Shown one piece after another: positions 1 through 46,225 of a stretch of 46,225 nt of DNA (position 1 is the stretch's first letter; each line of letters opens with the position of its first letter). The DNA is from Bacteroidia bacterium (GTDB taxonomy: Bacteria; Bacteroidota; Bacteroidia; SpSt-205). Position numbers and translations under genes: made by a program. Below the pieces are notes generated by a model. It saw only the letters and a list, made by a program, of their open reading frames with translations. It had not been told where the DNA came from and searched no databases. The DNA is taken from positions 1 to 46,225 of the forward strand of contig JAOAHZ010000005.1 of NCBI GenBank assembly GCA_026414975.1. The letters are read 5' to 3'.

Positions 1-17
1 ATGTGTATAAGAGACAG
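1..17 (+). other. Tn5 mosaic-end (Nextera) adapter remnant
   Basis: The first 17 bases, ATGTGTATAAGAGACAG, equal the 19-bp Tn5 mosaic end without its first two bases. The same sequence in reverse complement closes the window. This is sequencing-library adapter left on the contig end, not genomic DNA. Confidence 0.97.
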
Positions 18-26
18 GCGCATAAG

Positions 27-383
27 TTACTTTGTTTGAGTGGTTTTTGACGACTCTATGCGGTAGAGGCTGCGTGTCTCTGTACCCGCTGCGCGCAGCA
101 CTTCATAGATATCCGAGAGCGGCATCTCTGGGTCCGTGCTGAGGCGCACCTTGAGCTGCTGCCCTTCTGTAGCAACCAGCTGTGCATCATAAATGCCGAC
201 CTTAGACAGGATAAGCCTCTGAATGCGTTCCCAGTGAGGAGATGGGTCTGTACCGGGTTTGTAATCTCGGGGGAGGAGGACCGCTTCGTAATGGACTACC
301 TTTTCCGCTGGCACAGGAGAGGATTTCTGTGCCAGTGCCCAGCCGAGTAGCAAGCCTAAGAGAAGGCGAATGATAGTATGCAT
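27..383 (-). CDS. small exported protein of unknown function
   Basis: 118 aa. The N-terminus is a clear signal peptide (MHTIIRLLLGLLLGWALAQ), so the protein should be exported to the periplasm or surface. The mature part is about 100 residues with no motif I recognise. A -7 promoter box (TAATTTTG) lies 5 nt before the ATG, which supports this start. A decayed second copy lies at 1985-2229 on the same strand, sharing among others the strings SPVPAEKVVHYEAV and IQRLILSKVG. The stop codon is 10 nt from the adapter, so downstream context is missing. The function is unknown; the copy shows that the gene was duplicated and one copy then lost. Confidence 0.75.
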   Translation of the reverse strand: MHTIIRLLLGLLLGWALAQKSSPVPAEKVVHYEAVLLPRDYKPGTDPSPHWERIQRLILSKVGIYDAQLVATEGQQLKVRLSTDPEMPLSDIYEVLRAAGTETRSLYRIESSKTTQTK

Positions 384-388
384 TCTGG

Positions 389-396
389 CAAAATTA
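389..396 (-). promoter_or_regulatory. Bacteroidota -7 box TAATTTTG
   Basis: This is an exact match to TAnnTTTG, 5 nt upstream of the ATG at 383. I see no clear -33 element. Inferred to drive the small exported protein with little or no 5' leader. Confidence 0.55.
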
Positions 397-463
397 AGAA
401 AAAATGAGAAAAGATGATTATGGGTAGGGAATGACGCTTCCTTCTAACAAGTTTCATCCTTGC

Positions 464-625
464 TTATCTGTAGTAAAGTCCGTGACTATCCACTATGCGA
501 CGGTACACCGTGCCATTAAAGTACTCTCTCGGGCAGAGCGAATCTCCCTCGCTTATGAAGACAGCTTCTCGGTGTAGCAGCTTCTCTACCAAAATGGAGA
601 GCTCTGGCCAGAAACAGCTCCAAAA
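464..625 (-). pseudogene. possible remnant of an S24/S26-type peptidase gene
   Basis: One reverse frame is open for about 53 codons and reads like protein, including WPELSILVEKLL, ISEGDSL and YFNGTVYRRI. It has no ATG, and in-frame stops (TAA TGA) lie just upstream. The order of pieces recalls the signal-peptidase-like S24/S26 proteins often found beside polysaccharide genes, in which a GD-containing segment is followed by a GxVxRI-like strand, but a central part would be missing. I infer a deleted remnant; the family assignment is weak. It lies directly downstream of the frameshifted deacetylase. Confidence 0.25.
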
Positions 626-657
626 TCATTAGGGAACAGACACTCAAAGGAAGTTTT

Positions 658-1736
658 TCACTGGGATGGACATAGACGGGCAATGCGATGACGGCGAGGA
701 CGATAAAAATCAACTACCCTCGTGCCCTCAAAAACCTTTCTTCTCGGAAGGCAGTAGCAGAGCGCCCGATGCTCTGGGTAAAGATTGCCTGCCGTGGTAG
801 TTACAGCGCTCAGGTAGCCCGCCCCTTCTACCATCTTCACTTCTCGCATAGAGAAAGTATTTGGTGATCCATACGGGTAAGCAAAATGCCGTACTGGTAT
901 GCCTAAATTCTGCTCTAAGAGGGATTTGCTTTGAGAGATTTCCTGCCAAGCACGCGCTTCAGGTAAAGCAGAGAGATAGGGATGGGTAAGGGTATGCGCA
1001 CCGATACTACACAGCGGATTGCTCGCTAAACGCTTCAGCTCCTCCCAGCTCAACATGGCTTGATAGTAAGGCTGAGGGTCTATGCCGGCTTTGCGTAAAG
1101 ATTCCTCTACGATAGCACAGGCCTCCTCTGGAAGTTTCTGAATAAGTTCAGCTTTGAGCTGGAGAAAGAGCTTGCTCCGCTGATGCCAAGCGATCGGTCG
1201 GTAAAAGGTAGAGCCTAATATAAACCCTTCACCTTGGCGTATCAAATCCTCTAAGGCTAACCACCAGGGAAAAAGGCTCCGCTGTATATAAGCTACCACC
1301 ACATAGACAGTGAAGGGAATCTGCCACCTCTCAAAGATGGGCAGAGCATGAGTTAGGTTATCTGCGTATCCATCGTCCAGCGTGAAGCAAATCAAGCGCT
1401 GAGGTGAAGAGGGAGCAGAAAGACCAGATAAAAGCTGGTCTAGGGATGCAGGGGTATAGCCTTTTGAAAGAGCGGCTTGGATAAGCTTTTCCAGCTGAGT
1501 GGGAGAAGTGCGTAGGGAATCGGCCCGAGTGCCTCTTCCATGGGGAGAAGCATAAAGCCATTCTGTCTAAGGCGCTCAATAGGCCTGCGCCAAGAAGGTA
1601 AAGCAGGCCAGGCGTCTCGTACTAAGGGCTGCACCTGGTGAAGGGCCAAAATGGTACCAATTCCCTCATAGTAGCGTCTCACATAGGGGATATACGCTAA
1701 CCCCCGTGCACCTTTGATTATAACCGAATGCAACAT
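658..1736 (-). pseudogene. polysaccharide deacetylase (NodB family), frameshifted
   Basis: Two reverse frames make up one gene. The first (ATG at 1736) encodes the family's N-terminal strand, GTILALHQVQP. The second, read up to the stop at 658, encodes the segment SPTQLEKLIQ and then all NodB motifs: FTLDDGYADN (metal-binding Asp), HTLTHP (two metal-binding His) and FAYPYGSPNTF. The frames must join somewhere near 1500-1590, where the reading frame shifts by one base. The family removes acetyl groups from cell-surface or exported polysaccharide. Because the catalytic half is intact, a sequencing or assembly indel is as likely as real gene loss. Neighbouring sequence on both sides is decayed, which favours real decay. 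Confidence 0.7.
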
Positions 1737-1984
1737 ATCTCAGAAAAAATGTCCCTACCTAAAAGCTGAGCAAGGTAATAAATCCATGCAGGAGATAACT
1801 CTATCCCAGAATAACCCTGATAGAAGTACGGAGATTATTAGGGACCCGCTTATGAAAGGGCTTGCTGCATAAGCGGTAAAGCCCTGCTAACACCTTTTGG
1901 CAGAACCGTACTAAAACTCTCTCTCAGAGAATACGAGAAGCCACGATTTGGGCAGTTCAGCTCTAAAGGACCTCTTAGAAGCCA
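1737..1984. other. spacer with decayed coding-like sequence and interleaved inverted repeats
   Basis: No intact gene is visible between the deacetylase start and the pseudogene. A reverse frame of about 38 codons (about 1718-1834) is protein-like (YFYQGYSGIELSPAW) but is preceded by stops and runs into the deacetylase start. Two overlapping inverted repeats occupy 1846-1885: CCGCTTATG with CATAAGCGG, and AGGGCTT with AAGCCCT, in interleaved order. Confidence 0.5.
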
Positions 1985-2229
1985 TAATGAAACGCACCTT
2001 AGCCGCCATCCTCATAGACCCAAAAACTGCACTTATGAAAGCCGACTTTAGACAGGATAAGCCTCTGAATGCATCCCCAGTGGGGAGAAGGGTCTGTGCT
2101 GGGTTTGTAACCATCCAGGAGAATGACCGCTTCGTAATGGACTACCTTTTCTGCTGGCACAGGAGAGGGTTTCTGGGCCAGTGCTCAGCCGAGTAGCAAG
2201 CTTAGAAGGAGTTGGGTGACTTTAGACAT
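1985..2229 (-). pseudogene. decayed second copy of the small exported protein at 27-383
   Basis: Reading from the ATG at 2229, the frame gives MSKVTQLLLSLLLG, then TGA where the intact copy has TGG (Trp), then ALAQKPSPVPAEKVVHYEAV and later HWGCIQRLILSKVG. After that the similarity shifts frame. The nucleotide match to 185-360 is strong. The promoter box of the intact copy (TAATTTTG) appears here as TAAGTCTG, which breaks the TTTG core. An early stop, a frameshift and a mutated promoter together show a dead paralogue rather than a sequencing error. The 3' limit of similarity is unclear. Confidence 0.85.
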
Positions 2230-2284
2230 TCTGCAGACTTACAAACTTTTGTTATTGCCCCAAAAGAGTCTAAGCCAGATCTCT

Positions 2285-2321
2285 TATGAAAAGTGCGCCG
2301 AGCCGAAGGGCTCGACGCACT
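2285..2321 (-). terminator. intrinsic terminator after the T9SS-exported protein
   Basis: A hairpin with a 13-bp stem, one mismatch and the loop GAAG in + strand terms spans 2292-2321. On the reverse strand it is followed by TTTTC. It lies about 65 nt beyond the stop codon of the gene at 2387-3343 and has the form of a factor-independent terminator for that gene. Confidence 0.6.
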
Positions 2322-2386
2322 AAGTGAGGAGAAAATAGGCCTTACTATAGGTTTTGAGGGGCTTTTGTGGCGCTTTGGGTGGGGTT

Positions 2387-3343
2387 TTAGTTTAGCACAA
2401 CGAGCTGCTGGCGCAGCGTGTGGCCCTCAGCCGAAATTTGCACGATATACACGCCGGCAGGGAGGGAGAGGGTATACTCTGACTCACCAGCTGGCCGATT
2501 TCCTACGACTTCGTGGAATACGGTTTGTCCAGTGGGCATATGTACATGGAGCTCTACTGTACTCGGGCGGGCAAGCGTATACCGCAGGGTGGCTGTGCCC
2601 CAAGCGGGGTTAGGATACACCTTCAATCCGCTAAGCGGGGAGGCGGAAAAGGAAGAGGGAATGCCTACTACTCGTACAGCATATGAGGTTTGTACATCAG
2701 CCCATAGATTATTGCCGGCGAGACTAGGCATCAGGTTAGTTGTGTCTTTGTTATTGATGTCTTGGCCGCCAGGAGTGGGGAAAAAGCTTATGCTGTTTGG
2801 ATCTATGAAGCCGCGTAATAGAATGCGCAGCGTGTCTGCCGTGGGAGTAGGGGCAATTCCTCGTATGCAGGCTCGCACGCAGCCCCGAGGCGGGGTGGGG
2901 TTAGAGGGGGAGCCTCCTCCAGGATTTTGATATACCATTACATTTTCATGAGTAGGGGAGGTATTGCGCACTTGCTTATATCGGTGGTTATCGTGAAATC
3001 TTAAGGCCCCATTCGCAGGGTTAGAGCTATTATAGGTAGGGGGTATAGATGGCTGATAGTGCAGGGAGACGTAGGTGTTGCCTCCATCCATTTTTAGGCT
3101 ATCCACGAATATGGCGAAGTTTGGATAAACAACGAGCTGACCGAATGGGGAGGAAACCTGTACAGTTTCCGGCAGAGCGAATTGGATCACTACATCCATG
3201 TCGCTTCCTGCATTCACTGTCAGGAAAGGCGGATCGAAGGTTCTAGGCGGCAGGGTGTTGTTTATGGTACATAAGCCGCAGCTTGCTTGGGCCCATAAGC
3301 GGGCGCCGACCACAAATCCGAGTAGGATTCTTAACGGTTTCAT
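2387..3343 (-). CDS. exported protein with type A T9SS sorting domain
   Basis: 318 aa. The signal peptide is MKPLRILLGFVVGARLWAQA. The last 75 or so residues form a type IX secretion sorting domain: LKVYPNPAWGTATLRYTL near its start, then a GVYIVQI strand and the final RQQLVVLN. The middle is rich in Pro, Asn, Gly and Thr, with cysteines near the N-terminus (ASCGLC), and I see no catalytic motif. The family carries cargo across the outer membrane for surface display or release. The start is set by a -7 box 8 nt upstream; a longer in-frame start at 3403 would place the signal peptide internally. A terminator follows at 2285-2321, so the gene is probably transcribed alone. Confidence 0.85.
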   Translation of the reverse strand: MKPLRILLGFVVGARLWAQASCGLCTINNTLPPRTFDPPFLTVNAGSDMDVVIQFALPETVQVSSPFGQLVVYPNFAIFVDSLKMDGGNTYVSLHYQPSIPPTYNSSNPANGALRFHDNHRYKQVRNTSPTHENVMVYQNPGGGSPSNPTPPRGCVRACIRGIAPTPTADTLRILLRGFIDPNSISFFPTPGGQDINNKDTTNLMPSLAGNNLWADVQTSYAVRVVGIPSSFSASPLSGLKVYPNPAWGTATLRYTLARPSTVELHVHMPTGQTVFHEVVGNRPAGESEYTLSLPAGVYIVQISAEGHTLRQQLVVLN

Positions 3344-3351
3344 ACCCAAAA

Positions 3352-3359
3352 CAAAGGTA
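3352..3359 (-). promoter_or_regulatory. Bacteroidota -7 box TACCTTTG
   Basis: Exact TAnnTTTG match, 8 nt upstream of the ATG at 3343. It supports that start for the T9SS-exported protein. Confidence 0.6.
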
Positions 3360-3386
3360 GCGAAATCAGCGAGACTTTGGATGTTT

Positions 3387-4421
3387 TTAGTGATTGAGTA
3401 CAATTTTTCCTATTTGGGTGCCTCTCCAAAGCTGAGTCAAAGCTTCGGGTAGAGCGGATAGGGGCAGGGTCGTTTCTACGAATGGCTTGATCTTCTTTTC
3501 CTGGATGAAGCGAAGCAAGGCGTGGAAATCAGAGGGGCTGCCCATGGTGGAGCCGATTATATAGACTTGTTTCCAGAAAAGGCGCCGCAGGTCTAAGGTA
3601 GGGGGATTGCCCCGGGTCGCTCCGTACACTACGATCCGTCCGCCAGGGGCTATGAGCTGCTGATAGAGGGGGAAAAATTCGCCCCCCACCCCATCCACGA
3701 TCAGGTGGAAGGATCCAGCCCGACGGCTCAGTTCGGTTGTCCAGTCTGCTTGGGTGTAAAGGATGCCACCGGCGGCTCCGAGCTGTTGAGCTTTTTCCAA
3801 CTTGTGGGGCGAGCTGGAGGTTACCCATACTTCTGCGCCGGCGGCCACCGCCAGCTGGAGGACCCATACCGCTACGCCTCCACCTATGCCAGGAATCAGA
3901 ACTTTTTCACCGCTTTGAAGATGGCCTTGAGTAAAAGTAGCCCGATAAGCCGTCAATCCAGCCAAGGGTACTGCAGCCGCCTCCGTATCCGATAAATGTT
4001 CAGGCACTGGATGAAGGTTGCTTACAGGAATATCCACAAACTCAGCAAAGGTGCCCCAACTCGGCATGCCTAATATCTCGTACGAATCACTCTGGACTCG
4101 CTCATCATTCCCCCAGTTGAGGCTTGGGTTGAGGAGGACACGCTGTCCCTTCCATTTTGAAGCTGACTCGTGATTCACTTCCACGACTTCTCCACAGCCA
4201 TCTGATCCTAAAATAGCTGGATACCGAATCCCTGGATACAAGCCCAATCCTATCCACAAGTCTCGCCGATTTAGGGCAGAGGAACGCAGTTTTACTCGCA
4301 CATAGCCGGAAGGAAGGGGAGGTGGATCTACTTTTTCCCACTTAAGTACATCTGCCCACACTTTATCCCCTGTGGGTTGAGCTGTTTTAGGGAGGGAAGC
4401 ATGCAATCGCCATGCGTACAT
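3387..4421 (-). CDS. zinc-type alcohol dehydrogenase / quinone oxidoreductase family protein (MDR)
   Basis: 344 aa. It is a medium-chain dehydrogenase: an N-terminal GroES-like domain (SSALNRRDLWIGLGLYPG, then PAILGSDGCGEVVEV) and a nucleotide-binding domain with a glycine-rich loop (VLIPGIGGGVAVWVLQLA). The family reduces quinones, enones or aldehydes with NAD(P)H; the substrate cannot be told. The start at MYAWRLHAS was chosen because the longer frame would run through the divergent pheS start. Only 27 nt separate the two starts. The C-terminus is complete (TQIGKIVLNH). Confidence 0.85.
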   Translation of the reverse strand: MYAWRLHASLPKTAQPTGDKVWADVLKWEKVDPPPLPSGYVRVKLRSSALNRRDLWIGLGLYPGIRYPAILGSDGCGEVVEVNHESASKWKGQRVLLNPSLNWGNDERVQSDSYEILGMPSWGTFAEFVDIPVSNLHPVPEHLSDTEAAAVPLAGLTAYRATFTQGHLQSGEKVLIPGIGGGVAVWVLQLAVAAGAEVWVTSSSPHKLEKAQQLGAAGGILYTQADWTTELSRRAGSFHLIVDGVGGEFFPLYQQLIAPGGRIVVYGATRGNPPTLDLRRLFWKQVYIIGSTMGSPSDFHALLRFIQEKKIKPFVETTLPLSALPEALTQLWRGTQIGKIVLNH

Positions 4422-4434
4422 GCTGGCAAGTTGG

Positions 4435-4442
4435 TATTTTTG
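4435..4442 (+). promoter_or_regulatory. Bacteroidota -7 box TATTTTTG before pheS
   Basis: Exact TAnnTTTG match, 6 nt before the pheS ATG. It lies inside the 27-nt gap to the divergent dehydrogenase. Confidence 0.6.
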
Positions 4443-4448
4443 CTCTAA

Positions 4449-5468
4449 ATGGAGATTAGCGCCCTTGAGAAGGAGATAATGGAGGCTGATCTTAGCACTC
4501 AAGAGGCTCAGCAGCGTTTTAAGCAGCGCTTTTTGAAGCGAGGGGGGGTGTTAGATGAGCTATTGGCCCAACTTCGGTTCCTCACGCCTGAGGAGAGGAA
4601 GGTTCGTGGCAGCTCCATTAATCGTCTGCGCGAACTAGCTCTGCAGCGTTTAGAGGCGGTGGCTTCCTCCCACTCCTCGGCTGAAGGGGCTACTTTAGGG
4701 GACCCTACGTTTCCTTCTCTTGTCATTCAGCCGGGGGGCCGACATCCTCTCTCTATGGTAGAAGACCGAATCATCCGAATCTTCCAGCGCATGGGATACA
4801 ATCTGGCAGACGGGCCTGAGATAGAGGATGATTGGCATAACTTCACAGCCCTCAATTTTGAGCCGGATCATCCAGCGCGGGACATGCAGGATACATTTTT
4901 TATAGACCCTGCTGCTGGTATCCTGCTTCGAACGCATACATCTACCGTTCAAGTGCGGGTTATGGAGCGGCAGAGCCCTCCTATTCGCATCTTAGCCCCC
5001 GGACGGGTTTACCGGAACGAAACCATCTCGGCTCGCGCCCACGTATATTTTCATCAGATAGAGGGGCTCTATGTGGATGAAGGGGTTAGCGCTGCGGACC
5101 TCAAGGCTACGCTGGGGTATTTTATTCGCAGCTTTTTTAGTCCTCATACAAAGACTCGTTGGCGTGCGTCATACTTTCCTTTCACAGAAATGAGCGCTGA
5201 GGTGGATATTGAGTGCCTCATTTGCGCTGGCGAAGGCTGTTCCGTATGCAAGCATACGGGCTGGGTGGAGGTATTAGGCTGTGGCATGGTAGACCCTCAG
5301 GTACTCAGGGCTTGTGGGATAGACCCTGAGCGGTTTTCAGGCTTTGCTTTTGGGTTAGGGGTGGAACGATTGACTCAACTGCTTTTTGGAATTCCAGACC
5401 TGCGCCTCTTTGGGCAGAATGATATTCGATTCTTGCAGTCTTTCCGCAGGTATGGCTGCTTCACCTAA
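4449..5468 (+). CDS. pheS: phenylalanine-tRNA ligase alpha subunit
   Basis: 339 aa, normal length. PheS forms the (alpha-beta)2 enzyme with PheT and charges tRNA-Phe. There is an N-terminal coiled-coil arm (about residues 1-85), then the class II catalytic core starting at HPLSMVEDRIIRIFQRMGY. Visible landmarks are GPEIEDDWHNFTALNF, the TSTVQVRVM region with LLRTH before it, GRVYRNETISARA, FHQIEG and the motif 3 segment FAFGLGVERL. pheT is not next to it here. It leads an operon: the PP2C phosphatase gene starts inside its last 17 nt. Confidence 0.97.
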   Translation: MEISALEKEIMEADLSTQEAQQRFKQRFLKRGGVLDELLAQLRFLTPEERKVRGSSINRLRELALQRLEAVASSHSSAEGATLGDPTFPSLVIQPGGRHPLSMVEDRIIRIFQRMGYNLADGPEIEDDWHNFTALNFEPDHPARDMQDTFFIDPAAGILLRTHTSTVQVRVMERQSPPIRILAPGRVYRNETISARAHVYFHQIEGLYVDEGVSAADLKATLGYFIRSFFSPHTKTRWRASYFPFTEMSAEVDIECLICAGEGCSVCKHTGWVEVLGCGMVDPQVLRACGIDPERFSGFAFGLGVERLTQLLFGIPDLRLFGQNDIRFLQSFRRYGCFT

Positions 5469-6726
5469 TACGACCACCCTCCCTACTCCATTATGGGAGC
5501 AGGTACAGAAGTTTTATCCCCATCTCACGCCATCCCCCGACTATATCCCTCTCATAGAAGCCCTAGACCGATTCCATCAAGATTATCATCCTGAGCTGCT
5601 CATCGTAGAAACGGATTTGCAGGGGATCATTACCTATGTGAATGAAGGGTTTGCCCGAATGGCAGGCTATACGACAGCGGAGCTTTTGGGGCAGAATATC
5701 AATATCCTTCGCAGCGATGCTAATGAGGAAGGTTACTTTCGCTATCTCTGGAATACCATCACGGGGGGCAATCCTTGGCGCGGTCGCATCAAGAACCGTA
5801 CCCGAGACTATGAACTGTATGAAATAGACATGGTCATTCTACCTATTGTAGGGCCAGACGGAAGTGTATATCGGTATTTAGCTTTCGCCTATGATACGAC
5901 CAGCCGATTAGAGACAGAGAAGCAGTTTATTCAGCTCAAAACCGACTTTGAGGAAGGCTTACGGTACGCTCGCCGTATCCAGCGGGCCATATTCCCAACC
6001 AAAGTCAATGCTCTGCAGAAATTTTTTCCAGAAAGCTTTCTTCTGTCCAACGGACGCGACATCGTGAGTGGAGATTTCTGTTGGGCGGCTCGGTCGCCGA
6101 TGGGGAACCGCATCTTTCTCGCTGTAGCTGATTGCACGGGGCATGGCATTCCCGGTGGACTGCTCACTGTGATCGGGTATAATCTACTCAATCAGATCGT
6201 GCTCTACAGAAGCATAAACGTACCTCATCAAATTCTGGCGGAGATGCATAGGGGCTTGCGGGAGTATTTCCTACAGGAGGATTCTGAAGATACTCGTCTG
6301 GTGAAAGATGGCATGGATATTATCCTCTGCAGCTTTGATTATGGCATGACGGAGGTACAATTTGCTGGGGCCAATCGTCCCCTTTGGCTCGTGCGGAATG
6401 GCGAACTCCATGAATTCAAGACGGATAAACAACCCATAGGTGGGGAAAACTTAGCAGAGGATATAGAGTTCCATATATTTACGCAGGAGTTAGAGCCGGA
6501 TGACCGGATTTACCTTTTCACCGATGGTATCACAGATCAGTTCGGGGGTCCGGAGAATAAGCGGTTTGGTACGCCTCGCCTGCGTCAGGCTATTCTCAGC
6601 ATTTGGCAAGAGCCTAACATGGCGAAGCAGCGCGCCTTATTCAACAGCATATGGAAGCGCGACTGGATGGGGGATAATCCACCCACAGATGATGCGACGT
6701 TGGTGGGTATTCGGATTGTGGATTAG
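5452..6726 (+). CDS. PAS domain protein with SpoIIE/PP2C-type serine phosphatase
   Basis: 424 aa. A PAS domain (roughly residues 45-155, with NEGFARMAGYTTAELLGQN) is followed by a short helical linker (FEEGLRYARRIQRAIFP) and a SpoIIE-like PP2C phosphatase. Its metal motifs are visible: SGDFCWA, ADCTGHGIPGG, DRIYLFTDGITDQFGG and PTDDATLVGI. Such proteins dephosphorylate partner proteins in response to a sensed signal. No membrane segment is seen, so it should be cytoplasmic. The start MAASPNTT lies within the end of pheS, and the next gene starts inside its 3' end, so the three genes appear co-transcribed. The partner switch is not in the window. Confidence 0.88.
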   Translation: MAASPNTTTLPTPLWEQVQKFYPHLTPSPDYIPLIEALDRFHQDYHPELLIVETDLQGIITYVNEGFARMAGYTTAELLGQNINILRSDANEEGYFRYLWNTITGGNPWRGRIKNRTRDYELYEIDMVILPIVGPDGSVYRYLAFAYDTTSRLETEKQFIQLKTDFEEGLRYARRIQRAIFPTKVNALQKFFPESFLLSNGRDIVSGDFCWAARSPMGNRIFLAVADCTGHGIPGGLLTVIGYNLLNQIVLYRSINVPHQILAEMHRGLREYFLQEDSEDTRLVKDGMDIILCSFDYGMTEVQFAGANRPLWLVRNGELHEFKTDKQPIGGENLAEDIEFHIFTQELEPDDRIYLFTDGITDQFGGPENKRFGTPRLRQAILSIWQEPNMAKQRALFNSIWKRDWMGDNPPTDDATLVGIRIVD

Positions 6727-7342
6727 TTTGGCCTGGGGGCAAGCTGAAGCGTTCCGAGCTCCTGCCCCGCCTTTCGAAGGCGTCATTATCTACAAAGTCA
6801 AGGCTCGGGGAGAAAAAGCTGATATCCTCAAGGAGAACGACCCCCCGACTGAAATGCATTTATACATCCACAAAAATCGCTTTCTTGTCAACGAAACGGG
6901 GGGCAGCTTTCCAGTAAGCCGATTGTATGAGCCGGATTCGGATAGGGTGTATGTTTTGGATCCACCTAACCGTCGTGCGTTCAAGTACGAGAAATACCGC
7001 AAACGCGCTAAAAACTATCCTGCTACTTTTGTAGGAGACAGCCTCAAGATACTGGGGGAGTGGTGCTACGCTTTCCAGGTCAAAAAGCCCGATGAGGAGA
7101 TTATCTATTTCGTCAGTCCCAAATATCGGGTAGATGTTAGCCTCTTTGCAGGAAAGAAAAACGCCCAGGCATTCTTCCTGAACGAGGGGTTGTATGGAGC
7201 CATCCCTCTCAAAATGATTCGGAAGCGCGAGGGCATTACCATAGAGGTAACCGCTGTCAAGATTCAGCCGATGCGGTTAGACCCAAAAAGCATGCAAATA
7301 CCCGAGGGTTATGAGGTATGGGGGTACGACTATCGGCGCTGA
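6689..7342 (+). CDS. exported protein, DUF4412/LolA-like
   Basis: 217 aa. A signal peptide starts at MMRRWWVFGLWISLAWGQ, and the coding region overlaps the phosphatase gene by 38 nt. The mature part has alternating beta strands such as FEGVIIYKVKA, MHLYIHKNRFLV, SDRVYVLD and EIIYFVSPKYRV. This resembles the DUF4412 / outer-membrane lipoprotein-sorting (LolA-like) half-barrel proteins common in Bacteroidota, though the assignment is by general pattern only. The start could be either of two adjacent ATGs (6689 or 6692). The 3' end overlaps the convergent membrane protein gene by 13 nt. Confidence 0.7.
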   Translation: MMRRWWVFGLWISLAWGQAEAFRAPAPPFEGVIIYKVKARGEKADILKENDPPTEMHLYIHKNRFLVNETGGSFPVSRLYEPDSDRVYVLDPPNRRAFKYEKYRKRAKNYPATFVGDSLKILGEWCYAFQVKKPDEEIIYFVSPKYRVDVSLFAGKKNAQAFFLNEGLYGAIPLKMIRKREGITIEVTAVKIQPMRLDPKSMQIPEGYEVWGYDYRR

Positions 7343-8535
7343 TAAAGTTGGATGCCGGGGAGGGTTGTATCGCATAGAGTGAAAGGAGCGGTCCGATAAG
7401 GGATGAAATAACGGGCTTCTGACCATAATCCTGCCGCATCGTAGATGAAGGAAGGATTTCCCCATCGGTCATAAATGGCACTCCAATCGGGCCGTTGGGT
7501 GGCCAGCTTCCATCGGAAGGGTACCGTCCAGTCACAAGCATAAGGGGATTGCAAACGCACATAGCAGAGGGGCTCTCCCCATAGGCAGCTACGAGCGGAT
7601 AAGACGAGCCGACAATCTGGACGGGAAACGATTGTCTCGGCCCAGCGGAGGCCTTGAAGAAGAGGGAGCAGAAGGCTCCCATAACGAAGAATAAGACTCC
7701 CCCGACTCTCCATGAGCAAAGACAGCCAGAGAGGAATGTTAGCTGAGGTTGGAATCGTCGCAAGGCTTGCCCAGAGTCGGTCCCGAAAAAGGCGCCTCTC
7801 TGCATATGGTTGTCGGAAATATTCTTGTCCTCGGGCTATCAACAGGAGAAGGCCCGCCAATCTTAGAACCCAATCTGTATAAGGGACCTGCTGAATATCC
7901 TGCCACGAAGCAAACCAAAAGGCTTGACTGTAAGCCTTGAGTAGCCCTACGGTATGCGTGGCTGCAGCTATACCCAAGCTGCTCCATATTAATCCTGCGC
8001 TCCAAAGCCAAAGAGCTTGTCCTGCTCGCTCTTCCAGTCGGCGGTAAGTTATCCATATAGCTGCTAAGCTGCTTATTGGATAGAGCCCGATGCCTACGCC
8101 AGATACTACGCCTCGCAAAAAGGGCTGATGAGCTGGGCGATTTATAAGAAGAAGCAGCCAGAGCATAGGCTCGCCCACTTCTATCGCTGTCCTCCATGGG
8201 AGAAGAAGGTAAGCCCCCAAAGCTACGCTAGCCCATAGTAGACCAGCTAACCTGAGAGTGGATTGAGTGTAGATTTTCCAGAAAAAGGCGGCTAAGGCGA
8301 TGCCTCCCATGGCTTTCCATCCTCGCAGGAGCCACGCTGTCCTTTCGCCGAAAGCTATGTGGGCATAGAGAAATAGAGCGTCTAATGGCGCGCGTAACTC
8401 TTGATAAGGATTGGCGCTCTGGAGGACTCGGTCGGCCGTAAGCATGTAAGCTGCCTCTAATGCAGGGGTACCGGCTGGCAAGAGGAGCCCTCCGACAATA
8501 GCTCCTGCTACGATCAGCCCCGCTACGACTTTCAA
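7330..8535 (-). CDS. polytopic membrane protein of unknown function
   Basis: 401 aa. The first 300 or so residues hold about 8-10 hydrophobic segments (for example VVAGLIVAGAIVGGLLLPAG and LLWASVALGAYLLLPW). The last 100 residues are soluble and Trp/Tyr-rich (SARSCLWGEPLCYVRL, RWGNPSFIYDAAGLWSEARY). The ANPYQELR stretch near residue 40 recalls DPY-type segments of GT-C or GT87 membrane glycosyltransferases, but I see no firm catalytic motif. The ATG overlaps the stop of the upstream PPIase gene by 4 nt, so the two are translationally coupled. This suggests an envelope role, by inference. Confidence 0.7.
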   Translation of the reverse strand: MKVVAGLIVAGAIVGGLLLPAGTPALEAAYMLTADRVLQSANPYQELRAPLDALFLYAHIAFGERTAWLLRGWKAMGGIALAAFFWKIYTQSTLRLAGLLWASVALGAYLLLPWRTAIEVGEPMLWLLLLINRPAHQPFLRGVVSGVGIGLYPISSLAAIWITYRRLEERAGQALWLWSAGLIWSSLGIAAATHTVGLLKAYSQAFWFASWQDIQQVPYTDWVLRLAGLLLLIARGQEYFRQPYAERRLFRDRLWASLATIPTSANIPLWLSLLMESRGSLILRYGSLLLPLLQGLRWAETIVSRPDCRLVLSARSCLWGEPLCYVRLQSPYACDWTVPFRWKLATQRPDWSAIYDRWGNPSFIYDAAGLWSEARYFIPYRTAPFTLCDTTLPGIQLYQRR

Positions 8536-10613
8536 AAGCCGAACCGATACCTTCGGTCCTCTATGCCTAAGCGCTCCTTCTGGGCCTCTAAGAAGCGTCC
8601 TGTGAGGAGGTTGGCTTGAGTAGTGGTTTGACCGGCGGCATAGCTACGGGCTGTGGCATCGGTCGCAGGCTCAGGGGCTTTTTTGTTGATTAGTTGGAGT
8701 ACATAGACGCCGTTAGTGCCTTCTATGAGGGAGCTGATTTGATTAGGCTGCATGGCAGCAGCGACTCCTAATACCTTAGGCTCTATCCCTATGCCCGGCA
8801 CCGCTACCCCTCCATAAAGAGCATTGTCGGCCCGACTAATGTAAGCTCCCGGACCGTAGGCTTCCTTGAGGGATTCTAAAGAGCCGCTTTTCCCCTCTAT
8901 GCGACGGCGTATGTATTCAGCTTTGAGCAGGTTGCGTGCCTTGGGTTCTATTTGATCTCGCACCTCTTCCCACCGCTTGTAGGGAGGCTCAGAGGCAGAG
9001 AGGATTTGGGCGACAACGAACGCATTCGTAGCTTCTAAAACCCCGGATAGATCACCTGCTTTGTGGTCAAAGGCCCACTGGACGATCTCTCGAGCCCCTA
9101 CAAGGGCTGGAATAGCAGGCGCAGAGGGGCGAATCGTCGGACTGACCCGTGGGCTAAGGCCGGCCTTCTGGGCCGCCTCATCTAAGCTCGTTTGAGCTTC
9201 CCGTGCTAACTGCTGGGCCCGTTGGCGCAGTTGAGCTAAAGTCTGAGAGCTTGGAGCGATTTCTTTGATTATGATGGCGAGCCGAGCTTGGCGTTCCTCC
9301 CGTTCTTGAACTTCCACGATATGGTACCCTTGATCTGAGGAGATGACTCCATACAGTCGTCCCACTGGAGCTTTCGCTAGGCCCTCGTAGAAGGTTCGCC
9401 CAAATCGTCCACTGGAGGTGTACCAGCCGAGCTCCCCGCTTGCAAACTTAGTCTGCCAGTCGTCAGAGAACTGGTTGGCTGCCTCAGCGAACTTCTCAGG
9501 GCGCAAGACTCGGTAAAGGCTGTCCGCCCGCTTACGGGCTGCGACGCTATCCAGCCCTTTGGCTATCATGATGTGCCGTAGGCGATAAACGGGCTGCGTA
9601 TCTCGTAGGATGGTATCCACTTTAGCTATGGCATATCCCTTGTCGCTTAAGTAGGGACCTATCAGTTGCCCTACCGAAGTTATAGAATCTCGCACCTCAT
9701 TAGGTAAATCTGGCCATCGCTTGAAGGAAAAATCCACGGGAAAATCGCTGTTAGCTGCTGCAAAGGCCGAGTCATCTTCTGCCCGAGCGAAAGCCTCCTT
9801 GAGTGAAGATAGACTTTCGTAGGTGGTGGCGGTATCGGCTGCCGAAGGTTCCTTGAAAAGAACTACGTAGCGAAGCACGCGTTCGGGCTCTGAAAGAGCG
9901 TACTCAGCCTTGTGTTTCTCGTAGTACCGCTTGATGTCTCGCTCTGAGATAGGGACGAGGGAGTCTGCTACGGCGCTGTAGCTAACGGCTAAGTAAGAGA
10001 AAGTAAGGCTGGTGTTGTCTAAGGCATTTTGGTAAGCAGCTAAGGGGGCTGGGACGTACGCTGCGGCCTTGAGAAGGGCTTCATACTTTTCTCGGAGGCG
10101 TACTTGGACCAGGTAATCTTCAAACTCACGGAGCTGCTTGGCAAACTCCGGGTTCGTCTCGGCTTGACGCAGGATTTGTTTGACGCGCTCTTTCTCGTAG
10201 GTCTGGTCGCCCTGTGAAAAAACCTGCATTACAAGCGGATGGGGGTTATCCGAAACAAACATTTCATACACTTCGGCATCTGAGACCTGTAGGCCTGCGA
10301 GCTCGGCTTCCTTTTGATACAAGCGATCGGATAGGAGCTGCTGCCAAACAGCTCCGCGGATTTGTTCTTCGGCAAAGGGGTCATTAGTCTCTCCTTGGTT
10401 ACGACGGGCGCGTTCATAGAGCTGGTTGTATTCAGCGTACCGAATCTCTTCCCCTCCAATTCGGGCTACGACGTCGCTCTGACCCCAAAGGGACTCACGA
10501 ATGAAGGCGTTACTTTGGAGCAGGTCGGTCAAGATAAAAATCAATAGCGAGAGGCCGATTAGTAGGACGGCTAACCCCGCCTTGTCGCGTATTTTTTGGA
10601 TGATACCCGCCAT
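8532..10613 (-). CDS. periplasmic peptidyl-prolyl isomerase, PpiD/SurA type
   Basis: 693 aa. It has an N-terminal anchor (AVLLIGLSLLIFILTDLL, about residues 14-31), then a SurA_N-like helical chaperone domain. A parvulin (PPIC) domain lies at about residues 340-440, with YRLRHIMIAKG, GELGWYTSSGRFG and DQGYHIVEVQ. A long C-terminal region may contain a second, degenerate parvulin-like unit. It matches the PpiD-like folding factors of Bacteroidota in length (about 700 aa) and order. It would act at the periplasmic face of the inner membrane on proteins leaving the Sec translocon. A -7 box is 7 nt upstream of the ATG. The downstream membrane protein gene is coupled through an ATGA overlap. Confidence 0.9.
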   Translation of the reverse strand: MAGIIQKIRDKAGLAVLLIGLSLLIFILTDLLQSNAFIRESLWGQSDVVARIGGEEIRYAEYNQLYERARRNQGETNDPFAEEQIRGAVWQQLLSDRLYQKEAELAGLQVSDAEVYEMFVSDNPHPLVMQVFSQGDQTYEKERVKQILRQAETNPEFAKQLREFEDYLVQVRLREKYEALLKAAAYVPAPLAAYQNALDNTSLTFSYLAVSYSAVADSLVPISERDIKRYYEKHKAEYALSEPERVLRYVVLFKEPSAADTATTYESLSSLKEAFARAEDDSAFAAANSDFPVDFSFKRWPDLPNEVRDSITSVGQLIGPYLSDKGYAIAKVDTILRDTQPVYRLRHIMIAKGLDSVAARKRADSLYRVLRPEKFAEAANQFSDDWQTKFASGELGWYTSSGRFGRTFYEGLAKAPVGRLYGVISSDQGYHIVEVQEREERQARLAIIIKEIAPSSQTLAQLRQRAQQLAREAQTSLDEAAQKAGLSPRVSPTIRPSAPAIPALVGAREIVQWAFDHKAGDLSGVLEATNAFVVAQILSASEPPYKRWEEVRDQIEPKARNLLKAEYIRRRIEGKSGSLESLKEAYGPGAYISRADNALYGGVAVPGIGIEPKVLGVAAAMQPNQISSLIEGTNGVYVLQLINKKAPEPATDATARSYAAGQTTTQANLLTGRFLEAQKERLGIEDRRYRFGF

Positions 10614-10620
10614 GTCGGCG

Positions 10621-10628
10621 CAAACTTA
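10621..10628 (-). promoter_or_regulatory. Bacteroidota -7 box TAAGTTTG
   Basis: Exact TAnnTTTG match, 7 nt before the ATG at 10613 of the PpiD-like gene. Confidence 0.55.
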
Positions 10629-10669
10629 GGCGAAAAAACTCTATCCCCATGGCGGGGTATCTAACCTCG

Positions 10670-10743
10670 TCGGGGAGGCGGGATTTGAACCCACGACCCC
10701 TAGTCCCCTAAACTAGTGCTCTACCGGGCTGAGCTACTCCCCG
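10670..10743 (-). tRNA. tRNA-Pro (anticodon AGG)
   Basis: A 74-nt cloverleaf without encoded CCA. The acceptor is CGGGGAG/CTCCCCG with discriminator A; C1-G72 and A73 are proline identity features. The D arm is GCTC...GAGC, the anticodon stem CTAGT/ACTAG with the 7-nt loop TTAGGGG, the variable loop GGGTC, and the T arm GTGGG-TTCAAAT-CCCGC. Positions 34-36 of the loop read AGG, with G37 as expected for proline. A34 is unusual for a bacterial proline tRNA; if converted to inosine it could read several CCN codons. A -7 box lies 9 nt upstream. Confidence 0.93.
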
Positions 10744-10752
10744 AAGTGGGGA

Positions 10753-10760
10753 CAAAAATA
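10753..10760 (-). promoter_or_regulatory. Bacteroidota -7 box TATTTTTG before tRNA-Pro
   Basis: Exact TAnnTTTG match, 9 nt upstream of the tRNA 5' end. No convincing -33 element is seen. Confidence 0.6.
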
Positions 10761-10762
10761 CA

Positions 10763-12181
10763 TCAATTTGGACTTATGTTGGGTTGCGCCCAGCGTAAAG
10801 CTCGCTGAATAGCTTGGCGCCACCGCTCTAAGGAGCCTCTCTTAGCTTGGGGAGTCCAACGCTGCTCTACTGGTAAATCCTTTATGGAAAGACCAGCCAT
10901 CCGCCCAGCCAAGGCCGCAGCACCCCAGGCTGTTACCTCTCCGTGGATGGGACGCACGATAGGCTTCTGAATCAAGTCAGCCTGAAGCTGCATCAGATGC
11001 GCATTGACGCTTACGCCTCCATCTACATGAAGCTCCTCTATAAAGCCGAAACTTTCCAGAGCATCTGCACTTTGATAAGCCATCGCCTCTAAGGCCGCTA
11101 AAAGGAGGCTTTCTCGGCTTGTCTCTCGGGTCAAACCGATGATCAACCCTCGAGCGTAAGGGTCCCAATAAGGAGCTCCCAACCCCGTGAAAGCTGGGAC
11201 GAAAAATACCTCTCCAGGAGCACCCTTGAGGGTATCTAACTCAGCGTAACTGGACAAGATGCCTATAGATTCCAACCACTGGAGGGCGGCGGCTGCGCTA
11301 AAGATAGCCGCTTCCCACGCATAAACAGGGGCTTGGCCCTCTATTTGCCATGCAATAGTGGTAAGAAGTCCAGCTGGGGCGGGTTGAGGGGTCGAGCCGA
11401 TATTCTTCAGTAAGAAGCACCCCGTTCCATAAGTATTTTTAGCAGTCCCGGGGGCATGAGCGCCATGTCCGTATAAGGAGGCCTGCTGGTCGCCTATGAC
11501 CGCATAAATCGGTATCGCTGTCCCCCCTAAGCGCGTCTCACCGTAAAAACTCCCGCTGGGACGCACTGGAGGCAGATGTATCCCGTCTAAGTCAAATACT
11601 TGCATTAGCTCTCTCTCCCATCGCAGGGTATGGATGTCAAAGAGAAGGGTGCGCGAGGCGTTGGACACGTCCGTTTGAGCCTTACCTGTGAGCTTGAGTA
11701 GAAGCCATGCATCTACGGTACCAAACTGCGCTGTACGGGGCACACCTCCCTCTTTTAGAAGCCAAGCCATTTTACTGGCAGAAAAGTAGGGGTCTATGAC
11801 AAGCCCTGTGCGCTGACGCAGAAAATCCCCCTGCGAACTTAGAGCCTCGCAGAGCGAAGCTGTGCGCCGGTCCTGCCATACGATAGCCCTGCCATAGGGG
11901 CGCCCAGTTTGAGGGTTCCATGCTATGGTGGTTTCTCGTTGATTGGTAATGCCAATCGCTGCAATGTCCGAAGGAGCTACCCCAGCGGTCTGTAGGGCTT
12001 CAGAGATAGCTTCATATTGAGCTTCCCATATCTCCTCGGGGTCTTGTTCTACCCAGCCTGGCTGGGGATAGTACAGAGGGATCGGGTGGCGACCCAAGCC
12101 GAGAATATCACCTCTAAGGGAAAACACAATAGCCCGCGCTGAGCTAGTCCCCTCATCTATGGCCAGTAGGACTTGACTCAT
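10763..12181 (-). CDS. glpK: glycerol kinase
   Basis: 472 aa, somewhat shorter than the usual 495-500. It belongs to the FGGY family and phosphorylates glycerol to sn-glycerol 3-phosphate with ATP. Visible features are the phosphate-1 loop (AIDEGTSSARAIVF), GITNQRETTIAWN, IVWQDRRT, VDAWLLLKLTGKAQTDVSNASRTLLFD (read in part), VIGDQQASLYGHGA and KNTYGTGCFLL. The ATG overlaps the stop of moxR by 4 nt, so the two are co-translated. No glycerol transporter or glycerol-3-phosphate dehydrogenase is nearby. Confidence 0.95.
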   Translation of the reverse strand: MSQVLLAIDEGTSSARAIVFSLRGDILGLGRHPIPLYYPQPGWVEQDPEEIWEAQYEAISEALQTAGVAPSDIAAIGITNQRETTIAWNPQTGRPYGRAIVWQDRRTASLCEALSSQGDFLRQRTGLVIDPYFSASKMAWLLKEGGVPRTAQFGTVDAWLLLKLTGKAQTDVSNASRTLLFDIHTLRWERELMQVFDLDGIHLPPVRPSGSFYGETRLGGTAIPIYAVIGDQQASLYGHGAHAPGTAKNTYGTGCFLLKNIGSTPQPAPAGLLTTIAWQIEGQAPVYAWEAAIFSAAAALQWLESIGILSSYAELDTLKGAPGEVFFVPAFTGLGAPYWDPYARGLIIGLTRETSRESLLLAALEAMAYQSADALESFGFIEELHVDGGVSVNAHLMQLQADLIQKPIVRPIHGEVTAWGAAALAGRMAGLSIKDLPVEQRWTPQAKRGSLERWRQAIQRALRWAQPNISPN

Positions 12182-13173
12182 AGCGCTGGTACTTTCTGCT
12201 CCATCAGGTAGCGGATGATTCGCTCAGGTGAAACCCCCTCAGCTTCAGCTTGATAAGAGAGTACCATCCGATGGCGCAATACAGGGATAGCTACATACTG
12301 AACGTCCTCTACATCAGGAGCGTACTTGCCGGAGAGGAGAGCATGAGCTTTAGCCGCTAAGATAAGAAACTGAGCCGCCCGAGGTCCAACGCCCCAACTC
12401 ACATTTTCGCGAATGAAAGGGTCTTTTGTCTCTTGCGGTCGCGTGCTTCGGGCTAAATCCACGGCGTACCGAACTACATTATCAGCGATCGGCATCTGTC
12501 GAACGAGCTTCTGAAGATGGAGAATCCTATCGGCTGAGAGCAGCGGCTTTATCTCTGGCTCCCATACCGCTGTCGTGCGCCGCATGATCTCCATCTCTTC
12601 CTCTCGAGAGGGATACCCCACATAGATGGCAAACATGAATCGGTCTAGTTGAGCTTCTGGAAGGGGGTAAGTTCCCTCTTGTTCTATAGGATTCTGGGTG
12701 GCTAAGACGAAAAAAGGATCAGGGAGCTCGCGTGTCTGGCCCGAGATAGAGACAGAGCGTTCTTGCATGGCTTCCAGGAGAGCTGACTGAGTCTTTGGAG
12801 AGGCTCGGTTGATTTCATCCGCTAAGATCACATGCGCGAATATGGGTCCGGGTGTGAAGCGGAAGTATCGCTGTCCAGTTTCAGGGTCTATCTGAAGGAT
12901 TTCGGTGCCCAGTATATCAGCTGGCATGAGGTCTGGTGTGAACTGAATACGATGAAAGCTCAGGCCCATGGCTTGAGCTAAGCTACTTACCATGAGTGTT
13001 TTAGCTACTCCCGGAGGACCGATGAGTAGGGCATGGCCGCGACCGAAGAGACTTAGAGCAAGAAAGTGTAACGGTTCTTCTTGTCCGACTATTATGGTGG
13101 CGAGACTCTTTCGTAGATGCTGATACACGGAGCGGAAGGCCTCGGCCTCTCGTTGGAGTGTTTCTCTGTCCAT
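12178..13173 (-). CDS. MoxR family AAA+ ATPase
   Basis: 331 aa. It has Walker A GPPGVAKT (about residue 52), Walker B VILADEINRA, sensor 1 FVLATQNPIEQEGTYPLPEA and the lid domain with SWGVGPRAAQF. MoxR ATPases act as chaperones for metal insertion or for assembly of complexes with vWA-domain partners. Those partners (DUF58, BatA/B) normally follow it in Bacteroidota but are absent here; glpK follows instead. The start MDRETLQ was chosen because the longer frame would run into the divergent ccmC. A one-mismatch -7 box, CATCTTTG at 13179-13186, lies 5 nt upstream of it. Confidence 0.9.
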   Translation of the reverse strand: MDRETLQREAEAFRSVYQHLRKSLATIIVGQEEPLHFLALSLFGRGHALLIGPPGVAKTLMVSSLAQAMGLSFHRIQFTPDLMPADILGTEILQIDPETGQRYFRFTPGPIFAHVILADEINRASPKTQSALLEAMQERSVSISGQTRELPDPFFVLATQNPIEQEGTYPLPEAQLDRFMFAIYVGYPSREEEMEIMRRTTAVWEPEIKPLLSADRILHLQKLVRQMPIADNVVRYAVDLARSTRPQETKDPFIRENVSWGVGPRAAQFLILAAKAHALLSGKYAPDVEDVQYVAIPVLRHRMVLSYQAEAEGVSPERIIRYLMEQKVPAL

Positions 13174-13210
13174 TGACACAAAGATGCTTAGGAAATGCGT
13201 TCCTTCGTAT

Positions 13211-13906
13211 ATGCGAATAGCTGGCGTGGTGGCTACGCTGGGTATCACAGTCGCTCTCCTCTTAGGGTTTTGGTTGCCTCTCCCGCCTATACCCGGCTTA
13301 GGGTGGACTGATCGGAACCTCTTTTTCCATGTACCGATGTGGTTTACCATGTATGCTCTCATGGGAATCTCGTTTTACTGGAGCGCACGATACCTACTGA
13401 AGGAGAAGGATGAGGCTGACTTGTGCGCCCGAGAAGCTGCATGGACGGCTATGTTTTTTGGGGTTTTGGGACTTCTCACGGGCATACTTTGGTCGCGAGT
13501 TACTTGGGCGGAAACGCTTCCAGACACGGACTTTCAAGCGTGGTGGGGATGGGACCCAAAGCAGACATTTGCCTTGATAGCCCTGCTAATGTATGGAGCT
13601 TACTTTATCTTACGCCAAAGTGTACGGGCTCCCCGCCTCAAAGCCCGATTAGCGGCGGTTTATAACATCGCAGCCACGATTTTGGTGTTGCCTCTAACTT
13701 TCTTCTTGCCTCGGTATTTGGGGGGTCTTCATCCAGGCGCTGAAGGCACACCGGCCTTTCGCTCTGAGGACATTAGCCTTATGCATAGGGTAGTTTTTTA
13801 TACGGCAGTGCTGGGTTTCATGGCCTTGGGTGTGTGGCTCTGGCAGCTTCGGACTCGGATAGCTCGACTCCAAGAGAAGTATGAGTCGGAGGCTCTGCAG
13901 GTCTGA
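13211..13906 (+). CDS. ccmC: heme exporter protein CcmC-like cytochrome c assembly protein
   Basis: 231 aa, six or so membrane segments. The WWD heme-handling signature (FQAWWGWDPKQTF) is flanked by the two conserved histidines in FFHVPMWF and LMHRVVFYT. CcmC presents heme to CcmE during cytochrome c maturation at the periplasmic side. The start is uncertain: ATG 13184 would add nine residues but would overlap the likely promoter of moxR, while ATG 13211 has TTCCTTCG 3 nt upstream. No other ccm gene is adjacent. The 3' end faces dtd across a spacer with a large hairpin. Confidence 0.88.
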   Translation: MRIAGVVATLGITVALLLGFWLPLPPIPGLGWTDRNLFFHVPMWFTMYALMGISFYWSARYLLKEKDEADLCAREAAWTAMFFGVLGLLTGILWSRVTWAETLPDTDFQAWWGWDPKQTFALIALLMYGAYFILRQSVRAPRLKARLAAVYNIAATILVLPLTFFLPRYLGGLHPGAEGTPAFRSEDISLMHRVVFYTAVLGFMALGVWLWQLRTRIARLQEKYESEALQV

Positions 13907-14158
13907 GTACGGGTGGAAGTAGATGAAGGTAAGTCCGGCCTGTTGTGATTCTTGGGTGATTGTTTTAGGTGGAGCTAAGGGGGGGGCGCGCCAGCGCCTT
14001 CGGCGCTGGCGCGCCCCCCCCTACTTACCACTAAACCCTAATCAAACCCCCTCCCCAACCTCCAAATCTTGCCTAATGCAGCATAACCCACAGCGGCATA
14101 GCAAATCCAACTTAGGGCTGTACTCCACGAAGACTCTCTGATGCGTCTCGCCCTCTGC
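13907..14158. other. convergent spacer between ccmC and dtd
   Basis: No credible gene. Apart from the hairpin at 13964-14035, the right half (14036-14158) is pyrimidine- and A-rich on the + strand and looks unstructured. An open frame of 72 codons crosses it, but its sequence is dominated by the palindrome and it has no similarity I recognise. Confidence 0.6.
13964..14035. repeat. large G/C hairpin with perfect 20-bp stem
   Basis: Bases 13979-13998 pair perfectly with 14002-14021 around the loop TTC. The stem is eight G:C pairs followed by CGCGCCAGCGCC. Outside it the arms pair again in shorter blocks: TAA with TTA, GTGG with CCAC, and TTTA with TAAA. No T-run follows on either strand, so it is not a typical intrinsic terminator, although its position between two converging genes suits transcript-end formation or protection. 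A REP- or MITE-like mobile palindrome is an alternative. Confidence 0.7.
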
Positions 14159-14617
14159 TCAAGATTTACGGCCTGTAAACTCCAGTAAAACCGTTACAGG
14201 CCCATCATTGGTCAAATGCACTTTCATCATGGCTCCAAAGCGCCCTGTTTGAACTGATACATCTGGAGCTTGCCGTCGTAGCTCAGCTAAGAAGGCCTCA
14301 TAAAGGGAGTGAGCTACATCTCCCGGGGCTGCTTCTATAAAAGACGGGCGAAAACCTTTCTCTAAGCGCCCGTATAGCGTAAACTGCGATACAATCAGAA
14401 GGGAGCCGCTCACCTCGCGTACTGAGCGATTCATTTTTCCAGCTTCGTCGGAGAAAATGCGCAGATTTAGAAGTTTATGGGCAGCTTGTGGTAGGAGGTC
14501 AAGGGTATCCTCTTTATGGAAGCCAATCAGCACAAGTAGTCCCCGCTGGATAGCTCCGATAATCTGACCGTCCACTTCTACAGAGGCCTGAGCGACGCGC
14601 TGTACGAGGAGGCGCAT
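14159..14617 (-). CDS. dtd: D-aminoacyl-tRNA deacylase
   Basis: 152 aa, normal length. DTD hydrolyses D-amino acids (and glycine from tRNA-Ala) off mischarged tRNA. Family motifs are visible: MRLLVQRVAQASVEVDG at the N-terminus, LLIVSQFTLYG (the SQxT motif) and RFGAMMKVHLTNDGPVT (the NxGPxT motif, with the cross-subunit Gly-cisPro). The ATG overlaps the rsgA stop as TAATG, so rsgA and dtd form one reverse operon. The enzyme is a cytoplasmic homodimer. Confidence 0.96.
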   Translation of the reverse strand: MRLLVQRVAQASVEVDGQIIGAIQRGLLVLIGFHKEDTLDLLPQAAHKLLNLRIFSDEAGKMNRSVREVSGSLLIVSQFTLYGRLEKGFRPSFIEAAPGDVAHSLYEAFLAELRRQAPDVSVQTGRFGAMMKVHLTNDGPVTVLLEFTGRKS

Positions 14618-15537
14618 TAAACGGTTTCAGACTTGAGCTCGTTAAGCATAGATAGGTAAGTGTGATAACGGGAGGTCGCAATCTCCTTTCGGCGTACAGC
14701 CTCTATCACAGCGCAGCCCGGCTCGTCTAAGTGGAGACAATTATTGAAGCGACAGGCACTCAGACGAATCCGCATTTCAGGGAAGTAGTGCGAAAGCTCT
14801 TGAGGAGCGAAATCTCTCGTCCGAAACTCTCCAAAGCCGGGGGAGTCTATGATTTCACCTCCTTCGGGCAGGTCATAAAGCGCAGTATAGGTCGTTGTAT
14901 GGCGTCCCCGCTGCGTTTGGCGCACCAAAGGTTGGGTCGCCAGGTTGAGGCTAGGGATTAGCCGATTGATGAGCGACGATTTTCCGACTCCACTCAGTCC
15001 TGTAAGAAAAGTACGAGCTCCTTGAAGGAACGACTTGACAGCCTCTATGCCTTCGCCCGTATAGGTAGAAATGGAAAAAACGGGATAGCGTATGTCGGCA
15101 TAAAGACGCATCAGTTCCTCTCGCTTACTTTGAGAGCGGGGGCGTAGCTTGAGGTCTGCCTTGGTGAAACCCAAAGCAGCCTTTACGCCATAAGCCTCAC
15201 ATAATACAAGAAATCCATCCACATATCTTAGGGGAGTGAATGGAGCTTCTACGGTTACCAAGAGCAGGGCTTGGTCTATATTACAAGCCAAAATCTGGCT
15301 GCGATAGGGGTGACTTGGGTCGGTCCGTACAAGCCAGTTCCGGCGAGGAAGAATTTCTTCAATGACCGCTATACCCTCCTCTAACCGAATCCGAACCTCA
15401 TCCCCCACAGCTATCGGTGTAGTAAAGTTGTGCTCCTCCAGTCTGAACTTGCCTCTCAGCGTAGCTGGGAATACGGCGCCTTCAGAAGTGCGTACTTGGA
15501 CATACTCACCTGCTGTTCTGACTACTGTAGCTTGCAT
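14617..15537 (-). CDS. rsgA: ribosome small subunit-dependent GTPase A
   Basis: 306 aa. It is a circularly permuted GTPase that assists late maturation of the 30S subunit. The order is an OB-fold (about residues 5-70), then G4 (GFTKADL), G1 (GLSGVGKSSLIN), G3 (DSPGFGEF) and a C-terminal zinc motif (CRFNNCLHLDEPGC). The ATG at 15537 was chosen over a TTG five codons upstream. The start region shares a few bases with the divergent epimerase promoter box (15538-15545), so the two promoters must overlap. Coupled to dtd. Confidence 0.95.
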   Translation of the reverse strand: MQATVVRTAGEYVQVRTSEGAVFPATLRGKFRLEEHNFTTPIAVGDEVRIRLEEGIAVIEEILPRRNWLVRTDPSHPYRSQILACNIDQALLLVTVEAPFTPLRYVDGFLVLCEAYGVKAALGFTKADLKLRPRSQSKREELMRLYADIRYPVFSISTYTGEGIEAVKSFLQGARTFLTGLSGVGKSSLINRLIPSLNLATQPLVRQTQRGRHTTTYTALYDLPEGGEIIDSPGFGEFRTRDFAPQELSHYFPEMRIRLSACRFNNCLHLDEPGCAVIEAVRRKEIATSRYHTYLSMLNELKSETV

Positions 15538-15545
15538 TACCTTTG
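15538..15545 (+). promoter_or_regulatory. Bacteroidota -7 box TACCTTTG
   Basis: Exact TAnnTTTG match, 9 nt before the epimerase ATG at 15555. It directly abuts the rsgA start codon on the other strand. Confidence 0.55.
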
Positions 15546-15554
15546 AATGCAAAT

Positions 15555-16529
15555 ATGCGAATTCTCCTCACTGGAGCGGCGGGCTTTATTGGAAGCTATA
15601 CCGCCGAGAAACTTCTCCAAATGAGGTACGAGGTGATAGGCATTGACAATCTAAACGACTATTATGCCCCCTCCCTCAAGAAGTATCGTCTTGCCCGCCT
15701 TCTTGAATATCCGAACTTTACGTTTCATGCCGTAGATATAGCTGACTGGCATAGTTTATCGGCTCTATTTGAGCTTATTGCTCCGATAGATGCGGTTATT
15801 AACTTGGCGGCTCGAGCTGGGGTTCGAGCTAGCTTACGAGACCCCCTGGTGTATCATCATACGAATGCCACGGGAAGTTTATATCTGCTGGAACTGATGC
15901 GTCGGTACAGTGTGGGACGCTATGTGCTGGCTTCTACTTCTTCTCTGTATGCAGGGACCGCGCTCCCTTTCACCGAAGACTGTCCAGTCAATACGCCCAT
16001 TTCCCCTTACGCTGCCTCTAAGAAGGCTGCCGAAGTGCTCGCTTACACATATGCTTATCAGTTTGGTATCCATGCAGCTGTCCTTCGCTACTTTACTGTT
16101 TACGGACCGGCGGGACGCCCCGACATGAGCATTTTTCGCTTCATTGAATGGATTTACAGAGGTCAGCCGCTTCAGTTATATGGAGATGGAAAGCAGTCCA
16201 GAGATTTCACTTATGTGGAGGATGTAGCGGCGGGAACTGTAGCCGCTTTGTCTGTCCAAGGGTATGAAGTATTCAATATCGGGGGGGGACAAGCCCCAAC
16301 CTCCCTTACCGATGTGATTGTGCATATAGAAGAGCGTCTGGGCAAAAAAGCTCAGATTGTTCAGCATCCCTTCCCTAAAGCTGACCTTCTTCACACTCAG
16401 GCGGATATTCAGAAAGCTCAAAGACACTTGGGCTGGACGCCCCAAGTAGATTTTTGGACAGGCCTAAACAGAACGATAGAATGGCACCTTGCGCACCGCT
16501 CGCTTTTAGACAACTTAGAGCTGCCATGA
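15555..16529 (+). CDS. NAD-dependent epimerase/dehydratase (UDP-glucuronate 4-epimerase-like)
   Basis: 324 aa, extended short-chain dehydrogenase. It has the Rossmann motif GAAGFIGSYTAEKLL, the discriminating IDNLNDYYAP after strand 2, NLAARAGVR, the catalytic Ser in ASTSSLYAG, the YxxxK motif in SPYAASKKAAE, and FTVYGPAGRPDM. The LNDYY and ARAGVR signatures match UDP-glucuronate/UDP-glucose 4-epimerases used for surface polysaccharide. A -7 box 9 nt upstream supports the ATG. The downstream gene starts within its stop (ATGA). Confidence 0.9.
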   Translation: MRILLTGAAGFIGSYTAEKLLQMRYEVIGIDNLNDYYAPSLKKYRLARLLEYPNFTFHAVDIADWHSLSALFELIAPIDAVINLAARAGVRASLRDPLVYHHTNATGSLYLLELMRRYSVGRYVLASTSSLYAGTALPFTEDCPVNTPISPYAASKKAAEVLAYTYAYQFGIHAAVLRYFTVYGPAGRPDMSIFRFIEWIYRGQPLQLYGDGKQSRDFTYVEDVAAGTVAALSVQGYEVFNIGGGQAPTSLTDVIVHIEERLGKKAQIVQHPFPKADLLHTQADIQKAQRHLGWTPQVDFWTGLNRTIEWHLAHRSLLDNLELP

Positions 16530-17089
16530 GAGAGCAGGTATTTGTTTTCCTCAGCAGTATGGCTATGCTCCAAGCCCAAGCTGCATCCGATTTCTACGAA
16601 GATAGTTTCTACAAGCGAGGTCAGAAACTTTACTTCTTAGCTGTGCAGTCTGAGCTGTACATGGAAGAAGCTGAAAAAACTTTCGAGTCTTTGATACGGA
16701 AGTATGGTCCGCAGACGCCGCTGCAGATGTATATATACGGCCTAACCGCCCTCAAGGCCCGATACGCTTCAAACCCTTTCCGTAAGCGCGATTACTTCTT
16801 TCAAGCGGTGAGTCAAATGGATGCAGCAGTTGATCGAAGCCCTGACGATGTAGAGGTACGATTTCTGCGGGGTAGCTTTTATTATCACCTCCCCTTCTTT
16901 CTGGGCAAGCGCCGCGCCGCTGAGGAAGACCTCCGTGCCCTAACGCGTCTCCTTTTGAGGGATTCAGCCCTCTACCGAAAGCGCTACACCTCTGAAGTCT
17001 TGAGAGGAATTGTAGGATTCTTAGAGCAGACAGGCTGGATAAGTCCTAAAGATATAGCGGAACTCAAACGGCTCTACCTTAGGGAATAG
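16526..17089 (+). CDS. exported TPR-like protein of unknown function
   Basis: 187 aa. The signal peptide is MREQVFVFLSSMAMLQAQA. The mature part is all-helical with TPR-like helices: YMEEAEKTFESLIRKYG, then FFQAVSQMDAAVDRSPDDVEVRFLRG, which ends in a typical TPR turn (read in part). It overlaps the epimerase stop by 4 nt, so it is co-expressed with it. I infer a periplasmic scaffold; the substrate is unknown. It is complete at both ends. Confidence 0.75.
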   Translation: MREQVFVFLSSMAMLQAQAASDFYEDSFYKRGQKLYFLAVQSELYMEEAEKTFESLIRKYGPQTPLQMYIYGLTALKARYASNPFRKRDYFFQAVSQMDAAVDRSPDDVEVRFLRGSFYYHLPFFLGKRRAAEEDLRALTRLLLRDSALYRKRYTSEVLRGIVGFLEQTGWISPKDIAELKRLYLRE

Positions 17090-17090
17090 G

Positions 17091-17098
17091 TACCTTTG
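17091..17098 (+). promoter_or_regulatory. Bacteroidota -7 box TACCTTTG
   Basis: Exact TAnnTTTG match only 3 nt before the ATG of the M20 peptidase at 17102, so the transcript would begin at or very near the start codon. Confidence 0.55.
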
Positions 17099-17101
17099 AG
17101 C

Positions 17102-18475
17102 ATGCATCCAACAGAATGGATAAAGCAGCGATCGCCCCAGCTTATACAAGACCTGTTTGCCTTTTTGAGCTTTCCCAGTGTCAGCGCTCAAACCCAGCAT
17201 CGTCCAGACCTAAAAGCCACCGCTCAATGGCTTAAGGCCTACTTAGAAAAGCTGGGCTTTTGGGTAGAGTTATGGGGGGAACCGCCTATAGTTCATGCTT
17301 ATCGTGCAGGGCCTTCGGGGGCACCTACGGCTCTATTTTATGGGCATTATGATGTACAGCCGCCTGAGCCGTTGGAGCTTTGGCACAGTCCGCCTTTTTC
17401 TCCCCGCATAGCTGATGAATGTATCTACGCCCGGGGAGCCTCCGATGATAAAGGGCAGGTTTTTATTCACCTTGCGGCATGGCAGTACCTCATAGAGCGG
17501 TATGGGGACTTGCCGTTGTCTATCCATGCTGTCATAGAAGGCGAGGAGGAGACAGGCAGCGAAACCTTGTACGGTATGCTTCGGCAGCATGGGAAGGCGT
17601 GGCAGAGTGATGTAGTGGTGGTATCGGATACCGCTTTTTTTGCTGAAGGGGTACCCACTTTGACGGTAGGGCTTCGGGGTCTGGTTTATACGGAAATAAC
17701 CGTGCGCGGACCGCAGCGCGACCTTCATTCAGGGAGTTTTGGGGGAGTGGCGCCCAATCCAGCTTTAGCCCTAGCCACCTTGCTGGCCCGGCTCAAAAGC
17801 GAAGATGGACGCATCCAGATACCGGGGTTTTATGACCGGGTGCGTGCTCCCGATGAGAAGCAGCGTCGCCTCTGGCGCAGGCTTCCCGCTACCGACGAGC
17901 ACTATCAGCGTCTTATGGGGGTGTCTGCCCTCTCAGGTGAAGTGGGTTTTGCTCCCATAGAGCGCATTAGTATCCGCCCGACTTTGGATGTAAATGGGTT
18001 ACTGAGCGGCTACACGGGCGAAGGGGCTAAGACGATCATTCCGGCGCAGGCGACGGCGAAAGTATCCATGCGTCTCGTGCCCGATCAAGACCCTCAAGCT
18101 ATATGGGAATCCTTTCGCCAGTACATCTCTCAGCTTGCGCCTGCGGGTGTAGAAGTAGAGGTGCGCCTCCTTCATGAGCCGGCTCCTGCTTTCGAGACTC
18201 CGACCGACTCGCCTTATTATCAAGCTGCCGAGCAAGCCCTAACCGAAGCCTTCGGCTCGGTCCCTATTCCTGTGCGAGAGGGTGGTTCTATCCCTATCCT
18301 CTCCCATCTCCAAAGAGCCGTGGGCCATCCACCCGTTATTCTTATGGGTTTTGGGCTGCCCACAGACGCCGTCCATAGTCCCAATGAGTGCTTCCGCCTG
18401 CGGCAGCTTTGGGGTGGTCTTCATGCCACCATCCGATTTTATGAGAGCTTGTCAGGTAGAAAAAACGCCACCTGA
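17102..18475 (+). CDS. M20 family dipeptidase / zinc metallopeptidase
   Basis: 457 aa. The di-zinc site residues are visible in ALFYGHYDVQP (His, Asp), ARGASDDKGQ (bridging Asp), IEGEEETGS (catalytic and metal Glu) and VVVVSDT; the late histidine is in DAVHSPNE. A lid domain is inserted at about residues 200-320 (DLHSGSFGG). Length and motifs match the cytosolic dipeptidase/CPDG2-like branch, which splits short peptides. The ATG at 17102 was preferred to a TTG six bases earlier that lies in the promoter box. A glycosyltransferase gene follows after 18 nt. Confidence 0.92.
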   Translation: MHPTEWIKQRSPQLIQDLFAFLSFPSVSAQTQHRPDLKATAQWLKAYLEKLGFWVELWGEPPIVHAYRAGPSGAPTALFYGHYDVQPPEPLELWHSPPFSPRIADECIYARGASDDKGQVFIHLAAWQYLIERYGDLPLSIHAVIEGEEETGSETLYGMLRQHGKAWQSDVVVVSDTAFFAEGVPTLTVGLRGLVYTEITVRGPQRDLHSGSFGGVAPNPALALATLLARLKSEDGRIQIPGFYDRVRAPDEKQRRLWRRLPATDEHYQRLMGVSALSGEVGFAPIERISIRPTLDVNGLLSGYTGEGAKTIIPAQATAKVSMRLVPDQDPQAIWESFRQYISQLAPAGVEVEVRLLHEPAPAFETPTDSPYYQAAEQALTEAFGSVPIPVREGGSIPILSHLQRAVGHPPVILMGFGLPTDAVHSPNECFRLRQLWGGLHATIRFYESLSGRKNAT

Positions 18476-18493
18476 CCTCTGTAAGTTTCGTGG

Positions 18494-19606
18494 ATGGATA
18501 CGGTATTCATGACCTTGTTCTGGGGTGTATGGACGGCCTACGCCTATATCTTATGGCGATGGGGTAGAGTCAGGCTAAAGGTCTTTCATGATTCCCAAGG
18601 CAGGGGATTTCCTTCCGTCTCGGTTCTTATCCCGGCGCGAAATGAAGCGCTCCATCTGTCGGCTTGTTTAGAGTCGCTTTTGCGTCAGACGCATCCACCC
18701 GACGAGATCATCGTCATAGATGACCATAGCGAGGATGAGACGCATGCGATAGCTCTCCGATATGCTTCGGCTAAGGTCCGAGCGCTTCGGCTGCTGCCTG
18801 GACAGGAGGGAAAAAAAGCGGCCCTACGCTTGGGTATAGAAACAGCTCGGGGTGAGGTTATTCTTACGACGGACGCGGATACAGTTCATCTCCCAGACAC
18901 GGTGGAGAAAATGCTCCGTCCTTTCCACTGCTCTGGCGTGCAGGTCGTAGGGGGCTGGATTCGGTTCCCTCCTCTGGAGAACTGGCTGATTGAGTTTCAG
19001 CGGATAGAATTGTCGGGCGTTCTTGTTCTCACGGCAGGTAGTTGGCAGCAAGGGGAACCACTTACCGCTAATGGCGCTCTTTTAGCGTATAGGCGTTCTG
19101 CGTTTGAGAAAGTGATGGGTTGGGGCGCAGCGGGTGCCCACCCCAGTGGAGATGATGACCTTCTCGTACAGCGTATTTGCTTGGCGTTTGGTCCGCAGGC
19201 TCTGGTATTCAGTGAAGCGGTGGTGCAGACGCAGCCGGCCTTTACTTGGCGAGCTTTGGTTCAGCAGCGCTTACGCTGGCTCTCCAAACGGCATCTATAT
19301 CCTGCCCCATGGACTAAGGTAGGATTGGGGCTTTTAGCGGGGGCGCAGGTATGCCTCGTCATAGCAACCCTTTATAAACCCGCCCAGGCTATATGGGCAT
19401 GGGCCATCCTAAGCAGCCTTCAGGCATGGATAGCTTGGAAGGGCTTTTCCTATACCCAGAGCCCTCCTCCTAAGCTCAAGTACTGGGTGGTGTCGGCTCT
19501 CCTTTACCCTTTCTACCAAGTGGTGATGCTGGGATGGCTTCTGCTGCGTCCAGGATTTGAATGGAAAGGTAGACGGTACTCAGAGAGTGTAGCGTACTTG
19601 AAGTAG
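18494..19606 (+). CDS. membrane glycosyltransferase family 2
   Basis: 370 aa. It has one N-terminal membrane segment, then a GT-A domain: SVLIPARNEALHLSACLESL, IIVIDDHSEDET, the nucleotide-sugar DxD (TTDADT), GDDDLLVQRI and QQRLRW (the processive-type Q-x-x-RW motif). Three to four membrane segments close the protein. This architecture adds sugars at the inner face of the membrane, for glycolipid or polysaccharide; the product is unknown. A near-consensus box TAAGTTTC lies 4 nt upstream. The 3' end overlaps the convergent HHH protein gene by 27 nt. Confidence 0.9.
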   Translation: MDTVFMTLFWGVWTAYAYILWRWGRVRLKVFHDSQGRGFPSVSVLIPARNEALHLSACLESLLRQTHPPDEIIVIDDHSEDETHAIALRYASAKVRALRLLPGQEGKKAALRLGIETARGEVILTTDADTVHLPDTVEKMLRPFHCSGVQVVGGWIRFPPLENWLIEFQRIELSGVLVLTAGSWQQGEPLTANGALLAYRRSAFEKVMGWGAAGAHPSGDDDLLVQRICLAFGPQALVFSEAVVQTQPAFTWRALVQQRLRWLSKRHLYPAPWTKVGLGLLAGAQVCLVIATLYKPAQAIWAWAILSSLQAWIAWKGFSYTQSPPPKLKYWVVSALLYPFYQVVMLGWLLLRPGFEWKGRRYSESVAYLK

Positions 19607-21664
19607 GCCTTCTAAGGTTCGTCGGAAAAGCAGGTCTGCCGGAGGGCGAAATAGATTTTGTCCTACTCGTAGCCATAGAGTCCAGTTGGAGCTGGGCCGC
19701 CATCGCAGGAGAACGTAAAATCGCTGACCCTCGCCGTAGTAGCCCGGAATAAAGAAGGTTGTTGGTGGCATGGCTTCGTAGGTATAAATCCGCGCATCAT
19801 AATGGGTAATGCGATAGACAGTCCATCGGACGCTTACGCTCCATCTCAGATTAGGTTGCCATCGTAGGTCTTGATAGAGTAGGTATCCGCCACTGAGTTC
19901 CTCTCGCCGGTAGTGGCTAATTTCTATGCGGGCTTGATAGCGCCAGAAAGGATTGATTTCATACAAGCCGTGTAAGCGGACATGGGTGCGTTGATGAGTA
20001 ATAAGCCTGTGAAAGACAGCTTCTTCAGCTGAGGTGAAACGGAGGTTGTATGGCTTGCTCTCGTGTCGGATGCGTAAGTACAGCATCAGGCGCCGACGAA
20101 TCGTATAGGTAACTTGAACGAGACTCTCATGCCCTTCAGAGGGGGCCGAAGCCAGGTATCGGTACCAAGGGAAGCGATATAAGTCATGGAAAGCGGAGAA
20201 TTCCCAGTGAGAAGAGGGTCTTATACGAATACCGAAATAAACACCTTGTTCGTTTTGTACGGCGAAGGGACGCTCAGCGAAAGTGTAGGCATAGAACGAA
20301 TGAAAGTTGGGGTCAAAGTGGCGCATTTGAAGGGCGATATCTAAGGTGGTATGGAGCGGGGCGATGCATGAAGCGGTAAGGGCGCGTCCCCCCGAGCGGC
20401 TTTGGGCGACTTCGCCGAAGGTATTGAATGGACCCAGCGTGATGTCCCAAAACACGCTACCGACGAGGTTCTCTGAGCCTACGAAACTGAAGTAGCGATA
20501 GGGCCGTTCGCCTGCCAGGTTGAGAGGAGGCGTGAATCGCTGATAGAGGAGGGTGGCGCCAGCCGTGTGCCATTTTTTCCGCCAAGTGAGAAGGCCGCCA
20601 GCTGCGTCGTGTCGGAGATTTCGACGGCGCGCCATTTCACTGGGCGTACGATGTAAGCCCGAGGAGAGGAGGGTCTGGATGAAGGGCTCGGTTTCCGTCG
20701 TAGTATCCTGCGGGGCGGGTGTGCCGTCTTGATGTAGTCGCGATACGATTCCCGTCAAGGACCACTGCTCAGAGAAGCGAAGCGTTGCAGCTGCACCCCG
20801 CCAAAACTGGTATTCATTCACCGATGAGTATGGTACAAGGCCCAATGAGGGCTGCTTTAGCGTAAGGATAGGGTCCCCTCCTTTGCCAAACCCCAGTCCT
20901 CGGGCAAATACCAATCCTTGCCCTATTTGGAGGATGTAGTCGCCCAGAATCAGCCGTTCAAGCGTCCCGATTTGCCCAATAGCAACATGCCCGCTCAGAA
21001 AGTCTAAGCCGTGATAGCGTCGTTGTACAGCCCATTGGAGGGGTTCATATGGGTCTTTTTCCGCTATAATCGCCGCTGAAAGGTAAGAGTTGGCTTGAAG
21101 CCATGCCCGAGTGTAAAGCCGATAGGGGTCGCCCAAAGCTCCACGTAATGTTTCAGGAGCCCAGCGTCCTTGATCATAGGTGGTTCGCCACGACCGCTGC
21201 AGGCGCTGAATGATTGTAAGTCGAGCGGCTGAACGAATCTGGGCCCATGTAGGTGCTCGGGGGCTACCCCGGCCCAAGTCTAACTCCGTCGCCGGACGAA
21301 CCGTTATGTAAGGACGTAAGGTCCGATACACCGACTCAGTAAATCCAGGGATAGCTTGTAGCTCGTACAAGGAGAGAAGCGGACCATAGCGAACTTGGTG
21401 AGCTCGCAGTGCCCGTACAAGCTGGGGCGTCATCCCCGGCACTCGGAGAAGCTCTTCATCTGAAGCCTGATTCAAATCTATCGGATGCCGTACCAAGTCT
21501 TCGTATAAGTCTGCTACCTGGGTCCAGTCTATGCCTTCAGGGCTATGCTCGGCTTGGTCTTCTAACTGAAGTTCCCATCGTACCGCATCTATGGAGTCGG
21601 GTAGGACCTGAGCGGAAAGAATACTCAACCCTAAGACTGCCAAGATTTGGGCCAAACCAGTCAT
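19580..21664 (-). CDS. helix-hairpin-helix and beta-barrel outer-membrane protein
   Basis: 694 aa. After a signal peptide (MTGLAQILAVLGLSILSAQ) come two ComEA-like helix-hairpin-helix units at about residues 60-125: PIDLNQASDEELLRVPGMT and LLSLYELQAIPGFTESVY. The remaining 550 or so residues are aromatic-rich alternating strands ending in LLQVRYTL, like an outer-membrane beta-barrel. This fusion recurs in Bacteroidota; its function is not established. HHH units usually bind DNA, so a role in DNA handling at the cell surface is a guess. The ATG was chosen at the signal peptide; an earlier in-frame ATG exists at 21700. Confidence 0.82.
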   Translation of the reverse strand: MTGLAQILAVLGLSILSAQVLPDSIDAVRWELQLEDQAEHSPEGIDWTQVADLYEDLVRHPIDLNQASDEELLRVPGMTPQLVRALRAHQVRYGPLLSLYELQAIPGFTESVYRTLRPYITVRPATELDLGRGSPRAPTWAQIRSAARLTIIQRLQRSWRTTYDQGRWAPETLRGALGDPYRLYTRAWLQANSYLSAAIIAEKDPYEPLQWAVQRRYHGLDFLSGHVAIGQIGTLERLILGDYILQIGQGLVFARGLGFGKGGDPILTLKQPSLGLVPYSSVNEYQFWRGAAATLRFSEQWSLTGIVSRLHQDGTPAPQDTTTETEPFIQTLLSSGLHRTPSEMARRRNLRHDAAGGLLTWRKKWHTAGATLLYQRFTPPLNLAGERPYRYFSFVGSENLVGSVFWDITLGPFNTFGEVAQSRSGGRALTASCIAPLHTTLDIALQMRHFDPNFHSFYAYTFAERPFAVQNEQGVYFGIRIRPSSHWEFSAFHDLYRFPWYRYLASAPSEGHESLVQVTYTIRRRLMLYLRIRHESKPYNLRFTSAEEAVFHRLITHQRTHVRLHGLYEINPFWRYQARIEISHYRREELSGGYLLYQDLRWQPNLRWSVSVRWTVYRITHYDARIYTYEAMPPTTFFIPGYYGEGQRFYVLLRWRPSSNWTLWLRVGQNLFRPPADLLFRRTLEGLLQVRYTL

Positions 21665-21760
21665 GCTAAGCTGAGAACCCACCGCATCAGCTCCTTGCAT
21701 GCCTTACTCCAAAACATACAAAATCACCCCGAATGGAGGCATCAGAAGGAGCGGCTTTCG

Positions 21761-21768
21761 TACCTTTG
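21761..21768 (+). promoter_or_regulatory. Bacteroidota -7 box TACCTTTG
   Basis: Exact TAnnTTTG match, 5 nt before the ATG at 21774. It settles the start of the bifunctional nuclease gene. Confidence 0.6.
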
Positions 21769-21773
21769 ACCAA

Positions 21774-22376
21774 ATGGCGAAGGTGGAGATGGAGATAGCG
21801 GGTCTTAGCCGCTCTCCGACCGAACCTTATAGTGCGTTTGTGATTATGCTTCGGGAGCGATATGGCAGTCGGCGCCTCCCGATTGTCATAGGGTTTCCTG
21901 AGGCTCATGCCATCAACATTGAGTTAGAAAATATCAAGCATCCTCGTCCGCTCACTCACGATCTATTCATCAATACCCTGCGAGAACTGGGGGTCTCTCT
22001 AGTTGAAGTCATCATAGATCGGCTCCAAGACTCTACCTTTTACGCTCACCTAATCTTGGATAGCGGGGGTCAGGAGGTAGTAGTGGATTGTCGTCCCAGC
22101 GATGGGATAGCCTTAGCGCTTCGGGCTCGGGCACCGATTTATTGTGAAGAGGATGTACTGGAGCAGGCGGGTCAGCCTGTCGTGGAAGAGGAAGAGGAGC
22201 GAGAAGAACGCCAAACCCCGCCTTCAAGAGGGACTCGCCGCTCCAGCAACCTCACTCGAGAAGAACTCAAGCGACTATTAGAAGAAGCCTTAGCTAACGA
22301 AGATTACGAGACAGCTGCTCGGTTGCGTGATGAGCTGCGCAAACTTGGCCCTGCTGAAGAGGAGAGCGATAACTAA
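21774..22376 (+). CDS. bifunctional nuclease (DUF151) with UVR motif
   Basis: 200 aa. Residues 1-130 form the BFN/DUF151 domain: [46 protein letters not shown] and [15 protein letters not shown]. An acidic linker ([11 protein letters not shown]) leads to a C-terminal UvrB/UvrC-type UVR helix pair ([14 protein letters not shown]). The domain has been described as having RNase and DNase activity in a few cases; the UVR motif suggests contact with UvrABC or Clp-type partners. The start fits the family and the promoter box, and replaces a longer frame starting at 21699. It overlaps the transporter gene as TAATG. Confidence 0.92.
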
Positions 22377-23650
22377 TGCAGGGACTTTTGGGCATACCTA
22401 TATTGTTGCTCCTGGCGTGGCTAGCCGCCGAACGCCGCCGCCCCTTCATGGGACGAGTGGTGCTGGGGGGGCTGCTTCTGCAGGCGTCTATTGGCTGGCT
22501 GATTCTAAAGGTGCCCATAGTACGCTCAGCCTTTGAGTATCTCAGCCGAGCTTTTGTCCGAGTCTTGGATTTCTCCCACACAGGGGCAGAGTTCTTGTTC
22601 GGTAACTTAGTCCGACCGGAGTATAGTCAGACGTTTGGGTATATCTTCGTTCTACAAGTTCTACCCACGGTGATTTTTTTCTCGGCGCTTACTTCGGCGC
22701 TTTACCATTTGGGTATCCTTCAAGCTATTGTAAGAGCGGTAGCATGGGTCATGCGGCGAAGTTTAGGTACCTCGGGCCCCGAGAGTTTATGCGTCGCCTC
22801 TAACATCTTTTTGGGTCAAACGGAAGCCCCTCTACTTATTCGCCCCTTCTTAGGAGGCTTATCGCGTTCGGAGCTATTGGCTATCATGGTAGGGGGGATG
22901 GCGACCTTAGCGGGTGGGGTACTGGCAGCTTATGTGGGATTCTTAGGGGGGAACGACCCCCTCTTGCGCCAGAAGTTCGCTCTTCATCTCATGGCGGCTT
23001 CGGTGATGAATGCTCCAGCGGCCTTAGTTTTCGCCAAACTGCTTCTACCGGAGACGGATTCTACTGCTTCTACGAAACCGCTGACCCTTCCTCCAATGGC
23101 TCGAGCGGCTAACCTTTTGGAAGCTCTGGCTCAGGGCGCCTCGGATGGCTTGCGCTTGGCAGCTAATATCGCCGCTATGCTCTTGGCTTTTATCGCTGCC
23201 CTGGCTCTCCTCAACTATCTCCTGCTGCGAATCGGGGACCTTCTCCACATCAATACCTGGATTCAGCACAGTTCAAAGGGCATGTATGCAGGGCTATCCT
23301 TAGAGTGGGCATTGGGCCAAGTTTTTCGTCCTATTGCTTGGCTATTGGGGGTAGATTGGCGGGAGAGCTTAGCGGTTGGGGCTCTCATCGGCCAAAAAAT
23401 CGTCATCAACGAGTTTATTGCCTACACCCGTTTGGCTGCTATGCCTGAACTGAGCGATACCGCCCGTCTAATAGCGACTTATGCTCTTAGTGGTTTCGCC
23501 AACTTCAGCTCCATTGCTATACAGCTTGGGGGGATCGGTAGCTTAGTCCCGGAGCGCCGAAGTGAACTGGCCCAGTTAGGTCTGCGGGCTGTGCTGGGAG
23601 GGGCTTTAGCCTCTCTACTCTCAGCTTGTTGGGCTGGGCTTTTCTTGTAG
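22376..23650 (+). CDS. concentrative nucleoside transporter (NupC/CNT family)
   Basis: 424 aa with about ten membrane segments. Family hallmarks are [20 protein letters not shown], the nucleoside-binding segment [32 protein letters not shown], and near the end NEFIAYTRL and [22 protein letters not shown] proteins import nucleosides with Na+ or H+. The gene starts inside the stop of the bifunctional nuclease, so uptake of nucleosides may be co-expressed with nuclease activity. No nucleoside phosphorylase is adjacent. Confidence 0.93.
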
Positions 23651-23692
23651 GTCTCTCTACTGAGCCTTAGATTAGGTACGGGAGCATTTTGT

Positions 23693-23700
23693 TAGGTTTG
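23693..23700 (+). promoter_or_regulatory. Bacteroidota -7 box TAGGTTTG before nuoD
   Basis: Exact TAnnTTTG match, 4 nt before the nuoD ATG at 23705. Confidence 0.55.
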
Positions 23701-23704
23701 CCGT

Positions 23705-24994
23705 ATGACTAAGGTGTCCCTTAGCCAGCAAGCTCAGCCCACTTTCTTTCCTAAGCATCAGCTTGCCCTGTACAAACGCTTAGAAGATAAGCATACCCTC
23801 GTAGAGGTAGATGAGTCAGACCCGCTAAGCACGCGGGTTATCTTGAACATGGGGCCTCAACATCCTGCTACTCATGGCGTCCTTCGGGCTGTGCTCATGC
23901 TGGATGGCGAGCGCATCGTGAAAGCCGTTATAGATATTGGCTATCTCCATCGCGGCATAGAGAAAATCGCCGAGTATAAAACGCCTCAAGAGTTTATGCC
24001 TTACACTGACCGAATGGACTACCTCTCTCCGTATTCTAACAATGTAGCTTTCTGCTTAGCCGTAGAAAAGCTGATAGGGATACAAGCTCCTCTCCGGGCA
24101 CAATACATTCGTACAATTGCTTGTGAGCTGGCTCGTATTTCTTCCCACCTCCTTTGGCTCGGTACCATGATAATGGATGCTGGGGCGGTATCTATGTTTC
24201 TCTGGACCTTTCGCGAGCGAGAGAAAATCTATTCCATTTTTGACAAGCTGGCGGGGGTTCGATTCACGGTAAGCCACTGCCGAATCGGTGGAGTACAATA
24301 CGATATAACGGAGGAAACTTTAGATATGATTCGCCGTTTCATCAAGGACTTCTACCCCGAGCTGCGCAGTTGGCGTAGGCTTTTGGATAAAAACCCTATT
24401 TTCCTTCGTCGGGTAGAAGGTATCGGGGCCATCTCTAAGGAGGAAGCTATTGCCTATGGATTTACAGGGCCTAATCTGCGGGCTTGTGGGGTTCCGTATG
24501 ATATTCGGTACTACGAGCCCTATCTTGTGTATGACGAAGTAGATTTTGAAGTTCCCATCCGGGAGGAAGGAGATATATTGGCTCGTTATCACGTGCGTAT
24601 GGATGAGATGGAGCAAAGCGCTCGCATCGTAGAGCAGTGCATCGCCCAACTTCCTAAAGGGGAGATTCGATTGGATAACGCCAAAGCAGCCTATCCCTCT
24701 AAGCATGAGGTTTATTTTTCCATGGAGGGCATGATCCATGACTTTATGATGACAGATGTAGGGCCTTTGGCTCCGCCTGATACCGAGGTCTACCACGCTA
24801 TAGAGGCACCGAAAGGCGAGTTAGGCTTTTACATTTACTCCGATGGGACCGGTATCCCTTGGCGGGTGAAGATCAAGTCTCCCTCCTTTGCCAACCTACA
24901 AGTTTTAGAGAAGCTCTTGGAGGGGGCTATGGTTTCGGATGCGGTTTTATTGATTGGGTCTGTTGACCCTGTCTTAGGCGAAGCGGATAAGTAA
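23705..24994 (+). CDS. nuoD: NADH-quinone oxidoreductase subunit D
   Basis: 429 aa, full length. It is the 49-kDa-type subunit of complex I that lines the quinone site. Landmarks are NMGPQHPATHGVLRAVL, IGYLHRGIEKIAE, TDRMDYLSPYSNN, RISSHLLWLG and the C-terminal VDPVLGEADK. The N-terminal 50 residues (before STRVILNMGPQHP) are an extension without features. It has its own -7 box, and no other nuo gene is in the window; asnB follows after 6 nt. Since nuoD normally sits between nuoC and nuoE, this gene is detached from its complex. Confidence 0.96.
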   Translation: MTKVSLSQQAQPTFFPKHQLALYKRLEDKHTLVEVDESDPLSTRVILNMGPQHPATHGVLRAVLMLDGERIVKAVIDIGYLHRGIEKIAEYKTPQEFMPYTDRMDYLSPYSNNVAFCLAVEKLIGIQAPLRAQYIRTIACELARISSHLLWLGTMIMDAGAVSMFLWTFREREKIYSIFDKLAGVRFTVSHCRIGGVQYDITEETLDMIRRFIKDFYPELRSWRRLLDKNPIFLRRVEGIGAISKEEAIAYGFTGPNLRACGVPYDIRYYEPYLVYDEVDFEVPIREEGDILARYHVRMDEMEQSARIVEQCIAQLPKGEIRLDNAKAAYPSKHEVYFSMEGMIHDFMMTDVGPLAPPDTEVYHAIEAPKGELGFYIYSDGTGIPWRVKIKSPSFANLQVLEKLLEGAMVSDAVLLIGSVDPVLGEADK

Positions 24995-25000
24995 GCGCTG

Positions 25001-26818
25001 GTGTGCGGTTTTGCAGGGTACTTTCTGTGGAAGGAGGGAGCGCCGCCCCCTCTTCATCGTGCCCTTGAGCTACTGCGACATCGGGGGCCAGACGCTGCCC
25101 GTTTTTGGCAGTCTGCCGAGGGGCAGGTGGGCCTAGCTCATACGCGTCTCAGTATTTTAGACTTATCTGAGGCTGCGCATCAGCCTCTCCAGCTTGACTC
25201 GGCTTGGATAGTCTACAACGGCGAGGTCTATAACTTTCGCGCTTTAGCCGAGGTCAATCGCTTTTGTCCTCGTACTCATAGCGATACCGAAGTTCTTTTG
25301 TGGGCTTACAAGCGGTGGGGGGAAAAGTTTGTAGAAAAGCTGGAAGGGATGTTTGCCCTGGCGCTCTACGATGAGGGGAAAAAGGAGCTTTTTTTGGCGC
25401 GAGATGCCTTTGGTATAAAGCCTTTGTGGGTAGCGGTTTTACCAGAAGGGATATACTTTGCTTCTGAACTGAAAGTTCTGCGGGTATGGCTACCTAAGCT
25501 GCAGAGACGACCCGAGGCCGTAGCTGAATTTTTGCATTTGGGGTTCATTCCTGCCCCGCTGAGCTGGTATGAGAACGTGTATAAAGTTTTGCCAGGAGAA
25601 CTGTGGCGGATTTCATCGGATGGATTTCAGCGCTATTTGTACTACGACCGACAGCGGCTTTGGCAAATGCCGAAGCTAACTTTATCCCATGCTGATCTCA
25701 AAGATGCCTTAAGAGCCGAACTACGCCGAGCCGTACGCGAACACTTGGTGAGCGATGTGCCCGTTGGACTTTTCCTGAGTGGGGGAACTGATTCCTCCCT
25801 GATAGCGGCTTTGGCCGCTGAAGCAGGGTATAAACTGAAGGCTTTTTCCATCGGTTTTGCTGAACAGACGCATAACGAGCTACCCTATGCCCAAGCGGTA
25901 GCTCAACATTTAGGCTTACCGATAGACTACGAGATACTGGGGCCGCAGGAGGCGCTGTCGCTTTTGCCGACCCTGCATAGCTGGTACGATGAGCCTTTCG
26001 GCGATGTATCGGCTATTCCTACCTATCTGGTTTCCCGACTGGCGGCTCGATCCGTCAAGGTTGTATTGGCAGGTGACGGGGGAGATGAGCTGTATTGGGG
26101 CTATGGACGCTACCGATGGGCGAGACGACTGAGCTTAGTGCCAGGATTCTGGCGCCGAAGCGCTTCCTTAGTAGCTTTAGCGCCCAACCCTCGCTATAAG
26201 CGGGTCAGCGAGCTTCTCCGTCTCCCGACTCAGGCTGTTCCCGAGCATATCTTTTCGCAAGAGCAATATACCTTCAGTTGGAGGGAGGTAAAAGAGCTCT
26301 TGCCTGAGGTGATGGGTCCGTGGCGGACGCCTTATACCCTTCCTTCACTCGCCCCCGAAGCGCAAGCGGCTTGGGATTTTCTTCACTACCTCCCTGATGA
26401 CCTTCTTACCAAAGTAGATCGGGCTTCTATGCAGCACAGCTTAGAAGTGCGAGTTCCCCTGTTAGATAAGCGGGCCGTGGCCCTTGCTTGGCAGATCCCA
26501 CCTCGGTACAAATACCCTCGCCCGGGCGCTGAGGTTCAGTACAAGCCTTTTCTGAGAGATATATTGAAAGACTACCTGCCAGCTTCGCTCGTTGAACGCA
26601 AAAAGTGGGGTTTTACGGTTCCTTTGGCTCAATGGCTGAGAGGCCCTTTGCGAGATTGGGCTTATGCCTACGCTGAGCCTTGTTTCTTGAGCCAGGCCTA
26701 CGGAATGCGCCCCGAACCAGTCAAGCGGTTATGGAGCCGGTTTGATCAGGGGGAGAGCTTTTTGGCGACACGCCTGTGGCTTCTGACTCAAATAGGTGTG
26801 GCAGCGGGTGTATTGTGA
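25001..26818 (+). CDS. asnB: asparagine synthase (glutamine-hydrolysing)
   Basis: 605 aa. The GTG start is fixed by the next codon: Cys2 (CGFAGYF) is the glutaminase nucleophile after Met removal. The class II glutaminase domain has LRHRGPDA, LAHTRLSILDLS and YNGEVYNF; the synthetase domain has the PP-loop LSGGTDSSL (about residue 260) and GDGGDELYWGYGRY. The enzyme makes Asn from Asp, Gln and ATP, or amidates a surface-sugar precursor in some paralogues. It lies 6 nt after nuoD, so the two are probably on one transcript. Confidence 0.94.
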   Translation: MCGFAGYFLWKEGAPPPLHRALELLRHRGPDAARFWQSAEGQVGLAHTRLSILDLSEAAHQPLQLDSAWIVYNGEVYNFRALAEVNRFCPRTHSDTEVLLWAYKRWGEKFVEKLEGMFALALYDEGKKELFLARDAFGIKPLWVAVLPEGIYFASELKVLRVWLPKLQRRPEAVAEFLHLGFIPAPLSWYENVYKVLPGELWRISSDGFQRYLYYDRQRLWQMPKLTLSHADLKDALRAELRRAVREHLVSDVPVGLFLSGGTDSSLIAALAAEAGYKLKAFSIGFAEQTHNELPYAQAVAQHLGLPIDYEILGPQEALSLLPTLHSWYDEPFGDVSAIPTYLVSRLAARSVKVVLAGDGGDELYWGYGRYRWARRLSLVPGFWRRSASLVALAPNPRYKRVSELLRLPTQAVPEHIFSQEQYTFSWREVKELLPEVMGPWRTPYTLPSLAPEAQAAWDFLHYLPDDLLTKVDRASMQHSLEVRVPLLDKRAVALAWQIPPRYKYPRPGAEVQYKPFLRDILKDYLPASLVERKKWGFTVPLAQWLRGPLRDWAYAYAEPCFLSQAYGMRPEPVKRLWSRFDQGESFLATRLWLLTQIGVAAGVL

Positions 26819-26914
26819 GGTAGGCTGGCCTTGCGCACGGTATTTCACAGTTTCGGGCATGACAGAGGAGAGAACCTGGTTTGTGGGCGCTTTATACCTG
26901 TCCTGAGAGCGTCT

Positions 26915-28588
26915 TTATTGGAATAGCCGTTCCAGTGCTTCTTCTGTGAGGAGGAAGCGAATGCGGCGTCCTGTGGGGCTATACTCGGGCTGCGCGCAGC
27001 GCTGAAGGTCCTGCCATAAGGCCTCTACGGCTTCTGGCGATAAGGGATAAGGGGGACGAGCCACGCTATGGCGGGCCATATGCTGAGCTATCCGTTCTCG
27101 CCAATCAGGAGGGAGCGCTTCAGCTAATCGGAGTATTTCCTGTAGGACTGGTAAAGCGGCTGCGGGTGAAAGCCCTGCTGGTACGCTATGGAGTACGGCT
27201 TCACGACCTTCTCGTATTTCTATCCGTAATCCCGCTCGCTCTAAAGCCGGTATAAGCTCAGTCAGATGGGCAGCTTGAATGGGCGTAACGGAAGCGTGGA
27301 CGGGAAAAAGCAGACCTTGAGGGGATACGGGAATGCCCTGGACATACCTTTCATACAAGATGCGTTGATGAGCTCCAAACAAATCGAGCAGCCACACCTC
27401 TCCTGCTCGGCGCAGTACTAAGAATCGCCCAAAGAGTAATAGATAATCAGGCAGCTCTCGTCCAGTAGGATTAGGAAGAGGCAAGATAGTTGACGAGTTC
27501 GGCTGAGAGGGGGGCGGGGGAGCTGAGGGAGGCGGCGGCAGCTTAGCGGTGCTTTTTTCTATCCAGTCGGTGGGTAGCGCCAGACGGGCTACAGCCAAAA
27601 TACGCCGAACTATACTCTGAAGCATCGCCCGAACCTCCATCTCATGGAGCAGGCACACCTCGGTCTTAGAGGGCGTTATGTTGATGTCTATCTGAGCGGG
27701 GTCTATTTCCAAAAAAAGCCAGTACAAAGGGCGCTGCTCTTCCCGTAAAAGCGGCTTATATACCTGGTAAATGGACTGCTGAAGACCCGCATGGCGGATG
27801 TAGCGTCGATTGATGAATAAAAACCCCTCTCGGTTTTGGGGGGGCGTAGCCTCGGGTAATACGAGAAAACCTTGGGCAGAGAAGAAGGGGGTAGTGTCTT
27901 CTACGCTGACGAGGTCTTCGGTTCGGAGCTCCGGATGCAAAGCTAAGATGCGGTTTAGGGGAGAGGTGGGAGGTAAGTCATAAAGAAGGGTGTCGTTGTG
28001 GTAGAAGCGAAATAGCCGTTCAGGGTGGGGATAAGCTAAACGAAAAAACTCTTGGAGATTGTGGCGGTGCTCGGTGGCATCGGAGCGCAGGGATTTTCGT
28101 CGGACTGGGAGTTTATGAAAAAGCTTTTGTACGATGAGAGTGGTGCCGGGGGCACAGCGAGTTGGCTCTACCAGCAGCTTTTTGCCGAAGGCTATTTGAA
28201 CATGAGTTCCTATCTTGTCTTGAGGGCGGCGTGTGAAAAGCTCTACTTCAGCTACGGCTGCAATACTAGCTAAAGCCTCTCCTCGAAATCCTTTCGTTAG
28301 GAGGCGACTCAGGTCTTTGGCGGATGATATTTTAGAGGTGGCATGTCGCTCAAAGCACAGCTCAGCGTCTATGGGAGACATGCCTATTCCATCGTCTGTT
28401 ACTTGGATGCGCTTCTTTCCTCCCTGCTCAGTCCAAATAGAGATGGAAAAAGCCTCGGCATCTATGGCATTTTCTCCCAGTTCCTTTATGACGGAGGCAG
28501 GACGCAGAACAACCTCACCGGCTGCTATCTGATTGATGACCGATTCTGGCAGAATATGAATGCGCTGTTCAAGGGCGCCTGTAATCAT
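26915..28588 (-). CDS. mutL: DNA mismatch repair protein MutL, C-terminal nuclease site degraded
   Basis: 557 aa. The N-terminal GHKL ATPase is intact: IAAGEVVLRPASVIKELGENA, DDGIGM, RHATSKI and GFRGEALASI. A Pro-rich linker (about residues 345-380) leads to the dimerisation domain. Its endonuclease motif, normally DQHAxxExxxxE, reads DLFGAHQRILYE (about residue 399). The usual ACHxAIR segment reads MARHSVAR, and the CPHGRP metal segment reads SPTGRR. All three sites thus lack key residues, so strand nicking is predicted lost while ATP-driven signalling may remain. The start overlaps the end of the upstream gene by 20 nt. Confidence 0.93.
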   Translation of the reverse strand: MITGALEQRIHILPESVINQIAAGEVVLRPASVIKELGENAIDAEAFSISIWTEQGGKKRIQVTDDGIGMSPIDAELCFERHATSKISSAKDLSRLLTKGFRGEALASIAAVAEVELFTRRPQDKIGTHVQIAFGKKLLVEPTRCAPGTTLIVQKLFHKLPVRRKSLRSDATEHRHNLQEFFRLAYPHPERLFRFYHNDTLLYDLPPTSPLNRILALHPELRTEDLVSVEDTTPFFSAQGFLVLPEATPPQNREGFLFINRRYIRHAGLQQSIYQVYKPLLREEQRPLYWLFLEIDPAQIDINITPSKTEVCLLHEMEVRAMLQSIVRRILAVARLALPTDWIEKSTAKLPPPPSAPPPPSQPNSSTILPLPNPTGRELPDYLLLFGRFLVLRRAGEVWLLDLFGAHQRILYERYVQGIPVSPQGLLFPVHASVTPIQAAHLTELIPALERAGLRIEIREGREAVLHSVPAGLSPAAALPVLQEILRLAEALPPDWRERIAQHMARHSVARPPYPLSPEAVEALWQDLQRCAQPEYSPTGRRIRFLLTEEALERLFQ

Positions 28589-29807
28589 ACCTAAATGCGC
28601 TCAAGTCAGGGAAGTAAGGACGCTTGCGGGTGGTCTCATATCGGTAAATAACCCATCCCAGCTCTCTTAAAAACCGGAGGCCAAGGCTCCATGGATACCC
28701 TTGAGCCGGCGGAAAGCCTAAATAACCCTCTCCCACATAAATCACCGCCGACAGAAAAAACTCAACGCCTAAGTCAAAATCCACGATATACGCTACGTCC
28801 GACAGATACCCATAAGCCATACCGACTTTATTGAAAATGCGTATGCGGGCTGGGAGGGGAACGCTATCACTGGCCCCCATTAAGAAGTACTTTCGGACAC
28901 CGTCGTGATACTCTTTGAGATTGTAGTCGGGGTCGCGTGCTTCAGAAGGATACATAGACAAATACCGACGAATAAGATGATAGGCCTCGCTGCTAAGCTG
29001 AAATCGTTCAGAAGGGCGCATTGTCTGAGGGAAAATCAAGCTCATTAGAATGGCATGGGCATCCTTGAGGCTTAGAGCGTTAGAGTAAGGGGTGAAAAGG
29101 TAGGGGTGCTTGCTATAAGGATGAGGCGGAGGCTCTTGAATACAGGTGGGAGGGAGAGTATAAGCAGGCGCTTTGTCTCGCAAAAAGACGATCCGTTCTA
29201 CGCAAAAGTTCTCCTGGGTATTACAGCTACGGCTCAGCCGGTGTCCAAAATAAGCGGAAGTATAGCCTCGTTGATGCAAAGTATGCGTGGCGTGGACCGG
29301 TCCGACTAAGGCATACAAATAGTCAAAGGTGGGATTATCACTGAATACGAGCTGGCGGCGAATGCAATCCACCACGCTATACAGCTGCTTAGGTAGCTGG
29401 GTGAAGCACCCCGAGTGAAAGGGACTTTCTAATACAAAAGGCGTATAAGGGGTGATGCCCTGTCCCTTGAGCCGTTCTAATCGTTCTAAGGCAAGGGCGG
29501 ATAGGGGCAGTTTGACTAAGCTGGCGGGATAGAAGTATTCAGTCGTATCTAACCGAAAAGCGTAATGTTTTAGGATGGGCCGATTTTGAGCGTCGCGATT
29601 GACTTGAGTATAGAGGATTTGGATGCGATAAGTCTTGGCGGCATGAAGGTAGGGCTGAAGATGAGGAGCCTTTTCGGCTAAAAGGCGAGGTAGAAAGTTC
29701 GTATCGGGGGCAGAAAGGCTATTGACCTGAGGGCGATAGGGCTGAGGCGAAATAAGCCCTACGGAGCTAAAAATAAATCCAAGCCACACGAAGCGCAGAC
29801 CTCTCAT
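28569..29807 (-). CDS. exported class A beta-lactamase-fold serine hydrolase
   Basis: 412 aa with an N-terminal signal segment (MRGLRFVWLGFIFSSVGL). The three active-site elements of the class A fold are in order: PASLVK (SxxK, about residue 92), VFSDNPTFDY (SDN, about residue 154) and FNKVGMAYG (KVG in place of KTG, about residue 326). An insertion of about 100 residues separates the last two. Such proteins act on penicillin-like or peptidoglycan-like substrates or as esterases; true beta-lactamase activity is not implied. It overlaps the DUF2279 gene upstream and mutL downstream. Confidence 0.82.
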   Translation of the reverse strand: MRGLRFVWLGFIFSSVGLISPQPYRPQVNSLSAPDTNFLPRLLAEKAPHLQPYLHAAKTYRIQILYTQVNRDAQNRPILKHYAFRLDTTEYFYPASLVKLPLSALALERLERLKGQGITPYTPFVLESPFHSGCFTQLPKQLYSVVDCIRRQLVFSDNPTFDYLYALVGPVHATHTLHQRGYTSAYFGHRLSRSCNTQENFCVERIVFLRDKAPAYTLPPTCIQEPPPHPYSKHPYLFTPYSNALSLKDAHAILMSLIFPQTMRPSERFQLSSEAYHLIRRYLSMYPSEARDPDYNLKEYHDGVRKYFLMGASDSVPLPARIRIFNKVGMAYGYLSDVAYIVDFDLGVEFFLSAVIYVGEGYLGFPPAQGYPWSLGLRFLRELGWVIYRYETTRKRPYFPDLSAFRYDYRRP

Positions 29808-30594
29808 AAACAAGGGCGGGGAAGGGTGTTTTTATAGCTACAAAGATACTCATTGCCCAGCGTGATCGCCGTATAAGCACTTCCCAGTGGGGGTCTAAGC
29901 TGAGTAGCCAGCGGCGGTATTCTCGCGCTTCAATCAGGCTTTTGGGCTCTCGTCCGTACCCCCCTAACAACCCTCTGGCTCCATGCCCAATCGCTATCCC
30001 TACGGGTAGCGAGGCGTGCATGATCACTAGCCAGTAAGTTTGTCCATTATAGTCCTTGAGGATTTGGGCTAAACCCCGTCCCAATAGGTCAGGACGTTGA
30101 GCAGCGTAGGGGGAGGGAAAAAATGAAAACCTCACGTCTATTCGCCAGGGACGTAGATAATCCGCTATCCAGAAAAGTCCCGTGCCCATCGTATTAGCTA
30201 CTACATCCCAGAAGGAAGCACCCCATTTTGGAAAAAACCCATCCGCTATTTCTATGCTATTCTGAAAGCTCCAAGCTAATAGAGCTGCTAATATGCGAGC
30301 CTTATCCGAGGGATAGCCGCAAGATTCAGCCCATGTACGGTATATCCAGCTCAAATGATAAGTCGTCCATACATGCCCTAACTTGTCCATCTGTTTCCAC
30401 TCACCTCCATCGTCAAAGAAGCGCCAACCTCGGGCCGTGGACCAGTCGTACCAAAGGAACATAGGAACTCCATAAACCCCTGCGTAGCTAAGGGCTGTCC
30501 CTATCCAAAAGCGTTTGGGCAGTCTCGTCGTGTCAGCGTATGTAAGCGCTGACAGGAGTAGCAGCTTAGTAATCAAACTCAGTCTCGGCTGCAA
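29767..30594 (-). CDS. DUF2279 family envelope protein
   Basis: 275 aa. It has a signal-like N-terminus (MQPRLSLITKLLLLSALTYA). The family signature is clear in FFDDGGEWKQMDKLGHVWTT, followed by IEIADGFFPKWGASFWDVVANTMG. This matches DUF2279, a predicted outer-membrane or periplasmic protein of Bacteroidota with no known function. It overlaps cutA by 29 nt and the serine hydrolase by 41 nt, so the four genes cutA to mutL form one tight reverse operon. Confidence 0.85.
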   Translation of the reverse strand: MQPRLSLITKLLLLSALTYADTTRLPKRFWIGTALSYAGVYGVPMFLWYDWSTARGWRFFDDGGEWKQMDKLGHVWTTYHLSWIYRTWAESCGYPSDKARILAALLAWSFQNSIEIADGFFPKWGASFWDVVANTMGTGLFWIADYLRPWRIDVRFSFFPSPYAAQRPDLLGRGLAQILKDYNGQTYWLVIMHASLPVGIAIGHGARGLLGGYGREPKSLIEAREYRRWLLSLDPHWEVLIRRSRWAMSIFVAIKTPFPALVYERSALRVAWIYF

Positions 30595-30898
30595 GCCATC
30601 TCAGATACTCTGGCAGCCCCTGTGCAATAGGTAGCAAAAGGATAGCTGGCACCTTATAGGAGTGGTGGGTTCGGATGAGATTCTCTATGGCTTGGTAATA
30701 AGTGTAAGGGGCCTTAAGGAGCAGGAGGGTTTCGGAGTCCTCTTGCAGCTTGCCTTCCCACCAATAGAGCGAATGGATAGAAGGGACGATATTCGCACAA
30801 GCAGCCAGTCGCCGCTCTAAGGTCAGTTGAGCTAAGCGCTTAGCCTCTTCTAAGTGGGCGCATACAACATACACCAGTCCAAACTCTGGCTGCTCCAT
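30566..30898 (-). CDS. cutA: divalent cation tolerance protein CutA
   Basis: 110 aa, normal length. CutA forms a very stable trimer of ferredoxin-like folds. Conserved segments are LVYVVCAHLEEAKRLAQLTL, RLAACANIVPSIHSLYWWEG (read in part), KAPYTYYQAIENLIRTHH and SYKVPAILLLPI. It was named for copper tolerance, but its role is still unclear. TACCTTCG, a one-base variant of the -7 box, lies 4 nt before the ATG, so cutA leads the operon. Confidence 0.95.
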   Translation of the reverse strand: MEQPEFGLVYVVCAHLEEAKRLAQLTLERRLAACANIVPSIHSLYWWEGKLQEDSETLLLLKAPYTYYQAIENLIRTHHSYKVPAILLLPIAQGLPEYLRWLAAETEFDY

Positions 30899-30919
30899 AT
30901 AGCGAAGGTATGAATAAAC

Positions 30920-32671
30920 TTATCTACCACCGTGAAACTCCTCGTCAAAGCGAGGTAGTCTCCACTGTTCTATGACCTCCTGAAGGGGAGGAGTGAAAGC
31001 AGCCGAAGGAAGGGGGGTTCTCAAAATAAAGGCTAAAGTAGAAGCGATAGCTGTAATGGGGACTCGTGTATAGATGCTTCCGCCTCGTATGCCTCCACCC
31101 CACCAGATAAGGGGTATGTGCGTATCGTAGGTCCAAATAGAGCCGTGAGTTGTACCGACGGCATACCCTTCAGCTTCTATCCACCCTGGGGCATAAACAA
31201 CTATGAGGTCCCCGCTGCGGGCTGGTAGAAATCCTGCCTGTAGCATTTGAAAAGCATAGCTGCTACCGCCTGGTCCAGCTAAATCCTCAGCGGTATAAAC
31301 ATGGGTGATGTGAGCTCGTCTCAGGAGCCAATGCTTGAGGAGAGTCGCCGCCTCGTGCCGCTGAGCAGGAGACAGGCCCTGAGCGAAGTAAAAACTCTGA
31401 TTTAGGAAGGCCTCAATAGGACGCAAGGTGTCTGGAAGGAACATCATAGAGCGCAAGTAAGCCTGAGCCTCGGCAAGAAGCGCTTTTTCAGGATAACGCC
31501 CTGCGTTCCATCCTTTCTCCACTAAGGCTTCTGGAGTCGGGGCCGCACCATGGTCGGCCGTGAGAAATACCAATACCTCCTCTCGCCGAAATCGCCAAGT
31601 TAGGTAGTTCAAAAACTCTCCGAGCTGCCTATCCAACACTTGATACATCTCTTCTATTTCGCAGCTCTCTGTACCGAAGATATGACCCACCAAGTCAGGA
31701 CTGGATAAACTGATTGCCAAGAAGTCCGTAATGCCCTGACGCTGCCCGAGCTTTTCGGCTTCTATGGCGATTTGAGCTAAGCGGAAAGTGAGCCAGTTCC
31801 CTGCGGGAGTCATAACAAGCTCTTCGTAGCTTGTAGGCTGATGAGGAAACGAAGTCGTGCCTCCTATTGAACCTTCGTGAGGACTCTCATCCGAGCAAGC
31901 CCGAGTATGCTGCAGGCGCCAAGGTAACCTTAAGAGGCTGTCGGGATACCGCTGAGCGTTGAACTGTTCTACCCAGGAGGGAAGGGTGTCAGTATAATAA
32001 GAGCTGGTTATCCATGCACCCGCCCTGCTATCAAACCAAAGGGCTAAGTTTCCTGCGCGTCCAGCGGGAAGGATAGCGGCTCGGTCCTTTAGAGCAATCC
32101 CAATCACTTTACTCCGAAACTGAGAGGCGTATCGTAACTCGTCCGTGATAGTGCTAGCCCAAAGCGTGCGAGGGGATCGCTGGCCCACTGGGTATGAAGT
32201 GCCTACAGAACGCACTGTCGTATCTGCGACGCAGTAGTAGAGGCGACCTAAGCTGCGTTCGTACCATGTATTCGCTACAATGCCATGATAGGCTGGGGTT
32301 GTGCCCGTGTAAATAGAACTATGACCGGGTCCCGTATAAGTGGGGAAGTAAGTGTAGTGGCAGTTCCAATAGACTAGCCCTTCCTCCATGAGTCGGCGAA
32401 AGCCACCTGTGCGCTTGTAGGAAAAGCGTCTCAAATAATCTGCTCGCATTTGATCTATGACAATACCGATAACGAGACGAGGCGTATGAGCCGTTGGCGG
32501 GGAGCACAGCCCCCCTCCGATAAGTCCCCCTATGAGGCAGACTCGCAGAAGCGTATAGTCAAGCCCAAATCTATACCGTCCATTGCCTGAGGGATTAGCC
32601 CTAAATTTAGCATTCGGGCTTTTGTCAGCAGAGGAGAAGAGGCCTGGATGGATTCCAGATAGGCTGGGCAT
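30920..32671 (-). CDS. alkaline phosphatase, PafA type
   Basis: 583 aa. It belongs to the alkaline phosphatase superfamily, PafA branch: LVIGIVIDQMRADYL (metal Asp), FPTYTGPGHSSIYTGT (Thr nucleophile), GIVANTWYE (phosphate-contacting Asn) and FLTADHGAAPTPE (metal Asp/His). PafA enzymes are periplasmic phosphomonoesterases that work even when phosphate is plentiful. The N-terminus is odd: about 40 polar residues precede the hydrophobic stretch CLIGGLIGGGLC, so the true start may lie further downstream or the signal is unusual. The start given has CATTTTTG, a one-base variant of the -7 box, 3 nt upstream. Confidence 0.85.
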   Translation of the reverse strand: MPSLSGIHPGLFSSADKSPNAKFRANPSGNGRYRFGLDYTLLRVCLIGGLIGGGLCSPPTAHTPRLVIGIVIDQMRADYLRRFSYKRTGGFRRLMEEGLVYWNCHYTYFPTYTGPGHSSIYTGTTPAYHGIVANTWYERSLGRLYYCVADTTVRSVGTSYPVGQRSPRTLWASTITDELRYASQFRSKVIGIALKDRAAILPAGRAGNLALWFDSRAGAWITSSYYTDTLPSWVEQFNAQRYPDSLLRLPWRLQHTRACSDESPHEGSIGGTTSFPHQPTSYEELVMTPAGNWLTFRLAQIAIEAEKLGQRQGITDFLAISLSSPDLVGHIFGTESCEIEEMYQVLDRQLGEFLNYLTWRFRREEVLVFLTADHGAAPTPEALVEKGWNAGRYPEKALLAEAQAYLRSMMFLPDTLRPIEAFLNQSFYFAQGLSPAQRHEAATLLKHWLLRRAHITHVYTAEDLAGPGGSSYAFQMLQAGFLPARSGDLIVVYAPGWIEAEGYAVGTTHGSIWTYDTHIPLIWWGGGIRGGSIYTRVPITAIASTLAFILRTPLPSAAFTPPLQEVIEQWRLPRFDEEFHGGR

Positions 32672-32701
32672 GGTCAAAAATGCTTCGCTTCTATCAACTG
32701 C

Positions 32702-33313
32702 TCATGAATGAGACCGCACGAAAAATGTACCTACCTGCTTGTCGCCGAAGAAGACATGGAGGGTATCCTCGCGCTGAACAGGACCTACGCCTGCTGGCGT
32801 ACCTGTAAAGAGCACATCGCCGGGTTCCAGGGTGAAAAACCGAGAAGCTGCAGCGATAATTTCGCCGAGAGAGAATAGGAGGTCGCGGCCGTATCCTACT
32901 TGGAGCAAGATAGAGTCGCGGTAAAGTTTGAAAGGTACATCCTCCCATCCATCTGGTATAGGTAGCCAAGCCCCCCACCAGGCTGATCCATCAAAGGCCT
33001 TAGCCATTTCCCAGGGCAATCCTTTGGATTTGAGCTCAGATTGAAGGTCTCGAGCGGTTAGGTCTAAGCCCACCGTGATGGCATCTACATACTCCACTGC
33101 TTGTTGAGGCTGTAAGTGAGCCCCACTTCGGGCTACGCGGAATACCAACTCTGTTTCATACTCCAACCGCTGCGTAAAGGCTGGATAGATGATTTCGCCA
33201 CTGACCGCCCAGGCGCTCCGAGGCTTGAGGAAGAAGATAGGCTTTTCAGGAGGGAGGGCACCCATCTCTTGGGCATGAAGGGGGTAGCTGCGAGCTACAC
33301 AGATAATCTTCAT
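32702..33313 (-). CDS. fumarylacetoacetate hydrolase family protein
   Basis: 203 aa, typical of the short FAH-family hydrolases (YcgM/FAHD1-like). Metal ligands are in YETELVFRV; other landmarks are MKIICVARSYPLHAQEM at the N-terminus, GLDLTARDLQSELKSKGLPW, GRDLLFSLGEIIAAASRFF and LFTGTPAGVGPV. Relatives cleave acylpyruvates or decarboxylate oxaloacetate; the substrate here is unknown. The ATG at 33313 overlaps the stop of the phosphohexomutase gene as ATGA, so they are coupled. Confidence 0.92.
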   Translation of the reverse strand: MKIICVARSYPLHAQEMGALPPEKPIFFLKPRSAWAVSGEIIYPAFTQRLEYETELVFRVARSGAHLQPQQAVEYVDAITVGLDLTARDLQSELKSKGLPWEMAKAFDGSAWWGAWLPIPDGWEDVPFKLYRDSILLQVGYGRDLLFSLGEIIAAASRFFTLEPGDVLFTGTPAGVGPVQREDTLHVFFGDKQVGTFFVRSHS

Positions 33314-34713
33314 AAGCTCATAACCCACTCTTGCCCTGCTGTAATGAGAGCCTCTGCTCGTTCGGCCGTCTCCGCTTCTGAGTAAATGCGCAGGATAGGC
33401 TCTGTGCCCGAGGCTCTAAACATGATGGCTTCACCGCCCTCCAAAAGGAGCTTATAACCGTCAGTTCGGTCGATCGCCTGGATGGCTTTCCCTGCAAAGG
33501 CGGCCGGGGGTCTCTCTTCAAGCTGATGCAGAGCTTTCCGTTTCCGATCCTCCTCCACGGACCAATCCAGCCGATCTACCGCAAAAGGACCGACAACCTC
33601 GTAAATTTCTTTCAGCAGCATCTCTAAACTTTTACCTGTTTCGGCAAGCATCTGAAGGATCATAAGGGCTACGAAAGTCCCATCCCGCTCAGGAATATGA
33701 GACGGAATCGCGACACCGCCAGACTCCTCTGCTCCCAGAAGCGTATCAGGATTCGTTTGCATGCGTTCGGCTATGTACTTAAAGCCTACTGGTGTGATTT
33801 CCACGGGCAGTCCCTGTCGCCGAGCATACTCTCCTACGCGAGTTGCGCAGCTCAGGCTCAAGATCACTCGTCCTCTTTCTCCTCGGTAGCGTACAAGATA
33901 GTGTAGAACAAGCAAAATAATGTGATGGGCATCTATGTATTTCCCCCCTGGACCCATCATGCCGATCCGATCCGCATCGCCATCTAAAATAAACCCCAAG
34001 TCCAGCCCTCGGTCCCGCATAAACATGGCAAAGTCGGATAAGTTTTTAGGGATAGGCTCGGGATTAATCCCACCAAAGCTCGGGTTGATTTCACAACGGA
34101 AACTCTCTATGGAGGGCAGGAGCTTAGGGAAGATACGCTGTCCTGCCCCATACATAGCGTCAAAGCCGATTCTATAGGGTAGCTTAGCCAAAGCCTTGAG
34201 GTCAAATCGGCTTTTGATGTAGTTGTAATACAGGGCTTCCATGTCGTAGATTTCTAACTGACGCTCTTGCAATAGAACTTCCCACTTATCTGGAACTTCC
34301 ACGGGGTCAGGTGGGATGAGAGCTTCTATCTCTTGAAGGATAGACACCGGGGCTGGACCACCATATGAAGCCTTGAGCTTGTAGCCAGAGTACTCAGGAG
34401 GATTATGGGAAGCTGTGATGACGATACCCAAATGACACTGATGCTGCATGGTGGCAAAAGAGACCATGGGCGTCGTGGCAAAGGAAGGGCTTAGATAGAC
34501 TTTGATACCTTTTTGAGCTAACTGCTGGGCGACGGCCTCTGCAAACTTATCGGAAAGAAAGCGGCAATCGTACCCTATCATGACCTTGGGCTGAGTGTGG
34601 CGACGCTGAAGCCATTGAGCAGTAGCTTCAGTGATACGACTAAGATTGTCAAAGGTGAAGTCTTTAGCGATAATAGCGCGCCAGCCGTCGGTCCCAAAGC
34701 GAATAGGTCTCAT
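33310..34713 (-). CDS. phosphoglucomutase/phosphomannomutase family protein
   Basis: 467 aa, alpha-D-phosphohexomutase family with four domains. The phosphoserine loop is VITASHNP (about residue 103), the metal loop is LDGDADRIG (about residue 243), the sugar-binding loop is LLGAEESGG, and the phosphate loop near the end is FRASGTEPILRIY. It interconverts hexose 1- and 6-phosphates for polysaccharide and glycogen precursors. A -7 box 4 nt upstream overlaps the stop codon of the preceding glycosyltransferase, so it has a promoter of its own. Confidence 0.94.
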   Translation of the reverse strand: MRPIRFGTDGWRAIIAKDFTFDNLSRITEATAQWLQRRHTQPKVMIGYDCRFLSDKFAEAVAQQLAQKGIKVYLSPSFATTPMVSFATMQHQCHLGIVITASHNPPEYSGYKLKASYGGPAPVSILQEIEALIPPDPVEVPDKWEVLLQERQLEIYDMEALYYNYIKSRFDLKALAKLPYRIGFDAMYGAGQRIFPKLLPSIESFRCEINPSFGGINPEPIPKNLSDFAMFMRDRGLDLGFILDGDADRIGMMGPGGKYIDAHHIILLVLHYLVRYRGERGRVILSLSCATRVGEYARRQGLPVEITPVGFKYIAERMQTNPDTLLGAEESGGVAIPSHIPERDGTFVALMILQMLAETGKSLEMLLKEIYEVVGPFAVDRLDWSVEEDRKRKALHQLEERPPAAFAGKAIQAIDRTDGYKLLLEGGEAIMFRASGTEPILRIYSEAETAERAEALITAGQEWVMSL

Positions 34714-34717
34714 GCCG

Positions 34718-34725
34718 CAAAGTTA
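34718..34725 (-). promoter_or_regulatory. Bacteroidota -7 box TAACTTTG
   Basis: Exact TAnnTTTG match, 4 nt before the ATG at 34713. Its first three bases are the TAA stop codon of the upstream glycosyltransferase gene. Confidence 0.5.
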
Positions 34726-35913
34726 GGGGTGTGTCAAAAGGTGACCATATAGAGCCTCCATGTCTCTGAGAAGGCGCTCGTAACTGTATTGGGCGCGGAT
34801 ATAGGATTTAGCTGCCTTGGCTCGCTGGCGAGCTTCAGGTAGGTTATTTAGAAAGGTTTCTAAGCTATCTGCCAAGGGTTCTTGCAATAGAGTCCCCCAT
34901 CGTCCTTCCTCCAGTAAGTCTGGTATGCCTCCCACGGGCGTAGCTGCCACGGGTGTGCCACAGGCCAAAGCCTCTATAAGGACCACGGGGGTGCCTTCAT
35001 TATCGGAGGTTAGGACGACTGCATCCACAGCCCGTAGGATGACGGGTATATCCCATCGCATACCAGCCCATATCGCAGAGACACCGATCGAATGGGCAAG
35101 TACCTTCCACGCTTGGTACTGCGGTCCATCCCCTACCAAGACCAGTTGAAACCGCATCCCTCTCTTTTTTAGCTCGGCTGCAGCGTGCAGCAGTCGGTCT
35201 ACTCGCTTGATAGGCACCATTCGCCCTATCCATGCGATGATAGGAGTAGATTCACTTCCCAGCCACTGGGTTCGTAGGGCGCAAACCGCTGCTTCTTCGT
35301 ACTCGTCTAGCCGACTGAGGTCAAATCCCAAGGGAATAACGACTACCTTTTGAGGGGAAGCTATGTGGAATCGCTCTACTAAGTCAGTTTTTTGCCGCTC
35401 GCTGAGGACTATGATACGATGCGAGAGCCGAGATAAGAACCGTTCTATGAGCCGATAGAGGTAGGAGACGAAAGGAGAAAAATACCCCTCTAAGGAGTGC
35501 CCGTGAAAGGTATGGATGCGTATGGGAGCTCCGGCAAGCCATCCCGCTACTCGGCCTAATGCGCCGGCTTTGGCTGTGTGGGTGTCCACTATTTGAGGTT
35601 TCCAGCGGCGCATCAGCTTCCACAGCCACCATAGCGTTTGAAGGTCCTTCCAAAGGGAGGGTTCCCTCTCCAATGTCGGTATATAGTACACTGAAACCCC
35701 GTGCCTTTCTATCCAAGCCTTGGCCCGCAGCTCGCCTGACGGCTCGCGACCCGCTACAAGGAGGATTTCATGACCTTGTTCTATTTGCTTTTGTGTAAGC
35801 GTAAGTACATGGTGAGCTGGACCCCCGACATTCAGTCGGCTGATAAGGCGCAGAATCCGAACCTTATGCTGGGGGCTAACAGGGGAAGGTTCTAAAGCTG
35901 AGCCCTCTTTCAT
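34723..35913 (-). CDS. glycosyltransferase family 4 (GT-B fold)
   Basis: 396 aa. The N-terminal Rossmann half has LISRLNVGGPAHHVLTL and PQIVDTHTAKAGALGR; the C-terminal half has IIAWIGRMVPIKRVDRLL, LVLVGDGPQ and the EX7E motif in SDNEGTPVVLIEALACGTPVA (read in part). Such enzymes transfer sugars from NDP-sugars during capsule, O-antigen or exopolysaccharide synthesis; the HTAKAG/FHGH pattern is common in polysaccharide clusters. It is cytoplasmic, membrane-associated. A 72-nt gap separates it from divergent uvrA. Confidence 0.92.
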   Translation of the reverse strand: MKEGSALEPSPVSPQHKVRILRLISRLNVGGPAHHVLTLTQKQIEQGHEILLVAGREPSGELRAKAWIERHGVSVYYIPTLEREPSLWKDLQTLWWLWKLMRRWKPQIVDTHTAKAGALGRVAGWLAGAPIRIHTFHGHSLEGYFSPFVSYLYRLIERFLSRLSHRIIVLSERQKTDLVERFHIASPQKVVVIPLGFDLSRLDEYEEAAVCALRTQWLGSESTPIIAWIGRMVPIKRVDRLLHAAAELKKRGMRFQLVLVGDGPQYQAWKVLAHSIGVSAIWAGMRWDIPVILRAVDAVVLTSDNEGTPVVLIEALACGTPVAATPVGGIPDLLEEGRWGTLLQEPLADSLETFLNNLPEARQRAKAAKSYIRAQYSYERLLRDMEALYGHLLTHP

Positions 35914-35985
35914 TCAGAGGGGACTAAATAACGCCTTGGCTTCCATTTTTGTATAGTCTTCAGTCGCTCTACAACTCAAAAGCCT

Positions 35986-38874
35986 ATGGAGGGAGCTTCG
36001 GTCACAGCTTGCGATCAATCTTCTTCGGCGCTTACTTTCGCCCGAATGGATATTTTCTTACGGGGCGTTCGCACACATAATCTCAAGGATATCACCGTAG
36101 CCTTCCCGCGATACAGCTTTATCGTGGTTACGGGGGTGAGTGGTTCAGGTAAGAGCTCTCTTGTTTATGATACGCTTTATGCGGAGGGCCAGCGGCGGTA
36201 TGCGGAGACCTTTTCGGTGTATGCTCGTCAGTTTCTCCAGACGATGGAGCGGCCAGACTTAGACGGCTTAGAAGGGCTTAGCCCCGTCATCGCAATGGAC
36301 CAGCACCGCTACACCCATAATCCTCGCTCCACAGTGGGTACCACGACTCAGATATACGATTATCTTAGACTGCTCTATACACGGATAGCTGAGCCGCATA
36401 GCTTAGTTACGGGCGAAAGATTGGAGCGCTACACCGAGGAGCAACTTGTGGCTTCTCTGCGGGAATGGTTTGGGGGAAAGGTCATCCAGATATTGGCACC
36501 TATTGTTCGGGCTCGAAAAGGACATTATAGAGAGGAACTTCAACGCCTCCTCAAGAAGGGATTTGAACACGTGCGTATTGATGGTGAGTGGCGAGATCTC
36601 ACCGAGGGCATTCCTCATTTAGACCGGTCCAAAATACACGACATAGAAGTGCTTATAGATACCCTTGACCCCGCTATCTCTCCCGAGGCGCTAAGGCGTA
36701 CCGTACAGATTGCCCTCAAGATGGGCAAGCGTACGCTGTATGTAGCTCAGAAGGGACGAGCGGAGATTCGGGCTTATTCATTGGATTACATAGACCCAGC
36801 GACAGGTACTGGAGTGGATGAGCCGCAGCCTAATACGTTTTCCCACAACAGCAAATACGGTGCTTGTCCGACCTGCCGCGGGATGGGTACGGTACGGACT
36901 CTCCATGTAGAGGCCCTCTTCCCCGACCCTATGTTACCTGTTCAGGAGGCCCTTACGCCTGCAAGGGAGGACTCGTTTGTACTCGTTTTTTGGCGGGAGC
37001 TGCTGAAACGCCATAAAGTCTCTCCTAATCAATCCTGGGGAGACCTTCCTCTTGCTAAACAGCATGCTCTCATTTGGGGGGAGGCTCCAGCTGGACAGTT
37101 TATCGCTGAGCGGGAAAGTGAAGTGGAAGAGATGCCCCTGGGTACTTGGCATCGCCCCAGTTCCCTATGGGAATACATTCAGTCCGCTTACTATCAGGAC
37201 CGTCCTCCAGCGTGGACCGAGAAGTATCTCCTATCTGTATCCTGTCCTGCCTGCGAAGGAAAGCGATTGCGAAAGGAGTCTCTTGCCTTCCTCATAGATG
37301 GGCTATCCATTGGGGACTTGGGGCTAATGGAGCTCTCCGCATTGGGGAGCTGGTTAGACACGCTTCCCTCAAAACTCTCTCCTATGGCGCAGGCCGTCGG
37401 AGCGGATCTCATTCGGGAGATTCGGAAGCGTATTGGGTTTTTAGAGCGGGTAGGGTTAGGATATCTTTCTCTTTTCAGACCCATGCACACTTTATCGGGT
37501 GGAGAAGGGCAGCGGGTACGATTAGCAGCCCAACTCGGCGTAGGGCTCACGGAGGTATTGTACATTTTGGATGAACCAAGCATTGGGCTTCATCCCCGAG
37601 ATAACCGTTTCCTCCTCAAGGCCCTTCAAGGTCTGCGCGATCAAGGCAGCACCGTAATTGTGATAGAACATGATGAAGAAACCATGCGAGCGGCGGATTG
37701 GCTTGTGGAGATAGGACCAGTCGGAGGAAAAAAAGGCGGTTACCTTGTGGCTCAAGGTCCCTATGAAGAGTTTATAGCTCGTCCAAGCCTTACTTCAGAC
37801 TACCTCAGCAGGCGGCGCCAAATCCCTACGTACGCTTCCCGACCTCATAATCAAGGATATATTACACTTAGGGGGGCTCGGGGTCATAATCTGAAAGATT
37901 TAGATGTGGCGTTTCCTTTGAGCACGCTAATAGTCGTGGCTGGCGTGAGCGGCTCGGGTAAAAGCAGTTTAGTTTTAGATACGCTGTATCCTGCTCTTTT
38001 GCGAGCTCGTCGCGATAGATATATTCCAGGGCTTCCGTATGAAGCCATAGAAGGCGCTGAAAAAATAGACAAAGTGATCCTGGTGGATCAGGACCCCATT
38101 GGTCGTACCCCTCGCAGCAATCCCGCTACTTACACGGGCGTGATGGATGAGATTCGGCGGTGGTATGCCGAACTGCCTTTATCGCGAGCCAGAGGCTACA
38201 AGCCTGGACGATTTTCATTCAATGTCAAGAACGCAGGTCGATGCGAAACCTGCCAAGGCGCTGGCGTGCAAACCATAGAAATGGGATTCCTACCTCCTGT
38301 GTATGTAACCTGTCCTACTTGTCATGGTCAGCGCTACAACCCTGAGACCTTAGAGGTGCGGTACCGAGGGAAAAATATCAGTGACGTTTTGCGGATGACA
38401 GTCAGTGAGGCTTGTGAGTTTTTCTCGGCACATCCAAAAATTTACCGTTATCTGCGAGCGATGGAGGAAATAGGATTGGGTTATGTACCGCTGGGGCAGC
38501 CTTCTCCTACCCTTTCGGGTGGGGAGGCGCAGCGCATCAAGCTCGCTGAGCAGCTCGCTCGTCCTGATACAAAGCGTACCTTATACATCTTGGATGAGCC
38601 TACAACCGGGCTCCACATGGATGACATAGCGAAACTCTTAGAAGCCCTTCATCGGCTCGTGGATAGGGGTAATACAGTGATTATCATAGAACACAACTTG
38701 GATGTGATTCAGCGAGCCGACTGGGTTATAGAGCTTGGTCCTGAGGGCGGAGAAAAAGGAGGTTACCTCCTTGCAGCAGGGACTCCAGCGGAGGTGGCTC
38801 GGTGTGATACCCCAACCGGCTTAGTGCTGCAGGAGGCTCTGCGGAAGGGCTCTTCCGCAGGCGTCCCATCCTAA
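35986..38874 (+). CDS. uvrA: excinuclease ABC subunit A
   Basis: 962 aa. UvrA finds bulky DNA damage and loads UvrB. There are two ABC ATPase modules: Walker A GVSGSGKSS in each, signatures LSGGEGQRVRLA and LSGGEAQRIKLA, and Walker B with LDEPSIGLHPRDN and LDEPTTGLHMDD. The second zinc module is complete (CETCQG ... CPTCHG). In the first, only the distal pair CPTCRG (about residue 292) is present; the usual proximal CPxC is replaced by IDPATG-type sequence, as I recall from other Bacteroidota UvrAs. A 20-residue N-terminal extension precedes MDIFLRGVRTHNL, so the start may be at 36046. Confidence 0.96.
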   Translation: MEGASVTACDQSSSALTFARMDIFLRGVRTHNLKDITVAFPRYSFIVVTGVSGSGKSSLVYDTLYAEGQRRYAETFSVYARQFLQTMERPDLDGLEGLSPVIAMDQHRYTHNPRSTVGTTTQIYDYLRLLYTRIAEPHSLVTGERLERYTEEQLVASLREWFGGKVIQILAPIVRARKGHYREELQRLLKKGFEHVRIDGEWRDLTEGIPHLDRSKIHDIEVLIDTLDPAISPEALRRTVQIALKMGKRTLYVAQKGRAEIRAYSLDYIDPATGTGVDEPQPNTFSHNSKYGACPTCRGMGTVRTLHVEALFPDPMLPVQEALTPAREDSFVLVFWRELLKRHKVSPNQSWGDLPLAKQHALIWGEAPAGQFIAERESEVEEMPLGTWHRPSSLWEYIQSAYYQDRPPAWTEKYLLSVSCPACEGKRLRKESLAFLIDGLSIGDLGLMELSALGSWLDTLPSKLSPMAQAVGADLIREIRKRIGFLERVGLGYLSLFRPMHTLSGGEGQRVRLAAQLGVGLTEVLYILDEPSIGLHPRDNRFLLKALQGLRDQGSTVIVIEHDEETMRAADWLVEIGPVGGKKGGYLVAQGPYEEFIARPSLTSDYLSRRRQIPTYASRPHNQGYITLRGARGHNLKDLDVAFPLSTLIVVAGVSGSGKSSLVLDTLYPALLRARRDRYIPGLPYEAIEGAEKIDKVILVDQDPIGRTPRSNPATYTGVMDEIRRWYAELPLSRARGYKPGRFSFNVKNAGRCETCQGAGVQTIEMGFLPPVYVTCPTCHGQRYNPETLEVRYRGKNISDVLRMTVSEACEFFSAHPKIYRYLRAMEEIGLGYVPLGQPSPTLSGGEAQRIKLAEQLARPDTKRTLYILDEPTTGLHMDDIAKLLEALHRLVDRGNTVIIIEHNLDVIQRADWVIELGPEGGEKGGYLLAAGTPAEVARCDTPTGLVLQEALRKGSSAGVPS

Positions 38875-38915
38875 CTCTCTCTCCTCGTGCGCGCTTTGGA
38901 CGAGAGACGCTATTA

Positions 38916-40025
38916 TTAGAGGACAGGCTCTTCACGAAAGCGATAGAGCTGGTCTCGCAGACGGGGCTCAAATCCAGCTTCTCGTATGACTCGCTGCATT
39001 TCCTCAGCTGTGAAGCGATAACGCGCTCCGGCAGCCGATACGACGTTTTCTTCTATCATGATAGAGCCCATGTCATTGGCGCCAGCGTGCAGGCACACCT
39101 GAGCTGTTTCAGGGCCTACTGTGAGCCACGATACTTGGATATTAGGGATATTCGGGAGCATAAGCCGAGCAATCGCCAGCATCCTTACGTATTCATGGGG
39201 TGTGACCTGATTGCGCACACCTCTGACTTTTTTGAGTTTCGTCCCCTCATCTTGGAAGGGCCATAAAATGAAGGCCGTGAAGCCGTAGCTACCTGCAGGT
39301 TTTTCGGACTGTAACTGGCGAATCTTTACCAGATGTTCCATGCGCTCTTCAATCGTCTCTACATGCCCAAACATCATAGTGGCGCTCGTGGGTATATTGA
39401 GTCGGTGGGCGGTACGCATGACTTCTAGCCACTGGTCGGCGGTACATTTACCCGCCGAGATAAGCCGCCGTACCCGGTCTATAAGGATTTCAGCGCCCGC
39501 TCCCGGTAAGGAATCCATTCCTGCGGCTCGCAGTCGCAGAAGAGCCTCTTCATAAGTAAGACCATCCCTTTCGCAAATATGCACAATCTCCGAAGGGCTG
39601 AGCGCATGAAGGCGCAATCCAGGATACCAGCTTTTGAGCTTCCGGAACAGCGTTTCGTAGTATTCTATGCCCAAGTCTGGATGATGTCCTCCTTGTAGGA
39701 GCAGTTGATCGCCACCCAGAGATAGGGTTTCTTCTATCTTTCGGCGGTAAGTTTCATCATCGGTAACATAGCCTTCGGGGTGGCCAGGTGGACGGAAAAA
39801 GTTGCAGAATTTGCAGTTAGCGATGCAAATGTTGGTAGTGTTGACATTCCTATCTATTTGCCATGTAACGATGTGAGGGGTATCAGCTTTCAGTTTTAGG
39901 CGAAGGGCATGGGCATAAGCCATGAGTGAAGGGAGAGGGGCTTCATAATAGAGTCTTGCGCCGTCTTCTACTGAGAGGTGACGGCCTGCCAGAGCGTCTC
40001 GTAAGATAGCTTCTATAGAGGACAC
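38916..40025 (-). CDS. mqnC: cyclic dehypoxanthinyl futalosine synthase
   Basis: 369 aa, radical SAM enzyme with a GTG start. The [4Fe-4S] motif CIANCKFC (C-x3-C-x2-C) follows WQIDRNVNTTNI. ADQWLEVMRTAHRLNIPTSA, MMFGHVET and the C-terminal GANDMGSIMIEENVV fit MqnC rather than MqnE. It cyclises dehypoxanthine futalosine in the futalosine route to menaquinone. It stands alone; no other mqn gene is in the window. TATTGTTG, close to the -7 consensus, lies within 20 nt of the start. Confidence 0.92.
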   Translation of the reverse strand: MSSIEAILRDALAGRHLSVEDGARLYYEAPLPSLMAYAHALRLKLKADTPHIVTWQIDRNVNTTNICIANCKFCNFFRPPGHPEGYVTDDETYRRKIEETLSLGGDQLLLQGGHHPDLGIEYYETLFRKLKSWYPGLRLHALSPSEIVHICERDGLTYEEALLRLRAAGMDSLPGAGAEILIDRVRRLISAGKCTADQWLEVMRTAHRLNIPTSATMMFGHVETIEERMEHLVKIRQLQSEKPAGSYGFTAFILWPFQDEGTKLKKVRGVRNQVTPHEYVRMLAIARLMLPNIPNIQVSWLTVGPETAQVCLHAGANDMGSIMIEENVVSAAGARYRFTAEEMQRVIREAGFEPRLRDQLYRFREEPVL

Positions 40026-40189
40026 CTTAGGGGCAACAATATTAGCTCGGATTTCGTTTTCGGAGATAGGTACAGCACCACTGAGATGCTTAGGCTTAGA
40101 ACCTCCACCGCACCTAGTCTTTACCCTTCTGAGGAAGAGGGATTTCCAAGCCCTACCGCTCTAAAAACACGATTATTGAGGGCCAATCG

Positions 40190-40261
<72 letters not shown>

Positions 40262-40269
40262 GTGTGGTG

Positions 40270-40298
40270 CAAAGGTACAACTTTTCTGAATAAGTCAA
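40270..40298 (-). promoter_or_regulatory. promoter of tRNA-fMet: TTGAC and TACCTTTG
   Basis: On the reverse strand TTGAC (40298-40294) is followed after 16 nt by TACCTTTG (40277-40270), an exact TAnnTTTG box, 8 nt from the tRNA 5' end. This is the most complete Bacteroidota-type promoter in the window. Confidence 0.7.
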
Positions 40299-40331
40299 GT
40301 CTCTACCTCCAAAAGCTGTACCTTAGCGTCC

Positions 40332-41222
40332 ATGCTAGCCTACATTTTGATAGGGCTGGTGGTGCTCCTCCTTCTCTCCAGCCTCAAAGTCCTCCCTGAG
40401 TATCAGCGGCTCGTCGTATTGAGACTGGGGCGGGCGCTTCCTCAAGCCAAAGGACCAGGCCTCGTAGTTGTAATTCCAGTCATAGACACGCCTATACGCG
40501 TAGACCTGAGAGAACGCATAATGGAGATTCCTAAGCAGACCTGCATCACACGGGACAACGCCCCTATATCCATAGACTTTCTGATTTACTTGCAGATTGT
40601 AGATCCCTTGGCTTCGGTCGTAAATGTGCAGAATGTCTTTCAAGCTACAGAAGGTTTAGCAACGACGACGCTGCGGGCTGTGATTGGAGATATCGCTCTG
40701 GACGATGTGTTGTCTAAACGGGATGAAATCAATCAGAAGCTGCGTGTAAAGTTGGATGAAGTTACGCATCGCTGGGGCGTTCAGGTAAATGCTGTGGAAA
40801 TCAAGGAGATTCTACCGCCGGCTGAGGTTCAAGAATCCATGACCAAGCAAATGGCGGCCGAGCGTAACCGCCGAGCCATGGTTACCGAAGCTGAAGGGGC
40901 CAAACAGTCCCAAATCCTTCGTGCAGAGGGAGAAAAGACAGCGCGCATTTTAGAAGCCGAGGCCCAGAAAGAATCGCTAATCCTTCAAGCTGAGGCCCAG
41001 CGTCAAGCTCAGCTTCTTGCCGCGGAAGGCTATGCGTTGGCCCTTCAAAAGATTAGTGAAGCCGCTCGTTTGGCTGACTCCAACACCATGCTTATTCAAT
41101 ACTTGGAAGCGCTCAAGAACCTAGGCCAGTCTCCTTCAGCTAAATGGATTTTACCAGTAGAGATTACAAGCCTGGCTCGCCAGGTAGGTGAAGTGATGAA
41201 AGACCGTTCACCCTCTCCATAA
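40332..41222 (+). CDS. slipin / SPFH (stomatin-like) membrane protein
   Basis: 296 aa. One N-terminal membrane segment (AYILIGLVVLLLLSSL) is followed by the SPFH/band 7 domain: PEYQRLVVLRLGRA, GPGLVVVIPVID, TTLRAVIGDIALDDVLSKRD and VNAVEIKEILPP. A long Ala/Glu/Gln-rich coiled coil follows (about residues 175-245, for example AEGEKTARILEAEAQKE). It fits the QmcA/paraslipin group, which scaffolds membrane proteases and microdomains. A rhomboid protease gene follows after 2 nt. TACCTTAG, one base off the -7 box, lies about 7 nt before the ATG. Confidence 0.93.
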   Translation: MLAYILIGLVVLLLLSSLKVLPEYQRLVVLRLGRALPQAKGPGLVVVIPVIDTPIRVDLRERIMEIPKQTCITRDNAPISIDFLIYLQIVDPLASVVNVQNVFQATEGLATTTLRAVIGDIALDDVLSKRDEINQKLRVKLDEVTHRWGVQVNAVEIKEILPPAEVQESMTKQMAAERNRRAMVTEAEGAKQSQILRAEGEKTARILEAEAQKESLILQAEAQRQAQLLAAEGYALALQKISEAARLADSNTMLIQYLEALKNLGQSPSAKWILPVEITSLARQVGEVMKDRSPSP

Positions 41223-41224
41223 GA

Positions 41225-41890
41225 GTGCTGCCGATTCGTGATATTAACCGTTCTCGCTCGTTTCCCCTTCTGACCGCTCTAATCATAGGGGCTAATATCT
41301 GGTTCTTTGTGCAGAACTACGACTCGGGGGAAGGGTTAGCTGAAGCTTTATTGACGCTGGGCTATATACCCTCGGACCCTTTTTCGGTAGAGAAGGCTTT
41401 CACCTCTATGTTTATGCATGGTAGCTGGGCTCATCTTCTTTTCAATATGTGGGCTTTGTGGGTATTTGGAGACAATGTAGAAGATGTTTTGGGCAAAGTG
41501 GCGTATGGTCTCTTGTATTTAGGCTCAGGATTGGGGGCTCTTTTCACGCATATTCTTCTGTACCCCTTATCGGAAGTACCTGTGGTGGGGGCTTCAGGGG
41601 CTATTTCGGGGGTTATGGGGGCTTATCTTGTTCTCTTTCCGCATGCAAAAATCTGGACTTACATTCCTCCCTTCTTCTTTACGAGCTTGTCGGCTCGGGT
41701 GTTTCTGGTTATGTGGTTTGTCATCCAGGTAGCGCACGGGATCGTAGATAAACTGACGGACTGGATAGTGGGTGTAGCAGGGGGGATTGCCTTTTGGGCC
41801 CATATAGGAGGATTTGCTGTAGGATGGCTCGCAGCCCTTCTGTTGCGTCCTAAGGACCCTTATGAGTCGGGTTGGACCTATCTGTCCTGA
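41225..41890 (+). CDS. rhomboid family intramembrane serine protease
   Basis: 221 aa, GTG start, about six to seven membrane segments. The catalytic serine is in VVGASGAISGVMG and the catalytic histidine in FWAHIGGFAVGW; the early loop FMHGSWAHLLFNMWALWVFG is also typical. Rhomboids cut single-span membrane proteins within the membrane. It follows the slipin gene with a 2-nt gap; SPFH proteins commonly partner membrane proteases, so the two probably act together. Confidence 0.93.
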   Translation: MLPIRDINRSRSFPLLTALIIGANIWFFVQNYDSGEGLAEALLTLGYIPSDPFSVEKAFTSMFMHGSWAHLLFNMWALWVFGDNVEDVLGKVAYGLLYLGSGLGALFTHILLYPLSEVPVVGASGAISGVMGAYLVLFPHAKIWTYIPPFFFTSLSARVFLVMWFVIQVAHGIVDKLTDWIVGVAGGIAFWAHIGGFAVGWLAALLLRPKDPYESGWTYLS

Positions 41891-41908
41891 GCGCCTCCTC
41901 CTACTTTT

Positions 41909-42469
41909 GTGGTGGTGAAAGCCCTGCTCCTAACGGGTCCCAGTGGATCCGGCAAAACCACTCTGGCCCAGCTCTTAGTGGAGAAATACGAGGGCTTAGC
42001 TTTTTCTATATCGGCTACGACGCGTCCCCCTCGCCCCGGAGAGGTCCATGGACGCGACTACTACTTTCTTTCCGAAGTGGAGTTTGATATGGAGTTAGCT
42101 CAGGGGGGGTTCGTTGAATGGGAAAGGCTGTTTTCAGGCTATCGATACGGCACGCTGCGCCGAGAGCTGGAGCGCATACAAAGCCTGGGAAAATGGGCTC
42201 TTTTCGTCAAGGATGTAAGGGGGGCCCTTTCTCTCAAACGGGAGTTAGCGGATCGCCTGACGACGGTCTTCTTAGTGCCTCCCTCCATAGAAGCTCTGCG
42301 CGAGCGGCTATTAGCTCGGGCTCCCCATACCCCCGAAGACTTAGCCGAAAGACTGGCTCGGGCTGAGGAGGAGCTGCGAATGGTGAGTCAGTTTGATTAT
42401 GTGCTGTATAACGACGACCTCAAGCGGGCTTTGGAACGGCTGGAGCGACTTCTTCACCGGCTTGTATGA
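41909..42469 (+). CDS. gmk: guanylate kinase
   Basis: 186 aa with a GTG start. It converts GMP to GDP with ATP. The P-loop is LLTGPSGSGKTTL; the GMP-binding region is SISATTRPPRPGEVHGRDYYF (read in part) with GGFVEWERLFSGYRYGT; the lid follows at about residues 120-150. The usual PGE segment is present. The nadD ATG overlaps its stop (ATGA). Confidence 0.95.
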   Translation: MVVKALLLTGPSGSGKTTLAQLLVEKYEGLAFSISATTRPPRPGEVHGRDYYFLSEVEFDMELAQGGFVEWERLFSGYRYGTLRRELERIQSLGKWALFVKDVRGALSLKRELADRLTTVFLVPPSIEALRERLLARAPHTPEDLAERLARAEEELRMVSQFDYVLYNDDLKRALERLERLLHRLV

Positions 42470-43044
42470 AGGTAGGGTTGTTTTTTGGCTCCTTCAATCC
42501 TATGCATATGGGGCATCTGCTGTTAGCCCGCTATTGGCTCAATGAGACAGACCTCCAACAAATCTGGTTTGTCGTCTCGCCGCAAAACCCCCACAAAGCA
42601 GCCGAATCTTTAGCTTCTATAGAGCATCGCTTAGCGATGGCCAGACTTAGTGTGGCGGAAGAGCCAGCTTGCCAAGTAAGCGATGTAGAACTTCACTTAC
42701 CCCTCCCGTCTTATACAATCCAGACGCTTCATTTCCTCCGGTCGGCTTATCCTCAGATGCGGTGGGTGATTTTACTGGGTGCGGATACAGCTGCATCGTT
42801 ACCGACCTGGCGAGAAGGGGAACGCCTCTTGCGTGAATGGTCTATCTGGGTATATCCTCGCCGGGGTACCTCATGGGAAGATATACCCGAAGGCCCTTTC
42901 ATGAGAAAGTTTCCTGAAGCCCCACGAATAGACCTCTCTGCCAATCAAATCCGAGCTTATATCGGTGCAGGTAAATCCATTCGCTATCTCGTGCCTCCTG
43001 CTGTGGAGCGTTACATCTACGAGAAAAGGCTCTATGCGAGTTAG
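42466..43044 (+). CDS. nadD: nicotinate-nucleotide adenylyltransferase
   Basis: 192 aa. It joins ATP and nicotinate mononucleotide to give deamido-NAD. The HxGH nucleotidyl-transferase motif is GSFNPMHMGHLLLA, with FVVSPQNPHK next; the second motif is IDLSANQIRAYI in place of the usual ISSTxIR. Length is typical. Start and stop overlap the neighbouring genes, so it is in mid-operon. Confidence 0.94.
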   Translation: MKVGLFFGSFNPMHMGHLLLARYWLNETDLQQIWFVVSPQNPHKAAESLASIEHRLAMARLSVAEEPACQVSDVELHLPLPSYTIQTLHFLRSAYPQMRWVILLGADTAASLPTWREGERLLREWSIWVYPRRGTSWEDIPEGPFMRKFPEAPRIDLSANQIRAYIGAGKSIRYLVPPAVERYIYEKRLYAS

Positions 43045-43726
43045 TTTCCTGCTACCCAACTTTCTGACGCTAAGCAACCTTGCTCTGGGGATTGTGGCGA
43101 TTACCTTGAGTTACCAGGCTGAGTGGCTTTACTTTGCGGCGGCTTTGGGGGGGGCTATAGTGTGTGACTGGTTAGATGGATGGATGGCGCGTCTTTTGAA
43201 AGCAGAGTCTGCCTTAGGAAAGGAGTTGGATGCCCTGGCGGATTTAGTGAGCTTCGGGATCGCCCCCACTTTTGCGCTTTACAACTACCTCAAGCTCTTT
43301 CTCCCCCTTCTACCTTACAGCACTGAAGTGCGGTTTTGGATGGTAGCGACTCCCTTTGGGCTTCCCTTGTTGGCCGCTTGGCGTCTGGCCCGCTTCAATG
43401 TCAGTCCCTCTCCCAATCCAAGGTTTTTTGAAGGGCTGCCCACGCCTGCTCAGGGAGCTATCTGGGCGCTCTGGCTTCTCACCGCTCCCGAGGGAATGGG
43501 ACTTCATCCTGCTTTTTGGATTGGGCAGATTCTTCTTGTAGGGGGGCTCATGGTGAGTCGCTTACCTTTTCTCTCCCTCAAAAGCTCTCGTAATCTTCCA
43601 TGGATGGGTTTGGTGGTTTTAGGTGGAGTTGGGCTTGGGCTATGCATTCCTTCGGCCCTTTGGGTAAGTGCTGGGGTGCTGGTGTATTTAGGGGTCAGTT
43701 ATGCAGCCCTCCGATTCGTCTCATGA
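43034..43726 (+). CDS. pssA: CDP-diacylglycerol-serine O-phosphatidyltransferase
   Basis: 230 aa, six or more membrane segments. The CDP-alcohol phosphatidyltransferase motif D-x2-DG-x2-AR-x8-G-x3-D-x3-D is fully present in DWLDGWMARLLKAESALG with KELDALADLV. The N-terminal SFLLPNFLTLSNLALG and the SFGIAP sequence after the motif match the serine-specific branch, which makes phosphatidylserine, the precursor of phosphatidylethanolamine. The ATG overlaps nadD by 11 nt. No decarboxylase gene is adjacent. Confidence 0.92.
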   Translation: MRVSFLLPNFLTLSNLALGIVAITLSYQAEWLYFAAALGGAIVCDWLDGWMARLLKAESALGKELDALADLVSFGIAPTFALYNYLKLFLPLLPYSTEVRFWMVATPFGLPLLAAWRLARFNVSPSPNPRFFEGLPTPAQGAIWALWLLTAPEGMGLHPAFWIGQILLVGGLMVSRLPFLSLKSSRNLPWMGLVVLGGVGLGLCIPSALWVSAGVLVYLGVSYAALRFVS

Positions 43727-44954
43727 GGTGGGTGTTATCTGGCGAGTGCCCCAGGATACGCCTCGCCTACGCTTTGTCCTTCGGGTGCTGTGTGAAATCT
43801 GGACGCCTCTGCCCTATAAGATTGTACCGGCAGACCAGTGGAAGCCCGCAGAAGTACCCACAGGATGGCGGGTCATAGACTACGGCATCCCTGATTTAGG
43901 GGCCTCTCACCTGCGCTTGCCCTATTCGGGGTTTATCGCCCAGACAGGTACCTCCTTTCTCTCAGTTTCTTGGGACTTAGGCGGCTTCTTTCCCGGAGAA
44001 GGTGACTTTGGCTGGGACCTACCAGCGATGGCTTTTTACGTACTCACGCTTTATCCTTTATACGACTGGAGGTACGGATACGATGAATGGGGCTTATATG
44101 CTTGGCACCAAGCCCCCTTTTATGGGGCTCCCTTTTGGCGAGAGCCTTTTCTACTGCAGCGCTGGTATGAGTTATTGGAGCGGTTAGAGATACGCCTACC
44201 CCACCCTCCCTTTACTTGGGAGATCGGATGGGATATTGATCACCTATACGCCTGGAAGGGGAGAGGAGGTCTGCGATGGTGGTTAGGAGGGGTATGGCAT
44301 CGAGACCTTCATAAGCGGCTAAGCGTTCGCTTTGGTAAAAACAGAGACCCCTATGATACCATAGAAGAGATTGTCTCTAACTTTTCCCCTGAGCGAGCTC
44401 GATTCTTTTTTTTGCTTTCCAATCGCCATCGGCGCGATAGTCTTGTATCGCCCCACCACCCCGATGTAAGGCGTACCATTCAAATGCTCCTAAGTAAGGG
44501 CTATGCAGTGGGTTTGCATCCTTCTTTTGAGAGCCGAGATGCTCCTCAGCGGCTTCTTGCCGAAAAAGGTCTTTTAGAACAGTTTGCAGGGCGTCCTATC
44601 ACGCAGAGCCGTCAGCATTACTTGCGATTTCGCTGGCCAGATACTTTTCAGGAGCTCAGCAACGCTGGGATTCGGGAGGACTTTACGTTAGCGTTTCCTA
44701 AGCGAAGCGGTTTTCTCTTAGGTACTACGCTACCTGTGCCTTTTTACCGAGTGGATAAGGAAAGAGAACTACCCCTTTGGCTTTGGGGGCCCGGGCTCAT
44801 GGATCGGGCTTACATAGCGGTGGCCCCCCCTGAAGAGGTGGAACAAGAAGTTAGACGCCTTTTGCAGGTTGGACGTCAAGTGGGGGGGCGGCTTCATTTC
44901 ATTTGGCACAACTCTACGTGGCCTTTTTTGCCTTTGCCGGTCTTTACAGAATAG
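43701..44954 (+). CDS. polysaccharide deacetylase-like protein (DUF7033 type)
   Basis: 417 aa, no signal peptide. The C-terminal half has a NodB-like barrel: the strand WEIGWDIDHLYAWKG, RFFFLLSNRHRRDS, the His segment VGLHPSFES and the closing LHFIWHNSTW. The N-terminal 150 residues look like the DUF7033 domain found with such proteins in Bacteroidota (SWDLGGFFPGEGDFGWDLPA). It may act on polysaccharide or glycolipid; the metal residues differ from classical deacetylases. It overlaps pssA by 26 nt and, convergently, the aminotransferase by 11 nt. Confidence 0.78.
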   Translation: MQPSDSSHEVGVIWRVPQDTPRLRFVLRVLCEIWTPLPYKIVPADQWKPAEVPTGWRVIDYGIPDLGASHLRLPYSGFIAQTGTSFLSVSWDLGGFFPGEGDFGWDLPAMAFYVLTLYPLYDWRYGYDEWGLYAWHQAPFYGAPFWREPFLLQRWYELLERLEIRLPHPPFTWEIGWDIDHLYAWKGRGGLRWWLGGVWHRDLHKRLSVRFGKNRDPYDTIEEIVSNFSPERARFFFLLSNRHRRDSLVSPHHPDVRRTIQMLLSKGYAVGLHPSFESRDAPQRLLAEKGLLEQFAGRPITQSRQHYLRFRWPDTFQELSNAGIREDFTLAFPKRSGFLLGTTLPVPFYRVDKERELPLWLWGPGLMDRAYIAVAPPEEVEQEVRRLLQVGRQVGGRLHFIWHNSTWPFLPLPVFTE

Positions 44955-46155
44955 GAACCTGCTCCCGAGCGTAGATGTTTAGGGCAGCGCGTAAAATCTC
45001 CACAGCCTGCTCCAAGTAAGGCGTGTCTAATACATAAGCGATTCTAACAAGCGATTTCCCTTGCTCGGGTTGGGAGAAGAATCCTGTGCCGGGTGCTACC
45101 ATGACTGTCACCCCATCTATGTCAAATCGCTCCAAAAGCCACTGAGCGAACGCATCGCTATCGGAAATAGGGAGCTTGGGCATAAGATAGAAGGCCCCTT
45201 GGACGGTTGCTACCGTTACACCCGGGATAGTACGCAGCCCCTCTATAAGCACATCGCGACGCTTTTGAAAGGTCTCTTGGATGAGACTATAATATGAACT
45301 TGGAAGGGACAGAAGAGCAAGTCCTCCTATCTGGCCGAGGGTAGGCGGAGCTAATCGGGCTTGAGCCCACTTGAGAGCCGCTTGAATGACTTCTGCATTG
45401 CGGGAGATTAAGGCGCCGATACGCGCTCCGCAGACGGAGTATCGCTTGGAAAGGGTATCTATCACGACGACAAATGACTCGGCTCCCTTTACTTCTAACG
45501 CAGAGAAAAACCGTTTTCCGTCATAGCAGTAGTCCCGGTAAGACTCATCACTTAGAAGAAACAGTCCATAGCGATGGCATATCTCGGCGATTTGGCGCAC
45601 TTCAGTCTCTGAATAGAGCTTCCCAGTAGGATTGGAGGGGTTACATAAGAGAATGCCTCGGGTCCGGGATGTAATAGCGTCTTCCAAAACATCAGGGGCA
45701 GGAAGTGCAAAGTCTTCCTTTATATGGCTTTGGACGGGTCTCAGGGTTATCCCTGTTGCCCAGCCTAGCCCAATGTAGTTGGCGTAAGTGGGCTCTATGA
45801 CAATCACTTCATCGCCAGGGGAGAAAAGGGTGAGTAAAGCGAATAGCAAAGCTTCGGAGCCGCCGGTTGTGGTGAGCACCTGATCAGGCTCTAAGGGAAT
45901 GCCATATATCTCCTTGTAGAACCGAGCATAGGCCTCTCGGAAGGCAGGCATGCCGGCGGATTCGGTGTAGTCTAGAACTTTTATCTGAGCGGTTCGGAGA
46001 GCTTCCCAAAACTCAGGGGGAGTGGGTAGGTCAGGTTGGCCAATATTGAGGTGCAGGACCTTTTTACCTTGAGCCTTAGCAGCGTTGGCGTAAGGTACGA
46101 GCTTTCGGATGGGCGAGGGGGGCACGAGCTGAGCCCGTTCTGAGATCGCTGGCAT
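44944..46155 (-). CDS. class I/II aminotransferase (PLP-dependent)
   Basis: 403 aa, fold-type I. Key elements are HLNIGQPDLPTPPEFW, TTTGGSEALLFAL, the substrate-binding ILLCNPSNPTGKLY, the Asp/Tyr segment LLSDESYRDYCYDG, and the PLP lysine in DTLSKRYSVCGARIG (about residue 233). It resembles aspartate or aromatic aminotransferases of the I-gamma group; the substrate is not certain. TACCTTCG, a one-base variant of the -7 box, lies 4 nt before the ATG. Confidence 0.92.
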   Translation of the reverse strand: MPAISERAQLVPPSPIRKLVPYANAAKAQGKKVLHLNIGQPDLPTPPEFWEALRTAQIKVLDYTESAGMPAFREAYARFYKEIYGIPLEPDQVLTTTGGSEALLFALLTLFSPGDEVIVIEPTYANYIGLGWATGITLRPVQSHIKEDFALPAPDVLEDAITSRTRGILLCNPSNPTGKLYSETEVRQIAEICHRYGLFLLSDESYRDYCYDGKRFFSALEVKGAESFVVVIDTLSKRYSVCGARIGALISRNAEVIQAALKWAQARLAPPTLGQIGGLALLSLPSSYYSLIQETFQKRRDVLIEGLRTIPGVTVATVQGAFYLMPKLPISDSDAFAQWLLERFDIDGVTVMVAPGTGFFSQPEQGKSLVRIAYVLDTPYLEQAVEILRAALNIYAREQVPIL

Positions 46156-46206
46156 GAGGCGAAGGTAAGAGAAAATTTACATTATGGTGGCTTTGAGGTT
46201 ATGGGG

Positions 46207-46225
46207 CTGTCTCTTATACACATCT
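46207..46225 (-). other. Tn5 mosaic-end (Nextera) adapter
   Basis: The last 19 bases, CTGTCTCTTATACACATCT, are the exact reverse complement of the Tn5 mosaic end. This is library adapter, so the genome does not end here. Confidence 0.98.

Follow-up and report, generated by a model that had tools for sequence, protein, structure and literature searches.

How does a bacterium direct mismatch repair to the newly made strand when neither of the familiar nicking enzymes appears to be available to it? The textbook rule gives bacteria two ways to nick the new strand, MutH or the endonuclease of MutL itself, and most bacteria without MutH carry the DNA-cutting site in MutL. The mutL gene studied here lies in a window of 46,225 nucleotides (the whole stretch of DNA that was analysed) from a Bacteroidia bacterium whose genome comprises 2.2 Mb in 58 contigs and is 96.7% complete. 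Close relatives, such as SKYG57, SKW103 and KatS3mg025, are metagenome-assembled genomes that carry the title 'Bacteroidia bacterium', and the isolate names suggest that the window organism and these relatives come from hot springs. The original prediction for this locus was that all endonuclease motifs of the MutL are degraded while its ATPase domain is intact, and that strand nicking must come from another protein, or repair must work differently in this lineage.

The window MutL and its metal site

The gene and the relevant parts of its product are listed below, with lost zinc ligands given as the B. subtilis residue followed by the window residue.

26915..28588 (-): mutL, an open reading frame with an ATG start encoding 557 aa, with Pfam domains DNA_mis_repair, HATPase_c_3 and MutL_C
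27584..28567 (-): N-terminal GHKL ATPase and transducer domain, residues about 8-335, from Pfam and a solved-structure match
26918..27463 (-): putative C-terminal dimerisation domain (CTD), residues 376-557, from AlphaFold and Foldseek matches to 3ncv, 3gab and 3kdk
27350..27385 (-): motif II, DLFGAHQRILYE, residues 402-413, versus canonical DQHAxxExxxxE; H464>F404 and E468>Q408 lost
27302..27319 (-): putative beta-clamp binding motif QGLLFP (motif III, QxLLxP), assigned by sequence
27056..27079 (-): motif IV, MARHSVAR, residues 504-511, versus canonical ACRxAIK; C573>R506 lost
26963..26980 (-): motif V, SPTGRR, residues 537-542, versus canonical CPHGRP; C604>S537 and H606>T539 lost

The protein scores 376 bits against TIGR00585 mutl (cut-off 180) and 59 bits against MutL_C PF08676 (cut-off 25). 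Its N-terminal domain (NTD) matches the solved MutL NTD 5akb (E=4e-52), and the catalytic E36, N40, D65, GFRGEA and K308 are all present, so the ATPase domain is intact as predicted, at every GHKL residue checked. Across Bacteroidia MutLs, E36, N40, D65, G67, G69, GFRGEA and K308 are effectively invariant. The AlphaFold model of the CTD is confident (pLDDT 96.1, pTM 0.88), and its best Foldseek matches are the N. gonorrhoeae and B. subtilis MutL CTDs, indicating that the domain is whole and that the loss is confined to the metal site. Dimerisation of this domain is putative, the assignment coming from PF08676, AlphaFold and Foldseek.

In B. subtilis MutL, two zinc ions are bound by H464 and E468 (motif II), C573 (motif IV), and C604 and H606 (motif V) (PMC2965676). 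When a Bacteroidota CTD profile was aligned to the B. subtilis CTD (3GAB/3KDK) over the entire domain, all five of these ligands were found to be substituted in the window MutL. The three motif strings given in the original prediction each lie exactly in place in the 557-aa ORF; its description of all motifs as degraded holds for the five ligands and is a slight overstatement for motif II, which retains D402, R409 and E413. The equivalents of R409 and E413 form a structural salt bridge (PMC2965676). The protein thus lacks the features of a PMS2/B. subtilis-type endonuclease, namely DQHA(X)2E(X)4E, the ACR cysteine, and the CPHGRP cysteine and histidine. The prediction would have been undermined by metal residues conserved at shifted positions, and we observed no relocated His/Cys/Asp/Glu pattern in the CTD. 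C531, the only cysteine newly conserved in Bacteroidia, was considered as a relocated ligand; it is also present in 13 of 43 intact MutLs and so is not a compensating one. Mutagenesis elsewhere shows what such changes can do: replacing the CPHGRP histidine abolishes nicking by Aquifex MutL, motif II Asp/Glu changes abolish it in other homologues, and replacing the CPHGRP cysteine did not abolish it in Thermus MutL (PMC2744016). By analogy with these other species, the window MutL very probably cannot nick.

The putative clamp motif has been kept. Stretches of the QxLLxP type are described as binding the clamp in other bacteria (PMC8744996, PMC2965676), and the clamp-binding MutLs (Fukui's subfamily I, cited in PMC8744996) are described there by QxxL/IxP in the CTD, a pattern that can be read in the window protein. 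QGLLFP is present in all nine genus members; its assignment is by sequence, and E. coli MutL has this stretch too. Among 123 Bacteroidia MutLs the Q is found in 120, L427 in 121 and the F in 122, and the key positions are kept in 97-100% of degenerate as well as intact MutLs.

The mutL start overlaps the preceding gene by 20 bases. The same-strand genes 5′ of mutL (28569-30898, minus strand) encode CutA1, a DUF2279 protein and a Beta-lactamase2-domain protein, with overlapping ends. Elsewhere in the window there are two tRNA genes on the minus strand (10670-10743 and 40190-40261), besides which an Rfam search of the window returned no family at gathering score.

Spread and history of metal-site loss

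We collected the MutLs of relatives within Bacteroidia (123) and in other classes of the phylum (57) and scored the five ligands in each. Of the Bacteroidia proteins, 21 keep none, 90 a single ligand (most often the motif II Glu), 9 two and 3 all five, with none at three or four. This is the alignment that the original prediction called for, and it places the window protein among the 120 of 123 that retain at most two ligands and have lost the site. The MutLs of four named Bacteroidales (Bacteroides finegoldii, Phocaeicola massiliensis, Parabacteroides distasonis and a Prevotella) are degenerate as well. Judged from these alignments, metal-site loss is a near class-wide trait that extends well beyond the window's lineage. 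The three intact Bacteroidia MutLs (L003, L007 and L012), with DQHA, ACR and CPHGRP complete, come from one early-branching genus (g42, family f41), which seems to have kept the ancestral state and offers an obvious reference point for the other Bacteroidia. In the other classes of the phylum, 40 MutLs keep all five ligands and 17 keep 0-2. The MutLs of Bacillus velezensis and Thermomicrobium roseum retain the ACR cysteine and the CPHG cysteine and histidine.

The ligand count in Bacteroidota is therefore bimodal, 0-2 or 5 and never 3-4, the pattern that loss of a shared function would leave. Using CTD positions that are nearly invariant in the 40 intact outgroup MutLs as reference columns, we found that the four most-affected ligand columns have 2-17% retention in Bacteroidia, below the other 37 near-invariant columns (Mann-Whitney p = 0.0008). 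Together with the bimodal counts, this argues that the loss is neither chance nor an alignment slip. One MutL within a clade of degenerate proteins (L072, genome G220) reads DQNAAHER, IARRSAIK and CPQGRP, with the motif V Cys kept and the His lost, and is a possible intermediate.

A tree was built on the NTD alone so that the scored columns were excluded; it is unrooted, with one long row and quick-search supports, and in it a branch with support 99 separates all Bacteroidia from the rest, and another with support 89 sets apart all degenerate Bacteroidia, the intact genus falling outside. The simplest reading of these sequences is one loss early in Bacteroidia, after the divergence of the intact genus. 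Six changes are required over the whole tree, at least five of them forced by well-supported branches; with the intact site taken as ancestral, this implies several further losses, at least four in other classes of the phylum and apparently independent. The apparent losses elsewhere fall in four sets: L189, L193 and L200; L066, L068, L179, L185 and L190; L192, L194, L197, L198 and L201-L203; and L195.

Repair genes and the proposed source of strand ends

MutS1 was found in 11/11 genus genomes, and the window genome's own MutS has the F-Y-E mismatch-reading motif and a Walker A. A UvrD/PcrA-like helicase, scoring below the pcrA equivalog cut-off, is encoded by every one of the order's 13 genomes; RNase HII was found in 10 of the 11 genus genomes. 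A second, complete mutL would have countered the original prediction; the window genome has a single PF08676 match, and there is one per genome across 188 matching relatives. Searches for mutH, a Dam-like methylase and partner nucleases had also been proposed there. MutH was found in 0/11 genus genomes, the single-contig genome G005 included, and the Dam-like methylase family PF02086 is absent from the window's genome and scattered among its relatives. PF02976 matches occur in 7 genomes among 198 relatives and in 3 among 148 phylum genomes; five full-length matches from elsewhere in the phylum, checked as possible MutHs, proved to be Sau3AI restriction enzymes of 461-489 aa. NucS has no match in the genus and matches in 6 of 119 relatives. 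MutS2 has been reported from Bacteroidetes (PMC3200294); nothing above cut-off was found for the Smr domain in genus genomes G000-G010, which suggests that the window genus has no typical MutS2. No nuclease adjoins mutL in the genus either; an unrelated nickase would lie beyond such family searches. In many other Bacteroidia (L096-L175), mutL is followed downstream by two rhomboid-like membrane proteins and then by what its sequence suggests is a membrane-anchored protein resembling the endonuclease/exonuclease/phosphatase (EEP) family, an arrangement absent from the window genus.

We consider it likely that Bacteroidia class-wide, and several other branches of the phylum independently, have a MutS-MutL repair that lacks both MutH and MutL endonuclease activity and relies on an undescribed nickase or on purely end-directed strand discrimination. 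Between these we lean, with modest confidence, towards a matchmaker MutL without endonuclease activity, tethered to the clamp, that would direct excision from ends which the nascent strand already has. MutS would detect the mismatch and load MutL, which, driven by ATP and tethered to the beta-clamp via QxLLFP, would switch on the helicase (UvrD/PcrA) and exonucleases. Excision would begin at existing discontinuities of the new strand, such as Okazaki ends, the growing 3′ end and RNase HII cuts at ribonucleotides, and those same ends, rather than a MutL or MutH nick, would give strand identity. Elsewhere, Okazaki ends and RNase HII nicks have been proposed as sites from which repair could start (PMC8744996). 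For the window organism, we infer three things: a MutL without nicking activity, functional mismatch repair and reliance on pre-existing ends. In Elizabethkingia anophelis (Flavobacteriales, Bacteroidia), a mutS nonsense mutant is a hypermutator with many transitions (PMC5458099), indicating that MutS-dependent repair operates in Bacteroidia; its MutL is presumably degenerate, as are 120 of the 123 sampled from the class. MutL here very probably does not nick, so nicking must have another source or be dispensable. The part of the original prediction that placed nicking outside this MutL or made repair different thus stands, whereas its insistence on another protein was too strong, since pre-existing strand ends are an equally compatible source, and its restriction to this lineage fails given the losses in the rest of the class and in at least four other branches. 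B. subtilis and yeast need MutL nicking in vivo, which means that pre-existing ends do not suffice everywhere.

The main rival to end-directed excision is that MutL recruits a nicking enzyme of its own, as yet undescribed, which would do the work of MutH in Bacteroidia; we regard this as possible and less likely. E. coli offers the precedent, its MutL lacking the site while MutH nicks; the E. anophelis mutant shows that at least one species of Bacteroidia has working MutS-dependent repair (PMC5458099); and a backup nuclease already in place would make the several independent losses in the phylum easier. However, no MutH, NucS or above-cut-off Smr domain was found in the genus, and no nuclease adjoins mutL there, the EEP-like neighbour being limited to other Bacteroidia. 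A nicking MutL with a reduced or rebuilt metal site, made of Asp402, Glu413, Glu408 where present and the conserved Cys531, appears improbable. Across Bacteroidia the motif II Asp is kept in 80% and the first Glu (the E408 position) in 76%, so that residual metal binding could persist, while C531 is conserved in 114 of 123, and the Thermus enzyme nicks despite its changed CPHGRP cysteine (PMC2744016). Yet the E408 position is Gln in the window species and three others of the genus and Ile, Val or Leu in the four named Bacteroidales, C531 is shared with intact MutLs as described above, the retained R409 and E413 are explained by the structural salt bridge (PMC2965676), and the CPHGRP histidine change inactivates Aquifex MutL (PMC2744016).

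It is less probable still that MutL is simply decaying and that mismatch repair does not operate in the window organism. Loss of the catalytic site is how decay would be expected to begin, and the CTD does evolve faster than the NTD in the genus (pN 0.27-0.34 and 0.14-0.19, respectively). However, all nine complete genus copies of mutL are full-length ORFs at 63-70% identity with synonymous sites near saturation (pS 0.7-0.9), and near-saturated synonymous sites beside low pN indicate that MutL is under purifying selection. The ATPase residues are likewise invariant, and MutS is retained in every genus genome.

Comparison with known mismatch repair systems

A review places the endonuclease motif in all MutLs except those of some MutH-using gammaproteobacteria (PMC3848065), and we found no report of an endonuclease-less MutL in Bacteroidia in the open-access literature. 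Bacteroidia, dominant gut bacteria included, break the two-nickase rule throughout the present sample, and make it genetically testable whether a mismatch-provoked nick is needed or replication-born strand ends are enough. In public annotation, naming these proteins 'DNA mismatch repair endonuclease MutL' is probably a mistake for most Bacteroidia. That name is carried by the proteins of Bacteroides finegoldii (L247) and Parabacteroides distasonis (L250) despite their missing metal site; the source records of these two are chromosome-like pieces filed as plasmids in PLSDB.

Like the NucS/EndoMS repair of Actinobacteria and Archaea, the system proposed here would process strands in a non-textbook way; however, NucS replaces MutS-MutL in its hosts, whereas the window genus keeps MutS-MutL without NucS. 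The E. coli MutL, representing MutH-using Gammaproteobacteria, is similar in having an ATPase, a dimerising CTD without metal motifs, the QxLLxP stretch and a matchmaker role. It differs in working with MutH, which is absent from the window genus, and in being without the substructure seen in the Bacteroidia CTD, which has a B. subtilis-type helix, the motif II R/E and a vestigial motif V (PxG). The MutL endonucleases of B. subtilis, N. gonorrhoeae and Aquifex share with the window protein the CTD fold (3gab/3kdk/3ncv), the ATPase and the lack of MutH, and the clamp motif is common to the window, B. subtilis and N. gonorrhoeae MutLs; unlike B. subtilis MutL, the window protein has all five zinc ligands replaced. 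Eukaryotic MutL-beta (human MLH1-PMS1, yeast Mlh1-Mlh2) likewise has no endonuclease motif (human PMS1: PMC2965676), but it is an accessory beside the endonuclease-bearing MutL-alpha, whereas the window protein is the only MutL of its genome.
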